A stretch of DNA of 64,000 nucleotides from Magnetospira sp. QH-2 (GTDB lineage: Bacteria > Pseudomonadota > Alphaproteobacteria > Rhodospirillales > Magnetospiraceae), in contig NZ_FO538765.1 in NCBI RefSeq assembly GCF_000968135.1, forward strand, positions 1,875,819-1,939,818. The letters are read 5' to 3'. Below are positions 1-64,000 of the stretch, piece after piece. The number at the start of each line of letters is the position of its first letter. The first letter of the stretch is position 1. The notes beneath the pieces were generated by a model. The model did not search any database and was not told the origin of the DNA. It was given only the letters and a program-made list of their open reading frames with translations. Position numbers and translations under genes: made by a program.

Positions 1-367
1 CTCTTCTTCGGTGCCGCAGGACTGGCTGAAGACCATCAACGAGTATGGCGGCGGCATGGGCGAGACCTATGGCGTTCCGGTGGAAGAAATCGTTGAAGGC
101 ATTAAGCACGGTGTGCGCAAGGTCAACATCGATACCGATCTGCGCATGGCCTCTACCGGTTCCATCCGCAAGCACCTGCACGACAACAACGCTAACTTCG
201 ATCCGCGCAAGTTCTTGAAGGTGGCCCAAGATGCCATGACCGATATCTGCAAGGCCCGCTACGAAGCCTTTGGGACCGCCGGCAATGCCGACAGAATCAA
301 GGTCATCAGCCTCGAGACCATGTTCATGGACTACGAGGCCGGTAAGTTGGACCCGAAGGTGAATTGA
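1..367 (+). CDS. fba: Fructose-bisphosphate aldolase, class II (C-terminal part)
   Basis: This is the C-terminal ~121 residues of a class II (metal-dependent) fructose-bisphosphate aldolase; the start lies left of the window. It interconverts fructose 1,6-bisphosphate with dihydroxyacetone phosphate and glyceraldehyde 3-phosphate in glycolysis, gluconeogenesis or the Calvin cycle. The reading frame is open from base 2, and the segment GVRKVNIDTDLRMASTG is the family's substrate-binding signature (the NxDTD stretch). The tail with KARYEAFGTAG and the IKVISLETM segment is typical of the CbbA/FbaA type of about 350 residues. A strong terminator follows directly. In sulfur oxidisers this gene is often part of a cbb operon, but nothing to the left is visible, so that is inference. 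Confidence 0.93.
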   Translation, partial: SSSVPQDWLKTINEYGGGMGETYGVPVEEIVEGIKHGVRKVNIDTDLRMASTGSIRKHLHDNNANFDPRKFLKVAQDAMTDICKARYEAFGTAGNADRIKVISLETMFMDYEAGKLDPKVN

Positions 368-410
368 TTACCGTCGAATTCTGTTCGACTTCACGGTGAA
401 TAAAGGGGAA

Positions 411-435
411 GGGCGTCCTGAGGGACGCCCTTTTT
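411..435 (+). terminator. Rho-independent terminator after the aldolase gene
   Basis: An 8-bp GC-rich stem (411-418 with 423-430, arms GGGCGTCC and GGACGCCC) with a 4-nt loop is followed by five Ts. It sits 44 bases after the aldolase stop codon and separates that gene from the cytochrome/flavoprotein operon. Confidence 0.9.
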
Positions 436-487
436 CTGTCATTTGCAGGAAAAGGCAAGAATTTGTATGAATATTAGATAATTCTAA

Positions 488-540
488 AATTAGAAATATT
501 GGATATATGTGTTGTTAATTCTGGATTTATATTTCTAATT
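488..540. promoter_or_regulatory. AT-rich upstream region of the flavocytochrome operon with a 12-bp inverted repeat
   Basis: Bases about 455-625 are strikingly AT-rich compared with the surrounding GC-rich DNA, as expected for a promoter region. Within it, AATTAGAAATAT (488-499) and ATATTTCTAATT (529-540) form a perfect 12-bp inverted repeat with a 29-base gap. The left arm also overlaps a smaller TTCTAA/TTAGAA dyad (482-495). This could be a regulator site for the fcc genes or a cruciform. No -10/-35 pair can be assigned with confidence. Confidence 0.4.
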
Positions 541-639
541 CGGGGGATGATTTTGATAAGTATTATACTTTTGTGTTTTAATCCCGAATTCAGTGTGGTA
601 TCGAATCCTTACATAAACTTTGTTTTTCAGGGAGGCAAA

Positions 640-1284
640 ATGGTGTCCAAGACCGCTTTGCGTACCGCCCTCGCAGCTGTTCTTTTCAGCGGCCTGGCCG
701 GTACCGGGATCGCTCACGCCGATAGCCACGGTGGCATGGCGTCAGCAAGCATGTTGGCAAATACCTGTAACGGCTGTCATGGCCCGGACGGGAACAGCTA
801 TGGGCCGGCATCGCCGTCCATCGCCGGCATGAATGACCTTTATCTCACAGAAGCGCTTATGATGTACAAGAGCGGCGAACGCCCCTCGACCATCATGGGC
901 CGGATCGCCAAGGGCTATTCCGAAAAGGAACTCGAGGCTATTGCCAAGTTCTTCGCCGGCAAAAAGACCATACGCGTCGCCAAACAGAAGTCGGATGCTA
1001 AAATGGTCGAAATGGGCCAGAAGATTACCCGTGATCTCTGTGAAGGCTGCCACGAGAAAGACGGCTATGCCGCCGAGGATTACCCGATCCTGGCCGGTCA
1101 GTTGATGCCGTACCTGCGCAACAACCTGGCGGATTTCGCCTCCGGTGCGCGTAACCTGGACACCAACCCCTCGCTTTCGGCCAAGGAACGCCGCAAGAAA
1201 AAGGGCAAGTTGAAGGATCTCCACGATAAGCACGGTAAAGACGGCGTGGAGGCCGTTGTTCAGTTCTACGGCAGCCGTAAGTAA
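640..1284 (+). CDS. fccA: Periplasmic diheme cytochrome c, flavocytochrome c cytochrome-subunit type
   Basis: A 214-residue exported class I diheme cytochrome c. The ATG at 640 is chosen because GGAGG lies just upstream and the protein then begins with a normal Sec signal peptide ending about AHA-D at residue 26-27; an upstream in-frame extension is unlikely to be translated. Two CxxCH haem-binding motifs lie at residues 43-47 (CNGCH) and 134-138 (CEGCH), one per cytochrome domain. The next gene, 16 bases downstream, encodes the sulfide-dehydrogenase flavoprotein, so the pair most likely forms flavocytochrome c sulfide dehydrogenase: the flavin subunit oxidises sulfide and passes electrons to this subunit. 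The C-terminal region is unusually Lys/Arg-rich. The name follows context; sequence alone does not separate FccA from other diheme c4-like cytochromes. Confidence 0.8.
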   Translation: MVSKTALRTALAAVLFSGLAGTGIAHADSHGGMASASMLANTCNGCHGPDGNSYGPASPSIAGMNDLYLTEALMMYKSGERPSTIMGRIAKGYSEKELEAIAKFFAGKKTIRVAKQKSDAKMVEMGQKITRDLCEGCHEKDGYAAEDYPILAGQLMPYLRNNLADFASGARNLDTNPSLSAKERRKKKGKLKDLHDKHGKDGVEAVVQFYGSRK

Positions 1285-1300
1285 GGGGAGACACGTATCA

Positions 1301-2602
1301 ATGACTGATTTTAATCGTCGCGGATTTCTCAAGCTGACCGGTGGCGCTGCCGCCGTGGCTGGAGCCGCTGTTGCCGCCCCGCATGTGGCGAAAGCCGCTG
1401 GGGGCAAGGTTGTCGTGGTTGGCGGCGGTGTGGCTGGTGCCACCACTGCCCGTTACCTGAAGATCGCCGACAAGGCCATCGACGTGACCTTGATCGAGCC
1501 CAATGCCACCTATCATACTTGCTTCCTGTCCAACGAAGTGCTGTCTGGTGATCGCACCATGGACCAGATTGCCGTCACCTATGACGGCCTAAAGTCCATG
1601 GGTATCAAGGTGGTCAAGGACATGGTTACCGGCATTGATGCCATGGGCAAGAAGGTCATGACCAAGGGGGGAGAGACCTTCTCCTATGACCATTGTGTCG
1701 TGGCTCCGGGTATCTCCTTTAAGCTTGATGGTTATGGCGGCGTGTCCGATGGCATGTTCGACAAGATCCCGCATGCTTGGAAGGCCGGTCCGCAAACCGC
1801 CCTATTGCGCAAGCAGTTGGAAGCCATGCCTGATGGTGGCACCTTCTGTATGGTGGCGCCGCCGAATCCGTTCCGCTGCCCCCCCGGGCCGTACGAGCGG
1901 GCCAGCCAGATCGCCATGTACTTCCAAAACCACAAGCCGAAGTCCAAGATCGTCATTATTGATCGCAAGGAGAAGTTCTCCAAGTTCGGCCTGTTCATGG
2001 GAGCTTGGAAGAACCTGTATGGTTACGGCACCGACAACAGCATCATCAAGTGGGTGAAGGCGTCTGAAGCCGGGGCCATTGAGTCCATCGATCCCTCGAC
2101 CATGACCGTCACCACCGACTTCGAGACCGTCAAGGCCGATGTCATCAACTACATCCCGCCGCAAGTGGCCGGTGAGATCGCCATCAAGGCCGGTCTGACC
2201 AACGCCAAGGGCTGGTGCGATGTGGACAAGGTGACCTTCGAGTCCAAGGTACACAAGGGCATTCACGTGCTCGGCGATGCCTCGGTGGCGACCAAGATGC
2301 CCAAGTCCGGGTATTCCGCCAACTCGCAAGGCAAAGTCTGTGCCGCCGCCATCAACGCTGCCCTCAAAGGCATGGAGATGGGGCATCCGTCCTACGTCAA
2401 TACCTGCTACTCCATTGCCGGTAAGGACTATGGCTTCTCGGTCGCGGCTGTCTACAAGTACAACAAGGCCGAGGACCTCATTGCTCCGGTCAAGGGTGCT
2501 GGTGGTCTGACTCCGGGTGATGCGTCCGCCGAGGCGCGTCGTCGCGAGGTGGAATTCGCCTACAGCTGGTACGACAATATCGTCAAGGATACCTGGGGCT
2601 GA
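1301..2602 (+). CDS. fccB: Sulfide dehydrogenase (flavocytochrome c) flavoprotein subunit, FccB/SoxF type
   Basis: A 433-residue FAD-dependent sulfide dehydrogenase subunit that oxidises sulfide in the periplasm. The start at 1301 gives a twin-arginine signal (NRRGFLKL, residues 5-12), so the protein is exported folded with its flavin. A dinucleotide-binding GGGVAGATT motif sits at about residues 41-49. Conserved cysteines include YHTCF in the N-terminal part and FRCPPGPYERA in the middle; the latter resembles the flavocytochrome c family signature that contributes to the redox-active disulfide. The C-terminal third (about NTCYSIAGKDYGFSVAAVY) matches the FCSD flavin-binding domain. It follows the diheme cytochrome with a 16-base gap, consistent with one operon. 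SoxF would be an equally valid name. Confidence 0.9.
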   Translation: MTDFNRRGFLKLTGGAAAVAGAAVAAPHVAKAAGGKVVVVGGGVAGATTARYLKIADKAIDVTLIEPNATYHTCFLSNEVLSGDRTMDQIAVTYDGLKSMGIKVVKDMVTGIDAMGKKVMTKGGETFSYDHCVVAPGISFKLDGYGGVSDGMFDKIPHAWKAGPQTALLRKQLEAMPDGGTFCMVAPPNPFRCPPGPYERASQIAMYFQNHKPKSKIVIIDRKEKFSKFGLFMGAWKNLYGYGTDNSIIKWVKASEAGAIESIDPSTMTVTTDFETVKADVINYIPPQVAGEIAIKAGLTNAKGWCDVDKVTFESKVHKGIHVLGDASVATKMPKSGYSANSQGKVCAAAINAALKGMEMGHPSYVNTCYSIAGKDYGFSVAAVYKYNKAEDLIAPVKGAGGLTPGDASAEARRREVEFAYSWYDNIVKDTWG

Positions 2603-2660
2603 TAAGCGCCGGGTCGGGGGCGCAACGACGCTTCCTGACGCTATCCACTGACTTGGCGAG

Positions 2661-2690
2661 GGCCCTTGTCCCCAAAGGGGGGCAGGGGCC
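2661..2690 (+). terminator. Strong hairpin after fccB
   Basis: A 13-bp stem (2661-2673 with 2678-2690, including G-T pairs) with a short A-rich loop lies 58 bases after the fccB stop. No T-run follows, so it may be a weak terminator or an mRNA-stabilising 3' structure that separates expression of fccAB from the downstream NapC-type gene. Confidence 0.5.
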
Positions 2691-2801
2691 TTCCGTCCCA
2701 ACAGCAATAACAAAAACAAACTAGAAAAAATTGATCCAGGAACACGTTGGTGCCGACCGCGAGGTGTGTCGGGTCGCGCCATTGCAGAGAGGAACGATAC
2801 A

Positions 2802-3350
2802 GTGCGTATGATCTGGAATTGGCTGAAAAATCCCGGTGTCCGCTGGGGGCTGATCGTCGGCGTCGTGGGGACGTTTGTCGGCATCGTCGGCTTCAATGTT
2901 GTGGTCGCCCACACCAATACCATGGAGTTTTGCACCTCCTGCCATTCGATGTCTTATCCTTTGGCGGAGTACAAAAAGAGCTTCCATTACAAGAATACCG
3001 TCGGTGTTCAGGCCGGGTGCCCGGACTGCCACGTACCCCATACCTATCCCGATCTGCTCATCGCCAAGGTCATGGCGGCCAAGGACGTGTATGGCGAGAT
3101 CATGGGCCATATCGAGACCCCAGAGCTCTATGAAAAGGAGCGGCTGACCATGGCCAAGCGGGTTTGGGCCAAGATGGAGGCCACGGAATCCAGGGAATGC
3201 CGCAATTGCCACGATTTCGAGGACATGCTTTCCGATGAGCAGGGACGCCGCGCCCGCCGTAAACACAGCGAGGCGCAAAAGAAAGGCGGTCATTGCATCC
3301 AATGTCACAAGGGCGTCGTGCACGAAATGCCGGAAGGGTATGAAGGATAA
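2802..3350 (+). CDS. Membrane-anchored tetraheme cytochrome c, NapC/NirT family
   Basis: A 182-residue NapC/NirT-type quinol-linked tetraheme cytochrome. The GTG at 2802 is chosen because AGAGAGGA lies 8 bases upstream; an in-frame ATG at 2808 is the alternative. A single N-terminal membrane anchor (about residues 16-35) is followed by four haem motifs: CTSCH (44), CPDCH (73), CRNCH (133) and CIQCH (165). Family members pass electrons between the quinone pool and periplasmic partners. Here the neighbours are flavocytochrome c and another tetraheme cytochrome, not a nitrate or nitrite reductase, so it may link sulfide oxidation to the quinone pool. That role, and the direction of electron flow, are inference. 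Confidence 0.87.
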   Translation: MRMIWNWLKNPGVRWGLIVGVVGTFVGIVGFNVVVAHTNTMEFCTSCHSMSYPLAEYKKSFHYKNTVGVQAGCPDCHVPHTYPDLLIAKVMAAKDVYGEIMGHIETPELYEKERLTMAKRVWAKMEATESRECRNCHDFEDMLSDEQGRRARRKHSEAQKKGGHCIQCHKGVVHEMPEGYEG

Positions 3351-3413
3351 TACCTTGCCCGACCAATCGTGTTACATTAGACAAGCCTGATATTGATGAG
3401 GAAAGGCTCAGAT

Positions 3414-4787
3414 ATGTTCAATAGCCGCACTGTATCGGTGGCGAGTGGAGGCCTGTTAGCGGCTGCCGCGTTGCTGATCGCCGGGGCGTATTTCGCCGAA
3501 CCGGCTACCGCCAAGTCCATGACTTCCGGCGAGACCCATGAAGACAATCTGGTGGCCTCGGTGGCTGCCGGGGGGCGTTTGTACGATGATTGGGCTCGCG
3601 AAACCGCAGCCCGTAAGCCACGCAAGGTCCATCCGCTTTATCCCGAGGAAGGCCTCTATGCCGACCAACCTTGGCAGACCTGGCGTTGTGTTACCTGCCA
3701 TGGCTGGGACTACAAGGGATCCGAGGGTATGTACCATACCGGTCCCAAGTATACGGGGATCAAGGGCATTGCGGGAAAGAGAGGCGCCGAGATCGGCGAG
3801 GTCATCGAGATCCTCACCGACGGGAAGCACGGCTACGGCGATATGATGGACGACCAAGACCTGCTTGATGTGGCGTCTTTCGTGGTCAATGGTCAGACCG
3901 ACGTGGATCAGGTCATCGATCCGGTGACCCGCCGGGCCAAGGCCAAACCGGCGGCGTCGTCGGTGTATTTCTCCACCATCTGCGTGAGCTGCCATGGGGC
4001 CGACGGGCGCATGATGGATACCATCCCGCCGGTGGGTGATGTGGCTCGGACCGATCCCTGGCAGTCGTTGCATAAGATGCTCAACGGCCACCCGGGTGAT
4101 GACATGCCGGCTTTGCGAGCTTTCAGTCTGCCGACCATCCTGTCGGTACTGGCCTATACCCAGACCCTGCCGTCCCATGATCGGCTGGCCTCCATTTCCC
4201 GGGGCGGTAAGCTCTATGACGACTGGGCCAAGGAAATCGATCGGCGCTTCCCCGAAGACCCGCATCCGTCCTTTCCCACGGGGGTCGAGATTGCCGTGGG
4301 CAGCAACACCTGGCGCTGCGTGGAGTGCCATGGCTGGGACTACAAAGGCAACAACGGCATTCGCGGTATCCGCAATCTGGCCGGGGCCCATCCGCTGGCG
4401 ATCGAGAAAATCCTCACCGATGAGACTCATCGCATGGACGATTTTCTCAAGCACAAGGATATGACCGACCTGGCCAACTTCATCAGCCAGGGGCAGGTGG
4501 AGGTCAACGAGTTCATCGACCCGACCTCCAAAAAGGCTAAGGGCAACAAGGACACCAGTCCGGAATATTTCTTGACCCTTTGCGCGACCTGTCACGGTGA
4601 GGACGGTCGCGCCATCCGCACCATGCCGCCCTTGGGCCGGGTCGCCGACAACAGCCCCTGGAAGGTGCTGCATCGTATGTTCCATGGCCATCCGGGTGAC
4701 TATATGCCCGCCTGGCAAGCGTCCATGCCGCCGACCATCGCCAAGGACGTGCTGGCCAAGCTACAGACCTTGCCGGTGAAGAAGTAG
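3414..4787 (+). CDS. Exported tetraheme cytochrome c built from a duplicated diheme unit
   Basis: A 457-residue periplasmic cytochrome. The ATG at 3414 follows GAGGAAAGG at a good distance and starts a signal peptide (cleavage near residue 33, ATA-K); TTG 3393 and ATG 3396 are less likely. Four haem motifs occur at residues 92 (CVTCH), 190 (CVSCH), 302 (CVECH) and 390 (CATCH). The first and second halves repeat each other: GGRLYDDWA and GGKLYDDWA, TWRCVTCHGWDYKG and TWRCVECHGWDYKG, and GHPGDDMPA and GHPGDYMPA, with an offset of about 200-210 residues. Each half therefore contains two different cytochrome domains, the second with a probable Met axial ligand in the HPGD-x-MPA motif. I do not recognise a named family. 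It is probably a periplasmic electron carrier or a subunit of a sulfur-compound dehydrogenase. Confidence 0.85.
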   Translation: MFNSRTVSVASGGLLAAAALLIAGAYFAEPATAKSMTSGETHEDNLVASVAAGGRLYDDWARETAARKPRKVHPLYPEEGLYADQPWQTWRCVTCHGWDYKGSEGMYHTGPKYTGIKGIAGKRGAEIGEVIEILTDGKHGYGDMMDDQDLLDVASFVVNGQTDVDQVIDPVTRRAKAKPAASSVYFSTICVSCHGADGRMMDTIPPVGDVARTDPWQSLHKMLNGHPGDDMPALRAFSLPTILSVLAYTQTLPSHDRLASISRGGKLYDDWAKEIDRRFPEDPHPSFPTGVEIAVGSNTWRCVECHGWDYKGNNGIRGIRNLAGAHPLAIEKILTDETHRMDDFLKHKDMTDLANFISQGQVEVNEFIDPTSKKAKGNKDTSPEYFLTLCATCHGEDGRAIRTMPPLGRVADNSPWKVLHRMFHGHPGDYMPAWQASMPPTIAKDVLAKLQTLPVKK

Positions 4788-4828
4788 GGCAAGGCTTAGG
4801 CCCGACATTTGATCAAGGAATGAAGAAG

Positions 4829-4860
4829 CCCTGCGCCTCAATGGTGCGGGGTTTTCTTTT
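4829..4860 (+). terminator. Rho-independent terminator after the tetraheme cytochrome gene
   Basis: A 9-bp stem (4829-4837 with 4843-4851, with two G-T pairs) and a 5-nt loop precede a TTTTCTTTT tract, 42 bases after the stop codon. Confidence 0.85.
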
Positions 4861-4901
4861 GTGCCACACTGGGAAAGGTAATTGAGCAAGGGGGGACGTT
4901 C

Positions 4902-5324
4902 ATGGATCGACAAACCTTCGCGCCCGGTGAGGTTCTTTTTAAGCAAGGGGACGACGGTGAGATCGCCTACCTGGTGGAAAAGGGCGCCATCGAGATTTCG
5001 GTCAACGAGGGAGCGGACAAGCAGGTGCTCGGCCAAATCGACCCGGGCGGCCTGTTCGGCGAGATGGCGCTGATCTCCAGCATGCCGCGCATGGCCACCG
5101 CCACGGCGACCGTTGAGGCCACCTGTGTTGTGATCCCCAGAATGGTCCTGAGCGTCCTCATCGGCGGCGCCGACCCTTTGATGAGCGCCTTGCTTCTCAA
5201 CCTCATCGGCCATATCCGCTCACTGAACGAAAAGCTCACCCCCGAACTGTTCGAGGACGACGAGGTCCAGTTCTTCTTCCAGGGAGCCGACGGGGCCTAT
5301 CGGCGGGAAGATCGGCGGGCGTGA
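4902..5324 (+). CDS. Stand-alone cyclic nucleotide-binding domain protein
   Basis: A 140-residue cytoplasmic protein consisting of one cyclic-nucleotide-binding (Crp-type) beta-roll at about residues 5-110 and a short acidic tail. The phosphate-binding-cassette signature is visible as FGEMALISSMPRMATA, with the Glu and Arg that contact the ribose and phosphate in family members. There is no helix-turn-helix DNA-binding domain, so it is not a transcription factor; it may be a cAMP/cGMP-responsive regulatory subunit. A related protein is encoded at 21430-21825. It lies between the cytochrome genes and a thioredoxin-like gene, with its own upstream terminator. Ligand and target are unknown. Confidence 0.82.
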   Translation: MDRQTFAPGEVLFKQGDDGEIAYLVEKGAIEISVNEGADKQVLGQIDPGGLFGEMALISSMPRMATATATVEATCVVIPRMVLSVLIGGADPLMSALLLNLIGHIRSLNEKLTPELFEDDEVQFFFQGADGAYRREDRRA

Positions 5325-5487
5325 GTGGATACTGATCAAGCCGTCGTATATTCCCGGGACGAAGTAGGGGCTTCGATGCGCAGAGCACGACCTTGGCCAC
5401 CTCACAACTCACACTCCCTTCACACCAGTTTGATTTCCCGATCCGGACCTCGAACTCTACCATCGTGAAATCCTGGGAGGTCCGACC

Positions 5488-6030
5488 ATGCGCCTGTTGC
5501 TGCTCATTCTAATGTTGCTGTTCACCGTCGCCACTCCAGCGCGCGCAATGGAATCCGCCCCACCCATGGCCCCGGACTGGACGGTCTCGGAATGGCTGAA
5601 CGGGGAGGGGAGTACCCTGGCCGACCTGAAAGGCAAGGTCGTGGTCATCGAGTTCTTTCAGATGTGGTGTCCAGGCTGCAATAGCTTCTCCATTCCGCTC
5701 ATGCACCAATGGCAGACCGAAACTTTCAAGGGCGCCGTGGAAGCAGGGGCATTGCAGGTGGTCAGCATCCACACGGTGTTTGAAGGCCATTCGGTCCAGA
5801 CCCCGGCAAAACTGCGCAAGTTCATCAAGCGCAAGGGCATCACCAACCTGGTGGGCATCGACGCCTACGAGAAGGGTGATCACTATCCCATCACCATGCG
5901 CCGGTGGAAGACCGGCGGCACGCCAGAAGTGGCCATCGTCGACAAGAAGGGCCGCCTGCGATTCCAGGAGTTTGGCGGCTTCAATACCGATACGGCGGAA
6001 GCGCTGATCAAAAAGCTGTTGAAGGAGTAG
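5488..6030 (+). CDS. Exported thioredoxin-like (TlpA/AhpC-TSA fold) protein
   Basis: A 180-residue periplasmic thiol-redox protein. GGAGG precedes the ATG, and a hydrophobic signal peptide ends near ARA-M (residue 20). The thioredoxin active site WCPGC lies at about residues 59-63, and the cis-Pro region appears as GGTPEVAIVD. Lying close to sox genes and a CcdA-type thiol transporter, it could be the periplasmic acceptor of CcdA-supplied electrons, comparable to SoxW or TlpA; this is inference. The gene ends at 6030 and the convergent hemB ends at 6031, so the two abut with no spacer. The 163 bases upstream (5325-5487) show no gene and no convincing motif beyond the ribosome-binding site. 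Confidence 0.8.
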   Translation: MRLLLLILMLLFTVATPARAMESAPPMAPDWTVSEWLNGEGSTLADLKGKVVVIEFFQMWCPGCNSFSIPLMHQWQTETFKGAVEAGALQVVSIHTVFEGHSVQTPAKLRKFIKRKGITNLVGIDAYEKGDHYPITMRRWKTGGTPEVAIVDKKGRLRFQEFGGFNTDTAEALIKKLLKE

Positions 6031-7092
<1,062 letters not shown>

Positions 7093-7131
7093 CTATTTGA
7101 AAGGGGTAATTGCCCCTCAATCACGTCGCAA

Positions 7132-7875
7132 CTAGCTCAATTTCTGCAAGGCCGGGAAGGCTTCCAGGATCCAATTGCTGATGCTGTTCAACCCACCGGT
7201 GAGAATAAGCACGCCGGTGAGCACCAGCAGACCGCCCAAGGCCATCTCGATCTTGCCCAGATGGCGGCGGAACTTGGCCAGGAATAACATGAAGCGGCTG
7301 GCAAAGGCGGCGGCGAGCAGGAATGGAATGCCCAGTCCGGCCGAGTAGATGGACAGCAGGATAATGCCGTCCCAAATGCTTTCGCCCATGGCCGCCTGCA
7401 TGAGAATGGTCGACAATACCGGTCCGACGCAGGGGGTCCAACCGAAGCCAAACGCCATACCGATCAAAAAGGCGCCGATCACCCCTGCTGGTTTGTTTTC
7501 CAGGTGAAAGCGCTTTTCGAAGTTCAAGAATCCGATCTTGAACAGGCCCATGTAATGCAGCCCGAAGATAATGATCAAGATGGCGCCGAAAATGGCGAAT
7601 TCCCGTTTGTGCTGACCCATGAAGCCGCCGATGGTGGTGGCTCCGGCGCCCAGGCTGACAAACACGAAGCTCAGGCCGAGGACGAAAAACAGGCCGGAGA
7701 TCAATGCCCGGCGGGTTGTTTCCGATCGCTGCTTGGAATCCGCGTCGGTCAGGTCTTCCAGCGAGGCGCCGGAGATGAACGACAGGTAGGCTGGCACAAG
7801 CGGCAGAATGCAGGGGGCCAAGAAGGTGAGGATACCGGCAACCATCGCCGTACCGTAGGAAACGTCCATGCCCAT
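7132..7875 (-). CDS. soxV: CcdA/SoxV-type thiol-disulfide membrane transporter
   Basis: A 247-residue polytopic membrane protein of the CcdA/DsbD transmembrane family, which moves reducing equivalents from cytoplasmic thioredoxin to periplasmic thiol proteins. The redox cysteines are visible in FLAPCILPLVPAY (first membrane helix) and GWTPCVGPVLS (fourth), each flanked by the typical prolines. CAGGAG nine bases upstream supports the ATG at 7875. Its position directly downstream of soxB suggests the SoxV role of keeping the SoxY carrier cysteine reduced through a periplasmic thioredoxin. The same protein could serve cytochrome c maturation, which this cytochrome-rich cell needs. The gene name follows context. 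Confidence 0.88.
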   Translation of the reverse strand: MGMDVSYGTAMVAGILTFLAPCILPLVPAYLSFISGASLEDLTDADSKQRSETTRRALISGLFFVLGLSFVFVSLGAGATTIGGFMGQHKREFAIFGAILIIIFGLHYMGLFKIGFLNFEKRFHLENKPAGVIGAFLIGMAFGFGWTPCVGPVLSTILMQAAMGESIWDGIILLSIYSAGLGIPFLLAAAFASRFMLFLAKFRRHLGKIEMALGGLLVLTGVLILTGGLNSISNWILEAFPALQKLS

Positions 7876-7900
7876 GATCGGGAACTCCTGACAAACGGGG

Positions 7901-7931
7901 GCCCCGCGCTCTCAGAGGAGAGGCGCGGGGC
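7901..7931 (-). terminator. Hairpin between soxB and ccdA
   Basis: GCCCCGCGC (7901-7909) and GCGCGGGGC (7923-7931) form a perfect 9-bp stem, extendable by TCTC/GAGA. Read on the - strand it follows the soxB stop by about 24 bases and precedes ccdA. Only a weak T-rich stretch follows, so partial termination or mRNA stabilisation is more likely than a full stop. Confidence 0.5.
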
Positions 7932-7954
7932 AGTAACGGGGGAAACGAACGCGC

Positions 7955-9643
7955 TTAAGCGCCGACGACCTTAATACTGCGATTGGGCGGTAGGTCGATG
8001 ACTTTCTTGCGTTGGATGTAGTCGGAGACCACGTCCCAGATGGGCGGACCCTCGGTGCCTTCATTGACCGATGCCCAACCGCCGACGGTGTAGTCCTTGG
8101 AGGCCTCGACCTTTTCACCATTGGACAAAAGGGTCATGTCGGAAACCCGGCTACCCATTTTCTCGTGGATATTGAAGGTAAAGCCCATGCCGCCGACACG
8201 CACCATGTCGCCACCCTGCTGGTAGTAGGGATCCGGGTTGAACAGGTTGTCGCCCACGTCTTCAAGGATGTCCTTGATGGTTTTTCCGCTCATCTGCGAG
8301 CGGTAGCAGGCCGGATAGGTGATGCCGGTCTGATGATAGACATGCTCGACCAGAATGTCCGAGCCCGGGGGCAGGGACGAGCCCCAACGGAACCCTGGCG
8401 ACAGGGAAATCTGACAATCGCGCTCTTCGATGATCGACTGACAGATCAGATCGTCGAAGGTACCGTTGAAGTTGCCCCGGCGATACAGCAGGGAATCGGT
8501 GCGGCCCAGGACCTTGTTGACGTCCTTTTCGTAGGGCGCGCGGATCTGATGCACCAGCTTGGCCATTTCCGGGTCCGGGGTGATGGCATCGGTGAACACC
8601 GGCATCAGCTTGAACCGGTAGTCGGCCACTTTTTTGTTTTCCACCTTAACGTCCAGGCGGGCCAGGAACTTGCCGTGGGAGCCGGAGGCCACCATCAGGG
8701 TATCCTTGACCTTGATCACGTCGGGAATGGCGTCATGGGTATGGCCGGTCAGCAGCACGTCGATGCCCTCGACCCGCGAGGCCAGTTTGCGGTCCACGTC
8801 GAAGCCGTCATGACTGGCCAACACGACCAGATCGGCGCCTTCATCGCGCGCCTTGGTCACATGCTCCTGTACGGTCTCTTCACGGATACCGAAGGACCAC
8901 TCGGGGATCATGAAGCGCGGATTGGCCACCGGGGTGTAAGGGAACGCCTGGCCGATGACCGCGACTTTGACGCCGCCGCGATCGAAATAGGCATGGCTCT
9001 CGAACACCGGCTCCTCGAAATCATTATCCACCACGTTGCCGCAGAGGAACGGGAATTCGAGCATATCCACCAATTCCTTGACCCGCTCGGCGCCATGGGT
9101 GAATTCCCAGTGGGCGGTCATGGCATCGACACCCAGGGCGTTCATGGCCTTGACCATGTCCTCGCCGCGGGTCTTCAGGGCGGTGTAGGAGCCTTGCCAG
9201 GTATCGCCGTTATCGATCAGCAAGGTATTGTTTGGGCGCTCGGCGCGGATGGCCTTGACCAGCGTGGCCATATGGGCCAGTCCGCCGACCCGTCCATAAT
9301 CCTTTGATAGGTTGGCGAAATCGGTGCTGCTCAGGGCATAGGCCTCGGGCGTCCCGGCTTGCAATCCAAACATCTTGAGAAAGGCCTCGCCGGTGATGTG
9401 GGGCGGCAGGCCATGGACTTCACCAACGCCCAGATTGACCGACGGCTCGCGGAAGTACAATGGCATCAGTTGGGCATGGATATCGGTGAAGTTCAGCAAG
9501 GTCACTTGACCTGTGGAATCGAACTTCAGCAGTTCGTCCTGGGTGATCTTGCCCCGCGCGGCGGCATGAGAGATCCCCCCTAAGGGACCGGCAAAGGCGG
9601 CGGTGGCAGCGGCGACCTGTAGGAAATCGCGTCGAGTGAGCAT
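7955..9643 (-). CDS. soxB: Thiosulfohydrolase SoxB
   Basis: SoxB is the periplasmic dimanganese enzyme that hydrolyses sulfate from the S-sulfonate or S-thiosulfonate bound to SoxY. The 562-residue length is typical. A twin-arginine signal is present (TRRDFLQ, residues 3-9). Metallophosphatase/5'-nucleotidase motifs are visible: FTDIHAQL, IDNGDTWQGS, and TGHTHDAIP in the middle. The C-terminal 5'-nucleotidase domain contains RWGSSLPPGSDI. GCGAGG lies just upstream of the ATG. A terminator separates it from soxA, so it may have its own promoter or depend on read-through. Confidence 0.97.
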   Translation of the reverse strand: MLTRRDFLQVAAATAAFAGPLGGISHAAARGKITQDELLKFDSTGQVTLLNFTDIHAQLMPLYFREPSVNLGVGEVHGLPPHITGEAFLKMFGLQAGTPEAYALSSTDFANLSKDYGRVGGLAHMATLVKAIRAERPNNTLLIDNGDTWQGSYTALKTRGEDMVKAMNALGVDAMTAHWEFTHGAERVKELVDMLEFPFLCGNVVDNDFEEPVFESHAYFDRGGVKVAVIGQAFPYTPVANPRFMIPEWSFGIREETVQEHVTKARDEGADLVVLASHDGFDVDRKLASRVEGIDVLLTGHTHDAIPDVIKVKDTLMVASGSHGKFLARLDVKVENKKVADYRFKLMPVFTDAITPDPEMAKLVHQIRAPYEKDVNKVLGRTDSLLYRRGNFNGTFDDLICQSIIEERDCQISLSPGFRWGSSLPPGSDILVEHVYHQTGITYPACYRSQMSGKTIKDILEDVGDNLFNPDPYYQQGGDMVRVGGMGFTFNIHEKMGSRVSDMTLLSNGEKVEASKDYTVGGWASVNEGTEGPPIWDVVSDYIQRKKVIDLPPNRSIKVVGA

Positions 9644-9685
9644 CGGAACCTCGCAACTCTCTGAAATATTGTATTTATAGGGACG

Positions 9686-9726
9686 AAAAAGGGACGGCGC
9701 GCGCCTTTGGCTTGCATTGCCGTCCC
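9686..9726 (-). terminator. Rho-independent terminator between soxA and soxB
   Basis: On the - strand, an 8-bp stem (arms 9719-9726 and 9691-9698, GGGACGGC/GCCGTCCC) is followed by five Ts (complement of 9686-9690). It lies 22 bases after the soxA stop and 42 bases before the soxB start. Confidence 0.8.
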
Positions 9727-9748
9727 TAATCTTCAGTCGTCCAGAACC

Positions 9749-10570
9749 TTAGCGGCGAACCGACGGGGATTCCGAAGGCAGACCGTTGGAGCGCCACATG
9801 ACGAACAGCTCCAGGTTCGTGTACTCGTCGGAACCACGCTTGTAGGGTTCCGCGCGAATGTTTTTGTTGCAACCGGTGAAGCGGCGTTGGATGGACCCCA
9901 GCTTCTGCCATTTCAGGCGGAAGGTCGGGAAACCATTGCCCATGCCGTGGCTCAGCAAGTCGGCGCGGATCATGTTACCGGGATTGTCCATATGGCACAT
10001 GTTGCAAGACAGGTCCATCTGGCCACGACGCTGAAAGTAGAAGTCGCGTCCGGCTTCGAAGAACGGCTTGGCTTCGCCATCCACTTTGACGTTGATCGGC
10101 ATGCCGCGAGATTGCAGCTTGATGAGGGCGACCATGCCCAGCATCGGGTCCGATTCCCACTTCCAATCCTTGGCGCCCATCCGTTCGGTCAGGCACTCGC
10201 TGATGCGATCTTGCAGGGTCGCAAGCTTTTTGTGCTTGTCGTAGTACTTCGGATAGGTGACCGACAGACCCTTGAAGGTTTCCACGCTTCCGTGGCAGCT
10301 GGCGCAGGCCTTGCCCTTGGAACCGTTGACCTCATCCCAGTCTTCCTGCGAATCCTCGATCCATTGGAAAGCGGGGTTTTCGAAGTCGTCTTCCTGGATA
10401 TCGCGGGTCTCTACGGTGGAATAGACATAGCCGGACTCTTTGTCGCCGACGATGTAATTCTTGATCCGCTCATCGTTCATGATGTTGTCGAATGGGCCGG
10501 CTTGGGCCGAGGCACTGACCAGCACGATGCCGGCCAATGCACTCATAATTCCCAGTTTAATCTGCCCCAT
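9749..10570 (-). CDS. soxA: Diheme c-type cytochrome SoxA
   Basis: SoxA, with SoxX, forms the cytochrome that oxidatively couples thiosulfate to the SoxY cysteine. The ATG at 10570 follows GGGAGGAAC; a GTG 27 bases upstream would place this ribosome-binding site inside the gene. The protein has 273 residues with a signal peptide cleaved near AQA-G (residue 24). Haem motifs lie at residues 89-93 (CASCH) and 189-193 (CNMCH), making it a diheme SoxA. The catalytic persulfide-forming cysteine is C234 in FTGCNKNIRAEP, the family signature. It is the last gene of the soxXYZA operon. Confidence 0.96.
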   Translation of the reverse strand: MGQIKLGIMSALAGIVLVSASAQAGPFDNIMNDERIKNYIVGDKESGYVYSTVETRDIQEDDFENPAFQWIEDSQEDWDEVNGSKGKACASCHGSVETFKGLSVTYPKYYDKHKKLATLQDRISECLTERMGAKDWKWESDPMLGMVALIKLQSRGMPINVKVDGEAKPFFEAGRDFYFQRRGQMDLSCNMCHMDNPGNMIRADLLSHGMGNGFPTFRLKWQKLGSIQRRFTGCNKNIRAEPYKRGSDEYTNLELFVMWRSNGLPSESPSVRR

Positions 10571-10618
10571 GACGTGTTCCTCCCAATTTTTATTCACGGC
10601 ATCCGGTTTTCCGGTTGC

Positions 10619-10945
10619 TCAGCTAACGGTGATCTTCTTGGTCGCGCTGACGGATTCACCGGTTTCCTCGCTCCAAGTCATCTTAAACTCGCCACTTTCC
10701 GTGGCCCGATGGAAGAAAGCGATGTAGGGGCTAGCGGACACAGCGCCTTCGAGAGACATGCCGAACACCGGCTTGCCATTGAAGGTCACATCGAACTTAT
10801 TGATGATCTTGCGCGGCACGATCTTGCCACCCTTGCCCTTGCGCAGGCCGGATTCCATGTCGTGCTTGATCATGGTCTTGATCTGGAAAGTGTCGCCCTT
10901 CTTGGCGCTCTTCGGTACTTTCACGCGGGGTTTCTGCAAAGCCAT
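10619..10945 (-). CDS. soxZ: Sulfur-carrier complex subunit SoxZ
   Basis: SoxZ is the 108-residue partner of SoxY. The heterodimer SoxYZ carries sulfur intermediates between the periplasmic Sox enzymes. The sequence has the family's start (PRVKVPKSAKKGDTFQIKT) and the central HDMESGLRKGKGG segment and lacks a signal peptide, as expected because it is co-exported with Tat-targeted SoxY. AAGGAG upstream fixes the ATG. It lies between soxY and soxA on the same strand with short gaps. Confidence 0.96.
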   Translation of the reverse strand: MALQKPRVKVPKSAKKGDTFQIKTMIKHDMESGLRKGKGGKIVPRKIINKFDVTFNGKPVFGMSLEGAVSASPYIAFFHRATESGEFKMTWSEETGESVSATKKITVS

Positions 10946-10988
10946 TAGGTCTTACTCCTTAGAATAACCAATATCGAACCGAGGGAAA

Positions 10989-11474
10989 TCAGCCGCCGCA
11001 GCCGCCGATAGTCACCTTGGTTTCCTTCTTGTTCGAAATCACCGATCCGTCGCTCATTTCGGCTACGGCCACGATATTCTGAGTCTTGGCCATGCGGATA
11101 CGGGTGGCCACTTCGGCCTTGCCGCATTCGGCGGAGAGCGTAAAGGAGCAGACACCCGGGTTGGGGTTGCCCTCGGAGATGATGTGGATTTTTTTGACGT
11201 GATCAGCGGCGGTCATCGGGCTTTCGACCTTGACGGTCACCGGCACGGTGTTGCCGTTCTCGGCGATCTCCGGCAGCTTCAGAGACACGCGCGCGTCACC
11301 GCCAGCGGGCATCTTACCGGATAACTTCTTGGCCAATTCGGCGGCCTTGTCGGGAGTGGCCTGGGCGGATTTGGGGGTCAGGGTTGCACCGGCCACGGCC
11401 AGGGCGCCTCCACCAAACACACCGAGCAGACCGCGGCGGCTTACCGCCATAGAGGTCTTGGATTGATCGGACAT
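10989..11474 (-). CDS. soxY: Sulfur-carrier protein SoxY
   Basis: SoxY is the periplasmic carrier on whose C-terminal cysteine all Sox intermediates are bound. The protein has 161 residues, with a twin-arginine signal (SRRGLLGVFGGG, residues 12-23) and the diagnostic C-terminal GGCGG, Cys159 being the sulfur-carrying residue. Two further cysteines occur (GVCSFTLSAECGK), which is less usual and could form a disulfide. GAGGAGAG upstream supports the ATG at 11474. It is the second gene of soxXYZA. Confidence 0.97.
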   Translation of the reverse strand: MSDQSKTSMAVSRRGLLGVFGGGALAVAGATLTPKSAQATPDKAAELAKKLSGKMPAGGDARVSLKLPEIAENGNTVPVTVKVESPMTAADHVKKIHIISEGNPNPGVCSFTLSAECGKAEVATRIRMAKTQNIVAVAEMSDGSVISNKKETKVTIGGCGG

Positions 11475-11522
11475 GCTACTAACTCTCCTCGTTTTCTTGC
11501 GTTGTCGCTCTTGGTCGAGCGG

Positions 11523-11984
11523 TCAATTTTCCTTCAGGGTCTTCAAATAGGCAACCACATCTTCCACTTCCTGAGCGGAAAGCATGGTCTTGCCCTGATG
11601 CTTTTTCATCACCCGATTGAGGCCTTCGATCCGGTAGAACGAGGGCATCATGGATTCAGAGTTGGTGATTTTGGGATCAACGATACGCAGACGAAGCTCG
11701 GCTTCACTCATGCGGCTTCCCACACCAGCCAGGTCGGGACCGACCTCGCCGTGAAACTGTTCTTCCGGAATCGGCATTTTATGGCAGGCAAGGCAGTTGC
11801 CTTTCTTGCGGGCAACAGCGGTTTTCTTGCCTTTGGCTGCATCTCCGGCCACACCAGCAAGGTATTCGGGGATGCCTTCGCCAACCACGAAAAAGTCAAT
11901 GGTATCAGCGGCGCGGGCGTCGGTGTGCACCGAAGCGGTCACGGTCAGCGCCAAAGCGGCGCCAAGAATGGCCTTGGATCGCAT
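11523..11984 (-). CDS. soxX: Monoheme c-type cytochrome SoxX
   Basis: SoxX is the small cytochrome subunit of SoxAX. The ATG at 11984 follows GGGAGGAATT; an upstream in-frame extension lacks support. The 153-residue protein has a signal peptide ending near ARA-A (residue 25), one haem motif CLACH at residues 64-68 and a probable Met axial ligand in SMMPSFYR (residues 111-118). It is the first gene of the soxXYZA operon, reading away from the divergent dsrE2-like gene across a 513-base intergenic region. Confidence 0.93.
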   Translation of the reverse strand: MRSKAILGAALALTVTASVHTDARAADTIDFFVVGEGIPEYLAGVAGDAAKGKKTAVARKKGNCLACHKMPIPEEQFHGEVGPDLAGVGSRMSEAELRLRIVDPKITNSESMMPSFYRIEGLNRVMKKHQGKTMLSAQEVEDVVAYLKTLKEN

Positions 11985-12497
11985 AATTCCTCCCAAATGT
12001 ATTTCACGACTGTTTGAGCCGTATGGTTTTTTGAACAGGCCAATGGGCCCTTGCACAGAAAACTAGTCGCCCACGGCTGCCCAATCAACCGAAATATTGA
12101 ATCTGGGTCGTAATTTTCCGCTATAACGCAATGCAATAACGTAAGATTGATGCGCTATCTGGGAAATTTTACATAGATTGTGCCTAAAATGGTTCGTCGA
12201 TGAACGAAAGAATCATGTGGCACATGATGGCTGGCCGGATTCGAAAAAATTTGTCGGTCGTCTGTTTCGGTTGGTCTGACCGGATAAAATGAATTACAAT
12301 CAGTGCCCTTGGGATCAAGTGAAATGATCTTTGAACGACCTTTGAGGTTCTTGGCACCCCCTTGGGTTCACAATTTCCTTTTATCCCTGAGGTTAAATGT
12401 ATTAGAGTGCCATTAATTAGGAAACGCTAAACTAGCCGGTAGCGCTGGCTGGCAGGGAAAATTCACCTATAGACGCAATGGGTTAGGGAGAGACGTG
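11985..12497. promoter_or_regulatory. Divergent intergenic region between soxX and the dsrE2-like gene
   Basis: This 513-base stretch has no credible gene and is more AT-rich than its surroundings, so it should hold the promoters of both divergent operons. The most notable element is a dyad at 12212-12228, ATCATGTG-G-CACATGAT, a perfect 8-bp inverted repeat around one base. A smaller TTCGT/ACGAA dyad (12193-12208) lies next to it. A directly repeated ATAACG lies nearer soxX (about 12130-12155). No regulator gene (soxR, soxS-type or two-component) is adjacent. Promoter hexamers cannot be assigned with confidence. Confidence 0.5.
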
Positions 12498-12992
12498 ATG
12501 AGCAATACCGACGGCAAGAAGATGAGCATCATTGTGACCAAGGGGACGCTGGACTGGGCATATCCGCCCTTTATCCTGGCGACCACGGCCGCCAGTCTTG
12601 GCGTCGAAGTGACCTTGTTCTTTACCTTCTATGGGCTGCAACTCTTGAAGAAAGACATGAGCCACCTGAAGATTTCCACACTGGGCAATCCGGGTATGGA
12701 AATGCCGATGATGGGCATGCATATGGCGATGCCGAACATGGTTTCCATGCTTCCGGGTGTCGACGGCATGGCTTCCGGCATGATGAAGAGCCTGATCAAA
12801 AAGAAAGGCGTGGCTTCGTTGGAAGAACTGCGGGAAGCGACCGTGGATCTGGAGTGCCGGATGATTGCCTGCCAGATGACCGTGGATCTTTTCGAACTGA
12901 AGCATGAGCAATTGATCGATGGACTGGAGTTTGCCGGTGCCGCGACTTGGGTGGAAGTGGCCACGGAGTCGGAAATCAACCTGTTCATCTGA
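12498..12992 (+). CDS. dsrE2: DsrE2-like protein (DsrE/DsrF superfamily)
   Basis: A 164-residue member of the DsrE2 branch of the DsrE/DsrF superfamily. It starts KKMSIIVTKGTLDWAYPPFILATTAASLG and contains a Met-rich central loop (PMMGMHMAMPNM) and cysteines C120 and C125 in ECRMIACQM. Proteins of this branch are found with TusA and rhodanese in sulfur oxidisers, where they are proposed to take part in cytoplasmic sulfur transfer; tusA is the next gene here, which supports that. No membrane helix is obvious. ATG 12498 (GGGAG 7 bases upstream) is chosen over GTG 12495. A weak hairpin (12991-13010) follows the stop. Confidence 0.82.
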   Translation: MSNTDGKKMSIIVTKGTLDWAYPPFILATTAASLGVEVTLFFTFYGLQLLKKDMSHLKISTLGNPGMEMPMMGMHMAMPNMVSMLPGVDGMASGMMKSLIKKKGVASLEELREATVDLECRMIACQMTVDLFELKHEQLIDGLEFAGAATWVEVATESEINLFI

Positions 12993-13188
12993 TCTCAGAT
13001 CAAAGAGATCGGGCCTTCGATCATTTTGAGGGCTTGCACGAACCGGCGCTCGCTTTAGAGTGTGCGTTCCGTTTTTTGAGCACGCGGCGGACTTCGCCGT
13101 AACGTTAGGGGAAGGTGGTCGCGGTAGACCCGTGCTGCCACCAGGAAAACCGGGGTCTGCCCCGGGATAACAGGAAAGAGGAAAACCT

Positions 13189-13413
13189 ATGACCGTAGAA
13201 CTTGACACCAAAGGCCTGAACTGCCCGCTGCCCATCCTGAAAGCCAAGAAAGCCATCAAGGATCTGCCGGCCGGTGAAACCCTGAAGGTGATCGCCACCG
13301 ACCCGGGCTCGGTGAAGGATTTCGAGGCTTTCTGCCGCTCCACCGGTAACGAGTTGCTGGACAGCTCCGAAGACGGTGGTGTCTACACCTTTATGATCAA
13401 GAAGACCTCCTAA
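13189..13413 (+). CDS. tusA: Sulfur-carrier protein TusA
   Basis: A 74-residue TusA/SirA-type sulfur carrier, a cytoplasmic protein that relays persulfide sulfur. The signature is complete: LDTKGLNCPLPILKAKKAI, with the sulfur-binding Cys at residue 12. AGGAAAGAGG precedes the ATG. Next to dsrE2 and the sox genes, it probably serves dissimilatory sulfur trafficking rather than (or besides) tRNA thiolation. The 196-base leader after dsrE2 can fold (GGTAGACCC at about 13124 with GGGTCTGCC at about 13152), possibly a 5' structure. Confidence 0.93.
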   Translation: MTVELDTKGLNCPLPILKAKKAIKDLPAGETLKVIATDPGSVKDFEAFCRSTGNELLDSSEDGGVYTFMIKKTS

Positions 13414-13429
13414 GGGGTTGAAATTTTTG

Positions 13430-13795
13430 ATGAATAGATTGAGCGCGACAGGGGTGGCAGGGGCCATTCTTGTTGCGCTTTTTCTGTTATCCAGTCCTGT
13501 CCAAGCGGCTCAGTTGCTCATGTTTCATGAGGAAGGCTGCCCTTGGTGCCAGGCTTGGGAGCATCAGATCGGTACGATCTATGACAAGACCGACGAGGCG
13601 AAAGTCCTGCCGCTGACCCGCTTGGATGTACATGAAGACCTGCCTGCCGATCTGGAACTGAAGTCCCCGGTCAATTTCACGCCGACCTTTGTGGTTATCC
13701 AAGATAACAAGGAAGTGGGGCGAATTCCCGGCTATCCAGGCGATGAATTCTTCTGGTTCCTGTTGGCGGAATTGATTGAAAAGATCCCGGAATAG
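13430..13795 (+). CDS. soxS: Exported SoxS-like thioredoxin
   Basis: A 121-residue periplasmic thioredoxin-fold protein. A signal peptide ends near VQA-A (residue 26), followed by the redox motif EGCPWCQAW and the cis-Pro segment NFTPTFVVI. SoxS-type thioredoxins are small, carry CxxC followed by a Trp, and reactivate the SoxY cysteine; CcdA/SoxV would supply electrons. The start is uncertain: ATG 13430 is preferred, TTG 13427 would fit the AAGGGG spacing slightly better. It follows tusA by 16 bases, so the dsrE2-tusA-soxS genes are probably co-transcribed. Confidence 0.8.
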   Translation: MNRLSATGVAGAILVALFLLSSPVQAAQLLMFHEEGCPWCQAWEHQIGTIYDKTDEAKVLPLTRLDVHEDLPADLELKSPVNFTPTFVVIQDNKEVGRIPGYPGDEFFWFLLAELIEKIPE

Positions 13796-13918
13796 ACCCC
13801 GCTTTTCGCGCGGGCGAAGGTTTTGCTGGTCTCTCGGCCCTGATTCATGACATAACTAATTGGTGTTGTTGATAAACCGTTCGATTGAATAGGGGCGGCG
13901 CAGGCCTGCGAATCAAAT

Positions 13919-16795
13919 ATGGCCAGGAAACAAAAGTCGGCCAAGAAGACGCCGACCTGGATGGAACAGCTAACATCATCGGTCAGAGACCTGATCGTCT
14001 GTTTTGCCGACGGTCACGTCGTCGAAGCCAATAAGGCCGCCTTGACCCGTCTGGGCTACAAGAATCTATCGGATATGACGGGCGTTACCCCTGAGGCTTT
14101 GTTGGTTGTCGGGGATGATTTCGATATATCTTCATTGAGCGACGGCAGAAACCGGTCGCTCCGGTTGCGCCCGCGCAAAGGGGCTGCCTTCGCCGTGGAG
14201 GCCAGTCTGCAAAAGGTCGAGGGTGTTCCTAACAAAGTTGCCTTGATCGCCCATGACCTTTCTCTCCATATGGAATCCGCGGATGCCCTATCGGCAAGTG
14301 AATCCCGATTTCGGGACCTTGTAGAGAGATCCATCAGCTTCCTTTGTGCCTGTGAGAATGGGATTATCACCTACCTCAATCCGGCCGGATTGGAGATGAT
14401 CGGACGGAAGAAGCTTTCCAAGGTTGTCGGCAAACCTTTTTCCAACATCGTCCACGAAGATTACCGAGCATTGATTGATGGGGGCCTTGGTGCCTTGTCG
14501 GAAGAAGGGGACGTGATCCCCATGAAGTTCCTTTATCGCAGCCGCAAGACGATCGATGTGGAAGTGGGCGTGACCCCGGTCGGCGTGGTCGGCGCCTATA
14601 TGGTTCAAGCCCGTGACATCACGAGACGGCTGCTTTCAGCCAATCGGTTGCGGGAGCGCGAGGAATGCCTGCGCGGTATCGTCGATACGGTGGCCGAGGG
14701 AATCATCACCACCAATACCAAAGGAGAAATTCAGGCCTTCAACAAGGCCGCGGAACGCATCTTCGGCTATTCTCAGACCGAGATGATGGGCGCAAGCGTG
14801 AATGGCTTGATGACTCGGTCCCATAGCGTCCGTCACAACGGATTCGTAAAGAATTATTTGAAGGGCGGAGGGCGTCCATTGCAAGGACATGCCCGTCTTC
14901 TCGAAGGCTTGCGCAAGGATGGCACTAAGTTCCCATTGGAAATCACCCTAAGCGAACTACGGCAAGGCAAGGAGAAGCTCTTTACCGCCTTGGTCCGCGA
15001 TATAACCGAACGCAGAAAGACCGAGGATGCCTTGCGCCTGGCTCAGGATGATCTGGAGCGGCGGGTGGAGGAGCGGACTCAGGCCCTGACCCAGGAAGTG
15101 GCCGAAAGACGTCGAATTGAAGAAAGCTTGCGCCTGACGGCCCGCGTGATCGAGGCCACCAGCGAAGGGGTGGTGCTCACTGATCCGGAATTTCGGGTGA
15201 CCAGCGCCAATCCGGCTTTTACCCGTATCACTGGCTATTCCGCCGATGAGATCATGGGCAAGAAGCCGCAGTTCCATACCAAGCTGAAGCGGGACAAGGA
15301 ACTCTATGCCCAGATGCTGGAGAGCATAGAGAGTAAGGACCATTGGGAAGGCGAGATCTGGAACAAGCGCAAAACCGGCGAACGCTATGCCCAACGCCTG
15401 GCCATATCCACCATCCATAGCGAGGAAGGCGAGATCCATCAATATGCGGTGCTGGTTTCCGATATCACCCAACGCAAGCAAGACGAGGAACGAATTCGCT
15501 ATCAGGCCAATTACGATGCCCTGACCGGACTTCCCAACCGCAGCTCTTTCCTTCAGAGTCTCAATCAGGCTCTCTTGCTCGGCAAACGCCAGGAGCGCAA
15601 GGTCATCTTGATGTTCATCGACCTGGATGGCTTCAAGCTGGTCAACGATACCTTGGGACATGAGTTGGGAGACCTCTTGCTCACCCAAGCGGCGGCAAGG
15701 CTTTTGGATTGCGTCCGGACCTCGGATACGGTGGCCCGTCTGGGAGGGGACGAGTTCACGATCTGCCTGACAGAAATCTGCGATGAATATGATGCGCCCA
15801 TCGTCGCCCAGCGGGTCATTGATAGCCTGTCCCAGGCCTTTATTCTGAAAGGACAGGAGGCCTTCGTCTCGGCCAGCATCGGCATCACCACATTCCCCGA
15901 TGATGCGGAAAACGCTACGGATCTGCTGAAACATGCCGATGCCGCCATGTACCGGGCCAAGGAGAAGGGCAAGGATAACTTCCAGTATTTCACTGCCGAC
16001 ATGAACGAGGAGGTGAAGGAACGCCTGTTCATGAAGAACGGACTGTCCAATGCCCTGGAACGGCAAGAGTTCGTGCTCTACTACCAGCCCAAGATGGGCC
16101 TGGAAACCGATGGCCTGACCGGTGTTGAAGCGCTGATGCGTTGGAAGCACCCTGAAATCGGTTTGGTGCCGCCGGGCCGTTTTATCCCGGTGCTCGAAGA
16201 AACTGGTTTGGTGGTGGATGTCGGAGTCTGGATCCTGCAGGAAGCCTGTCGTCAGCATGTCGCGTGGATCGAGCAGGGGCTGCCACCGATCCGCGTGGCG
16301 GTGAACCTTTCGGCGCGTCAACTAAGGGATACGGCGCTGATCGGTATCTTCGAGCAAGTGTTGAAAGATGCCGGGATTGGACCGGAGTCCATGGAAATCG
16401 AAATCACCGAAAGCATGCTGATGTCCGATCATGGCCCGGTGATCAAGGTGCTGGGTGCTTTGCATGAGATGGGCTTGCATGTGGCCATGGACGATTTCGG
16501 GACCGGCTACTCATCGCTCAGCTATCTCAAAAAATTCCCCATCGACACCATCAAGATCGATCGTTCGTTTGTCGCCGATATCGCCGTGGACAAGGACGAT
16601 GCGGAAATCATCCGCACAATCATCAACATGGCACAAAGCCTGCGCCGCCGGGTGGTTGCCGAAGGGGTGGAAGACGCCGAACAGCTTCAAATTCTCAGAG
16701 ACTACAAATGTCATGAAGTGCAAGGCTATTTCTTCAGTCCACCCATGCCGGCCGCGGAAATGAATGCCTATGTTCTCGGGCTCAAGACTGACTAG
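13919..16795 (+). CDS. Multi-PAS GGDEF-EAL cyclic-di-GMP signalling protein
   Basis: A 958-residue soluble protein with no membrane helix. Four PAS-type domains are recognisable (about residues 20-110, 125-235, 245-365 and 400-520); a coiled-coil RRVEERTQALTQEVAERRR lies before the last. A GGDEF domain follows (motif GGDEF at 609-613, LPNRSSF near 540) and then an EAL domain (EAL at 737-739, DDFGTGYSSLSYLKKFPID and the QGYFFSPPMP end). Both active-site motifs are intact, so both diguanylate cyclase and phosphodiesterase activities are possible. The PAS domains probably sense a redox or small-molecule signal. It may link the sulfur/electron-transport state to motility or attachment, which is inference. 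No clear ribosome-binding site is seen. Confidence 0.93.
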   Translation: MARKQKSAKKTPTWMEQLTSSVRDLIVCFADGHVVEANKAALTRLGYKNLSDMTGVTPEALLVVGDDFDISSLSDGRNRSLRLRPRKGAAFAVEASLQKVEGVPNKVALIAHDLSLHMESADALSASESRFRDLVERSISFLCACENGIITYLNPAGLEMIGRKKLSKVVGKPFSNIVHEDYRALIDGGLGALSEEGDVIPMKFLYRSRKTIDVEVGVTPVGVVGAYMVQARDITRRLLSANRLREREECLRGIVDTVAEGIITTNTKGEIQAFNKAAERIFGYSQTEMMGASVNGLMTRSHSVRHNGFVKNYLKGGGRPLQGHARLLEGLRKDGTKFPLEITLSELRQGKEKLFTALVRDITERRKTEDALRLAQDDLERRVEERTQALTQEVAERRRIEESLRLTARVIEATSEGVVLTDPEFRVTSANPAFTRITGYSADEIMGKKPQFHTKLKRDKELYAQMLESIESKDHWEGEIWNKRKTGERYAQRLAISTIHSEEGEIHQYAVLVSDITQRKQDEERIRYQANYDALTGLPNRSSFLQSLNQALLLGKRQERKVILMFIDLDGFKLVNDTLGHELGDLLLTQAAARLLDCVRTSDTVARLGGDEFTICLTEICDEYDAPIVAQRVIDSLSQAFILKGQEAFVSASIGITTFPDDAENATDLLKHADAAMYRAKEKGKDNFQYFTADMNEEVKERLFMKNGLSNALERQEFVLYYQPKMGLETDGLTGVEALMRWKHPEIGLVPPGRFIPVLEETGLVVDVGVWILQEACRQHVAWIEQGLPPIRVAVNLSARQLRDTALIGIFEQVLKDAGIGPESMEIEITESMLMSDHGPVIKVLGALHEMGLHVAMDDFGTGYSSLSYLKKFPIDTIKIDRSFVADIAVDKDDAEIIRTIINMAQSLRRRVVAEGVEDAEQLQILRDYKCHEVQGYFFSPPMPAAEMNAYVLGLKTD

Positions 16796-16840
16796 AAAAA
16801 AGACGGGAAATTCCCAAATCCTCTCCCATATGTGATGAAT

Positions 16841-16860
16841 CCCCGCCGGAATGGGCGGGG
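16841..16860. terminator. GC-rich hairpin between the GGDEF-EAL gene and the hydrolase gene
   Basis: CCCCGCC (16841-16847) and GGCGGGG (16854-16860) form a 7-bp stem without a following T-run; possibly a weak terminator or mRNA-processing structure. Confidence 0.4.
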
Positions 16861-16906
16861 GCCGGAGTCTGACTCCACAGTTTCTGGATATCGACGGGAG
16901 ATACCG

Positions 16907-17788
16907 ATGGACCAGCAAGAAATCGATCCAAAAATTTATGATCTATATGACGAGTATTGCCATAGCCAGATGACCCGGCGGGAATTTCTGAGCCGCGCCT
17001 CGGCCATTGCCGTGATCGGAGGCACCGGGTTGGCCATGGCCGAGGCTCTGTTGCCCCATTATGCGGCGGCCCAGACCATTTCCTTCACCGACCAACGCAT
17101 CAAGGCGCGATACGTGGAGTATGAGTCTCCTGGGGGAACATCCGGTAAGATGCGCGGCTATTTGGTTCAACCGAGCGGAGAAGGGCCTTTCCCTTCGGTG
17201 TTGGTGATCCATGAGAATCGCGGCCTCAACCCCCATATCGAGGATGTGGCGCGGCGGGCCGCGACGGAAGGGTTTTTGGCCTTGGCGCCCGATGGTCTCT
17301 CTCCCATCGGCGGCTATCCTGGCAATGACGATGACGGCAAGGTGATGCAGAAAACCTTGGACAAAGGAAAGCTGTTTACCGACATTCTGAATGGCGCCAA
17401 GTTCTTGAAAAAACACCCTCTATCCAATGGCAAACTGGGGGCTACCGGCTTTTGCTATGGCGGTGGCGTGGTCAATTCTCTGGCCGTGGAAATGGGCGCG
17501 GACTTGAATGCCGGGGTGCCTTTTTACGGACGGGCTCCCATGACATCGGATGTGGCCAAGATCCGCGCGCCCATGTTGGTCCATTATGCCGAGGACGACA
17601 AAAGGGTTAATGCCACGCGGGCTGACTACGAAGCCGCTCTTAAGGCCCATGGCGCGGATTACCAGATGCACAGCTATGAGGGCACGCGCCACGGGTTCCA
17701 CAATAATTCGACCCCGCGCTATAACGAGGCGCAGGCCAAGCTGGCTTGGGAGCGTACGGTGGCCTTTTTCAAGCAGCACCTTTCTTAA
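16907..17788 (+). CDS. Tat-exported dienelactone hydrolase family protein
   Basis: A 293-residue alpha/beta-hydrolase of the dienelactone hydrolase family. ATG 16907 is preceded by GGGAG. A twin-arginine signal (MTRREFLSRASAIAVIGG, about residues 22-39) points to periplasmic location. The catalytic triad is visible: Cys nucleophile in GFCYGGG, Asp in YAEDDKRV and His in TRHGFHNN; HENRGL is the usual Glu-containing motif near the active site. The family hydrolyses dienelactones and other small esters, but an exported version with this Tat signal has no assigned substrate. A strong terminator follows. It is not obviously linked to neighbouring genes. Confidence 0.9.
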   Translation: MDQQEIDPKIYDLYDEYCHSQMTRREFLSRASAIAVIGGTGLAMAEALLPHYAAAQTISFTDQRIKARYVEYESPGGTSGKMRGYLVQPSGEGPFPSVLVIHENRGLNPHIEDVARRAATEGFLALAPDGLSPIGGYPGNDDDGKVMQKTLDKGKLFTDILNGAKFLKKHPLSNGKLGATGFCYGGGVVNSLAVEMGADLNAGVPFYGRAPMTSDVAKIRAPMLVHYAEDDKRVNATRADYEAALKAHGADYQMHSYEGTRHGFHNNSTPRYNEAQAKLAWERTVAFFKQHLS

Positions 17789-17796
17789 ACCAGATG

Positions 17797-17830
17797 CCGG
17801 GAGCGGCGGGATTCGTCGTTCCCGGTTTTT
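17797..17830 (+). terminator. Rho-independent terminator after the dienelactone hydrolase gene
   Basis: A 12-bp stem (17797-17808 with 17814-17825, two G-T pairs), a 5-nt loop and five Ts. Confidence 0.9.
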
Positions 17831-17925
17831 GTTGAATTTCACGTTTCCTTGATATCGAACGGTTTCCTCAACGGAAGGTTCGGCCTATTCTGCCTCCCGG
17901 TGCAAGAGCGGGGAAGGGGGCCGAC

Positions 17926-19005
17926 GTGTTGCGTATTGGTGTTGTCGCGATCGGGCAGTTTGCTCCGCTGCTCATCTGGCTGCTTATTCTTGGCGGTGAA
18001 AGTCATGCCGCGCCGCCATTCAAACCAGCCATCTTGTTCGACACCAACGTTCTATTCGATGGTGGCTTTACCGAATCAGCTTATCGTGGCGCTAAATCCT
18101 TCACGGAAATCAAGGGAGTAGATGTTAAGACTTTCTCTCCTGGATTTCAGGATAAAAGCAATGACGACGTGGATTATCCACGGATTATACGGGACGCCCT
18201 GGCGGCCAAGCATTCGCCGCTCATTGGAGTCGGATACGGCTTCACGGATGAGTTTTCCAGAGTTGCTCCAAAATATCCCGAAACCAAGTTCATTCTTGTC
18301 GATGCTGTCATCGATGCCCCCAACGTGCAATCGATCATTTTCCGCGAGGAGCAGGGGTCCTATTTGGTCGGTGCGATGGCGGCCATGGCCTCCAAAACGG
18401 GCAAAATCGGTTTTGTTGGCGGACAGGATCTCGGGCTGATTCGAAATTTCGGTTGCGGGTATAGCCAAGGCGCTAATCGCGCCAATCCCAAAATAGAGAT
18501 CATCACCGCCATGATTGGGGACGATGTGTCAGCCTTTGTGAATCCGCGTGCAGGGAAGGTTCTCGCGCAAAAGATCATCGCGGCCGGGGCCGATGTGATC
18601 TATCACGCCGCGGGGCTTTCCGGAAACGGGGTCATCGAAGCCGCGGCACAAGCCGGGGTGCTGGCCATTGGTGTTGATAGCAATCAGAACGCCCAGGCAC
18701 CAGGCCATGTATTGACCTCCATGCTGAAACGCCTGGACGTTGCCATCTACCGGGCGCTATTGGACCTGGATGAAGGGCGCTGGTATCCAGGCACCCAACA
18801 TCTGGGGCTGACCGAGGGAGCCATCGGTTGGTCCCTGGACGAAAACAACATCGAATTGGTGTCTCAGGACATGCAAGACCACGTGGAAAACCAAGCCTTC
18901 GAGATCATGACCAACCGTGTCCGTGTGGCAGTCTATGACGACGAGGAAGGTTGTCCAGTGGCCGATCCGGTGAAAGTCGATGATTGGGGGATCATTGATG
19001 ACTGA
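17926..19005 (+). CDS. BMP-family periplasmic substrate-binding protein
   Basis: A 359-residue exported binding protein of the BMP (basic membrane protein, PnrA/Med-like) family, whose members usually bind nucleosides or related small molecules. GTG 17926 follows a purine-rich AAGGGGG. A signal peptide ends near SHA-A (residue 28), with no lipobox. Family features include the SAYRGAKSF segment, IIGVG-like strands, FREEQGSYLVGAMAAM and KIGFVGGQDLGLIRNF. No ABC permease or ATPase gene is adjacent. Instead its end overlaps the start of a membrane SpoIIE-phosphatase receptor by 8 bases, so it more likely presents a ligand to that receptor, as TorT does to TorS. That pairing is inference from gene overlap. 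Confidence 0.85.
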   Translation: MLRIGVVAIGQFAPLLIWLLILGGESHAAPPFKPAILFDTNVLFDGGFTESAYRGAKSFTEIKGVDVKTFSPGFQDKSNDDVDYPRIIRDALAAKHSPLIGVGYGFTDEFSRVAPKYPETKFILVDAVIDAPNVQSIIFREEQGSYLVGAMAAMASKTGKIGFVGGQDLGLIRNFGCGYSQGANRANPKIEIITAMIGDDVSAFVNPRAGKVLAQKIIAAGADVIYHAAGLSGNGVIEAAAQAGVLAIGVDSNQNAQAPGHVLTSMLKRLDVAIYRALLDLDEGRWYPGTQHLGLTEGAIGWSLDENNIELVSQDMQDHVENQAFEIMTNRVRVAVYDDEEGCPVADPVKVDDWGIIDD

Positions 19006-20938
19006 CGGGGCCATGAATGAAGAATCACGGCGCCGGGGCGTGGCCTTTTACCTGCGGGCCGGCTTGCTCGGCTTGAGCATTCTGTCCATTGCGACGCTTT
19101 TGGTTGCGTTGTTCTTTTTTTCGCGTATGAGCGGCAATCTCAGTCAGATTAGCCAAACCACCCTTCCCGTATTGGCGCTTTCACAGGACCTGACCCGCCA
19201 GACCAAATCCATCGAATCGACCGCCCGACGGATAGCCAACCTGCGCCAACCCTTTGAACTCCAATCCTTGAGTTTTCAGCTATCGGGGGACCTGGACCAA
19301 CTGACTCAGACGGTGGCCAACCTGGATAAGGCTGGCATCGATGCGACCCGCCGGACTCGCATGACCCATCTGATCGGCGAGATCCGCCAGACGGTGGAGC
19401 GGTTGGATTCCCTGGTCGCACAGGTCATCAACGCCGAAGCCCGTTTCCGCCGTTATAGCGCCAGCCTTGTCACGCTGGCCCAGAGGGCCACCGGCCTGGA
19501 TGCCTACTTGGAAAATGAGAGCATTCTGACCCTGGAACAGCGCCGACGGGTGACGGAGAAGCTGTATGGCACTTTGGAACATGCATTTGTTTCTCTTTCG
19601 ACCACTGTGCCCGAGGAAATTATCCAGTCGAAGGTTGGATTTCTGTTTTCCGCTTCGGAATTCGAAATTCTCTTAAAGGAACTCAATTTAACCCTGTCCT
19701 CTGCAGTTTGGGAAATCCCAGAATTGCTGAAAAGCGTCAATGGGATGTTCATTGACCGACTCAGCCTCATGCGGGTTCAGATGCGGGTGCGCGGGGCCGC
19801 CAAGCGACTGGTGATCATCGAGAAAATGATTGCCCTGTCCACGGAGATTTCGCACGAACTGAGCGCCGAGGCCGAGGCTCAGGCTCAAGCCATGCAAGAC
19901 CGGGCGGGAAACCTGACCCAAGTGATCGCACTGGTGGCCTTGCTTTCCCTGGTATTGGCCATTGCGATCAACCTATTCATCAACCGGCGCATCGTCCGGC
20001 GCATGAAGCGGCTGCAACAATCCATGCTGGCCCGTGTGGATGGCTCCGAAGCAGCCATTGATACCAGCGGGGCCGACGAAATCACCGATATGGCCAACAG
20101 CTTCAAGTTCTTTGTCGAGGAAGTCAAAGCGCGGGAGGCAAGTCTCCAGGTGCGCACCACCGAGCTACAGGGTGCGTACGACGTGATCGCCGATTCCATT
20201 CAGTACGCCAGTCGCATCCAACGTTCCATCCTACCCAACACCGAGATCCTGAATGACTGGTTCAGGGACCATTTTGTCCTTTGGGAGCCCCGGGATGTGG
20301 TCAGCGGTGATGTCTACTGGTGCGAGCCCTGGGGCGAGGGCCTGTTGGTCATGCTGGCCGATTGCACGGGCCATGGAGTCCCCGGGGCTTTTGTGACGCT
20401 CGTAGCCACGGGGGCCTTGGAGCGGGCTAAACTGGAGGTCCCCGAGGGCGATGCCAGCCTGTTGATCCAACGCATGAACCAGTTCGTCCAGCAAACCCTT
20501 GGCCAGGTGGAGCACTCGGGCGAATCCGATGATGGATTGGAATTGGGGGCCTGCTACATCACGCCGGGGGGCAAGGACCTGCATTTCGTCGGCGCCCGTT
20601 TCGATCTATTCGTCTGTAAAGATGGAACCATGGATGTGGTTCGGGGGATGAAACAGGGAATTGGTTATCGCGGCGTTCAATCCGACCAAACCTATGACAG
20701 TCATGTGATCTCTTTGAAGCAAGGCACGGAGGTTTTCCTGATTTCAGATGGGTTTTTCGATCAGGTGGGAGGCGAGCGCCGTCGTGGGTTCGGCAAGAAA
20801 CGCCTCGTCGCTTTGCTTGAAGCGCAGCATGGGCAGCCTTCTGTGGATCAAAAAGAACGTCTTTACAAGATGTTCCTGGACTATCAGGGCGCCGAAGTGC
20901 GCCGCGACGACATCTCCATCATCGGGTTGCGCTGCTGA
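18998..20938 (+). CDS. Membrane receptor with HAMP and SpoIIE-type PP2C phosphatase domain
   Basis: A 646-residue membrane signalling protein. ATG 18998 follows GGGGG and overlaps the preceding stop. Two membrane helices (about residues 22-42 and 307-328) enclose a large helical periplasmic domain resembling the TorS sensory region. A HAMP linker and coiled coil follow (about 328-400), then a SpoIIE/RsbU phosphatase domain (about 404-646). Metal-binding motifs are visible: SGDVYW, ADCTGHGVPGAF and the C-terminal RRDDISIIGL. Such enzymes dephosphorylate anti-sigma-factor antagonists or similar regulators; no partner anti-sigma or STAS gene is present in the window. The upstream BMP protein is the likely ligand-binding partner. 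Confidence 0.9.
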   Translation: MTDGAMNEESRRRGVAFYLRAGLLGLSILSIATLLVALFFFSRMSGNLSQISQTTLPVLALSQDLTRQTKSIESTARRIANLRQPFELQSLSFQLSGDLDQLTQTVANLDKAGIDATRRTRMTHLIGEIRQTVERLDSLVAQVINAEARFRRYSASLVTLAQRATGLDAYLENESILTLEQRRRVTEKLYGTLEHAFVSLSTTVPEEIIQSKVGFLFSASEFEILLKELNLTLSSAVWEIPELLKSVNGMFIDRLSLMRVQMRVRGAAKRLVIIEKMIALSTEISHELSAEAEAQAQAMQDRAGNLTQVIALVALLSLVLAIAINLFINRRIVRRMKRLQQSMLARVDGSEAAIDTSGADEITDMANSFKFFVEEVKAREASLQVRTTELQGAYDVIADSIQYASRIQRSILPNTEILNDWFRDHFVLWEPRDVVSGDVYWCEPWGEGLLVMLADCTGHGVPGAFVTLVATGALERAKLEVPEGDASLLIQRMNQFVQQTLGQVEHSGESDDGLELGACYITPGGKDLHFVGARFDLFVCKDGTMDVVRGMKQGIGYRGVQSDQTYDSHVISLKQGTEVFLISDGFFDQVGGERRRGFGKKRLVALLEAQHGQPSVDQKERLYKMFLDYQGAEVRRDDISIIGLRC

Positions 20939-21329
20939 GACGCTCCGCTCCCGCTTTGATGACCCGTCGGACATCTTCGCTCAGGCCCAATGTGGCCCAT
21001 TGGGACGGCTCCGCCCAAATCAGGTCCGCAGCGTCACTGCCCGCTCGGGCACGACCGGAAAGCCAACGGGCGGCCATTTCCGTTACAACGAAATGATGGT
21101 CGTCGGCGATCAAGTCCACCACATCAATCAGGCACACAAGATCAATTTCGATCCCCGTTTCTTCACGGACTTCGCGCACGGCGGCTTCCGCAACGGTTTC
21201 GCCCCATTTCTGTCGCCCGCCTGGGAGGGTCCACTGCCCGACATGTGGCGCCTGACCTCGCTGAACCAATAGGACCCGGTCGTCCTTCCATACGACAACG
21301 CCGACGGCAGAGGTAGGGGCAGGGGGCAT
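20919..21329 (-). CDS. NUDIX hydrolase
   Basis: A 136-residue NUDIX-fold hydrolase, which cleaves a nucleoside diphosphate linked to another group. The Nudix box is intact: GGRQKWGETVAEAAVREVREETGIEID. The ATG at 21329 (after GGTGAAG) begins MPPAPTSAVGVVVW, the usual N-terminus; a longer in-frame extension is possible but unnecessary. Its 3' end overlaps the convergent receptor gene by 20 bases. The substrate cannot be predicted; similarity to ADP-ribose pyrophosphatase or MutT-like enzymes is only general. Confidence 0.87.
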   Translation of the reverse strand: MPPAPTSAVGVVVWKDDRVLLVQRGQAPHVGQWTLPGGRQKWGETVAEAAVREVREETGIEIDLVCLIDVVDLIADDHHFVVTEMAARWLSGRARAGSDAADLIWAEPSQWATLGLSEDVRRVIKAGAERLSSATR

Positions 21330-21429
21330 GAAGTCTTCACCAGGAATGCGGAAAAATTGAAATTCTTGTCGTATCATGCAGATAATGGAATGGCGTGACC
21401 AGGGATCTATTGGCCGGGAATAAAAGCTC

Positions 21430-21825
21430 ATGCGCGGAGAAGTGCTCGACCGAAAAGTGGTCTATGACCAGGAACTGGTGTTCAGGGAAGGGGACAAGGG
21501 TGACCGCGCCTATATCCTCCAGGAAGGCAAGATTTCCATTCTCAAGCGTCTTGGCGAGAAGGAAGTCGACGAGAATGGCGAGGAAGTGGAAGTCCCCAGC
21601 CTGATCGGTGAAATCAATCCCGGCGGCGTGTTTGGCGAAATGGCTTTGGTGGATGACCAGCCCCGCATGGCCACAGCTCGTTCAGAGGGGTCTTCGACAT
21701 TGGTCGTAATACCGCGCCGCACCTTTATGGAAAAGCTCTCCAAGGCCGATCCGTTCATCAAAACCCTAATGGGAATCTTCGTGCGCAGCATCCGCACTCT
21801 CAGCAATGAGAAGGCAAAAGACTGA
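21430..21825 (+). CDS. Stand-alone cyclic nucleotide-binding domain protein (second copy)
   Basis: A 131-residue protein comprising one Crp-type cyclic-nucleotide-binding domain without a DNA-binding domain. The phosphate-binding cassette reads FGEMALVDDQPRMATA, with the key Glu and Arg present. It resembles the protein at 4902-5324 along its length (FGEMAL..PRMATA and the following VVIPR). It has an insertion rich in Glu (KEVDENGEEVEVP) between two strands. Target unknown. It reads away from the NUDIX gene across a 100-base gap and precedes a DUF502 membrane-protein gene. Confidence 0.83.
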   Translation: MRGEVLDRKVVYDQELVFREGDKGDRAYILQEGKISILKRLGEKEVDENGEEVEVPSLIGEINPGGVFGEMALVDDQPRMATARSEGSSTLVVIPRRTFMEKLSKADPFIKTLMGIFVRSIRTLSNEKAKD

Positions 21826-21939
21826 ATTTTAGGCATTTTCACTGTAAATACCCGCCATTATCCCGCCATGCTTTACGTTTAGGCATTGACCTATGGGCCG
21901 CGATACCGGCAAATGATGCGGTTGCGAAGGGATGAAGGC

Positions 21940-22785
21940 ATGAGCAGCGAGACCACGGAACCCCAGAGTAAAAAAACGAGCCCTATTCAAATGAGCTTGG
22001 CCAAGCGCCTGCGGGCCTATCTGCTTGCCGGTATCCTGGTCACGGCGCCGATCTCCATTACCGTATACTTGGCCTATTTGTTCATCAATTTCGTCGATGA
22101 GCGGGTCGGCACGCTGATCCCAGATAAATACAATCCCGAGACCTATCTGCCGTTTGGCCTGCCGGGACTGGGCTTGATCGTTATCGTCGTCGTCCTGATC
22201 TTCATCGGTGCCTTTACGGCGGGCGTGGTCGGTCGGTTGTTTCTCAAATTCTCCGAGAACCTGTTAGCCCGCATGCCTGTGGTGCGCACCATCTATGGCG
22301 CCACCAAGCAGATCCTCGAAACCGTATTGGCGCAGAGTTCACAGGCCTTCCGCGAGGCGGTGCTGGTGGAATATCCGCGCCGGGGGATTTGGGCCGTGGC
22401 CTTCATTACTGGCCGCACCGAGGGTGAAGTGCAGAACCTCACCGAAGAGGAATGCGTCAATATCTTCCTGCCCACCACGCCCAACCCGACATCCGGTTTT
22501 CTGTTATTCGTGCCCAAGACCGATCTCATCCCGTTGAATATGTCGGTGGAGGAGGCCATCAAGATGGTCATTTCCGGCGGCATTGTCACGCCGCCGGATC
22601 GGCGGTCGGCGGAACAACAGGCCAAGCCCCTGACCTCGGCCAAGGTTTACGAGGACGTGGATACGTTGCGCGAGCATGAGAATGCCCCCGTCCTGGTCTC
22701 CAAACGGTCCGTGGCGCCGACGCATGAACCGGGCACCGCCGCGACGCCGGTCAAAAAGACAGACTTGGAAAGCAATGAGTCCTGA
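21940..22785 (+). CDS. DUF502 family membrane protein
   Basis: A 281-residue conserved membrane protein of the DUF502 family, whose function is not established. Two hydrophobic helices are clear (about residues 28-50 and 72-98). Between and after them are family features: FVDERVGTLIP, PGLGLIVIVV and the soluble ENLLARMPVVRTIYGATKQ and FLPTTPNPTSGFLLFVPK segments. ATG 21940 is preferred over TTG 21886 because the family begins close to this point. It overlaps the next gene (a LysE-type exporter) by 11 bases, indicating translational coupling. Confidence 0.85.
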   Translation: MSSETTEPQSKKTSPIQMSLAKRLRAYLLAGILVTAPISITVYLAYLFINFVDERVGTLIPDKYNPETYLPFGLPGLGLIVIVVVLIFIGAFTAGVVGRLFLKFSENLLARMPVVRTIYGATKQILETVLAQSSQAFREAVLVEYPRRGIWAVAFITGRTEGEVQNLTEEECVNIFLPTTPNPTSGFLLFVPKTDLIPLNMSVEEAIKMVISGGIVTPPDRRSAEQQAKPLTSAKVYEDVDTLREHENAPVLVSKRSVAPTHEPGTAATPVKKTDLESNES

Positions 22786-23386
22786 ATTCCTGATTACCTC
22801 GTTGGTAGTGGTCTTAGCCCCTGGAACCGGGGTTCTCTATACCCTGGCCGTGGGCCTGGGACGCGGCTCGAAACCCAGTATCGCGGCGGCATTTGGCTGT
22901 ACCATCGGGATCGTGCCGCATCTACTGGCCGCTGTGCTCGGGCTGGCGGCGCTGCTGCATGCCAGCGCGGTGCTGTTTCAGATCGTGAAGATCGCCGGGG
23001 TGCTCTACCTGCTCTATTTGGCCTGGCTGACCTTGCGGGAGAAGGGCGGGCTTTTGGTCGAACGGGAGACCCGGGCGCGGTCCTATGGCGATATCGCCAT
23101 CAAAGGCACTCTGATCAATATTCTGAACCCCAAACTATCGTTGTTTTTCTTCGCTTTCCTGCCCCAGTTCGTGAGCCCGGGCACGGCGACGCCGACCATG
23201 GAAATGATCGGCCTGGGATTGGTGTTTATGGCCATGACTTTTGCCGTGTTCGTGGTCTACGGCCTGTTGGCGTCAACGGTCAGAGAGCGGGTGATCGGCA
23301 ACGCCCGGGTGATGGCCTGGCTACGCTATGGCTTTGCCGGCTGCTTCGCCGCCCTGGGCGCGAAGTTGGCCTTGGCGGACCGCTAA
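22775..23386 (+). CDS. LysE/RhtB-family amino-acid exporter
   Basis: A 203-residue polytopic inner-membrane protein of the LysE/RhtB family, which exports amino acids or related metabolites. The N-terminal VVVLAPGTGVLYTLAVGLGRG and the ILNPKLSLFFFAFLPQF segment are family signatures (PGP-like turn and NPK). About six membrane helices are predicted. The ATG lies inside the end of the DUF502 gene (11-base overlap). Its stop overlaps the convergent recG stop by 3 bases. The substrate is unknown. A second family member is at 51682-52308. Confidence 0.9.
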   Translation: MSPEFLITSLVVVLAPGTGVLYTLAVGLGRGSKPSIAAAFGCTIGIVPHLLAAVLGLAALLHASAVLFQIVKIAGVLYLLYLAWLTLREKGGLLVERETRARSYGDIAIKGTLINILNPKLSLFFFAFLPQFVSPGTATPTMEMIGLGLVFMAMTFAVFVVYGLLASTVRERVIGNARVMAWLRYGFAGCFAALGAKLALADR

Positions 23387-25464
23387 CCCGACCGCAGAAA
23401 CCGTACCGCCGCGTCGCGCTCGAACAGATAAAGCAGGGTACGCAGATTCTGGCCGCGTTCGTTCTTCAGGTCCGGATCCCGATCAATAATCAATTGCGCA
23501 TCGTCGCGCGCCGCTGCCAGCAGGTCCCCATGGACCGATAGGTCGGCCAGCTTGAATTCCGGCAGGCCGCTCTGCCGGGTTCCCAATAGCTCCCCGGCAC
23601 CGCGCAGCTTCAAGTCTTCCTCGGCGATGCGGAATCCGTCCTCGGTCTCGCGCATGACTTCCAACCGTTTGCGGGCAGTCTCGCTCAGGGGCGGGGCATA
23701 CAGCAAGAGGCAGGAAGACTCCCGCTCGCCGCGCCCGATACGGCCCCGGAGCTGATGCAATTGCGCCAGGCCGAAGCGTTCCGCATGTTCGATGACCATG
23801 ACCGTCGCCTCGGGCACGTCCACCCCCACTTCGATTACCGTGGTGGCGACCAGCACCGACAGCTCCCCCGAGGCAAAGGCGGCCATGACCCGGTCTTTCT
23901 CGGTACCCTTCATACGGCCATGGACCAGACCGACCCGGTCGCCCAGCACTTCCTTGAGATGCTCGTGGCGGGCCTCGGCGGCGGCGGCATCGGTGGTTTC
24001 CGATTCTTCCACCAATGGACAGACCCAGTAGATCCGGGCGCCAGAGTCCATGGCGCGACGAATCCCCGCCACCACCTCTTCGAGACGGGAATTGGGCAGA
24101 ACACGCGTGCTCACCGCCTTGCGACCCGGCGGCTTTTCATCCAGCCGCGACACATCCATATCCCCATAGGCGGTTAGCATGAGGGTGCGGGGGATCGGCG
24201 TGGCGGTCATGACCAGCACATCCACCGCCCGCCCCTTGGCGGCCAGGGTCAGGCGCTGATGGACGCCGAAGCGGTGTTGCTCGTCAATGATGGCCATGCC
24301 GAGATCTTTGAACGCCACATCGTCTTGAAAGAGCGCATGGGTGCCAATGGCCAGGGGGATGGATCCGTCAGCTAGGGAATCGAGAATGGCTTGGCGTTTC
24401 TTGCCTTTTTCACGCCCGGTCAGAAGCACCACCGGAAGCCCCAGGGCTTCCGCCAGAGGCGTGATGGTTTTGATGTGCTGGCGGGCGAGAATCTCCGTTG
24501 GCGCCATGAGGGCGGCCTGGGAGCCGCATTCCACCGCATTGAGCATGGCGGCCAGGGCGACCACCGTCTTGCCGCTGCCCACGTCCCCCTGCAACAGCCG
24601 CAGCATGCGCGAGTCTGAGGCCATGTCGGCGGCAATCTCCTGGCCCGAGCGTTGCTGCGCGCCGGTCAGATCGAAGGGCAGGGCATCAATCAGCTTGTTG
24701 CGCAGGGACCCGTCGCCGTTGATGGACCGGCCGCTCAGCCGACGCATGTTCAATCGAACCAGGGCCAGAGCCAGTTGATTGGCCAGGAGCTCGTCATAGG
24801 CCAGTCGTCGACGCACCGGCGTGAGGGGTTCGAGATCCTGGGCCTCCTCGGGCGCGTGGGCCTGTCCCAGGGCGGTCCGCCAATCGGGCCAGCCTTCCCG
24901 GGTCCGGAAGGCGGCATCCTGCCATTCCGGCAGGTCCGGGGCCATGGCGATGGCGCCTTCGATGCCATGGCGCAAGCGTTTGAGGGTCAGCCCTGCGGTC
25001 AGCGGATAGACCGGCTCGACGATGCGCACCTTGTGGGCGTCTTCCGGTGGCACCATGTGGTCCGGGTGGGGCATTTGAATGTCGTTGCCGAACACCTCGA
25101 CTTTTCCACTGACCAAGCGGGTCGTGCCTTCGGGCAATTGCCGCTTCAGGTAGTCCCCGTGGGCATGGAAGAACACCAGGGTCAGGGTGCCCGTGTCATC
25201 GGAACAGAACACCTTGTAAGGCAGCTTGGGGCGTGGCGGCGGGATATGGTGATCCACCGTGACGGTCAGGGTGGCGATGGCTCCCGGCGGCGCCTCGGCG
25301 ACCTTGGGCGAGAACCGCCGATCCACCAACCCGCTGGGCAAATGCCATAGCAGGTCCGCCAGATGGGGCCCTGCCAGGCCCTCGATCAGCTTGGCAATGC
25401 GCGGCCCGACGCCATCCAGGGCGGTCAGGGGCTTGAACAAGGGAAACAGGATCTCGGGGCGCAT
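23383..25464 (-). CDS. recG: ATP-dependent DNA helicase RecG
   Basis: RecG remodels stalled replication forks and branch-migrates Holliday junctions. The protein has 693 residues, the full family length, with an N-terminal wedge/OB domain (about 60-170) followed by helicase motifs: Walker A GDVGSGKT, DEQHRFG box (motif II), TATPIPRT (motif III) and the C-terminal QLRGRIGRG (motif VI). ATG 25464 is usual. It is divergent from sdhE with an overlap of start regions, and convergent with the LysE-type gene. Confidence 0.97.
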   Translation of the reverse strand: MRPEILFPLFKPLTALDGVGPRIAKLIEGLAGPHLADLLWHLPSGLVDRRFSPKVAEAPPGAIATLTVTVDHHIPPPRPKLPYKVFCSDDTGTLTLVFFHAHGDYLKRQLPEGTTRLVSGKVEVFGNDIQMPHPDHMVPPEDAHKVRIVEPVYPLTAGLTLKRLRHGIEGAIAMAPDLPEWQDAAFRTREGWPDWRTALGQAHAPEEAQDLEPLTPVRRRLAYDELLANQLALALVRLNMRRLSGRSINGDGSLRNKLIDALPFDLTGAQQRSGQEIAADMASDSRMLRLLQGDVGSGKTVVALAAMLNAVECGSQAALMAPTEILARQHIKTITPLAEALGLPVVLLTGREKGKKRQAILDSLADGSIPLAIGTHALFQDDVAFKDLGMAIIDEQHRFGVHQRLTLAAKGRAVDVLVMTATPIPRTLMLTAYGDMDVSRLDEKPPGRKAVSTRVLPNSRLEEVVAGIRRAMDSGARIYWVCPLVEESETTDAAAAEARHEHLKEVLGDRVGLVHGRMKGTEKDRVMAAFASGELSVLVATTVIEVGVDVPEATVMVIEHAERFGLAQLHQLRGRIGRGERESSCLLLYAPPLSETARKRLEVMRETEDGFRIAEEDLKLRGAGELLGTRQSGLPEFKLADLSVHGDLLAAARDDAQLIIDRDPDLKNERGQNLRTLLYLFERDAAVRFLRSG

Positions 25465-25546
25465 GGCGTTTTCGGTGGCTGACAGGAACGGTGCTTACCG
25501 TTATATCCTAGGGCCAACCACTCGGACAGTACACGGAACCTTTGCC

Positions 25547-25807
25547 TTGGATCCTCGCCGCAAACGATTGCTCTTTCGCGCCAACCATATGGGCATGCAG
25601 GAAACCGACCTGTTGCTTGGCGGTTTTGCCAATGCCTTCATGGCCGACATGAGCGAGACTCTGGTCGATCAATTCGAGGCGCTTCTGAAAGAAGGGGACA
25701 ACGATCTGCTGAACTGGATCACCGGCAAGCAAGAGCCTCCGGCGGCCCTGGACAATGATCTGATGAAACGCCTGCGGGCCTTTAAAGACAATAACCTGAA
25801 GCCTTGA
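25547..25807 (+). CDS. sdhE: Succinate dehydrogenase assembly factor SdhE
   Basis: A small protein (about 86 residues) of the SdhE/CptB family, which helps attach FAD to the flavoprotein subunit of succinate dehydrogenase. The family core is clear: DPRRKRLLFRANHMGMQETDLLLGGFA, with the basic RRKRLLFR stretch and the later LLNWITGKQEPP. No ATG fits; TTG 25547 gives the usual length, while an ATG at 25463 would add an atypical 28 residues. It overlaps mfd by 3 bases (TTGA), a sdhE-mfd order common in alphaproteobacteria. Confidence 0.88.
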   Translation: MDPRRKRLLFRANHMGMQETDLLLGGFANAFMADMSETLVDQFEALLKEGDNDLLNWITGKQEPPAALDNDLMKRLRAFKDNNLKP

Positions 25808-28800
25808 TACACCTCGATTCCCTTTTTCAACTGACCGGGCGTCTGCAGCTGGGCGGCGCCCCCGAAGGCTTTGACGGCCTGCTGTTGTCGCGTCTGGCCG
25901 ACAAGCATGGTCCGCTGCTGTTCATTGCCCGCGACGAGGCCCATATGGCGCGCATGGCCGATTCCTTGGCCTTTTTTGCCCCCGACATCCCGTGTTTGCA
26001 GATGCCCGCTTGGGATTGCCTGCCCTATGACCGGGTGTCGCCCAAGGGCGAGGTGGTGGCCCGCCGACTGGCCACTCTGACCGCCCTGGCCCAGAACACC
26101 GGAAAGGTAGGCGTGGTGCTGGCGACGGTCTCCTCGGCGACCCAGAAGCTGCCGCCGCGCGCCGTCTTCGCCGCCTGTTCCCTGACCGCCAAGCCGGGGG
26201 ACGATCTGCCCCTGGACAAGCTGACCGGATTTTTGGAGCGTAACGGATATCACCGCACCGGAACGGTGATGGAGGCCGGGGAATATGCCGTGCGCGGGGG
26301 GATTGTCGATCTGTTCCCGCCGGGGCTGAACGCGCCATTAAGGCTGGACTTTTTCGGCGATGAGTTGGAGAAGATCCGCGCCTTCGACCCAGTCAACCAG
26401 ACCAGCATCGGCTTGGTGGACAGCCTGACGCTGCAGCCCGTTGGCGAAGTGGTGTTCGATGAGGAATCCATCGCCCGCTTCCGCACCGGCTATCGGGATC
26501 TGTTTGGGGCCGAGGGCACGCGGGATCTGTTGTACGAGGAAATTTCCGCCGGACGCCGGGCCGACGGCTTCGAGCATTGGCTGCCTTTGTTTCATGAGGG
26601 CATGGAAACCCTGTTCGACTATTTGGGCGACTGGCCGTTGGTGCTGGACCATCAGCTGGATGAAGCGGTAGAAGCGCGGGCGGAACAAATCCGCGAGCAT
26701 TATCAAGCCCGTCTGGATGCCTTGAGTATAGAAGGCCTGGCGGCGGGGCCCGCCTACAGACCGTTGCCTCCGGAAAGACTCTATATTGACGAGGACACTT
26801 GGCGGGATCTACTAGTAGATGGGAGGGCGGTTCAGTTCTCACCCTTTGATCTGCCCGATGGTCTGGGCACCGGGTCGGCCGATGGGCGCATGGGCCGGGA
26901 TTTTGGCGATGTGCGCTCGCGTCCGGGGGAGAATGTTTTTGACGCCCTGGCTGAACACCTAAAGGACCTGAAGAAGGAAAAGCGGCGGATTTTATTGGTT
27001 GCTTTGACCGAAGGGGCAGGGGAGCGCCTGCTCCATGTGCTGGCCGATCACGGGATCGAGGGATTCGCCAAGGGACGCGGCTGGGCCTCGTTCCTGAATG
27101 GGAAAGACGGCAATCTGGTCATCGAGGTGGCCGGCTTCGAGCGCGGCTTCACCGGCAAGGGTTTTGCCGTCATCACCGAACAGGACATTCTCGGCGATCG
27201 ATTGGTGCGTCCGGCCCGCAAGACCCGTATTCGGGCGGAAAACTTTATTTCCGAAGCGTCGACGCTGAGTGAAACAGACCTGGTTGTCCATCTTGAGCAT
27301 GGAATCGGGCGCTACGAAGGCCTGGAAACCATCGACGTGGCCGGGGCGGCGCATGACTGCTTGCGGGTGATCTATGATGGCGGCGACAAGCTGTTCGTTC
27401 CAGTGGAAAACATTGAAACTCTGTCCCGTTACGGATCCGAAACGGATGGTGTTCAGCTAGACAAGCTGGGCGGTGTGGGCTGGCAGGCGCGCAAATCCAA
27501 GCTCAAGAAGCGCATCCGTGACATGGCCGACAAGCTGATCGAGATCGCCGCCCAGCGGGCCTTGAAATCCGCCGAGCCCTTTAGTCTCCCCGAAGGTTTG
27601 TACGACGAGTTTTGTTCCGGTTTCCCCTATGTGGAAACCGACGACCAATTGCGGGCCATCCATGACACCATCGAGGACCTGGGTCGTGGCCGCCCCATGG
27701 ATCGGCTGGTCTGTGGCGATGTTGGCTTCGGCAAGACCGAAGTGGCTTTGCGCACGGCCTTTGCCACGGCCATGGCGGGCAAGCAGGTGGCGGTGGTGGT
27801 GCCGACGACATTGCTCAGTCGGCAGCACTACAAGTCCTTCACCGAACGGTTCAAGGATCTGCCGGTGCGGGTGCGGCAATTGTCCCGCCTGGTGACCGCG
27901 AAAGAGTCCAAGGAAACCAAGGCCGGGCTCGCCGATGGGACCGTCGATATCGTTGTTGGTACTCACTCTGTATTTGTGAAAGGCAACACATTCAAGGACT
28001 TGGGTCTATTGGTCATCGACGAGGAACAGCACTTCGGGGTCAAGCACAAGGAGCGTTTGAAACAGCTCAAGTCCGATGTGCATGTGCTGACCCTGACCGC
28101 CACGCCGATCCCGCGAACCCTGCAACTGGCCCTGACCGGGGTGCGGGAGCTGAGCCTGATCGCCACGCCGCCGGTGGATCGCTTGGCCGTGCGCACCTTC
28201 GTTACGCCGGAAGACCCTGTGGTGCTGCGCGAGGCGATCCTGCGCGAACATTATCGCGGCGGCCAGACTTTCTATGTCTGTCCACGGATCGAGGATCTGG
28301 GCCGCGAGCAGGAACGTTTGCACAGCCTTGTTCCCGATATACGGGTGGCCGTGGCCCATGGACGCATGACGCCGACGGATTTGGACGCCACCATGACCGC
28401 CTTCACCGATGGCGAATACGATCTTTTGCTCTGTACCAACATCGTCGAGAGCGGCTTGGACCTGCCGCGGGTCAACACCATCATCCTGCATCGCGCCGAC
28501 CGCTTCGGTCTGGCTCAATTGTATCAGTTGCGGGGCCGTGTCGGTCGTTCAAAAAAGCGCGCCTATGCCTATTTGACTCTGCCGCCGGGTCGGAAATTGA
28601 CAGCCGGAGCGCAGAAAAGACTGGAAGTCATGCAGACTTTGGACACTCTGGGCGCCGGATTCACCTTGGCCAGCCACGATTTGGACATTCGCGGCGCCGG
28701 AAACCTGTTGGGCGAGGAACAGTCTGGACATATCAAGGAAGTGGGCATCGAACTCTATCAGCACCTGCTTGAAGAGGCCGTGGCCGAGGCCAAGGGGCTC

Positions 28801-29274
28801 GGTCTGGCCGACATGGAACGCGATTGGAGCCCGCAATTGAACTTAGGCATCCCGGTTCTGATTCCCGATACCTATGTGGCGGACCTGGGGGTACGGATGG
28901 GACTCTATCGCCGCCTGGCTACTTTGGACACTCGGGATGCCGTGGAGGGATTCGCGGCGGAGTTGTTGGATCGCTTCGGCCCCTTGCCGTCGGAAGCGGA
29001 AAACCTGTTGCAGACGGTGGTCATTAAACAGCTTTGCAAACAGGCCCATGTGGCCAAGGTGGATACCGGGCCCAAGGGGGCGGTATTGACCTTCCACGAA
29101 AACAGCTTTCCCAATCCGGCCGGGCTGGTGGCCTTCATTACCAAGCAGACCGGCACCGCCAAGCTACGCCCGGATCACAAGATGGTTTATCGGCGCAATT
29201 GGCCCCAGGGTGACCATCGGGTGATTGGAGTGCGGCGGTTGATGATCGGTCTGGCGGAAGTGGCTGCGGGTTAA
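25804..29274 (+). CDS. mfd: Transcription-repair coupling factor Mfd
   Basis: Mfd displaces RNA polymerase stalled at DNA lesions and recruits UvrA. The protein has 1156 residues, normal for the family. It has an N-terminal UvrB-like region, a CarD-like RNA-polymerase-interaction domain (DLVVHLEHGIGRYEGLETI), and a RecG-like helicase core (GDVGFGKTE, DEEQHFG, TATPIPRT, QLRGRVGRS) followed by the TRCF C-terminal domain. Translation probably starts at TTG 25804 overlapping the sdhE stop. The gene contains the second TCTACTAGTAGA copy (26808-26819), written as CTA-CTA-GTA in the peptide DLLVD. Confidence 0.97.
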   Translation: MIHLDSLFQLTGRLQLGGAPEGFDGLLLSRLADKHGPLLFIARDEAHMARMADSLAFFAPDIPCLQMPAWDCLPYDRVSPKGEVVARRLATLTALAQNTGKVGVVLATVSSATQKLPPRAVFAACSLTAKPGDDLPLDKLTGFLERNGYHRTGTVMEAGEYAVRGGIVDLFPPGLNAPLRLDFFGDELEKIRAFDPVNQTSIGLVDSLTLQPVGEVVFDEESIARFRTGYRDLFGAEGTRDLLYEEISAGRRADGFEHWLPLFHEGMETLFDYLGDWPLVLDHQLDEAVEARAEQIREHYQARLDALSIEGLAAGPAYRPLPPERLYIDEDTWRDLLVDGRAVQFSPFDLPDGLGTGSADGRMGRDFGDVRSRPGENVFDALAEHLKDLKKEKRRILLVALTEGAGERLLHVLADHGIEGFAKGRGWASFLNGKDGNLVIEVAGFERGFTGKGFAVITEQDILGDRLVRPARKTRIRAENFISEASTLSETDLVVHLEHGIGRYEGLETIDVAGAAHDCLRVIYDGGDKLFVPVENIETLSRYGSETDGVQLDKLGGVGWQARKSKLKKRIRDMADKLIEIAAQRALKSAEPFSLPEGLYDEFCSGFPYVETDDQLRAIHDTIEDLGRGRPMDRLVCGDVGFGKTEVALRTAFATAMAGKQVAVVVPTTLLSRQHYKSFTERFKDLPVRVRQLSRLVTAKESKETKAGLADGTVDIVVGTHSVFVKGNTFKDLGLLVIDEEQHFGVKHKERLKQLKSDVHVLTLTATPIPRTLQLALTGVRELSLIATPPVDRLAVRTFVTPEDPVVLREAILREHYRGGQTFYVCPRIEDLGREQERLHSLVPDIRVAVAHGRMTPTDLDATMTAFTDGEYDLLLCTNIVESGLDLPRVNTIILHRADRFGLAQLYQLRGRVGRSKKRAYAYLTLPPGRKLTAGAQKRLEVMQTLDTLGAGFTLASHDLDIRGAGNLLGEEQSGHIKEVGIELYQHLLEEAVAEAKGLGLADMERDWSPQLNLGIPVLIPDTYVADLGVRMGLYRRLATLDTRDAVEGFAAELLDRFGPLPSEAENLLQTVVIKQLCKQAHVAKVDTGPKGAVLTFHENSFPNPAGLVAFITKQTGTAKLRPDHKMVYRRNWPQGDHRVIGVRRLMIGLAEVAAG
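26808..26819. repeat. TCTACTAGTAGA palindrome, copy 2 (inside mfd)
   Basis: Identical to the copies at 6830-6841 and 51626-51637. In frame it reads GAT-CTA-CTA-GTA-GAT (DLLVD), again with codons rarely used by neighbouring genes. Confidence 0.8.
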
Positions 29275-29954
29275 TCGTCCCGGAGCAGGGTTTGGCCCGC
29301 CAATTCCTTGGCCACATCAATCAAACGCAACAGAACCTGGGGCTCATGGGCTCCGGACAGGGCAGGGCCGCCTTCGAACAGGTAGGTTGGGACCCCATTG
29401 ATACCTTGACGATGGGCCCAGGCATTGTCAGTCAATACCTGCTCGACACCATTCAATCCTTCAAGGTATCCCTGCACCATTTCTGAATCGTAACCATTTT
29501 CGGCGGCGATATCGATAAGGGTCCAAGGGTCACCGATATCGCGGCCATCAACGAAATGGGCCTCGTAAAGGGCGTCGACGATCTGTTCTTGTCGTCCCAA
29601 ATCCGCCGACAATCGAATCAGCCGATGGGAATTGAGACTGTTGGGGACCTTCTCGACCCGCTCGAAATTGAACGGGATCTCTTCGGCCCGGCCCACGTCC
29701 TCGATCGCATCCAGAATGCGTCCGATGCGCTGTTCATTGCCAAAACGCCGGGACATATAGGTGACCTGATCAACGCCTTCGTCGGGCATGTTGGGATTGA
29801 GCAGAAAGGAACGGGTCCGCACCCGGATATCCAATCCCGGTCGCTGGGCCACAGCCTTTTGCAGCCTTCTGCGCCCGATATAGCACCAAGGACAGATGGT
29901 ATCGACCACCAGATCAATATGCAGGGTCGGCAAGGGTGATTGGGACTGGATGGT
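29271..29954 (-). CDS. DsbA-family oxidoreductase, FrnE-like
   Basis: A thioredoxin-fold protein of the FrnE/2-hydroxychromene-2-carboxylate-isomerase group (about 227 residues). The active site is CPWC in VVDTICPWCYIGRRRLQKA, typical of FrnE, and the cis-Pro loop reads INGVPTYLFEGG. There is no signal peptide, so it is probably cytoplasmic and acts in thiol exchange or detoxification. GTG 29954 gives the usual N-terminus; an in-frame ATG at 29990 is the alternative. Its stop overlaps the convergent mfd stop by 4 bases. Confidence 0.87.
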   Translation of the reverse strand, partial: TIQSQSPLPTLHIDLVVDTICPWCYIGRRRLQKAVAQRPGLDIRVRTRSFLLNPNMPDEGVDQVTYMSRRFGNEQRIGRILDAIEDVGRAEEIPFNFERVEKVPNSLNSHRLIRLSADLGRQEQIVDALYEAHFVDGRDIGDPWTLIDIAAENGYDSEMVQGYLEGLNGVEQVLTDNAWAHRQGINGVPTYLFEGGPALSGAHEPQVLLRLIDVAKELAGQTLLRDD

Positions 29955-30153
29955 CACGAATGCGCATGTCCTTATATGGGGCGGAGCCATGGAGACTAAA
30001 CCACGTCGGGTTTGAGTCCAATTGGGTCGCGCCTGTCCAGCGGGTCCGATGGGTCCCGACACGCGCCAGGATAGTCCTCTGGATCGTTTCTGCCAATGGG
30101 CAGGGGGGGGCGAATCCGATCAAACGCGACGGGATCGAGGGCCGAATAGATAC

Positions 30154-30184
30154 AAAAACGGCGACCTTTCGAGGCCGCCGTTTT
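30154..30184 (-). terminator. Terminator after the giant RTX/FecR gene
   Basis: A 12-bp stem (30155-30166 with 30173-30184, one mismatch) with a 6-nt loop. A-runs and T-runs flank it on both sides, so it works in the - direction after the giant gene (18 bases after its stop) and could also work on the + strand. The rest of 29955-30202 shows no gene. Confidence 0.85.
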
Positions 30185-30202
30185 CGGTCCATTGGGGTGG
30201 GA

Positions 30203-33200
30203 TCAGTTGAGCGGAATCTCTCCGTCTCGTTGGCCCGCTCCCATGTTCCCCGTGCCGAAGCTTTCTGCGGCCGCCTGGTCCTCGAAATTGATGGTTGCCA
30301 CCTGGGAGTAGGAATTCGAGCTGGAGCCTCCCTGTGCATAGTAGAGGTGACCTGTCTGATCGTCGCCGGTGCCTTCGGAGTAGAACACGAACACCGACTG
30401 CCCATCGCTCAAGGGAAGCTCATCAACGAAGCTGCCGATGGTTCCCTGATAGGCCACACCGTCACTGGTCATGTTGAAGAAGGTACCGTTGATCATCGGA
30501 CCTGAACTACCGCTATCGCCATAGCCGAAGCTGGTATAGCCCCAGAACATCGGACCGTCGAAACCGTGGAAATAGAAGGAATCGTCGGCACCGAAATCGA
30601 GGATGGTATCGCCGCCTTCGTCCACGATGTTATCGAACAGGTACTTGAACACGTCCGCTCCAGCCCCACCGTCCAAAACATCGGCGCCCTGGCCGCCCAT
30701 CAGGGTATCGGCCCCGGCACCGCCGAGCAGAAGATCATTACCACTGCTGCCGGTGAGGAAATTATCCAGATCGTCGCCACTGAACAGGTCGTAATCGCCG
30801 TCATCGAAGCTCAGGGTTTCGACGTTGGTGATCACATCGCTGCCATCGGCTCCGACCACCGAAACCACATCGCTGCTTTCCACGGAGTAGGCGATGTTGT
30901 CGATGGCGCCATAGTAGGCATCCGGACCGAACTGAATGACGAACCCGGAGTTCGAGGTCATATTGATATCCACATGGCTTGCATAAGCCGGGTCGACCCC
31001 GACGGTGGTGAGTGTGGACCAATCCCCGGTATCCAGATCCTGGATCTGCACCGTGATGTCGAGGGTACCCGAACCCCAGTTGCCCAGGTCGAAGCCGTCC
31101 AGAGTGATCGCGCCACCCAGCTGGGATTCCAGCGTGATCTGGCCCACGGTTTCGTTGTTGTCGTAGTCCCCGAAGGCCACGTCCACAAGATCACTGTATC
31201 CGGTGCTCCAGTAGTACATGGTGTCGTAGGATTGGGTGCCATCCACCGACAGGGAGCGGTAGGTCACATCGACGAGGGCGCTGTCTCCGTAGGATTGTGG
31301 AATGACATCCCAGTCGGCGGTACCACCGGTGCTGAAGTCGAGCACGGTTTCTTCCCGCACCGCCGCGAACTGATAATCAGCGATGGTGCCCGAGAATAGG
31401 GCGGTATCGTCGCCGTCGCCGCCATCAAGGACGTCGTCGTTCGCTCCACCGTCGATCAGGTCATCCCCGGCACCGCCGGTAAGGATGTCATTGCCCGAGC
31501 CACCGGACAGGCTGACGCCGTCCACATCGGCCAGCAAGGTGATGGTGTCATCGCCGTCGCCGCCGTCGATGAGGATCTCGTTGACCGCTTGATCCGCCGT
31601 ATCGGTATTGGTCGGGTCGCCGGTCACGGTCAAGGTGCCGTTGACGGTGATGGTGTCGTCCCCATCCTCGCCCATCACCTTGATATCGTCGGAGGCGGTA
31701 AAGGAACCGGCCATGGCGATGGTATCGTCGCCGGAACCCGCTTCGATGCGGATATCCTCGTCGTCGTTGCCTTCGTCGTTAAGACCGTTGGTGCCGTCGA
31801 TGGCGCTGAAGGTACCATTGAGGGAGATGGTGTCATCACCGGCACCGCCAAGCACTTCAATGTCGTCGTGGGCCGCGACCGTGCCGCCGACCAGGATCGT
31901 GTCATCATTGTCGCCGCCGGAGAATTCCACGTCGTCGTCGGCGGTGATGGTAGCGTCCACGGTCAGGATATTCTGGCCGGTGCCGCCTTCGCCCACGCCC
32001 CAACCGGTGTCGATGACCACGTCGTCGGTCAGCGCGGTCAGGGAGCCCGTCACGTTGATGATGTTCTCGCCCTGGCCGCCGTCGATGCTCACGTCCTCGT
32101 AGGCGGTGATGGTGGCGTCAACGGTCATGGTGTCGTTATCGTACCCACCATCGATATCCACGTCATCGTCTTCACTGACGATGGTTCCGGACACCGTCAT
32201 GATGTCATCGCCATATCCGCCTTCGATCTCCACGTCGTAGGTCTGGGCGGTGATGGTGCCGGAGACGCTCATGGTGTCGTCTCCATCTCCGCCTTCGATG
32301 TCCACTTCGTCATAGGCGGTGATGGTCGCGTTCACATCCAAGGTGTCGTCGCCGTCGTCGCCATAGATTTCCACGTCAGCGCCGGTGGAGGTCAGGGTGC
32401 CGCTGACGGTCAAGCTGTCATCGCCCGAATCGCCCTCTATTTCCAAGTCATCCGCGGCGGTCAGCGTGCCGCTGACGGTCAGTGTGTCGTTGTCGTAGCC
32501 GCCCTGGACCTCGATATCATCGTCTACGGAGGTCAGGGTCCCGGCCACGGTGATGATGTCGTCGCCGTCATCGCCCCAGATCTCCACATCGTCGTAGGCG
32601 GTGAGGGTGGCGTCGGCGCTGACGGTGATGGTGTCATCGCCATCGTCACCGTAGATTTCCACATAGTCCCACTGGGAGGTCACGGACCCGAAGATATCAA
32701 TGGTGTCGTTGCCCGCGTTCCCCTCGATGTAGACATCGTAGTAGGCGAACAACTCGGCGCCACTCTGGATGGTGATGGCGTCGTTGTCGGCAAATGCGCC
32801 CTCGCCTTCGCCGTAATAGGCTCCACCCCAGATTTCCATGTAGCCATACTCGGCTCTCAGGGTGCCGCCTATGGTGATGCTGTCATTGCCAAAGCCACCG
32901 CCGATCTCGATATCCTCGTAGACCGAAATGTCGCCGCTGACGGTCAGGGTGTCGTTGCCGCCGGCATACTCGTCACCGATGAAGGACCATTCATCAAAGG
33001 GAATCTCCTGGCCTTCGCCATAGTCATAACCGAAATCCCCGTAGTCGTATCCGAACTCACCGTAGTCGTAACCCCCTTCCCCGTAGTCATAGCCCCCTTC
33101 GCCAAAGCTATAATCGAAGTAGCTGAGCAAATCGCCGAAGTCCTCGGTCATGGAACCGTCGCCGTACATGAACAGCATATTGCCGTCGCTGTTGGTCGCG

Positions 33201-36200
33201 TTAACGGTCAGGGTGTCGTTGCCCAGGCCACCCAGCATGGCGTCCTGGCCATCGCCGATCAGGGTGTCGTTGCCGATCCCGCCGTGCATCAGGTCGGCGC
33301 CCGCGCCGCCATCGAGGTAGTCATCGCCGCCGACGCTGTCGCCAGTGCCAAAGTCAGTGACTTGGAACAGATAGTCCGACCCGTCAGGAATGGCGTACTG
33401 CGGGTAGTCGGCGAGCTTCATGTAGTAGGTTCCCGCCTCGCTGAAGGTATGGACCAGCCAGCTGTCATAGCTGTCCACGGACCCCGGATCGAGCGGCGAA
33501 CTGTCGTCGTCGGAATTGATTTGGTTGCCGCTGGCGTCGTAGAGGTAGAGGTAGGGATCGAAATCGTCCGAATTTCCGTTCAAGTCCGTATCGTCATAGC
33601 CGAAATCCATGTCGAACAGCATGGTGGTTCCGGCCTCATCGACAGTGAAGCTGTACCAATCGTAGGTCCCGTCACCGGTGCCATAGATTGATGCATGGGC
33701 ATAGAGTGCCGACCCCTGAACCAACGGGTCGGCGGCATTGACGAAGGTGCCGTCGATGTTCTGTGCGGTCTCCAGGCTGTCGTTGCCGCCAACCTCGAAG
33801 CCCGTCGGGGTACCGGATTCGTCGATATCGAGCCATTCGCCCGGCTGCGGATTGATGGAGGAGCCGCTGATTTCGTCGCCATCGCCGATCAGCAGGTCCA
33901 TGGCGGCACCGCCGGTCAGGACATCATCGCCGCCCAGGCCAACGATCAGGTCCATGCCCCCGTAACCGTCGATGACATCATCACCACTGGTGCCCACAAG
34001 GAAGTCATCTCCCTCGGTTCCGGAAAGCTCCGAGAAGGGGATGGCGCCCACGTCGCCAACTGCGTATGTCGTTTCATCGCCTTCGAACGTGAAAAACTCC
34101 ACGCCGGTTACAAGGTCGGAGCTGGATTCGTCCAGCTTGTTGACCTGGAAGCTACCGTCTTCGGTCATGCGAATTTCGTAGTCGGACAATTGACCGGCGA
34201 ACACCGCCGTATCGGTGCCCGCGCCACCGTCGATCTCATTGCTGCCGGTGCCGCCGGAAAGCACGTCATTGCCGGTGCCGCCCAGGATCACGTCGTCCCC
34301 GGCCTCGCCGTCGATGATATCATTGCCAGCCCGGCCATTGAGGTTGTCCTCGTTGTTGGTGCCGATAAGAATATCGTCACCGCCGGTTCCGGTGCGGCCC
34401 GCGACCTCGGCTATGGCCATGGGATCGGCGAGCAACGACAGGTCTACGCTGGATGCGCCGCTGGAGACGTCCTGAATGGTCTGGGACAATTCGTCCTGGA
34501 TATAGGCCGAGGTCGCGGCCAGGCTATTCAGGAAGGCATCGGAGTCGTCGGAAAAGTTGATATTTTCAATGGCTTGGTTGGCGCCCGCCAGAACGCCGCC
34601 CACGGCTTGTGCTTCCGCGGAGGAAATGGTCACGCCAGCCCCGGCGGCCGCATCGCTGACCAAAGAGGTCATATTGCCGGAATTGATCAGATCCAAAATG
34701 CCGCCATCGGTCAAGCCGGTGAGGGACTCGAAGGCCTGACTCAAGGCGTCGGCTTGGCTCACGCCCTTACCCTGTAGGGCACCGGCGACCTGATTGACCA
34801 TATTGGCGACCATCACCGACTGGCGCATCAATTCCACGTCCTCCGCTTCGGCTAGGGCCTGCGGATCGGCGTCGAGCAGGTCATAGCCTGTCAGCCCCAG
34901 GCTGTTGGCCACGTTGGCCTGTGCCGTCGCCAGATCAACCCCGCTCTCCACCTGAATTTGAATCAGCGTGGTCAGAGGCGTAATGACCGGAGTCGCCACA
35001 CCTTCCACCATGGGGGCCTTCAAAACCCCCATAAAAGCCAGACCGGTTTGGGTATCGGTGCCGCCGGAGGTGGTCAGGACGCCTTCTTGCGTTGTTGAAA
35101 GCGAATAATTGCCCGAGGAATCCGTGGAGGAATCCGTGTAGGTGTAATCTTCGCCCGCGTCCCAAACACCGTTCAGGTTGACGTCCACGAACACCAGGGC
35201 ATCGGCCAAGTAGCCGTCGACCACTTGTCCGGTAAAGACCGTCGCTTCCGGAATGGGGGTGTCGTCAATGGTGGGGAGGTCTTCGTTGTCGCCCTCGGTC
35301 GTGGTGACGTCACCATCACCATCATCTTCATCGTCCGTGTCCTCGGTGGTGCCACCACCACCACCGCCATCATCATTACCCTGAATCTGATTGATGATAT
35401 CGAGCAGAATTTCATCGCCACTGCGGCTACCGAACAGGTCTCCGCCCTGACCGCCGTCTTCTTCACCGCCCGAGGCGGTATCGAACTCATCGAGGCCTTC
35501 ACCCAGGCCCAGTTCGTCTTCGATGTTGACGTCATAGCCGAGGTTCTCCTCGACTTCCTGGAGCGCTGCTTCCAATTCGGCTTCAGCCTGTTCGGCCTCG
35601 GCCTCCAGCTCGGCGGCCTTGGCTTCGTCGCCGTTCTCGCGGGCTTCCTGCGCCTTGGTGCGGATGTCCTGCAACCGGTCCATCACGTCCAGGGCCTTCT
35701 CTTCCAGGGTGCGCGGAAGGATGGTGCTCACCTGGGTGACGATGTTCTGAATTTGCGCAGAGTCCATCTGGAACGAGGTCGGCGTCGCCGAGGCCGACGG
35801 CGTCCAGTTCCAGCCGCCGCCCAGGTTGTTGATGGTGCCCAGGGTGTCGCCGGAGGGGCTCATCAGCACGATCTCGCCCACCGTCTCGCCGCGCAGGGTG
35901 CTCTCCGGCAGGTTCACTGCTTGAATGGAGTCGCCATCGGTTTCCAGGAATACCTTGGTGCCGCGAATGCCGATGGTGGCCACCGGGGTGTTCACCACCA
36001 TGGCATCCTGGCCAAACTTGGCGATCTGGCCCGACACGAAGGTCGCGGCGCCGGTCAGAAGGGCAAAGGAGGCCGAGCCTTCCTGGCTGCCCGGGTCATA
36101 GACCATCTCGTCGAGCACCATGCGGCCACCTTCGCCCAGCGAGAATACCGAATTGTCCGCCAGAATGACGCCCACCGCGCCGTCGGAAGCGGTTTCAAGA

Positions 36201-36634
36201 ATGTCGCCCTGGTAAACGGAATCGCCCTTGGCAAGCGTTTCCTTGGTGCCGTCCGCATGGGTCACGGTCACCGTGCCGGTGGTGGTGTCCACCTGGCCGA
36301 TGGGGGCCATGCCCTCCATGGCGGCGATTTCACTCTGCGCCACCTGGCCCGGAGCCAGCGGTCCGGCCAGCTTGCTGGCCACGCTGCCGGTGATGACCGC
36401 GCCGTCGGCGGTCGCCAGATCCGGCGCCTCGTCCTGGGCGAAATAGTCCACCAGAACCACCTTGTCACCGTTGCTGCCGGTCATGATCAGGTCCGAGCCC
36501 TCGCGGTCGTATTCCGCCGTGGCCATGCCAAATTCCGTCGGCAGAACAACCTGTTCGGTGCCCGCGTCGACCGTTGCGGTAAAGGCGCTCCCGTTGCCCG
36601 AAGTGCCGCCGAAGTCCATGTCCAAGGTTTTCAT
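30203..36634 (-). CDS. Giant FecR-domain, RTX calcium-binding secreted protein
   Basis: A 2143-residue, highly acidic surface or secreted protein, probably exported by a type I system. No Sec signal is present. ATG 36634 is chosen; one 48 bases upstream is possible. Order: a FecR-like domain (about 120-235; QGDILETASDGAVGVILADN and TPVATIGIRGTKVFLE), a coiled coil (about 310-365), a Gly/Asp-rich linker, a SdrD-like segment (VFVDVNLNGVWDAGEDY), RTX nonapeptides, a PPC-like domain (about 950-1090), YDYGEGG heptads (about 1176-1209), about 450 residues of strand-turn repeats, more RTX repeats (GGAGADTLMGGQGADVL) and a C-terminal secretion region. No transporter gene adjoins it. A role in adhesion or biofilm is inferred from architecture only. 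Confidence 0.88.
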   Translation of the reverse strand: MKTLDMDFGGTSGNGSAFTATVDAGTEQVVLPTEFGMATAEYDREGSDLIMTGSNGDKVVLVDYFAQDEAPDLATADGAVITGSVASKLAGPLAPGQVAQSEIAAMEGMAPIGQVDTTTGTVTVTHADGTKETLAKGDSVYQGDILETASDGAVGVILADNSVFSLGEGGRMVLDEMVYDPGSQEGSASFALLTGAATFVSGQIAKFGQDAMVVNTPVATIGIRGTKVFLETDGDSIQAVNLPESTLRGETVGEIVLMSPSGDTLGTINNLGGGWNWTPSASATPTSFQMDSAQIQNIVTQVSTILPRTLEEKALDVMDRLQDIRTKAQEARENGDEAKAAELEAEAEQAEAELEAALQEVEENLGYDVNIEDELGLGEGLDEFDTASGGEEDGGQGGDLFGSRSGDEILLDIINQIQGNDDGGGGGGTTEDTDDEDDGDGDVTTTEGDNEDLPTIDDTPIPEATVFTGQVVDGYLADALVFVDVNLNGVWDAGEDYTYTDSSTDSSGNYSLSTTQEGVLTTSGGTDTQTGLAFMGVLKAPMVEGVATPVITPLTTLIQIQVESGVDLATAQANVANSLGLTGYDLLDADPQALAEAEDVELMRQSVMVANMVNQVAGALQGKGVSQADALSQAFESLTGLTDGGILDLINSGNMTSLVSDAAAGAGVTISSAEAQAVGGVLAGANQAIENINFSDDSDAFLNSLAATSAYIQDELSQTIQDVSSGASSVDLSLLADPMAIAEVAGRTGTGGDDILIGTNNEDNLNGRAGNDIIDGEAGDDVILGGTGNDVLSGGTGSNEIDGGAGTDTAVFAGQLSDYEIRMTEDGSFQVNKLDESSSDLVTGVEFFTFEGDETTYAVGDVGAIPFSELSGTEGDDFLVGTSGDDVIDGYGGMDLIVGLGGDDVLTGGAAMDLLIGDGDEISGSSINPQPGEWLDIDESGTPTGFEVGGNDSLETAQNIDGTFVNAADPLVQGSALYAHASIYGTGDGTYDWYSFTVDEAGTTMLFDMDFGYDDTDLNGNSDDFDPYLYLYDASGNQINSDDDSSPLDPGSVDSYDSWLVHTFSEAGTYYMKLADYPQYAIPDGSDYLFQVTDFGTGDSVGGDDYLDGGAGADLMHGGIGNDTLIGDGQDAMLGGLGNDTLTVNATNSDGNMLFMYGDGSMTEDFGDLLSYFDYSFGEGGYDYGEGGYDYGEFGYDYGDFGYDYGEGQEIPFDEWSFIGDEYAGGNDTLTVSGDISVYEDIEIGGGFGNDSITIGGTLRAEYGYMEIWGGAYYGEGEGAFADNDAITIQSGAELFAYYDVYIEGNAGNDTIDIFGSVTSQWDYVEIYGDDGDDTITVSADATLTAYDDVEIWGDDGDDIITVAGTLTSVDDDIEVQGGYDNDTLTVSGTLTAADDLEIEGDSGDDSLTVSGTLTSTGADVEIYGDDGDDTLDVNATITAYDEVDIEGGDGDDTMSVSGTITAQTYDVEIEGGYGDDIMTVSGTIVSEDDDVDIDGGYDNDTMTVDATITAYEDVSIDGGQGENIINVTGSLTALTDDVVIDTGWGVGEGGTGQNILTVDATITADDDVEFSGGDNDDTILVGGTVAAHDDIEVLGGAGDDTISLNGTFSAIDGTNGLNDEGNDDEDIRIEAGSGDDTIAMAGSFTASDDIKVMGEDGDDTITVNGTLTVTGDPTNTDTADQAVNEILIDGGDGDDTITLLADVDGVSLSGGSGNDILTGGAGDDLIDGGANDDVLDGGDGDDTALFSGTIADYQFAAVREETVLDFSTGGTADWDVIPQSYGDSALVDVTYRSLSVDGTQSYDTMYYWSTGYSDLVDVAFGDYDNNETVGQITLESQLGGAITLDGFDLGNWGSGTLDITVQIQDLDTGDWSTLTTVGVDPAYASHVDINMTSNSGFVIQFGPDAYYGAIDNIAYSVESSDVVSVVGADGSDVITNVETLSFDDGDYDLFSGDDLDNFLTGSSGNDLLLGGAGADTLMGGQGADVLDGGAGADVFKYLFDNIVDEGGDTILDFGADDSFYFHGFDGPMFWGYTSFGYGDSGSSGPMINGTFFNMTSDGVAYQGTIGSFVDELPLSDGQSVFVFYSEGTGDDQTGHLYYAQGGSSSNSYSQVATINFEDQAAAESFGTGNMGAGQRDGEIPLN
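31580..32960 (-). repeat. Coding repeats: hybrid Asp/Gly turn plus beta-strand units in the giant protein
   Basis: This stretch encodes roughly 18 units of 22-27 residues, each with a GDDGDDT-like calcium-loop half and a strand half such as LTVSGTLTA or ITVSATLTA, joined by DDVEI/YDVEI. Examples are DDVEIWGDDGDDIITV and DDLEIEGDSGDDSLTV. Unit length and codons vary, so the duplication is old or under selection. Confidence 0.8.
33008..33112 (-). repeat. Five 21-bp coding repeats (YDYGEGG heptads)
   Basis: Five consecutive 21-base units encode YDYG(E/D)(G/F)(G/Q), inside the giant gene between the PPC-like domain and the strand repeats. It is a minisatellite-like block that could vary in copy number. 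Confidence 0.85.
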
Positions 36635-36750
36635 ATGACTAATTCCGATCCCATGCCAAGTGGTTTGTCTACCGGTTGCCAAGGGACCTGTGTCCCAGGG
36701 CGCTTTCCTGAATTCATCGAAAGTCTATCAAAATCTGCCGTGGTCACGAA

Positions 36751-36764
36751 GTGATCAAGATCAC
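36751..36764. promoter_or_regulatory. CRP-like operator upstream of the giant gene
   Basis: GTGATC-AA-GATCAC is a perfect dyad that matches the core of the classical CRP/FNR-family site (TGTGA...TCACA with GATC/GATC inner bases). It lies about 120-130 bases upstream of the giant gene's ATG, a position suited to activation or repression. No Crp/Fnr gene is in the window; the two stand-alone cyclic-nucleotide-binding proteins lack DNA-binding domains. Confidence 0.5.
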
Positions 36765-36850
36765 AGGAAGGTCATTCTATTGGCTCTCGCGACTGCGGAA
36801 ATCCTGGATAGACCCACCTTTACCATACCACTTCGCCAGGTGTGACTCAT

Positions 36851-36881
36851 CCACCAAAGGGTGGAATCCACCTTTTGGTGG
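36851..36881. promoter_or_regulatory. Strong hairpin in the tRNA-Ser to giant-gene intergenic region
   Basis: CCACCAAAGGGTGG (36851-36864) and CCACCTTTTGGTGG (36868-36881) form a 14-bp stem with one G-T pair and a 3-base loop. No T-run follows on either strand. It may be an operator, a cruciform, or a 5' untranslated structure of the giant gene. The remaining bases of this 367-base gap (36635-37001) show only the CRP-like dyad. Confidence 0.6.
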
Positions 36882-37001
36882 TGGAGTTTGACAGTGAAGT
36901 GCAGTGAATAGAGAGGGGATGCCAGGGAGATGTTATGGGGATAATAAACTCAAATGACTCGATTACAGAAGCAGCCTGTTAGGGCATTAGCAGTGGAAAT
37001 C

Positions 37002-37091
37002 TGGCGGATGGGGTGGGATTCGAACCCACGAGAGGCGCGAACCTCTGCCGGTTTTCAAGACCGGTGCCTTCAACCGCTCGGCCACCCATCC
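37002..37091 (-). tRNA. tRNA-Ser (anticodon UGA)
   Basis: A 90-nt tRNA on the - strand. The 5' acceptor arm GGATGGG (37085-37091) pairs with CCCATCC (37006-37012), followed by discriminator G and an encoded CCA (37002-37004). The TGGCCGAG D-arm, a long variable arm typical of serine tRNAs, the GGTTCGAATCC T-arm and the anticodon loop CTTGAAA (UGA) are all present. It reads UCA and UCG/UCU-type serine codons depending on modification. No integrase or attachment-site duplication is seen beside it. Confidence 0.97.
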
Positions 37092-37222
37092 TCGGAGGCC
37101 TTAGGTCCCAGATTTGGGCTCGAGCGTCAAGGGAAGACGCAAGGAATGTGAAACCAATCGCCTCGCCGGGTCACTCAATGTTAGAAAAGAACAAGCGCCA
37201 TTGATGGAGGAGGACCGCAACG

Positions 37223-37510
37223 GTGTCCTATGGAATACACACGAAACAACTCGCGACCGGCCTATTGCTCCTGGCTTTGAGCCTCCCTTGCGCTGCCCGC
37301 GCCGCTGATCCGGATCCCAAGCAAATGCTGGAGGAGGGGGCTCGGACAATCTTTGGGGCATTGGAACTGCTGATGCTATCCATCCCCCAATACTCGGCGC
37401 CTGAGATCTTGCCCAATGGCGATATTATCATTCGTCGAGTCCAGCCGATGCCAAAGAAAAATGGGGATGAGCCGACCAAAGGCACCCACGACAGCGAAAC
37501 GCGCACCTGA
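37223..37510 (+). CDS. Small exported protein of unknown function
   Basis: A 95-residue protein that I do not recognise. GTG 37223 lies 7 bases after GGAGGAGGACC. A signal peptide (LLLLALSLPCAARA-A, cleavage about residue 27) is followed by a short mature region, ILPNGDIIIRRVQPMP, with a polar C-terminus (NGDEPTKGTHDSETRT). It may be a lipid- or membrane-associated envelope component. It precedes an ElyC/YdcF-like gene but no functional link is visible. Confidence 0.6.
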   Translation: MSYGIHTKQLATGLLLLALSLPCAARAADPDPKQMLEEGARTIFGALELLMLSIPQYSAPEILPNGDIIIRRVQPMPKKNGDEPTKGTHDSETRT

Positions 37511-37582
37511 CCTATCCGTTTACTCCCCTTTAAGGGGATTGGGGCATTCTCGACTCTGCCAAAGTCCGCAGCGGGTGCCCGG

Positions 37583-38368
37583 TTGTTTTTTTACGCTTCC
37601 AAGATTTTCTGGTTTCTGGTCGGGCCTCTCAACCTCACCTTTTTGTTGGTGCTGATTGGGGGGCTGCTGCTTTGGACCCGATGGTTCCGACTGGGTCGGG
37701 GACTGATTGTCGGCGCCTTGCTGATCATCGGCTTTGTTTCCGTGGTGCCCCTGGGGCCCTGGTTGGTGGTCAGCCTGGAGGACCGGTTTGTCCCGCCAAC
37801 AGGTTTGGAAGCGGTGGACGGCATCATTGTCTTGGGCGGAGTGATCTCCGGGCCTCTATCCGAAGCGCGTGGGCAGGTTGCCTTGGGCAGCGCCGCTGAG
37901 CGTCTGACGGTGCTTCCAGGCCTGGCGCAGAGGTACCCCGAAGCAACAATCGTCTTTACCGGCGGCTCAGGGGATCCGTTTGACCAAAGCCGCAAGGAAG
38001 CCGACTACCTGCGGCCATTGCTGGTTTCCATGGGCATGGATCCGGGCCGGGTCATTTTGGAGAATCAATCGCGCAATACCTGGGAAAATGCCACGCGGAC
38101 CCGCGAAAAGGTTCAACCGGGCGAGGGGTCGAAATGGCTGCTGGTGACCTCCGCCATCCATATGCCCCGGGCCATGGGCTGTTTTCGGCAAGCCGGCTGG
38201 TCGGTGATTGCCTATCCGGTAGACTATGGCACCCGGGGAGGAGAAGATATCGCGCCATCTTGGAATCCAGGCATCGGATTCGGCGCATTGAGCGCTGGAC
38301 TGCATGAATGGCTGGGGCTGTTGTTTTACTACCTGACCGACCGCACGAATGCCTTATTTCCGGCCTAA
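37583..38368 (+). CDS. YdcF/ElyC-like DUF218 membrane protein
   Basis: A 261-residue inner-membrane protein of the DUF218 (YdcF/SanA/ElyC) family. Two N-terminal helices (about residues 8-30 and 38-60) precede the soluble DUF218 domain with its signatures DGIIVLGG, FTGGSGDP, LENQSRNTWENA and VTSAIHMPRAMGCF. ElyC-type members influence peptidoglycan or enterobacterial-antigen precursor handling; here the following genes (MltB, RlpA, D,D-carboxypeptidase) are also cell-wall genes. Only a TTG start is available at 37583, with a weak ribosome-binding site. Confidence 0.87.
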   Translation: MFFYASKIFWFLVGPLNLTFLLVLIGGLLLWTRWFRLGRGLIVGALLIIGFVSVVPLGPWLVVSLEDRFVPPTGLEAVDGIIVLGGVISGPLSEARGQVALGSAAERLTVLPGLAQRYPEATIVFTGGSGDPFDQSRKEADYLRPLLVSMGMDPGRVILENQSRNTWENATRTREKVQPGEGSKWLLVTSAIHMPRAMGCFRQAGWSVIAYPVDYGTRGGEDIAPSWNPGIGFGALSAGLHEWLGLLFYYLTDRTNALFPA

Positions 38369-38407
38369 CGCAACAAGAGTTCGAGCACAGAAATGGTGAG
38401 AATCAAT

Positions 38408-39595
38408 ATGAAATTGGCTGGTTCGCTGGTCTTGGCGACATTGCTGGGGGGCGTATCCCATCCTGCCGCGGCCCAAGCGCCCTTTGAAGATTGGCTGGGG
38501 GGCTTGCGTCAGGAGGCGCAAAGGAAAGGGGTTTCAAAGGGAATCCTCGACCGCGCCCTGAAAAACCTGCAACCAGTGCCGCGGGTGCTGGAGTTGGATC
38601 GCTCGCAGCCGGAATTTACCCAGACCCTGTGGTCCTATCTGAACAAGCGTATTAACGACACGGTCATCAACCGAGGGCGGGAGATGCTGGCCAAACATGG
38701 CCCGCTGCTGGATCGGGTGGAAGCCCAATACGGTGTCCAGAAACGCTTTTTGGTCGCTTTCTGGGGCCTGGAAAGCTACTTCGGCAAGTATACCGGCACG
38801 TTCCCCCTCGTCGGTGCCTTGGCCACTCTGGCCCATGACGAACGGCGATCCGAGTTTTTCCGTGCCCAACTGCTGGCGGCGCTGCAATCCATGCAAGACG
38901 GGGATATCCCGGTCGAGGCGAAAAGCTCCTGGGCCGGGGCCATGGGCCATTGCCAGTTCATTCCCACCACCTTTCGCGGCTATGCGGTGGACTTCAATGG
39001 CGACGGCAAGCGCGACATGTGGAGCAGCCTGGAAGATGTCTTTGGCTCGGCGGCCAACTACCTTTCCAAATCAGGCTGGAACCATGATCGAACCTGGGGC
39101 CGGGAGGTCAGCCTGCCGGATGGGTTCAACCTGGATCAGGCGGGCCTGAAGATCAAAAAAAACCTGGCCGAATGGCAGGCATTGGGCGTGCGCCGGTTCG
39201 ACGGGCGCGATCTCCCCAAAGTGGATATCGAAGGCTCGGTGATCCTGCCTGCCGGAATCGAAGGACCGGCTTTTATGGTTTATCAGAATTTCCGCACCAT
39301 TATGGTTTGGAATCGGTCGCAGCTCTATGCGGTGGCCGTGGGTCATCTGGCCGATCGATTGGTCGGGAAAGGGCCATTCCTGACTCCGCAACCGAAAAAC
39401 ACCAAGGCCATGGCCCGTAAGGATATCAAGGCGATGCAGGACACTCTTAACGAATTGGGTTTGGATGCGGGCAAGCCCGACGGCATCGCCGGACCGCAGA
39501 CCCGCGAGGCGGTGAAGGCCTATCAACGACACCATCATCTGCCCGCGGACGGCTACCCGTCTCATGGTCTTCTGGAACGGATGGGGATACTTTAG
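38408..39595 (+). CDS. Lytic murein transglycosylase, MltB-like, with peptidoglycan-binding domain
   Basis: An exported peptidoglycan lyase of about 395 residues. A signal peptide ends near AAA-Q. The SLT-2/MltB catalytic domain spans about residues 30-325; the catalytic Glu lies in GLESYFGKYTG, and WAGAMGHCQFIP and YAVDFNGDGKRD are family motifs. A PG-binding_1 domain closes the protein (KAMQDTLNELGLDAGKPDGIAGPQTREAV). ATG 38408 follows GGTGAG; ATG 38393 is the alternative. It belongs to a run of wall-remodelling genes. Confidence 0.93.
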   Translation: MKLAGSLVLATLLGGVSHPAAAQAPFEDWLGGLRQEAQRKGVSKGILDRALKNLQPVPRVLELDRSQPEFTQTLWSYLNKRINDTVINRGREMLAKHGPLLDRVEAQYGVQKRFLVAFWGLESYFGKYTGTFPLVGALATLAHDERRSEFFRAQLLAALQSMQDGDIPVEAKSSWAGAMGHCQFIPTTFRGYAVDFNGDGKRDMWSSLEDVFGSAANYLSKSGWNHDRTWGREVSLPDGFNLDQAGLKIKKNLAEWQALGVRRFDGRDLPKVDIEGSVILPAGIEGPAFMVYQNFRTIMVWNRSQLYAVAVGHLADRLVGKGPFLTPQPKNTKAMARKDIKAMQDTLNELGLDAGKPDGIAGPQTREAVKAYQRHHHLPADGYPSHGLLERMGIL

Positions 39596-39663
39596 ATGGG
39601 CATGGCTTGCCCGCTTCGGCGGGGAGAGATAAATTGGCTCGCGATCACCCGGGAATGGAACTG

Positions 39664-40611
39664 ATGGTAACTTGGCAGACTCTTCGCCGCCCCCTTTGGG
39701 GCATCGCCGCTCTGACGGGCCTGGCGCTTTCCATGGCCACCAGCGGCTGCGCGCCGACCCAGCTTGTCGCCCATACGGCCAAACAAGTACAAGGACCGGC
39801 GGAAGTGGAGCCTCGCACCGAGTACGGCGGTACCTATAAGGTCGGCAAGCCTTATCAGATTGCCGGTATCTGGTATTACCCGGCGGTGGACTACGATTTT
39901 GACGAAACCGGGGTTGCCTCCTGGTATGGCCCGAATTTTCACGGAAAAACCTCCGCCAACGGCGAGATCTTCAATCAATGGGCATTGACCGCCGCCCATC
40001 GTACCCTGCCCATGCCCAGCTTTGTCCGCGTGACCAACTTGGAAAATGGCCGCAGCGTGGTGGTGCGGATCAATGACCGGGGACCCTTTGCCCATGAACG
40101 GGTGATCGATATGTCGCGCCGAGGGGCCCAGTTGCTGGGCTTCGAAAAACAGGGCACGGCCCGGGTTCGGGTCCAAATCATCGCCGACAAAAGCCGTCAG
40201 GTGGCCTCTCGGGCCCACGCCGGAATCGGCGTGGCCGAAAAGGACCGGACCGCCGTAGTTTCCCCGATTGTTTCCGGGGGCCGCCCCAGCGCAGAGGTGA
40301 ATCAGCAGACTCTTTCTCCGCCGACCCTGGCCCCTGTGGCCAAGGCATCGCCGCCCGCTCAGCCCAAGGTCAATCCCGGTGTAGCGGGAGTCTATGTGCA
40401 AGCCGCGGCCTTCTCGGTTTATGAAAATGCCAATCGGGCCCGCGAGAGTCTGTCCACCATCGGCCCGGTGGAAGTTCACCAGATTCTGGTCAATGGACGG
40501 GATTGGTACCGGGTCAGGGTGGGACCGTTTTCTTCCGGCACTCAAGGGGCAAGGGCTTTGGCCCGGGTCGTCAACGCGGGTTTTGCCGATGCCCGTTTGG
40601 TCACCGAATAA
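39664..40611 (+). CDS. rlpA: RlpA-like septal lipoprotein transglycosylase with SPOR domain
   Basis: A lipoprotein of about 315 residues. A lipobox occurs in LSMATSGC, so the mature protein starts at that Cys. A double-psi beta-barrel domain (about 90-180) includes GVASWYGPNFHGKTSANGE, LPMPSFVRVTNLENGRS and INDRGPF, the RlpA signature with its catalytic Glu and Asp. A Pro/Ala-rich linker leads to a C-terminal SPOR domain that binds denuded septal glycan. Start codon uncertain: ATG 39664 or TTG 39634, which has a stronger GGGGAGAG site. Confidence 0.92.
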   Translation: MVTWQTLRRPLWGIAALTGLALSMATSGCAPTQLVAHTAKQVQGPAEVEPRTEYGGTYKVGKPYQIAGIWYYPAVDYDFDETGVASWYGPNFHGKTSANGEIFNQWALTAAHRTLPMPSFVRVTNLENGRSVVVRINDRGPFAHERVIDMSRRGAQLLGFEKQGTARVRVQIIADKSRQVASRAHAGIGVAEKDRTAVVSPIVSGGRPSAEVNQQTLSPPTLAPVAKASPPAQPKVNPGVAGVYVQAAAFSVYENANRARESLSTIGPVEVHQILVNGRDWYRVRVGPFSSGTQGARALARVVNAGFADARLVTE

Positions 40612-40614
40612 GAT

Positions 40615-41781
40615 ATGGGAATGAACAAGATGGGTATGTCGACCTCCGCCACGCTGCGCAATCTGGTATTCGGCCTGGCGGCATTCGCCCTGCTATGGAC
40701 CCCTCGCGCGCAAGCCATAGAAACCAAAGCCAAACAAGCCATCTTGCTGGACTTCAACACCGGAGCGGTCTTGTTCGAAAAGGAACCGGATACGCGCATG
40801 GCACCGTCATCCATGAGTAAGCTGATGACGGTCTTTATGCTTCTCGAAGCGCTCAAGGACGGTCGTTTGTCCCTGGAAGATACCTTTCCGGTCAGCAAAA
40901 AAGCCTGGAAAATGGGTGGCTCCAAGATGTTCGTCGAAGTGGACACCCGAGTGAAAGTGGAAGATCTGCTGCGCGGCATTATCGTTCAATCGGGCAATGA
41001 CGCCTGTATCGTGGTGGCCGAGAGCCTGGGCGGGTCGGAGAGTGCCTTTGCTCAACTGCTGACGGCCAAGGCCCATGACCTTGGCATGGTCAACAGCAAC
41101 TTCATGAATGCCTCAGGCTGGCCCCACAAGGAACATTGGTCCACGGCGCGGGATCTCTCTATTCTGGCGCGCGAGACCATAGCCAGCTTCCCCGAGTATT
41201 ATCATTATTATTCCGAGCGTTCGTTCACCTTCAATAAAATCCGCCAAGGCAATCGCAACCCCTTGCTGTTCAAGGAAATGGGCGCCGATGGTCTGAAGAC
41301 CGGCCATACGGAAGCGGGAGGCTATGGCCTCACCGCCAGTGCCCAGCGCAACGGGCGACGGTTGATCATGGTGGTCAATGGGTTGAAGTCGGTCCGCGCG
41401 CGGGCTTCCGAAGCTGAACGCCTGATGGAATGGGGCTTCCGGGAGTTCGGCAATTACGATCTGTTCCGCGCCGGTGACACGGTTCTTGAAGCGCCGGTTT
41501 GGCTGGGCGAGGCGGGCCAGGTGCCTTTAATTATCGAAGAAGACCTGATCATTACTCTCAAGCGCACCGCGCGTAAAAAAATGAAGGTTACGGTATCTTA
41601 CGAAGAGCCAATTCCGGCGCCAGTGGTCAAGGGGACCCGCTTGGCGACCCTGCATATCTCCGCCCCGGAAAGCGAAGTCCACGAAATTCCGCTGGTGGCG
41701 GGAGAGAATGTGCCGCTCTTGGGGCCGTTGGGCCGCCTGGTCGCGGCCGTAAACTATTTGATTTGGGGGGGCAACGGGTGA
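40615..41781 (+). CDS. dac: D-alanyl-D-alanine carboxypeptidase (DacA/DacC type)
   Basis: A penicillin-binding protein 5/6-type carboxypeptidase of 388 residues that trims D-Ala from peptidoglycan pentapeptides. The signal peptide ends near AQA-I (residue 34). The three active-site motifs are visible: SxxK (SMSK in MAPSSMSKLM), SGN (IVQSGNDAC) and KTG (GLKTGHTEAGGYG). A PBP5-type C-terminal beta domain and an amphipathic membrane-anchoring tail follow. The stop overlaps the tmk GTG start (GTGA). Confidence 0.95.
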   Translation: MGMNKMGMSTSATLRNLVFGLAAFALLWTPRAQAIETKAKQAILLDFNTGAVLFEKEPDTRMAPSSMSKLMTVFMLLEALKDGRLSLEDTFPVSKKAWKMGGSKMFVEVDTRVKVEDLLRGIIVQSGNDACIVVAESLGGSESAFAQLLTAKAHDLGMVNSNFMNASGWPHKEHWSTARDLSILARETIASFPEYYHYYSERSFTFNKIRQGNRNPLLFKEMGADGLKTGHTEAGGYGLTASAQRNGRRLIMVVNGLKSVRARASEAERLMEWGFREFGNYDLFRAGDTVLEAPVWLGEAGQVPLIIEEDLIITLKRTARKKMKVTVSYEEPIPAPVVKGTRLATLHISAPESEVHEIPLVAGENVPLLGPLGRLVAAVNYLIWGGNG

Positions 41782-42419
41782 GCCGTGGCCGCTTCATTAC
41801 CTTCGAAGGCGGCGAAGGCGGCGGTAAAACCACTCAGATCGCGCGCCTGAAAGCCGCTTTGGAAGCCCGAGGAATCGTGGTCTTGCATACTCGCGAGCCC
41901 GGCGGCACCGAAGGGGCCGAGGAAATCCGCCATCTGTTGGTAACCGGTGACCCGGGCCGCTGGGATCCTGTTACCGAAGCCCTGCTCAACTTCGCCGGAC
42001 GCCGTGATCATGTGGAGCGCAAGATCCACCCGGCCCTGACGGCCGGGACCTGGGTTCTCTGCGACCGATTTGCCGATTCCACCCGGGCTTATCAAGGCTA
42101 TGGTCATGGCATGGATGACGACGATATCGAGAGCCTATACCGGGTCGCCGTGGGCAATCTGGTACCGGATTTGACGCTCATTCTTGATCTTCCGGTGGAG
42201 CAGGGGCTCCATCGCGCGGTTCATCAGCGCGGCGGCAGCGAAGACCGTTACGAACGGATGGACAAGGACTTCCATCAACGTCTGCGCGACGGCTTTCTAG
42301 ACATCGCCCGTCGCGACCCCAAGCGCTGCACGATCATCGACGCCTCTTTGGAAATGGATGCGGTCACCAAGGCCATCTTCAAGGCGGTCCGCGATCGCTT
42401 GGACCTGGATCTGTCATGA
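41778..42419 (+). CDS. tmk: Thymidylate kinase
   Basis: Tmk phosphorylates dTMP to dTDP. The 213-residue protein has the P-loop FEGGEGGGKTTQ, the DRFADSTRAYQGYG motif and the LREPGGT-like TREPGGTEGAE segment. GTG 41778 overlaps the preceding stop. It overlaps holB by 4 bases (ATGA), a usual tmk-holB coupling. Confidence 0.97.
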   Translation: MSRGRFITFEGGEGGGKTTQIARLKAALEARGIVVLHTREPGGTEGAEEIRHLLVTGDPGRWDPVTEALLNFAGRRDHVERKIHPALTAGTWVLCDRFADSTRAYQGYGHGMDDDDIESLYRVAVGNLVPDLTLILDLPVEQGLHRAVHQRGGSEDRYERMDKDFHQRLRDGFLDIARRDPKRCTIIDASLEMDAVTKAIFKAVRDRLDLDLS

Positions 42420-43462
42420 CCGAGTGGGCCTCGCCACGTGAAACCGCGGTACTGATCGGTCACGAGGCGGCGGAACAAGCCTTTCTCGATGCCTACAATG
42501 GTGGCCGCATGGCCCATGCTTGGCTGATCTGTGGCCCTAAAGGGGTTGGCAAGGCCACCCTGGCTTTCCGCATGGCGCGCTTTTTGTTGTCCCAAGGAGA
42601 AGAAGTTCAAGGCGGCGGCCTGTTTGGCGAGGCTCTGCCGCCCATGATTCCCGAAAGCTTGCATATGGATCCCGAAGATCCGTTGTTCCATCGGGTGGCC
42701 GCCGGAGCCCACGGAGACCTGTTGGTGGTTGAAAAGGAAATCAACCAACGCAGCGGCAAGCTGCGTGACGAGATCGTCGTGGACAACGTGCGCGGGGTCG
42801 GTTCATTTATGTCCCAGACGGCGCGGGAAGGGGGCTGGCGGGTGGTGATTGTCGATGCCGCCGACGAAATGAACCGCAATGCCGCCAATAGTCTGTTGAA
42901 AGTCTTGGAGGAACCACCCCGCCGAGCGATTCTGCTGCTGGTTGCCCATTTTCCGGGGCGATTGCTGCCAACCATCCGATCGAGGTGCCGCAAGCTGACG
43001 TTGCAGCCGCTGGACGATTCGATCATCCTTGACCTGCTGTTGAAACAAATGCCGGATTTGTCTTCCGAGGAGTCGCGGACCCTGGTGGCTCTGGCCGAAG
43101 GCAGCGCCGCCCGCGCCCTGACCCTGGCCGCCGAAGGGGGGTTGGAACTGGGGCAGGGGTTATTGGCTATCCTGGATGGCTTGCCGGACCTGGACTTGCC
43201 CAATCTACATAAACTGGCTGACAGCCTTGTCAAAGCTGGAGCGGGCGACCGTTTTGGCGTGGCCTGCGACATGGTTCGCTGGTGGTTGTCACGCCGAGTG
43301 AGACAAGCGGCCCTATCGGGGAAAGGGGGCGCTCTTGATCCCTGGCTTCAGGTATGGGAAAAGACCGATGATCTGTTGGCCCGCGCGGCTGGTCTGGACT
43401 TGGACCGCAAGCAGGTCTTTCTCACCCTGCTGCTGACCCTTCAAGGGGCGGCGCGGACCTGA
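42416..43462 (+). CDS. holB: DNA polymerase III delta-prime subunit
   Basis: HolB is part of the clamp-loader complex. The protein has 348 residues. The N-terminal AAA+ region carries GPKGVGKAT, a P-loop whose Ser/Thr is replaced by Ala, consistent with a non-hydrolysing clamp-loader subunit. Sensor-type segments are visible as EEPPRRAILLLVAH and LLPTIRSRCRKL. The zinc-binding cysteines of some delta-prime proteins are not seen. Confidence 0.93.
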   Translation: MTEWASPRETAVLIGHEAAEQAFLDAYNGGRMAHAWLICGPKGVGKATLAFRMARFLLSQGEEVQGGGLFGEALPPMIPESLHMDPEDPLFHRVAAGAHGDLLVVEKEINQRSGKLRDEIVVDNVRGVGSFMSQTAREGGWRVVIVDAADEMNRNAANSLLKVLEEPPRRAILLLVAHFPGRLLPTIRSRCRKLTLQPLDDSIILDLLLKQMPDLSSEESRTLVALAEGSAARALTLAAEGGLELGQGLLAILDGLPDLDLPNLHKLADSLVKAGAGDRFGVACDMVRWWLSRRVRQAALSGKGGALDPWLQVWEKTDDLLARAAGLDLDRKQVFLTLLLTLQGAART

Positions 43463-43485
43463 ACCCAAACCTGCCCGAGGTTATT

Positions 43486-45045
43486 ATGTCGGCCCCCACC
43501 TATTACGTCACCACGCCCATCTACTACGTGAACGACGCGCCGCATATCGGGCACGCTTATACGACCTTGGCCTGCGACGTTTTGGCCCGGTTCAAGCGTC
43601 TGGACGGTTTCGACGTCAAGTTCCTCACCGGCACCGACGAGCATGGGCAAAAGGTAGAAAAATCCGCCCAGGCCGCCGGGACCGACCCGCAGGCCTTTAC
43701 CGACAGGGTCTCGCAGAATTTCCGCGATCTGGCGGATTTCATGAATTTTTCCCACGATGATTTCATCCGTACCACCGAGCAACGCCACAAGATTTCAGTG
43801 CAGGATCTGTGGAAGAAGCTGCTGGCCGCGGGAGAGATTTATGAAGGCTCCTATGCCGGTTGGTATGCCACCCGCGACGAGGCGTTCTATACGGAATCCG
43901 AACTGGAGAAAAAGCCCGATGGCACCCGCATCGCCAAGGCCTCCGGTGCCGAGGTGGAATGGGTCGAGGAGCCCAGCTTCTTCTTCAAGCTGTCGGCCTG
44001 GCAGGATCGTCTGCTGGCCTATTATGACGCCAATCCCGATTTCATCCTGCCCAAGACCCGTCGCAACGAGGTGATCAGCTTCGTCAAGGGCGGGTTGCAG
44101 GATTTGTCCGTATCCCGCACCACCTTCAAGTGGGGCGTGCCGGTACCCGACAACGACGACCACATCATGTATGTCTGGCTCGATGCACTGACCAACTATA
44201 TTACCGCCGTTGGCTATCCGGAGACCGAGAACGGGGAATATGCCACCTATTGGCCCGCCGACGTGCATATGGTCGGCAAGGATATCCTGCGCTTCCACGC
44301 GGTCTATTGGCCGGCCTTTTTGATGGCCGCCGGCCTGGAAGCGCCCAAGCGCGTGTTTGCCCATGGCTGGTGGACCAATGAAGGGCAGAAGATCTCTAAA
44401 TCCCTGGGCAATGTCATTGACCCGATCCAGCTCGTGGAGACCTATGGCCTGGACCAGGTGCGCTATTTCCTGCTGCGCGAAGTTCCCTTCGGCAACGACG
44501 GCGACTTTTCCCATAGCGCCATGGTCAACCGTATGAATGGCGAACTGGCCAATGATTTCGGGAACTTGGCGCAGCGCGTGCTGTCCATGGTGTTCAAGAA
44601 CTGCGACAAGGCTTTCCCGGCCCATGGCGAGTTCACCGCCGAGGACAACGAACTGCTGGAGGCCGTGCACGGATTGATCGACGATCTGCGGGCGTCCATC
44701 GACCTTCAGGCCTTCAATGAAGCGTTGGAGAAAATCTGGGTGGTCATCCGCGCGGCCAATGCCTATGTGGATCATCAGGCGCCCTGGGCGCTGCGTAAGA
44801 CGGATCCCGACCGCATGAAGACCGTGCTCTATGTGCTGAGCGAAAGCATCCGTCATCTGGCCATTGTGGCGCAGCCGTTCATGCCACAGACCATGGAAAA
44901 GCTGCTTGATCAGCTCAAGGTCTCGCCGAATCATCGGACTTTCGCTTTCCTGGGCCCCGAACACGCCCTGGAAGCGGGAGTCGAATTGGATAAGCCGCAG
45001 GGGATTTTTCCCCGTTTTGTTGATCCGGAGGCGGACAACGCCTGA
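43486..45045 (+). CDS. metG: Methionyl-tRNA synthetase
   Basis: MetG charges tRNA-Met. The 519-residue class I enzyme has the HIGH motif as HIGHAYT and the KMSKS motif as KISKSLGN. It is of the short type lacking the zinc-knuckle cysteines and the C-terminal dimerisation domain. GAGG precedes the ATG. Confidence 0.97.
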   Translation: MSAPTYYVTTPIYYVNDAPHIGHAYTTLACDVLARFKRLDGFDVKFLTGTDEHGQKVEKSAQAAGTDPQAFTDRVSQNFRDLADFMNFSHDDFIRTTEQRHKISVQDLWKKLLAAGEIYEGSYAGWYATRDEAFYTESELEKKPDGTRIAKASGAEVEWVEEPSFFFKLSAWQDRLLAYYDANPDFILPKTRRNEVISFVKGGLQDLSVSRTTFKWGVPVPDNDDHIMYVWLDALTNYITAVGYPETENGEYATYWPADVHMVGKDILRFHAVYWPAFLMAAGLEAPKRVFAHGWWTNEGQKISKSLGNVIDPIQLVETYGLDQVRYFLLREVPFGNDGDFSHSAMVNRMNGELANDFGNLAQRVLSMVFKNCDKAFPAHGEFTAEDNELLEAVHGLIDDLRASIDLQAFNEALEKIWVVIRAANAYVDHQAPWALRKTDPDRMKTVLYVLSESIRHLAIVAQPFMPQTMEKLLDQLKVSPNHRTFAFLGPEHALEAGVELDKPQGIFPRFVDPEADNA

Positions 45046-45074
45046 CCGGGAGTTCTTTTGGGAGGATTGCATTG

Positions 45075-45380
45075 ATGAAAACCTGGATTGCCGCCGCCAC
45101 CTTGGCCGCCGCCGCCTTGATCGCACAGCCGGGCCAGGCCTTGGACGCCAACTACAGTGCCGCTCAGGAAGCCCAGTTCCTGGATTGGTGCACCGGCACC
45201 AAAAGTGCCTCCGAAGGCATCTGCTCATGCACGCTGAAAAGCATTTCGGCCACCGTGCCGACCCAGGCACTGACCATGTTCCTCAATAGCCAAGGCGCCG
45301 GCGGCATGCCTACCTTTAATCAAGGGCTTGTGGCCACCACCGCCTCGGTGACTCAAGCGCTGGCCGTTTGTAGCCGATAG
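45075..45380 (+). CDS. Small exported cysteine-containing protein
   Basis: A 101-residue protein that I do not recognise. ATG 45075 is preceded by GGAGGA. A signal peptide ends near GQA-L (residue 22-23). The mature part has four cysteines (FLDWCTG, ICSCTL and the C-terminal AVCSR), suggesting disulfides or metal binding. It lies between metG and tatD; no functional link is evident. Confidence 0.65.
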   Translation: MKTWIAAATLAAAALIAQPGQALDANYSAAQEAQFLDWCTGTKSASEGICSCTLKSISATVPTQALTMFLNSQGAGGMPTFNQGLVATTASVTQALAVCSR

Positions 45381-45390
45381 GAAATCCGCC

Positions 45391-46194
45391 ATGTCCCGTT
45401 CCATGCTCGTCGATAGCCATTGCCATCTGGACTTTCCGGATTTCGATGACGATATGGACGGTGTCCTGGCGCGGGCGGCGGAGGCGGGGGTCGGCCTGAT
45501 GCTGACCATCTGCACCCATGTAACCAGGTTCGATCAAGTGCGGACCTTGGCCGTGGAACATGATCAAATCTACTGCACCGTCGGCATTCATCCGCACAAC
45601 GCCGAAAGCGAACCGGAATGCACCGCCGAACACCTGGTGAGGCTGGCTGATCATCCCAAGGTGGTCGGCCTGGGGGAAACCGGGCTGGACTATTTCTATG
45701 AGCATGCATCAAGGGAGTCCCAGCAACGAAGTTTCCGGGCTCATATCGAGGCGGCTCGGCGCACGGGGCTTCCGGTGGTCATCCATAGCCGCGACGCCGA
45801 CGACGACATGATGGCCATCTTGGAAGATGAACATCGAAAGGGGGCTTTCCCCGGTCTCGTCCATTGCTTTAGCTCCGGACCGGAACTGGCAGAAAAAGCT
45901 GTTAATTTAGGTCTTTATATCTCCCTGTCCGGGATCGTCACCTTTAACAAGGCCGACAGTTTGCGCGAGACGGTTCGCGGGCTGCCATTGGATCGTCTCC
46001 TCGTAGAGACAGATAGTCCGTATTTGGCGCCGGTGCCCAAACGGGGCAAGCGCAACGAACCGGCTTTCACGGCTCATACGGCGGATCGTTTGGCCATAGA
46101 ACTGCAAATGGACCAAGATCGATTTTACCAAGCCACAACGTACAATTTCCTTCGGCTTTTCAGCAAGATACCGGCTATCGAACAGGTGGCCTAA
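45391..46194 (+). CDS. tatD: TatD-family metal-dependent DNase
   Basis: A 267-residue TatD-type hydrolase with 3'-5' exonuclease or deoxyribonuclease activity in studied members. The HxH metal motif appears as VDSHCHLD. Other conserved elements are VGLGETGLDYFY, VIHSRDADDD, LVHCFSSG and LVETDSPYLAP. It follows metG in the usual order and precedes a PhnP-like gene by 12 bases. Confidence 0.95.
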   Translation: MSRSMLVDSHCHLDFPDFDDDMDGVLARAAEAGVGLMLTICTHVTRFDQVRTLAVEHDQIYCTVGIHPHNAESEPECTAEHLVRLADHPKVVGLGETGLDYFYEHASRESQQRSFRAHIEAARRTGLPVVIHSRDADDDMMAILEDEHRKGAFPGLVHCFSSGPELAEKAVNLGLYISLSGIVTFNKADSLRETVRGLPLDRLLVETDSPYLAPVPKRGKRNEPAFTAHTADRLAIELQMDQDRFYQATTYNFLRLFSKIPAIEQVA

Positions 46195-46206
46195 GGAGCA
46201 CCCATT

Positions 46207-46980
46207 ATGCGCGTGACCTTTCTCGGAACCGGTGGTTCCTCCGGTACGCCGGGTGTGCTGCAAGGTTGGGGTGCCTGCGATCCATCCAATCCGAAAAACC
46301 GCCGCCTGAGACCGTCGGTCCTGGTAGAAACCGCCACCACGTCCATTCTCGTCGATACCTCGCCGGATTTCCGCGAACAATGCCTGCAATCGGGCCTGAA
46401 GAAGCTGGATGCGGTTCTCTTTACCCATGCCCATGCGGATCATCTGCATGGCATCGACGATCTGCGCGCCATCAATCGACTGATTGATGCGGCGCTGCCG
46501 GCCTATGCGGACCATGAGACAATCCAAAGCATCAAGCATCGCTTTGGTTATGTATTCGAACCATTGAATCCCCAGGCCACGTTTTATTACAAGCCAACAT
46601 TGGATGCCCATGAATTGCACGACGGCGATCATTTTGAAGTCGGCGACATGACCATCACTTGTTTTCGCCAGGACCATGGTTACAGCCATTCCATGGGGTT
46701 CCGCCTGGGTGACCTGGGATATTGCACCGATGTGGTGGCAATCCCGGATCATGGCTTCGAGATTCTGAAAGGGGTCTCGACACTGATCGTTGGATCATTC
46801 CGCGAAGAACCCCATGAGACCCATGCCCATGTGAACCGGGCACTGAGCTGGATTGAACGGGTGCAGCCTGAGAAGGGCTTTCTGACGCACCTCAGTGCCG
46901 AGGTCGATCACGATACCCTGGAGGCCAAGCTGCCGCGCGGCGTGCGCCTAGCCTATGACGGCCTGGTCATCGACGCCTGA
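46207..46980 (+). CDS. PhnP-like metallo-beta-lactamase-fold phosphodiesterase
   Basis: A 257-residue metallo-beta-lactamase-fold hydrolase resembling PhnP and related cyclic phosphodiesterases. FLGTGGSSGTPGV begins the fold and THAHADHLHG is the metal-binding motif. DTSPDFREQCL and YCTDVV are also typical. AAGGAG precedes the ATG. The usual alphaproteobacterial order metG-tatD-mbl is seen here. Substrate unproven. Confidence 0.9.
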   Translation: MRVTFLGTGGSSGTPGVLQGWGACDPSNPKNRRLRPSVLVETATTSILVDTSPDFREQCLQSGLKKLDAVLFTHAHADHLHGIDDLRAINRLIDAALPAYADHETIQSIKHRFGYVFEPLNPQATFYYKPTLDAHELHDGDHFEVGDMTITCFRQDHGYSHSMGFRLGDLGYCTDVVAIPDHGFEILKGVSTLIVGSFREEPHETHAHVNRALSWIERVQPEKGFLTHLSAEVDHDTLEAKLPRGVRLAYDGLVIDA

Positions 46981-47208
46981 CAGCGCGGACAGTCCAAACC
47001 CACAAGAAACCGCCAACAAATTGATTTACAGGCCCTTTTCACGACAGCTATTATTTTCCATAATATACATTATGCGATAATTGGAGTTCCCCTGTTGCGC
47101 AAACGGGTTCGGTACCTTTTGGCCAAACGCTGTTGAATTGGTTTATGACTCTCTCCGATCAATGCCCGCTCATCGAGCGACCTTGATCGGATGGATGTTT
47201 GGCATTGG
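46981..47208. other. Intergenic region between the PhnP-like gene and rsgA, with inverted repeats
   Basis: No gene is visible. A perfect dyad CATAAT-ATAC-ATTATG lies at 47059-47074, in an AT-rich stretch. A larger inverted repeat, CCGATCAA (47155-47162) with TTGATCGG (47183-47190) and an inner CGCTC/GAGCG stem (47167-47179), lies about 20 bases beyond the rsgA stop and may act as its terminator. Confidence 0.5.
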
Positions 47209-48288
47209 CTACTGCCTTTTTTGCAATTGCACCTGCCGGATCATCTTGCCCAACTGGCGATCCTTTCGTTTTCGTTCGGCCAGGCTGGAGGCATTGAAAC
47301 GCTCTTCTCGAACCAGCTTGCGCCATCGGGCCAAACGGTCGCCATCGACGGCCCCGGTCTCGATGGCCTTGAGTATGGCGCATCCCGGTTCGGTCTCGTG
47401 CTGACAGTCGTTGAATCGGCAATGTTCCGACAGGTCTCGCAGGTCGGAAAAAACGTCCCCGACCCCTTCCTTGGCGTCCGTGAGCTGCAATTCCCGCATG
47501 CCCGGTGTATCCAAGGCCGTGCAGCCATTGGGCAACACATGGAGGTGGCGTCGTGTGGTAGTATGACGCCCCTTGCTATCGTCTTCGCGGATCCCTTGGG
47601 TGGCAATGGCACCATTGCCCGACAAGCCATTGATCAAGGTGGATTTGCCGACCCCGGAAGACCCTAGGAATGCCAAAGTCTGGCCCGGCGCGCACCATTC
47701 CGCCAACACGGCCTTCGGGGAGCCGCCGCGGGCATCCAGGATCCGTACCGGGACCCGGTTCGCTATTGCTTCGGCCCGGGCACGATAGTCGTCAGCGATC
47801 TCACAAAGATCAGCCTTGGTCAGAACGATCACGGGAACGACCTGAGCCTCGAAGGCCAGGGCCATATAGCGTTCCAAGCGGGCGATATTGAAGTCGTGGT
47901 TGCAAGACGAAACAATGAAGGCCGTATCGATATTGGCGGCGATCAACTGGATTTTCCGGTCCGTCCCGGGCGCGCGGCGCTTGAAAAGGCTTTTCCTCTC
48001 CAAGAGACGGCTTGAGCCGGGCCTCTCGCGATTGTAGAGCAACCAATCGCCGACCGTGGCATCGGCCATGGGCGGCAGCCGTGTATCAATGTCCTGGCCG
48101 ACGATATGGTGCCCCGCCCTGTGCCCTTCAGTGATGCGGACTGGCGGCGTTACAGCCATTTCATCGGTACTGGTTTGCTGGGCGAAAAAAGGTTGCCAAC
48201 CAAGAGCTTGCAGGATTGTTGTTGGGGCTGGCCTGGTATCGCGATGGTCCGAAACGGACGGCAGAAATTGCGAATAATCTCGTTTCAT
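47209..48288 (-). CDS. rsgA: Ribosome small-subunit GTPase RsgA
   Basis: RsgA (YjeQ) is a circularly permuted GTPase that helps mature the 30S subunit. The 359-residue protein has an OB-fold N-terminus, and the G motifs are in permuted order: TKAD (G4), then GSSGVGKSTLINGL (G1), then DTPGMREL (G3). A zinc-binding C-terminus is present (CRFNDCQHETEPGC). ATG 48288 is preferred over an upstream in-frame start at 48336. Confidence 0.95.
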   Translation of the reverse strand: MKRDYSQFLPSVSDHRDTRPAPTTILQALGWQPFFAQQTSTDEMAVTPPVRITEGHRAGHHIVGQDIDTRLPPMADATVGDWLLYNRERPGSSRLLERKSLFKRRAPGTDRKIQLIAANIDTAFIVSSCNHDFNIARLERYMALAFEAQVVPVIVLTKADLCEIADDYRARAEAIANRVPVRILDARGGSPKAVLAEWCAPGQTLAFLGSSGVGKSTLINGLSGNGAIATQGIREDDSKGRHTTTRRHLHVLPNGCTALDTPGMRELQLTDAKEGVGDVFSDLRDLSEHCRFNDCQHETEPGCAILKAIETGAVDGDRLARWRKLVREERFNASSLAERKRKDRQLGKMIRQVQLQKRQ

Positions 48289-48513
48289 GGCTATGGAATC
48301 TTTCAAGATCCGGCCCCGGACACGAAGTCCGGGCACATAAGATGTCAGATAGTCTCATTCAGAGTGTCTGAAAACGCAGACCACCGCCGCACCTGCCGCG
48401 GGTTGGCGGGTGCTGTTCTCGGGTCCGGGTCTGCTCGGAAGGACCAAGGTCCTTCCCATCTTATCGGGTCATAAAATCTCCATTGCGATGGACCGGAGGT
48501 ATCATCGCTTCCG
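48289..48513. other. Intergenic region upstream of rsgA and mazG with perfect hairpins
   Basis: No clear gene is seen in this 225-base stretch. It holds two perfect hairpins: CCCGGAC-ACGAA-GTCCGGG (48315-48333) and GGAAGGACC-AA-GGTCCTTCC (48437-48456). Either may be terminator- or operator-like; neither is followed by a T-run. Confidence 0.45.
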
Positions 48514-48768
48514 GTGGATGTCAATCAATCCGTCGGATCGGTCCTGGAACGTCAATCCACCAGCGACTATCTGGAAAACCGGCAGCGGATCGAGCATCGC
48601 AAAGCCGCCCAGTGGATCCGCCATGCCACGAGAAACCTGGCCGCTGGGGCCATGTTGACCATGATCGCCGAAACCATGCTCCCGGAAGCCTACCTGAAAG
48701 GCGGTTCGCTCGTGGGCCTTTCCACCCTGTTCGGATTCCTCACTGCCATTTTGTCCTCGACCCTGTAG
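48514..48768 (+). CDS. Small membrane protein of unknown function
   Basis: An 84-residue protein with one or two hydrophobic segments (about LAAGAMLTMIAETMLP and LVGLSTLFGFLTAILSSTL) after a charged N-terminus rich in Arg/Glu/Gln. GTG 48514 has no well-placed ribosome-binding site, and no family is recognised. It lies 44 bases before mazG on the same strand. It could be a genuine small membrane protein or a chance frame. Confidence 0.4.
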   Translation: MDVNQSVGSVLERQSTSDYLENRQRIEHRKAAQWIRHATRNLAAGAMLTMIAETMLPEAYLKGGSLVGLSTLFGFLTAILSSTL

Positions 48769-48812
48769 GGGCCATTGGCGATGATGCGCCCTGCCCTTAC
48801 CGGAGTCTTTTC

Positions 48813-49610
48813 ATGACCGAACAAACCGACCGCCTGCTCGCCATCATGGCCCGCCTGCGCGATCCCGATGGCGGATGCCCCTGGGACATCGTGCAGACCT
48901 ATGACAGCATCGCGCCCCATACCATCGAGGAAGCCTATGAAGTGGCCGACGCCATCGAGCGCCGGGACATGCCGCATTTGAAGGATGAACTGGGCGATTT
49001 GTTATTTCAGGTGGCCTACCATTCTCAGATGGCCACCGAAGAAGGACATTTCACCTTTGAAGACGTGGCCAAGGCCATCTCGGACAAGATGGTACGGCGC
49101 CATCCCCATGTGTTCGGCGACGCGGAAATCGCCACGGCGGCCGACCAGACCCGGTCTTGGGAATCCATCAAGGCCGAGGAACGCAAGGCCAAGGCCGAGC
49201 AAAAGGGGGCCTTTCACTCCGTGCTAGACGATGTGACCCCTGGCCTCCCTGCCCTCACCCGTGCCCTGAAGCTGCAAAAACGCGCCGCCCGGGTGGGGTT
49301 CGACTGGCATGCGGACCACGATGTGATCGACAAGATCCGCGAGGAAGTGGACGAACTGGAAGCCGAACTGGAGAGCGCCGACAAGGACCGGATGCGCGAC
49401 GAACTGGGCGATCTGCTGTTCAGTCTGGTCAATATGGCCCGGCGCCTGGAGATCGAACCGGAAAGCGCCCTGCGCCACGCCAACAGCAAGTTCATTCGGC
49501 GCTTCCAGGGCGTTGAACGGCAATTGGACCGTCTAGGCAAGACCCCGGATGAGGCGTCTCTGGAAGAAATGGACAGCCTGTGGAACCAGGTGAAAAGCCG
49601 GGAATCCTAA
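48813..49610 (+). CDS. mazG: Nucleoside triphosphate pyrophosphohydrolase MazG
   Basis: MazG hydrolyses (d)NTPs to monophosphates and pyrophosphate. The 265-residue protein is the usual two-domain form: each half has the EExxE and DELGDLLF metal-binding signature (LKDELGDLLFQ in the first, MRDELGDLLFS in the second). The N-terminal LRDPDGGCPWDIVQT is diagnostic. It ends 4 bases into the convergent dehydrogenase gene. Confidence 0.95.
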   Translation: MTEQTDRLLAIMARLRDPDGGCPWDIVQTYDSIAPHTIEEAYEVADAIERRDMPHLKDELGDLLFQVAYHSQMATEEGHFTFEDVAKAISDKMVRRHPHVFGDAEIATAADQTRSWESIKAEERKAKAEQKGAFHSVLDDVTPGLPALTRALKLQKRAARVGFDWHADHDVIDKIREEVDELEAELESADKDRMRDELGDLLFSLVNMARRLEIEPESALRHANSKFIRRFQGVERQLDRLGKTPDEASLEEMDSLWNQVKSRES

Positions 49611-50473
49611 CCCCTTAACAGTCGGATCAGCGACGAGGTATCCCACCGTCCGCCCCCCTGCTCCTGCAATTGGGCATAGAACTGATCCACCAGGGCGGTG
49701 ACCGGCAGGCGGGCGCCGTTGCGGCGGGCCTCGTCCATGCAGATACCCAGATCCTTGCGCAAGAGATCAACCGCAAAGCCAAACTCGAATTTGTCGTCAA
49801 GCATGGTGTGGGAGCGGTTATCCATCTGCCAGGACTGGGCGGCGCCCTTGGAAATCACCTCCACCACCTTCTCCCCGTCGAGACCCGCTTTCTGAGCGAA
49901 ATTGAGGGCTTCGGAGAGGCCTTGCAACAGACCTGTGATGGTTATCTGATTGACCATCTTGGTCATCTGGCCCGCCCCCACCGGTCCCATCAGGGTCACC
50001 GCGCGGGAATAGGCCGAAATCACGCCATCGACCTTGGCAAAATCCGTTTCGGAGCCGCCGACCATGACCGTCAGGGTGCCGTTCTCCGCCCCAATTTGGC
50101 CACCGGAAACCGGAGCATCCAAAAATCCCACGCCTTTTTCCATGGCCTCGGCCGCCATATCCCGGGCAACAGCAGCCGATGTGGTGCTGTGGTCGACGAT
50201 GATAGCGCCTTTGTCCAGACCGGTCAGGACTCCATCCTCGCCCTGAAGCACAGAGCGCAGATCATCGTCGTTGCCCACGCAAATGCAGACCACGTCGGCA
50301 TCCATCACGGCTTCGCGCGGTGTTTGCGCCATATCGCCATCATATTCGGCGATCCATTTTTCGGCTTTTGCCGTCGTACGATTGAAGACCGTGACCTCGT
50401 GACCGGAAAGGGAAAGGTGCCCGGCCATGGGGTAGCCCATGACCCCGAGGCCGATGAAGGTGACCATGCTCAT
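49607..50473 (-). CDS. Beta-hydroxyacid dehydrogenase (3-hydroxyisobutyrate dehydrogenase family)
   Basis: A 288-residue NAD(P)-dependent dehydrogenase of the MmsB/GarR/GlxR family. An N-terminal Rossmann fold begins FIGLGVMGYPMAGHL. The substrate-binding DAPVSGGQIGAENGTLTVMVGG and the catalytic-Lys MGPVGAGQMTKMVNQ segments are visible. Substrate may be 3-hydroxyisobutyrate, tartronate semialdehyde or succinic semialdehyde; sequence alone does not decide. Confidence 0.9.
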   Translation of the reverse strand: MSMVTFIGLGVMGYPMAGHLSLSGHEVTVFNRTTAKAEKWIAEYDGDMAQTPREAVMDADVVCICVGNDDDLRSVLQGEDGVLTGLDKGAIIVDHSTTSAAVARDMAAEAMEKGVGFLDAPVSGGQIGAENGTLTVMVGGSETDFAKVDGVISAYSRAVTLMGPVGAGQMTKMVNQITITGLLQGLSEALNFAQKAGLDGEKVVEVISKGAAQSWQMDNRSHTMLDDKFEFGFAVDLLRKDLGICMDEARRNGARLPVTALVDQFYAQLQEQGGGRWDTSSLIRLLRG

Positions 50474-50508
50474 GAAGGGAAACTCCGAAGGACTGCGATA
50501 GCTGAATT

Positions 50509-51318
50509 CTAACCCTCGGCCAGGACGGCGGAAAGGCTTTTCCAGGATGTTTCATCGGGGGCGACCACCAACTGGCCCGCCAGCGGTCCACCGGGGCGAT
50601 AGGGTTGGCCATCGGTCGTCATGCCATCGAATCCGCCCGCCTCGCGGTGAATGAGGATGCCTGCCGCATGATCCCAGGGTTTCAACCGATCATACTGGAC
50701 GATTTCTAAATCCCCCTCTACCAATGCCATATATTCGCAGCCAGCACAGAACATTCGTGGCACAACACGCGGCAAGCCAGACCGGCCCCGATTGGCCTTA
50801 ATTTGGATTTCTCGCCCAATATGGCGATTCATGGCCGCCCTTTGACCCTCCAATGAGCGGTGCGTTTGAATGGTGAGACGCCGATCATCCCGCCAGGCCC
50901 CCCGCCCTTTGATGGCCCAAACCGAGCGATCCTGCAAAGGTCGGTGGATCCACCCGGCAATGGTCTCGCCGCCATGGCAGAGTGCAACAATCATTGCAAA
51001 ATTTGGACGCCCTTGAGCATAGTTGTTGGTCCCATCGACCGGGTCCAAGACCCATACCGGGGCTTCGCCGGAAAGCAAACCCAGCTCCGCGGGGTCGGCG
51101 GCGACGCCTTCTTCTCCCATAACCACGGAGTTAGGCAGCAATTTCGTTAATTTATCACGGAGTGACACTTCTGCGAGAGTATCAGCAACCGTCACCAAGT
51201 CATGCGGGCTTGTTTTGGCTTGAATATCCAACTTGGACAGTTTTTTGTACCGCGAAAGAACCTCTTGATGCCCAACTTCCTTAATAATTCGTAAAACTTT
51301 GGCGGGGTCGGGGATCAT
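50509..51318 (-). CDS. Inositol monophosphatase-family phosphatase
   Basis: A 269-residue Mg-dependent phosphatase of the inositol-monophosphatase/FBPase/CysQ superfamily. Metal-binding motifs are visible: VMGEEGV, WVLDPVDGTNNY and LKPWDHAAGILI. ATG 51318 is chosen: it lies 10 bases after the stop of the small upstream gene and follows GAAAG. Substrates could be inositol phosphates, histidinol phosphate or 3'-phosphoadenosine 5'-phosphate; in a sulfur-metabolising cell the last is tempting but unproven. Confidence 0.88.
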   Translation of the reverse strand: MIPDPAKVLRIIKEVGHQEVLSRYKKLSKLDIQAKTSPHDLVTVADTLAEVSLRDKLTKLLPNSVVMGEEGVAADPAELGLLSGEAPVWVLDPVDGTNNYAQGRPNFAMIVALCHGGETIAGWIHRPLQDRSVWAIKGRGAWRDDRRLTIQTHRSLEGQRAAMNRHIGREIQIKANRGRSGLPRVVPRMFCAGCEYMALVEGDLEIVQYDRLKPWDHAAGILIHREAGGFDGMTTDGQPYRPGGPLAGQLVVAPDETSWKSLSAVLAEG

Positions 51319-51328
51319 CAAATTGCTT

Positions 51329-51598
51329 TCAGTCGGCATACATGTCGCGATCACGAAGGTAGGACTCCTCGAACAGGGTCATGAGCCGCGCCGCTTCATC
51401 GTTGAAATCTGCCTGTTGCCGGAGCGCCTGGGTAATGAAGCAGGCGAAGGCCACGGCCTCCCCCTTGCCCTTCAAATTTTGGACATCGGCAATGTCATCC
51501 AGACTATCATGAACGAGCTTACGGGCCATCACATTGAGTTGCCGTTTCACGAACCGATTCTTGTCACGCCATTTGGCTTGGGCCTGGGTGGTGGCCAT
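51329..51598 (-). CDS. Small conserved-type protein of unknown function
   Basis: An 89-residue cytoplasmic protein that I do not recognise. It starts MATTQAQAKWRDKNRFVKRQLNVMARK, basic and predicted helical, and ends in an acidic helical region (MTLFEESYLRDRDMYAD). The basic start resembles small regulatory or RNA-binding helices, which is only a guess. CGGAG precedes the ATG. The downstream phosphatase starts 10 bases after its stop, so the two are probably co-transcribed. Confidence 0.65.
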   Translation of the reverse strand: MATTQAQAKWRDKNRFVKRQLNVMARKLVHDSLDDIADVQNLKGKGEAVAFACFITQALRQQADFNDEAARLMTLFEESYLRDRDMYAD

Positions 51599-51623
51599 GG
51601 GGCAGCTCCGATGAAATGATCAA

Positions 51624-51639
51624 TGTCTACTAGTAGACA
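51624..51639. repeat. TCTACTAGTAGA palindrome, copy 3 (intergenic, 16-bp extended form)
   Basis: Here the 12-bp core (51626-51637) is extended to a perfect 16-bp palindrome, TGTCTACTAGTAGACA. It lies 26 bases upstream of the small 89-residue gene's start and 43 bases beyond the LysE-type gene's stop. It is a candidate operator or dispersed chromosomal site. Confidence 0.8.
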
Positions 51640-51681
51640 CAATACGCCCCGTCGCTTCATGCCGCAAGGACAGAATTCCGA

Positions 51682-52308
51682 TTAACGTTCCACCGCAATG
51701 GCCGTGCCGACGCCGATGAAGATCCCCCCGGTGACCCGATCGATCCACAATCGCGCCGCTTCATAGCGCCGTGCCACTCGATGGTCACTGAACAAGATGG
51801 CCATGGTACCGTACCAGGAAATGGAAATGGTGACGATGGCGGCAATGCTGGACAACTGGAGCCATAGGGGCGGGTCCAGGGGCATCAATGAGGCATAGAG
51901 GCTGGCGAAAAAAACCGCCGTCTTGGGATTACTAAGACTGGTCAATATGCCGACCCGGAAAGTGGTGATCCCGCCACGGGGGCGGCTTTCACAGGACGCT
52001 CTGTGAATCACACTGCCGATGCCCTTGGATAGCATAAGCCGAACACCGAGAAAAATCAGATACCCGGCCCCGGCCAGTTTAAGCAGCAGATAGAGCCATT
52101 CCACGCGGGCAAACAACGCCGCCAGTCCGAAGGCGCTCGCTGTGGCCCACAAGGTCGTTCCGGTGGCCAGGCCGAGGACCACCAGCAGGCCGTGATTGCG
52201 CGATCGGGACAAGGTGAAATGTACGGTTGCCAGCAGATTCGGGCCCGGGGTCATCACTCCGGCCAACCAGATCCCAGCGATGGCCAACAAGTTCGGCAGA
52301 TGCTCCAT
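51682..52308 (-). CDS. LysE/RhtB-family exporter (second copy)
   Basis: A 208-residue inner-membrane exporter of the LysE/RhtB family. Family features include GVMTPGPNLLATVHFTLSRSR near the N-terminus and ILTSLSNPKTAVFFASL in the middle. About six membrane helices are predicted. It differs from the other family member at 22775-23386, so it is not a recent duplicate. It reads in the same direction as hflX, which starts 12 bases upstream. Confidence 0.9.
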   Translation of the reverse strand: MEHLPNLLAIAGIWLAGVMTPGPNLLATVHFTLSRSRNHGLLVVLGLATGTTLWATASAFGLAALFARVEWLYLLLKLAGAGYLIFLGVRLMLSKGIGSVIHRASCESRPRGGITTFRVGILTSLSNPKTAVFFASLYASLMPLDPPLWLQLSSIAAIVTISISWYGTMAILFSDHRVARRYEAARLWIDRVTGGIFIGVGTAIAVER

Positions 52309-52319
52309 TCGTGCTTTCC

Positions 52320-53597
52320 TCAGGCCGATTTTTGCAGAATTTTCAAACGGCCCAGGTTCTCCGGGCTCAGGCGAACAGTGACGGCGGTATGGTCCTCGGT
52401 ATCTTCGCGAGCCAGCACCTCGCCATGATTATACAGCCAAGCCAGCATCTTGCCTTCGGTGGGACGCAAGGCCAGTTCGACCGTTTCCCAGGCGACCGAC
52501 AACCGGGCATCGATCATGGCCAGAATACTGGCGCACCCCTCACCGGAATGGGCCGACAGGGCTACCGCCAGGGAATCCGGTCGCGTCGTCCGATTGATCA
52601 GGGCCTCAAGGGATTCCTCGTCCAGCAGGTCGGTTTTATTGAGAGCCTCGATGGTGCCCTGTTCGGCCATATCCTCCAGGCTCATCTCGTCCTTGAGAAC
52701 GCTCAAGACGTCCTGCTTTTGGGCTTCCGTATCTCCATGGGCGATATCGCGCACATGAATCAAGAGATCGGCCTCGCGCACCTCTTCCAAGGTGGCATGG
52801 AAGGCATTGACCAACTCGTGCGGCAGATCGGACACGAAACCCACCGTGTCGGACAGGATCACCCGCCGACCCGACGGTAGATCCAGTCCGCGCATGGTTG
52901 GGTCTAAGGTGGCGAAGAGTTGATCCTTGGCCTCCACATGAGCGGCGGTCAGGCGATTGAACAATGTGGATTTTCCGGCATTGGTATAGCCCACCAGGGC
53001 GACAATGGGATAAGGCACCCGTTGGCGGGCCTGGCGATGCAGCAATCGGGTGCGGCGGACGTCTTCCAGATCCCGTTTCAACCGCACGATCTTTTCATCG
53101 ATCATGCGTCTGTCGGCTTCGATCTGGGTTTCGCCGGGCCCGCCCACGAATCCCAGGCCGCCACGCTGGCGTTCCAGGTGGGTCCAGGAACGCACCAGCC
53201 GGGATCGGGCATAGGTCAGCGCCGCCAGTTCCACCTGCAAGACACCTTCCTTGGTGCGCGCCCGATCGCCGAAGATCTCCAGAATGAGCCCCGTGCGATC
53301 AATGACTTTGCAATCCCAGGCTTTTTCCAGATTGCGCTGTTGCACCGGGGTCAGGGCGGCATCCATAACCACCACATCAACCTTGTTTTCTTCGATGATT
53401 CGGGCGAAGCGCTCCACCGACCCACCGCCAAGCAAGGTGGCGGGCTTGATGCGGGAAACAGTGACCGCTTCCCCATGCACGATATTCAGGCGAATGGCTT
53501 CGGCCAGCCCGCGGGCTTCCTGCAAGCGTCCTTGCGGGTCCCGCGCCGCATCGCGACGGTGCAGAACCGGATGAATGACCAGGCAGTTATCGCTCAC
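52320..53597 (-). CDS. hflX: GTPase HflX
   Basis: HflX is a ribosome-associated GTPase involved in rescue of stalled or inactive ribosomes. The 425-residue protein has GLGFVGGPGETQIEADRR and the G1 motif GYTNAGKSTLFN, followed by G3 DTVGFVSDLP and G4 NKTD. A C-terminal RNA-interaction region follows. A GTG start at 53597 is used. It follows hfq with a 40-base gap, the classical order. Confidence 0.96.
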   Translation of the reverse strand: MSDNCLVIHPVLHRRDAARDPQGRLQEARGLAEAIRLNIVHGEAVTVSRIKPATLLGGGSVERFARIIEENKVDVVVMDAALTPVQQRNLEKAWDCKVIDRTGLILEIFGDRARTKEGVLQVELAALTYARSRLVRSWTHLERQRGGLGFVGGPGETQIEADRRMIDEKIVRLKRDLEDVRRTRLLHRQARQRVPYPIVALVGYTNAGKSTLFNRLTAAHVEAKDQLFATLDPTMRGLDLPSGRRVILSDTVGFVSDLPHELVNAFHATLEEVREADLLIHVRDIAHGDTEAQKQDVLSVLKDEMSLEDMAEQGTIEALNKTDLLDEESLEALINRTTRPDSLAVALSAHSGEGCASILAMIDARLSVAWETVELALRPTEGKMLAWLYNHGEVLAREDTEDHTAVTVRLSPENLGRLKILQKSA

Positions 53598-53637
53598 GTC
53601 CGGCCCGTCCCCACGACTTCCGGAGATGAACGTCTAG

Positions 53638-53898
53638 TCACGATTCCTCTTCGGCCTTTTCTTCGCCGGCACCCTCAAAGAGCTGGATGGGCGTCGACGG
53701 CATGACCGTGGAGATGGCGTGTTTATAGACCAGCTGAGTGTGGCCGTCCCGGCGCAGAAGCACCGAGAAATTGTCAAACCAGGTTACGATACCTTGCAGC
53801 TTGACGCCATTAACCAGAAAGATCGTGACAGGAGTTTTGTTCTTGCGGATAAAATTCAGAAAGACGTCCTGAACATTTTGGCCTTTTTCCGATGGCAT
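53638..53898 (-). CDS. hfq: RNA chaperone Hfq
   Basis: Hfq is the Sm-like hexameric RNA chaperone that helps small RNAs pair with mRNAs. The 86-residue protein has the Sm1 core ([27 protein letters not shown]) and Sm2 [10 protein letters not shown], with a short acidic C-terminal tail ([12 protein letters not shown]). Confidence 0.97.
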
Positions 53899-53930
53899 GG
53901 CTTTGCGCCCCCATTGAGATTATTTGTCGT

Positions 53931-53986
53931 GGGCACCCTGGTTCGGGCACCGATGAATATCATATTGTCGACCAATTTAGTCGACC
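53931..53986. promoter_or_regulatory. Two pairs of direct repeats in the hfq upstream region
   Basis: GGGCACC occurs at 53931-53937 and 53945-53951, and GTCGACC at 53967-53973 and 53980-53986, with periods of 14 and 13 bases. They lie 32-88 bases upstream of the hfq start, within the promoter gap between the HAD gene and hfq. They could be regulator half-sites. Confidence 0.4.
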
Positions 53987-54049
53987 ACCCTCATATGCGC
54001 GAGCAGCCCCGCGCTTCCCACGCAGATGAGAGGCTTTCTCAATTGAAGC

Positions 54050-54733
54050 TTATTGTGCGGCGTTCGTCCAGTGAATTTCTACAACTCGACAAAGTAATTC
54101 CGCGTCCGAAACGTGCAGGGATGGGGGATGGTCGTCGAACTCCCCCTCCTCCGGCGCTTCCGGACGCAGAAGCACTGGTAGACATCCGGCCGCATGGGCA
54201 CAAACCAGATCAATGTCCGTATCGCCAACGAACCAGACATGGGGGCCGGGCTCAATTCCACTCCCGCGCAACGCCATATGCACCGGATCAGGCGCGGGTT
54301 TATCTTTTTCGGCGTCTTTGGCACCAATGAGAGCGGCGAAAAAACCGTTCCATCCCAATTGCTTGGCTTCTTCGCGCAGATAGGTCCCGGTCTTGTTGCT
54401 GACCACGCCCAAGTAGATCCCGCGCTTGCTTAGACAGCGCAGCAGGTCTTCGCTACCGGCAATGGGATTGAGCAAATCCAGGTGAATGGCCAGAAAGCGG
54501 TCATAGAACACTTTTTCGGCCTCTTTCCATCGTTCTCCGAACAATTCGGGAAAGGCCTCGCGCATGGAACGGCGCACATTGACTCTTGTTTCAGCCATGG
54601 TCCAAGGCTTGTGTCCCATGGCTCTCAAGGTGTGATTGCTGGCATCATGAATCACATCCCAGGTATCGACCAAAGTGTTATCCCAATCGAACAAAATGGC
54701 CTTCGGCGCCGGAAGGCTCAAGGGGTCAACCAT
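54050..54733 (-). CDS. HAD-superfamily phosphatase (phosphoglycolate-phosphatase-like)
   Basis: A 227-residue HAD-IA hydrolase. Motif I is ILFDWDNTLVDTWD, motif II reads GVVSNKTG and motif III/IV KDKPAPDP and FVGDTDID. This matches phosphoglycolate phosphatase-like (Gph) enzymes or pyrophosphatases; the exact substrate is uncertain. ATG 54733 overlaps the upstream aminotransferase stop by 8 bases, indicating translational coupling. It ends the trkA-dat-HAD run. Confidence 0.9.
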   Translation of the reverse strand: MVDPLSLPAPKAILFDWDNTLVDTWDVIHDASNHTLRAMGHKPWTMAETRVNVRRSMREAFPELFGERWKEAEKVFYDRFLAIHLDLLNPIAGSEDLLRCLSKRGIYLGVVSNKTGTYLREEAKQLGWNGFFAALIGAKDAEKDKPAPDPVHMALRGSGIEPGPHVWFVGDTDIDLVCAHAAGCLPVLLRPEAPEEGEFDDHPPSLHVSDAELLCRVVEIHWTNAAQ

Positions 54734-55583
54734 CGACACCGAAAACCTCCATGTAGCGCTCAAGGAGTTTTTGGGTCAGCGGGCCAGGCTGGCCGTCGGC
54801 GACCGCCTTGTCATCAATCCGAATCACCGGACGCAACCAATTGGTTGAACTGGTCAGGAAGGCTTCCTTGGCCAAACGGGCTTCCGCCACTGAAAAAGCC
54901 CGTTCTTCAAAGCCGATCCCGAGCGCCCGCGCCACATCCAGAACGCCCAAACGTGTTATCCCATTGAGGATGGAATGGGTCGCTTGACGGGTAATCAAGA
55001 CCCCCTCCCCGGTGACGATCCAGGCGTTGGACGCCGTGCCTTCGGTAATGTTTCCCTCCCCGTCCACCATCCAGGCATCGAAGGCACCCTCGGCCATGGC
55101 TTCCTGTTTGGCCAAGACGTTCGGCAGAAGTCCAATGGACTTGATATCCCGGCGCGTCCATCGCTGATCAGGAACAAGCCGGACCGCGACTCCCCGTTCT
55201 GCTTGCATGGGATCAAAAGGCTTGGTGCGTTTGGTGGTCAGGACCAACGACGGATGGGGGGCCGGATCGGGCACCGCATGGTCGCGCGGCGCAACGCCAC
55301 GGGTGATTTGCAGATAGACAAAGCCATGGCGCAGGCCATTCATGCGGATCAATTGGGCGACGATGAATTCCAACGCCCGGCGGGACATGGGCCAGTCGAT
55401 GGATAGAGCGCCGAGGGAATGGTCCAGGCGCTGCCAATGGCGGTCAGCCTCGACTTGTCGTCCGTCGCGAACACAGATGACCTCATAGACCCCATCGCCG
55501 AACTGATAGCCCCGGTCTTCCACATGCACGGCGGCACGAATGTGGGGCACATAGGAGCCATTGACGTAGGCCAGTCTCGGCAT
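54726..55583 (-). CDS. dat: D-amino-acid transaminase (class IV, PLP-dependent)
   Basis: A 285-residue class IV aminotransferase similar to D-alanine aminotransferase. The catalytic Lys is in IKSIGLLPNVLAKQEA, with EDRGYQFGDGVYEV near the N-terminus and the EGTASNAWIV segment. The enzyme would interconvert D-alanine and D-glutamate for peptidoglycan, or act on branched-chain or aminodeoxychorismate-type substrates as related family members do. It sits between trkA and a HAD phosphatase. Confidence 0.88.
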   Translation of the reverse strand: MPRLAYVNGSYVPHIRAAVHVEDRGYQFGDGVYEVICVRDGRQVEADRHWQRLDHSLGALSIDWPMSRRALEFIVAQLIRMNGLRHGFVYLQITRGVAPRDHAVPDPAPHPSLVLTTKRTKPFDPMQAERGVAVRLVPDQRWTRRDIKSIGLLPNVLAKQEAMAEGAFDAWMVDGEGNITEGTASNAWIVTGEGVLITRQATHSILNGITRLGVLDVARALGIGFEERAFSVAEARLAKEAFLTSSTNWLRPVIRIDDKAVADGQPGPLTQKLLERYMEVFGVDG

Positions 55584-55593
55584 GACGCAATCC

Positions 55594-56970
55594 TTAGAAA
55601 TACTCGAATTGGACAGAGAACATCTTTTCCACCTTGCGGATGGATTCGGCAGCGGCGAACACCACTACCCGATCCTTGGGCTGCACGATGGTCGACCCGC
55701 GCGGCATGATCACTTCGCCATCCCGGACGATGGCGCCCAAAAGGACGTTGTCCGGCAGTTTGGCTTCTTCCAATGGCGTGCCGACCAAACTGGTGGTTTC
55801 CAGGGCCTCCGCCTCGATCAGTTCACCAAAGCCATCGCGCAGGGAATGGACGGAATGAATGCGTCCGCGACGGACATGCTGGAGAATCGTCGATACGGTA
55901 ATGGTGCGTGGACTGACCACCACATCGATCCCCAGATTGGTGATCAAGGGTTCGAATTTACCCTCGTTGATCAGTGTAATGGCGCGCTGCGCCCCGTGCC
56001 GTTTGGCCAAAAGCGAGGCCAGAATGTTGGTTTCGTCATCGTTGGTCACTGCGACCACGCTATCGGTACCGCTCACATTGGCCTCTTCGAGGATCAGCGG
56101 ATCGAGGACATTGCCGTGGATAACCGTGGTTTGTTCGAACCGTCCGGCAATTTCCTGGGCTCGTTCCGCATCGCCTTCGACGATCTTGGCATGTACCCAG
56201 GGATATTCGGCCTCGATGCGTTCGGCCAAGTAGTATCCGATATTTCCGCCCCCCAGGATGACCAGATGGCGGGCTTCCGTCTCTTCATGTCCAAAGGCGG
56301 TCAGGGCTCGTTGCACATGATCGCTATCGACGATGAAATAGGCTTCGTCTCCGGCCAGCATCTGCTCGTCCCGTCGCGGCAGAAACGATTTGCCATCGCG
56401 GACCAGGCCGATGATGACGATATTCAGTTCCGGGAAGAGCACGGCCAGCTGACGAAGCGGTGTATGCAGCAGCGGGCAATCTTCCTCGCAGCGAACACCA
56501 AGTAACTGCACTTTGCCCTCGACCAGGGGAATCATTTCGAAGGCCCCCGGCACGCGCAACCGTCGGGTCACCGCATTGGCCACCTCGATTTCCGGCGAGA
56601 TGATCACGTCGATGGGTAAATGGTCGCGAGAAAACAGATTGGCCCACAGGGGATCCAGATAGCTCTGGTGCCGCACCCGGGCAATTTTGGTGGGAACGTT
56701 GAACAAAGAGTGGGCCACCTGACAGGCGACCATATTGATTTCGTCGGCATAGGTCACCGCGATGACCATATCGGCATCTTCGGCCCCGGCTCGGGCCATG
56801 ACATCCGGATAGGAGGCATGACCAACCACGCCCTGCACATCAACCGTATCAGTCAGACGCCGAATCAGTTCGGGGGATTGATCAACGACGGTGATGTCAT
56901 TGTTTTCCAAAGCCAGGTAGCGCGCAATGTTGGCGCCCACCTGACCGGCTCCACAGATAATGACTTTCAC
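55594..56970 (-). CDS. trkA: Trk potassium-uptake regulator TrkA
   Basis: TrkA is the peripheral NAD-binding gating subunit of Trk potassium transporters. The 458-residue protein has two tandem RCK modules, each with a Rossmann fold (VIICGAGQVGANIARYL at the start and LVILGGGNIGYYLAERIE in the second half) and a TrkA-C domain. A GTG start at 56970 follows GGAGAG. The TrkH partner is not in the window. The ntrX-trkA order is conserved in alphaproteobacteria. Confidence 0.96.
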   Translation of the reverse strand: MKVIICGAGQVGANIARYLALENNDITVVDQSPELIRRLTDTVDVQGVVGHASYPDVMARAGAEDADMVIAVTYADEINMVACQVAHSLFNVPTKIARVRHQSYLDPLWANLFSRDHLPIDVIISPEIEVANAVTRRLRVPGAFEMIPLVEGKVQLLGVRCEEDCPLLHTPLRQLAVLFPELNIVIIGLVRDGKSFLPRRDEQMLAGDEAYFIVDSDHVQRALTAFGHEETEARHLVILGGGNIGYYLAERIEAEYPWVHAKIVEGDAERAQEIAGRFEQTTVIHGNVLDPLILEEANVSGTDSVVAVTNDDETNILASLLAKRHGAQRAITLINEGKFEPLITNLGIDVVVSPRTITVSTILQHVRRGRIHSVHSLRDGFGELIEAEALETTSLVGTPLEEAKLPDNVLLGAIVRDGEVIMPRGSTIVQPKDRVVVFAAAESIRKVEKMFSVQFEYF

Positions 56971-56985
56971 CGCCCGCTCTCCATG

Positions 56986-58380
56986 CTATTTGGATTCGGC
57001 CTTGCGGGCCTTGTCCTCGCCCTGAATTCCCAGGGTCTTTAACTTCCGGTGCAGGGCCGAGCGCTCCATGCCGACAAAGCTCGCCGTGCGGGAGATATTG
57101 CCGCCAAACCGGTCCACCTGAATGGTCAGATACTGACGCTCGAACAATTCCCGGGCCTCGCGCAGGGGTAAGGCCATGATCTCGCCGCTCTTATCCCACC
57201 CCAAGGCGGCATTGGCCGAGGATCCGATTTCCGCCGGCAAGGCATCCGCCCGGATGGGCTCGCCCGCGCCCCCCGGCGCCATAATCAACAATCTTTCAAC
57301 GATATTGCGCAGTTCGCGAACATTGCCCGGCCAATCGTAAGCCTGCAAAGCCGCCAGGGAATCATCGCCGAATGACCGCGTCGGCTGTCCGGTTCCCTCT
57401 GCGGCGCGTTTCATGAACTGCCTGGCCAACACCGGAATATCTTCACGCCGCTTGTTGAGTGGCGGCATGTCGATGGGGACAACACTGAGGCGGTAGAACA
57501 GGTCTTCGCGGAAATGACCGGCGGCAATCTCTTCGTTTAGGTCTCTGGTCGAAGAGGCCACCACCCGCACGTCCACCTCGATCCGCGATCCGCCGCCAAC
57601 CCTTTGGAATTTTTGCTCTTGCAGAATCCGGACGATCTTCCCTTGGGTCTCCAAAGGCATATCGGCCACTTCATCGAGCAACAAGGTCCCTGAATCAGCA
57701 CGCTCAAAGGTGCCGGTTTGGATGCTTTCTCCGTCCTCGGTCCCGAACAGAACCGCTTCGACTCGGTCCGGTTCCATGGTGGCGCAATTCACCACCACAA
57801 AGGGGCCTTCGGCGCGGCGCGATTTGGTGTGAAGCAGCCGCGCCGCCACTTCCTTGCCGGACCCGGCCGGGCCGGTGATCAAGACTCGGCTATTGGTGGG
57901 AGCCACTTTTTCAATGGACTGCCGCACCTGTGCTAGGGCGGGAGATTTGCCAATAAGGTCGGTTTCCGGCCCGGCGCGCAGTCGCAGCTCGGCATTTTCC
58001 TCGCGCAATCGGGCCGCTTCCATGGCCCGTTGAACGACCAGCAACATTCGATCGGCCTGGAACGGCTTTTCAACGAAGTCATAGGCCCCTTCACGGATGG
58101 CCGCGACCGCCGTTTCGATGGTGCCATGACCGCTCATCATGACCACCGGCAAGTCGGGGTTACGGGCCTTGATTTCCTTCAGAATCCCCAGACCGTCGAG
58201 GATGCTGCCTTGAAGCCAGATATCAAGCAGCACCAACCCCGGACACCGGGACTGAACCTCTTCCAGCGCCGACGTGGAATCAGCGGCCTCGCGGGTTTGA
58301 AACCCTTCGTCCTCCAAGACTCCGGCCGTCAGCATCCGAATATCGGCTTCATCATCGACAATCAGAATATCAAGGGCCAT
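56986..58380 (-). CDS. ntrX: Nitrogen-regulation response regulator NtrX
   Basis: NtrX pairs with NtrY to regulate nitrogen and, in several alphaproteobacteria, redox or envelope functions. The 464-residue protein has a receiver domain (DDEAD, LLDIWLQG), a sigma-54-type AAA+ domain (GPAGSGKEVAARLL, TLLLDEVADMP) and a Fis-type helix-turn-helix (GGNISRTASFVGMERSALHRKL). The GAFTGA sigma-54 contact motif is replaced by a different sequence, as is known for alphaproteobacterial NtrX. It overlaps ntrY by 11 bases. Confidence 0.96.
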   Translation of the reverse strand: MALDILIVDDEADIRMLTAGVLEDEGFQTREAADSTSALEEVQSRCPGLVLLDIWLQGSILDGLGILKEIKARNPDLPVVMMSGHGTIETAVAAIREGAYDFVEKPFQADRMLLVVQRAMEAARLREENAELRLRAGPETDLIGKSPALAQVRQSIEKVAPTNSRVLITGPAGSGKEVAARLLHTKSRRAEGPFVVVNCATMEPDRVEAVLFGTEDGESIQTGTFERADSGTLLLDEVADMPLETQGKIVRILQEQKFQRVGGGSRIEVDVRVVASSTRDLNEEIAAGHFREDLFYRLSVVPIDMPPLNKRREDIPVLARQFMKRAAEGTGQPTRSFGDDSLAALQAYDWPGNVRELRNIVERLLIMAPGGAGEPIRADALPAEIGSSANAALGWDKSGEIMALPLREARELFERQYLTIQVDRFGGNISRTASFVGMERSALHRKLKTLGIQGEDKARKAESK

Positions 58381-60646
58381 GGGTGGTCAACCTTACCGCT
58401 ACTGTCATGGGGTCAACGGAGTCGTCATCCGGGACATTCCTCAGCAGCCTATCGCTGCTTGGCGGAAAAACCAAGGACGCCCGTGCGCCCCCCTCATCCC
58501 GATTGTTCAACAGCAATTCTCCCCCGTGATCTTCCATGATTTTACGAACGATGGCCAGTCCCAGCCCGGTCCCCGTTGGTCTGGTGGTTACATAGGGGTC
58601 GGTAAGGCGATCCTTTTGATCCGATGGCAGACCTGGCCCATTATCAAGCACTTCCAGCACCAATCCCTGATCGTTTTTGCCTTCTTCGTGTCTCGATAGG
58701 CGAACTTCGATCAGGGCATCCTTGTCTGCAACGGGGTTTTCCGTCAGGGCCTCGGCGGCATTCTTCAAGATATTGGTCAAGGCCTGCCGGATTTGATGGG
58801 GGTCGCACCGAATGGAGACCGGTTCGTCCGGAATGGCCAACTCAAAGCGGATGTGTTCGCCGCGAGATCGCTCCAGAAAGACAGTGTTCCTGGCCAATTG
58901 TCCGAGGTCCTCCTCCTTCATGGTTGGTTCCGGCATGCGGGCAAAAGATGAAAACTCATCGACCAGACGTCCAATATCCTTGACCTGACGCACGATCGTA
59001 TCCGTGCACATGGTAAAGATCTCCGGATCCGCTTCGATCTGCTTCAAATATTTCCTTTTTAGTCGTTCCGCCGACAGCTGGATGGGGGTCAGGGGATTTT
59101 TGATCTCGTGGGCAATGCGCCGTGCCACATCGGACCACGCGGCTTGTCGTTGGGCATGTTGCAGGTCGGTGATGTCATCGAAGGTCACCACGTAACCCAG
59201 AATGCTTTCCCCCAATGTTTCCGCCGCGACCCGAACCAGAAAAGTTCGTTGCCGGTCTTCAGCCATGACCTTGATTTGATCTTGCCGGGTTCGATCGGGG
59301 CGAAGGCAAGCCTCGGCGTAAAGGTCCGCCATCTCCGGAACCGTTTCCACAAGGGGCTTGCCGATGGCCGAGTTCAGATCCTGGGCCAACAGGTGCCCGG
59401 CAGAGCGATTGGACAGACTGATCCGCCCCTCGGTGTCCAACCCGATCACGCCCGCGGATACCCCGGCCAGGACGGTTTCGGTGAATCGACGGCGTTCATC
59501 CAGTTCTCTGTTGGCCTCCAAGAGACCGCGCTGTTGGTTTTCCAGTTGTAGCGCCATGCGATTGAACACTCGGCCCAAGGTTCCTATTTCATCAGCGCTG
59601 CTGCTGACATCGGCACGAGCCGTCAAATCCCCGTGGCGGATGCGCTCGGAAGCGCCAATCAGCCCCGAGATGGGCTGGACCAGCGAGGAGGCCAGCGTCA
59701 GACCGACGCGGATGGATGCCATCAGCAAGAGCAACGCCAAAACCACGAAGATCAGGATGAACGTGATCTGCATGCTCTCTCGGCGTTTCTCAACCGCTTT
59801 GTATTCTCGATAGGCTCCCTCAGTGCGCTCAATATGGGTGACGACTTCCTGATCCACGAAGCGCCCAACCAGCAAATAGGCATTCACCAGACGTTCCAAG
59901 GCGACCATGGCGCGGACCCGATCATCTTGACCGGTGGTCTGCAGCACCACTTTCCCCTGGTCAGCCTGACGGAGTGCCTCGCGGGGAATGTTTTCCAATG
60001 ACAGGCTCAGGCTCAGAGCCGTGCGGGCCAGGACCTTTCCGGTGCCATCAATGATCACGGCTTCAGACAGAGAGCGCAAAAGAGACTGCGTTTCAAGGTA
60101 ACGGTTGAAGCGGACCTTGCTGGCGGCAAGTTTGCCTGCATCCCGATTGATATCATTGGCCATGGCAAGAATTTCGGCCCGAATGGATTTCCGGTGCTCT
60201 TCGAGATAGGCATGGGCCACGGCTCGGGAATTATCAACCACCGTGGCCACCCGCTCGCCAAACCAGGCTTGAATTCCGAAATTCAGAAACACAGCGGTGA
60301 AAACGGCAACCACCACGGCGGGCAACACGGCCACAAGGCTGAACATCATGACCAGACGCACATGCAGCCGCGACCCCGCGCGGCCTCGTCTCCGGGCCAC
60401 CCAGACCCTTGTCAGGGGGCGGGCGACGACGGCCCCAAGCAACAGCAATAGAACCACGTCCAAATACAGGAGCGCGATCACCGTTCCCGTATCCGGGCCG
60501 TAGATGGTTGCAGTTCCAGACATGGTGGCAAAAGTGGCCAGTCCCGAAATGACGGAGGCGACCACCAAGACAATTGTCAATTTGCGGCTCAAATGCGTCC
60601 GGCGGGTCCAGGCCAGCAGACGCCGCCATTTCCGCCGCCAGTTCAT
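58370..60646 (-). CDS. ntrY: Nitrogen-regulation sensor kinase NtrY
   Basis: A 758-residue membrane histidine kinase. Several N-terminal membrane helices and a periplasmic region are followed by HAMP, PAS, HisKA (phospho-His in [21 protein letters not shown]) and HATPase ([18 protein letters not shown]). It partners NtrX. Its ATG overlaps the ntrC stop, so the ntr genes are translationally coupled. Confidence 0.96.
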
Positions 60647-62094
60647 GAGCCGCCCCTGACCACGGGAATATCAAGTAACTTGATTTTCTTGCGTAAGGTA
60701 TTGCGGTTCAAACCCAATACCGTTGCCGCCTTGATCTGATTGCCGCGCGTTGCGTCCAAGGTCAATTTGATCAAAGGGCGCTCGATTTCCTTCAACACCC
60801 GTTCATACAGTCCCGGGTTGGGCAGATCGCCCCCATGGGCATCAAAGTAATCTTTTAGATGCCGCTCTACCGATTGCGACAGACCTTCGGACTCGGATGG
60901 TTGGGTTTCCGTAGGGATGGGAGCTCCACCGGAAAGTTCCGCCTCGATGACGTCCAGACCGAGGGTTTCCTGAGAGTAGAGCGCCGCCAGACGGCGCACC
61001 AGATTTTCCAACTCGCGGACATTGCCCGACCATCGATGAACCGTCAAACGTTCCATGGCCGGACCGTCGATCACCTTAATGGGCAGCCCTTCCCCGGCCA
61101 CCTGATTGAGAAAATGACGGACCAGTTCCGGGATATCCTCGCTCCGTTCGCGCAGCGGCGGCAGTCTGATCGGCACCACATTGAGCCGATAATACAGATC
61201 CTCACGGAATTGTCCTTGGCGGATCATCTGGCCCAAGTCCCGGTGAGTCGCGGCGACAATGCGCACATTGGCCCGAATGGGGGTCCGCCCGCCGACGGTC
61301 GTGTATTCCCCTTCCTGGAGTACCCGTAGCAAACGAGTTTGAGTATCCAGCGGCATATCGCCGATTTCGTCCAGAAACAGGGTTCCGCCCTCGGCTTGTT
61401 CGAAGCGCCCCATGCCCCGTGCCGTGGCGCCGGTGAAGGCGCCCTTTTCATGACCGAACAGCTCGCTTTCGATCAGGTCCTTGGGAATGGCCGCCATATT
61501 AATGGCGATAAAAGGACCATCGCGGCGTGGCCCGAAATCGTGCAGCGCCCGCGCCACCAGTTCCTTGCCGGTGCCGGATTCACCGGCGATCATCACCGTC
61601 AAATCGGTATTCATCAACCGCGCCAGGGTGCGATAGATGTTCTGCATTGCCGCCGAGCGCCCGATTAAAGGCAGCTTTTCATCGTCGTCGTCATCGGGGG
61701 TGCCCACCCCGCCCTCGCCATCGAGAGGGGTCTCAAGTGCCCGTTTAACGACAGACAGTATTTCTTTAAGATCAAACGGTTTTGGCAGGTACTCAAAGGC
61801 TCCACGCTGGGTCGCCTTGACCGCCGTCAGCAAGGTATTCTGGGCACTCATACAGATGATCCGCAGGTTCGGGCGGATTTTGCGCATGCGCGGGATCAAG
61901 TCGAGTCCGTTGCCGTCAGGCATAATCACATCGGTGATTACCAGATTGCCCTCGCCATCACTGACCCAACGCCACAATGTGGTGGCATTTCCGGTGGTTC
62001 GGACCTCATACCCGGCACGGCTAAGCGCCTGATGTAGGACCGTGCGGATGGCGGTATCGTCATCGGCAATGAGGATGGTTGGCGCTCCGGTCAT
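60643..62094 (-). CDS. ntrC: Nitrogen-regulation response regulator NtrC
   Basis: NtrC activates sigma-54 promoters for nitrogen assimilation. The 483-residue protein has a receiver domain (phospho-Asp in [12 protein letters not shown]), an AAA+ domain with [14 protein letters not shown] and the intact GAFTGA loop ([13 protein letters not shown]), and a Fis-type helix-turn-helix ([21 protein letters not shown]). It overlaps ntrB and ntrY by 4 bases each. Confidence 0.97.
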
Positions 62095-63221
62095 GTCTGC
62101 GTTCCTTTCCCGGAAGGCGAATCCGTGTTCCGGCTCATGCCCGAGGCCAAGGGCAACATGATCCGAAACAGTGTGCCCCCGGGTTCGTGGTCCAATTGAA
62201 TGGCGCCACCGTGGTCGTCGATGATCTTGGCCACCAACGCCAAGCCCAGCCCCGTTCCTTTGGGCTTGGAGGTAACGAAGGCCTCGAAGAGATGGGCTTG
62301 CACATGATCCGGGATTCCCGGTCCGTTGTCTTTGATGCCGATGGTCAAGGGGAGGTGAACCCGTTCAGTCCGCCCAGGCATGGACAATCGCACGCCATGG
62401 CGATAGGCGGTGGTCAGAGTGATTTCCCCCCCCTCCTCCGGCACCGCTTCCGAGGCATTCTTCACCAGATTGAGCAAAGCTTGCACCAGGCTATCAAAAT
62501 GACCGTAGACCGGCGGGAGCGACGGATCATAACGCTCGATAAACCGGACTTTCTTGCCAAACCCGTTCCGGGCCACCTGATGCACCCGCTCCAATACCTC
62601 GTGGATGTTGATCTCGCCACGCTCCAGGTTCGGATTCTCGGTGAAGACATCCATGCGATCAACCAGATTGACGATGCGGTCAGTCTCGTCACAGATCAGC
62701 CGGGTCATCTTGCGCAATTCGGCATCCACGTCCAATTCAAGCAGTTGTGCGGCGCCACGAATTCCCGACAGCGGGTTTTTCACCTCGTGGGCGAGCAAGG
62801 AGGCCATGCCGGATACGGAACGCACGGCACTACGATGCTGGGCCAATCGCCGGTCCAGCTGATCGGCCAAGGAACGTTCATGGAGGGTGACGATCACCTG
62901 CCCCGGTTGATCATGGTGGGGCACCGCATGAATATTCACCAAATGCCGACCGATCTTAGGCGATTCCAGAGTCACGCCATATTCAGAGGTACGGGTACTG
63001 CCGTTGTGTACCTGGGCAATGGCCTGAAACAAGGGGCTATCGTCCGGGATATACTTGTTCAGCGGTTGATTGCGGATATGGTCGCGGCTGGTGGAAAAGA
63101 AAGTCTCGCCCGCACCGTTCAGGTAGCAAATCCGATTGTCCCGGGTCAGCACAACGACGGTAGAGGCCAGGGCGTTGAGGATGGATTCCGCTGATCCCGG
63201 CCCCTCTTCGGCGCATTTCAT
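62091..63221 (-). CDS. ntrB: Nitrogen-regulation sensor kinase NtrB
   Basis: NtrB is the soluble PAS-containing histidine kinase that phosphorylates NtrC under PII control. The protein has about 376 residues: a PAS domain ([18 protein letters not shown]), HisKA ([21 protein letters not shown]) and HATPase ([28 protein letters not shown]). ATG 63221 overlaps the dusB stop; a TTG at 63224 is the alternative. Confidence 0.96.
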
Positions 63222-64000
63222 CAAGCAGCCCTCCGCTCGATGTGGCTGGTATAGAAATCGATGATCAAGCGCCGGACCTTGAGCGCCTCCGGTGTCACCA
63301 TGACCGCACTGCGAAACTCCGCGGAATCCTTCATGCCCTTGGAATACCAGGCTATATGCTTGCGGGCCACGCGCACCCCGGGTTTCTCACCATAGTGATC
63401 AAGCATGGCCTCGAAATGGGCCAGCAGGGTTTCCAACTGCACTTCGGTGGCCGGGTCCGGCAAATGCTCGCCGGTTTCCAAAAAATGGGCCACCTGGGCC
63501 GGGAACCAGGGGCGGCCATAGCAGCCCCGCCCGATCATCACCCCATCCACATTTGTCAGACGACGCATCTCGGCGGCCCCCTCGACCGTCGTGATATCCC
63601 CATTGCCAATGACCGGCACGGAGACGGCTTCCTTGACCAATCCGATGTAAGACCAGTCGGCCTTCCCCGAATAAAACTGATTGCGGGTCCGACCGTGGAC
63701 GGTGATGGCCTTGACCCCACAAGCCTCGGCTTTTCGAGCCAGGCTGACGCCATTTCGATTGTCGTCATCCCAGCCGGTCCGCATTTTCAGGGTTACCGGG
63801 ATGTCGACGGTGGCGATGACGGCATCAAGAATGCGTTGGGCCAGATCCTCGTCCCGCATCAGGGCGGCGCCGGCATCCCCCTTGACCACCTTCTTCACCG
63901 GGCAGCCCATGTTGATATCGATGATATGGGCGCCCCGGTCGGCATTCATGCGCGCCGCCTCCGCCATGACCTGAGGGTCGCGCCCGGCCAGTTGCACGGT
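63221..64000 (-). CDS. dusB: tRNA-dihydrouridine synthase DusB (NifR3), N-terminus cut by window edge
   Basis: DusB reduces uridines in tRNA D-loops using FMN. About 259 C-terminal residues are visible; the start lies beyond base 64000. The catalytic Cys is in [36 protein letters not shown] and VIGNGDI match the family. Coupling to ntrBC is the classic nifR3-ntrBC arrangement. Confidence 0.96.

Follow-up and report, generated by a model that had tools for sequence, protein, structure and literature searches.

What is the role of a tetraheme c-type cytochrome encoded directly after a flavocytochrome c sulfide dehydrogenase (FCSD) and a NapC/NirT-type membrane cytochrome, and in which direction do its electrons flow? 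We asked this of a gene, here called T, near the start of a 64,000-nt stretch of Magnetospira sp. QH-2 DNA, the whole of which we refer to as the window. A sequence-only reading had taken T for a tandem duplication of a diheme unit, had recognised no characterised family with this layout, and had suggested an electron carrier or enzyme subunit for sulfur compounds. The features that bear on the question are collected in Table 1.

Table 1. T, its two units and the surrounding genes (positions are those of the window).
Feature	Position	Strand	Details
cbbA 3' end, class II fructose-bisphosphate aldolase	11..367	+	closes the run response regulator-cbbP-cbbT-cbbA just upstream
FccA/SoxE-type diheme cytochrome	634..1284	+	two CXXCH, two PF00034 stretches; same place in 14/14 doubled-T FccB loci
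FccB/SoxF, flavocytochrome c sulfide dehydrogenase flavoprotein	1301..2602	+	PF21706 E 7e-48, PF09242 E 4.1e-27
NapC/NirT-type membrane tetraheme cytochrome, candidate quinone oxidoreductase	2802..3350	+	PF03264 E 3.1e-64
T, tetraheme c-type cytochrome, two tandem diheme units, N-terminal signal peptide	3414..4787	+	457 aa
T unit 1, residues about 45-256	3546..4181	+	CXXCH 92-96 with candidate distal His139; CXXCH 190-194 with candidate distal Met231
T unit 2, residues about 257-457	4182..4784	+	CXXCH 302-306 with candidate distal His339; CXXCH 390-394 with candidate distal Met431
Cyclic-nucleotide-binding domain protein	4902..5324	+	PF00027; operon membership uncertain
Thioredoxin-like protein	5488..6030	+	PF08534/PF00578; SoxW-like by position
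DsbD/CcdA-like, then SoxB-like, SoxA, SoxZ, SoxY, SoxX-like	7132..12056	-	Pfam

The duplication that had been read from the letters held up. T carries four CXXCH motifs, starting at residues 92, 190, 302 and 390, and its halves align with 95/208 identities (46%; blastp, E 3e-65), far beyond chance. The motifs LYDDWA, TWRCxxCHGWDYKG and GHPGDxMPA are present in both halves, and each half has two different class-I-like heme domains, the first with a His and the second with a Met as its candidate distal ligand, again as had been claimed. We placed the start of the gene at ATG 3414, which is preceded by a GAGGAAAGG-like ribosome site, a better one than that of TTG 3393, where the mechanically called open reading frame begins; the stop codon is at 4785-4787 on the + strand. 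A Sec-like signal peptide was read by eye.

T belongs to the class I cytochrome c superfamily, with cytochrome c and CBB3 models over their cut-offs (PF13442 at 63.9 bits and PF00034 at 62.6 bits, four stretches each). Beyond these generic models, Pfam gave DUF1924, by a small margin above its threshold and matching 17 residues at one of the heme motifs, and none of the NCBIfam models reached its cut-off on T, in agreement with the earlier failure to recognise a characterised family. A profile search of the PDB with T returned generic cytochrome c chains only, and profile matches to CcoP and c4 chains were weak. Like cytochrome c4, FccA and CcoP, the T unit has two class-I-like heme domains in tandem; unlike them, it has a long N-terminal part (GGxLYDxW...WRCxxCHGWDxxG) and an invariant His as candidate ligand in domain 1, and it occurs in concatemers of one to four units. 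AlphaFold2 models reached a pLDDT of 36.8 from 4 full-length rows and 53.7 from 8 unit rows, values too low for the models to bear on fold or docking.

Whole genomes were searched with the T query, and matches were counted at E 1e-3 or better. At this threshold there were matches in 20/385 genomes of the class, in 50/120 relatives (of which 48 reached 1e-40 or better) and in 85/398 genomes of the phylum, of which just 29 were at 1e-30 or better and the remainder were weak and short. Phylum matches at E 1e-4 to 1e-7, which resemble CcoP or short heme-motif matches, were left out of the family. No match was found among 72,556 plasmids. A unit HMM, run on fetched stretches that represent a subset of all matches, identified 102 proteins with complete units, 79 of them single, 21 doubled, one tripled and one quadrupled, giving 128 units in total. 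The 79 are the single-unit homologues that the sequence-only reading had proposed to look for together with their gene neighbourhoods; neighbourhoods were scored for 104 T genes, a number that counts the fragmented genes of loci L076 and L112, while only the first L112 piece is among the 102 proteins. The triple-unit protein (L105:8249-10321; 690 aa, six CXXCH) adjoins a molybdoenzyme, and the quadruple-unit protein (L103:9430-12165; 911 aa, eight CXXCH) adjoins NrfD/FeS/tetraheme genes. The diheme unit family is thus real and widespread, and it is unnamed in Pfam and NCBIfam.

Conserved in the units are GG.LYD.W, WRC..CHGWD..G, an invariant His, a second C..CHG..G and a Met. The candidate distal His of domain 1 (139 in unit 1) is found in 128/128 units, and the Met of domain 2 (231 in unit 1) in 124/128. 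Judging by this conservation, the best distal-ligand candidates are His139 for heme 1 and Met231 for heme 2; further conserved His residues at 73 (118/128 units) and 220 (122/128) are also possible ligands. In each unit, one domain would probably be His/His-ligated and the other probably His/Met-ligated, and all four hemes of T have a candidate sixth protein ligand. This last point bears on the idea that T has a catalytic role of its own, perhaps as a dehydrogenase of thiosulfate or polysulfide. In favour of the idea, there are enzymes among the multiheme cytochromes of sulfur metabolism, TsdA being one. Against it stand the candidate sixth ligands on all four hemes, the lack of any match in T, up to an E of 1, to the SoxA/TsdA-type domain PF21342 that was found in the neighbouring SoxA, and the partners of T, which vary between lineages as suits a carrier. 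We consider an enzymatic T very improbable, and for the "enzyme subunit" half of the earlier suggestion we found no positive evidence.

To place the duplication in time, we used a quick likelihood tree of the 128 units, with SH-aLRT support only. The first halves of 15 doubled proteins (that of L110 included) form one set with support 95, and the second halves of the same 15 form a separate set with support 91. Because first and second halves fall into separate sets, the duplication is old and has been kept since before the families split; the doubled form of T is conserved. The three units of the triple-unit protein group together (support 97), and this triple is an independent lengthening. 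Partner labels follow the unit tree, with 26 changes compared to 73.7 in shuffles (0/200 as low), a difference to which near-copies contribute.

The neighbours of T are also as the sequence-only reading had named them. The adjacent fccAB genes encode an FCSD, as judged from PF21706 and PF09242 together with the adjoining diheme cytochrome, and the gene just before T belongs to the NapC/NirT family by its PF03264 N-terminal region and four CXXCH, although it scores 212.6 against the curated NCBIfam napC_nirT cut-off of 310.6. The order fccA-fccB-napC-T recurs in 14/21 doubled T genes, with napC-T gaps of 0-140 bp. For the remaining seven (L094 and L107, both cut by a contig end, and L103, L104, L106, L110 and L111), FccB is absent within 5 kb of fetched stretch. 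In G385, fccA-fccB-napC and T lie on separate contigs; T is missing from the 2.1 kb that follow napC. Where single-unit T genes occur in FccB loci, the order is fccA1-fccB-T-napC with a monoheme FccA, in 7/7 examined. The heme number of FccA therefore tracks T, with diheme FccA beside doubled T in 14/14 and monoheme FccA beside single T in 7/7; we did not count this match in favour of stoichiometric coupling, as either state goes back, in essence, to a single lineage. For the same kind of reason the doubled FccB loci, which share one origin, are not independent observations.

A same-strand NapC/NirT-type gene lies within 250 bp of 35/104 T genes, whatever the enzyme partner; by unit number, this holds for 20/81 single, 14/21 double, 1/1 triple and 0/1 quadruple T genes. 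FccB adjoins T in 19 of the 78 places listed for it in 120 genomes of the order, which means that FCSD can do without T. The Magnetospira genome itself has three FccB genes, two of them outside the window, and five NapC-type matches including the query, one of which adjoins a single-unit T paralogue (L093).

We also examined what surrounds the operon. Calvin-cycle genes flank the doubled FccB operon in 8/14 loci (the Magnetospira genome, L095 and L096-L101). They encode phosphoribulokinase, transketolase, aldolase and, in some loci, FBPase, and they lie upstream in the Magnetospira genome, as response regulator-cbbP-cbbT-cbbA, and downstream in L096-L101. RuBisCO-family genes are present in the Magnetospira genome. 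This embedding among Calvin-cycle genes, like the conservation of the duplication and the longer concatemers, goes beyond the sequence-only reading. Genes of the sox system accompany the operon as well: soxX, soxY and soxB come after it in L053, L102, L108 and L109, soxY lies upstream of it in L004 and L005, and in the window the sox genes lie at 7.9 to 12.1 kb on the strand opposite to T, with SoxB and SoxX assigned by position and generic Pfam matches.

We propose, with a probability of about 0.5, that T is a soluble periplasmic relay that carries electrons from FCSD to a dedicated NapC/NirT-type quinone-linked cytochrome and so to the quinone pool. FccAB would oxidise sulfide, or a reduced sulfur compound like it, with the electrons passing to the diheme FccA, which would hand them to T, and T in turn to the adjoining NapC/NirT-type membrane cytochrome, where quinone would be reduced. 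Its doubling may give T a longer reach as a bridge and additional faces for docking. Together, the four proteins would make up a sulfide:quinone redox module, supplying quinol to Calvin-cycle autotrophs, in which reverse electron transport would lead to NADH. The main argument for electron flow toward quinone is the Calvin-cycle context; the pair of T and NapC does not by itself fix the direction, since the pair linked to cytochrome cd1 presumably runs from quinol. What was observed for this scheme is the gene order with its conservation, the families of the parts, the heme motifs and the course of the duplication; the heme ligands, the physical partners, the substrate and the direction of flow are inferred from these.

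Flow in the opposite direction would have the NapC-type protein oxidise quinol and T deliver the electrons to a periplasmic acceptor, either FccAB acting as a sulfur/polysulfide reductase or some other reductase. NapC and NirT are best known as quinol dehydrogenases, according to the accessible text of PMC5845722, and where single-unit T has genes for cytochrome cd1 and an azurin-like protein beside it, as in 6/7 units of one tree set (support 95), electron transfer from quinol to nitrite is the obvious reading. The joining of the Fcc operons to Calvin-cycle and sox genes argues instead for an electron donor role, and no reductase gene was seen in common to the 14 doubled FccB loci, so that we regard a reductive T as unlikely in this setting. 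T might also be part of an ordinary periplasmic electron pool running from FccAB/Sox to bc1/cbb3, with the NapC-type protein as a separate quinol exit feeding the same pool. This would fit the His/Met pattern of one domain per unit, which is typical of higher-potential hemes, and the textbook entry of Fcc electrons at cytochrome c, which is stated in the accessible text of PMC4288042 and runs counter to entry at quinone. An ordinary pool, however, leaves unexplained why napC lies between fccB and T in 14/14 doubled FccB loci and adjoins T in 7/7 single-unit ones, and we regard such a pool as unlikely too.

The relay from FCSD to quinone that we favour has a counterpart in the hydroxylamine:ubiquinone redox module (HURM; HAO, c554, cM552), in which hydroxylamine dehydrogenase, c554 and cM552 feed quinone and cM552 is of the NapC/NrfH family, as described in the accessible part of PMC3701875. 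Like HURM as described there, the proposed T module would link a periplasmic dehydrogenase, through a multiheme shuttle that is soluble, to a membrane tetraheme cytochrome of the NapC/NrfH family, and genes for these three kinds of protein stand together in 14/21 doubled T loci. In contrast to HURM, FCSD takes the place of the dehydrogenase, and a doubled diheme unit of class-I-like domains that of the shuttle; T gave no match to PF13435, the Pfam model for c554, up to an E of 1. Sulfide:quinone oxidoreductase (SQR), a single flavoprotein, has the same net reaction, sulfide to quinone, as the module proposed for T, in which a heme chain of four components based on FCSD would carry it out. In the usual scheme FCSD passes its electrons to cytochrome c; the energy yield is then lower than with SQR, and reverse electron transport from quinol cannot be fed directly. 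If it is true that some alphaproteobacteria wire FCSD to quinone via T and NapC, this argument about FCSD energetics changes for them, and the operon offers a genetic test of such wiring.

The kinds of the parts are known. None of the libraries searched has a name for the carrier family, and searches of open-licence papers turned up neither the combination nor any paper on an fcc-napC-cytochrome operon or on the diheme unit family. A broader claim, which we advance tentatively as falling short of an even bet, is that FCSD, doubled diheme T and a NapC-type quinone reductase constitute an unrecognised sulfide:quinone module within a Calvin-cycle cluster, in which electrons enter at quinone, and that its carrier family is modular (one to four units), with other lineages serving cytochrome cd1, molybdoenzymes and c-heme signalling proteins.

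The other lineages of the unit are found beside cytochrome cd1, molybdoenzymes, NrfD/FeS modules or c-heme sensor proteins. The suggestion that T is a sulfur-linked carrier therefore fits the doubled subfamily, most of which is in the fccA-fccB-napC-T order, and does not extend to the unit family as a whole. The family shows a single diheme unit put to use with many different partners and extended through tandem duplication, and it may serve as a marker for unannotated quinone-linked periplasmic pathways.

Because six single-unit loci have the order nirS-(nirT)-T-azurin, we suspected that T was NirB (Pseudomonas stutzeri cytochrome c552 type). As NirB candidate we took the gene after nirS-nirT in presumed Pseudomonadaceae, inferred from paired CcoP-like matches; a nirT-nirB-like pair was present in 5/30 fetched nirS loci of that presumed family. 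When T was compared with this downstream gene by hhalign, the probability was 8% over 14 columns, and by Pfam the candidate contains EB_dh (PF09459), which is absent from T. A P0001 search of 198 genomes of presumed Pseudomonadaceae gave no match at E 1e-12. Since the NirB candidate is of the EB_dh type and does not align with the T unit, T is a distinct carrier that occupies a comparable place. PcrO and NapO were likewise rejected as relatives of T, as they are described in the accessible text of PMC5845722 as ethylbenzene-dehydrogenase gamma-like. NirB, PcrO and NapO (the partners of NirT, PcrQ and NapC) share with T the arrangement of a soluble diheme carrier adjoining a NapC/NirT quinol dehydrogenase, and the position beside nirS in some loci, but they are of an unrelated fold family.

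Several smaller observations were made in the fetched loci. All 15 units of one tree set (support 96), which are the single-unit T genes of L187, L188, L189, L191, L193-L196, L200-L203, L205, L207 and L210, lie near a gene with an N-terminal C-heme motif, 13 of them within 250 bp. Two of these c-heme sensor-like proteins were scanned by Pfam and have HAMP and PAS domains, with GGDEF or a histidine kinase as output; the possible pairing of a c-heme signalling protein with a diheme cytochrome as its redox partner would merit separate study. EB_dh (NirB-like) proteins were seen near T at L056:12964-14742, L065:6557-7999 and L105:15413-16858. The one in L056 has five CXXCH and clusters with NapC proteins, and looks like a NirT-NirB fusion. 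Finally, at L085:2748-9548 a T unit is fused behind a caspase-like (Peptidase_C14) domain; three related genes precede the fusion, and the one that was scanned also matches the caspase domain.
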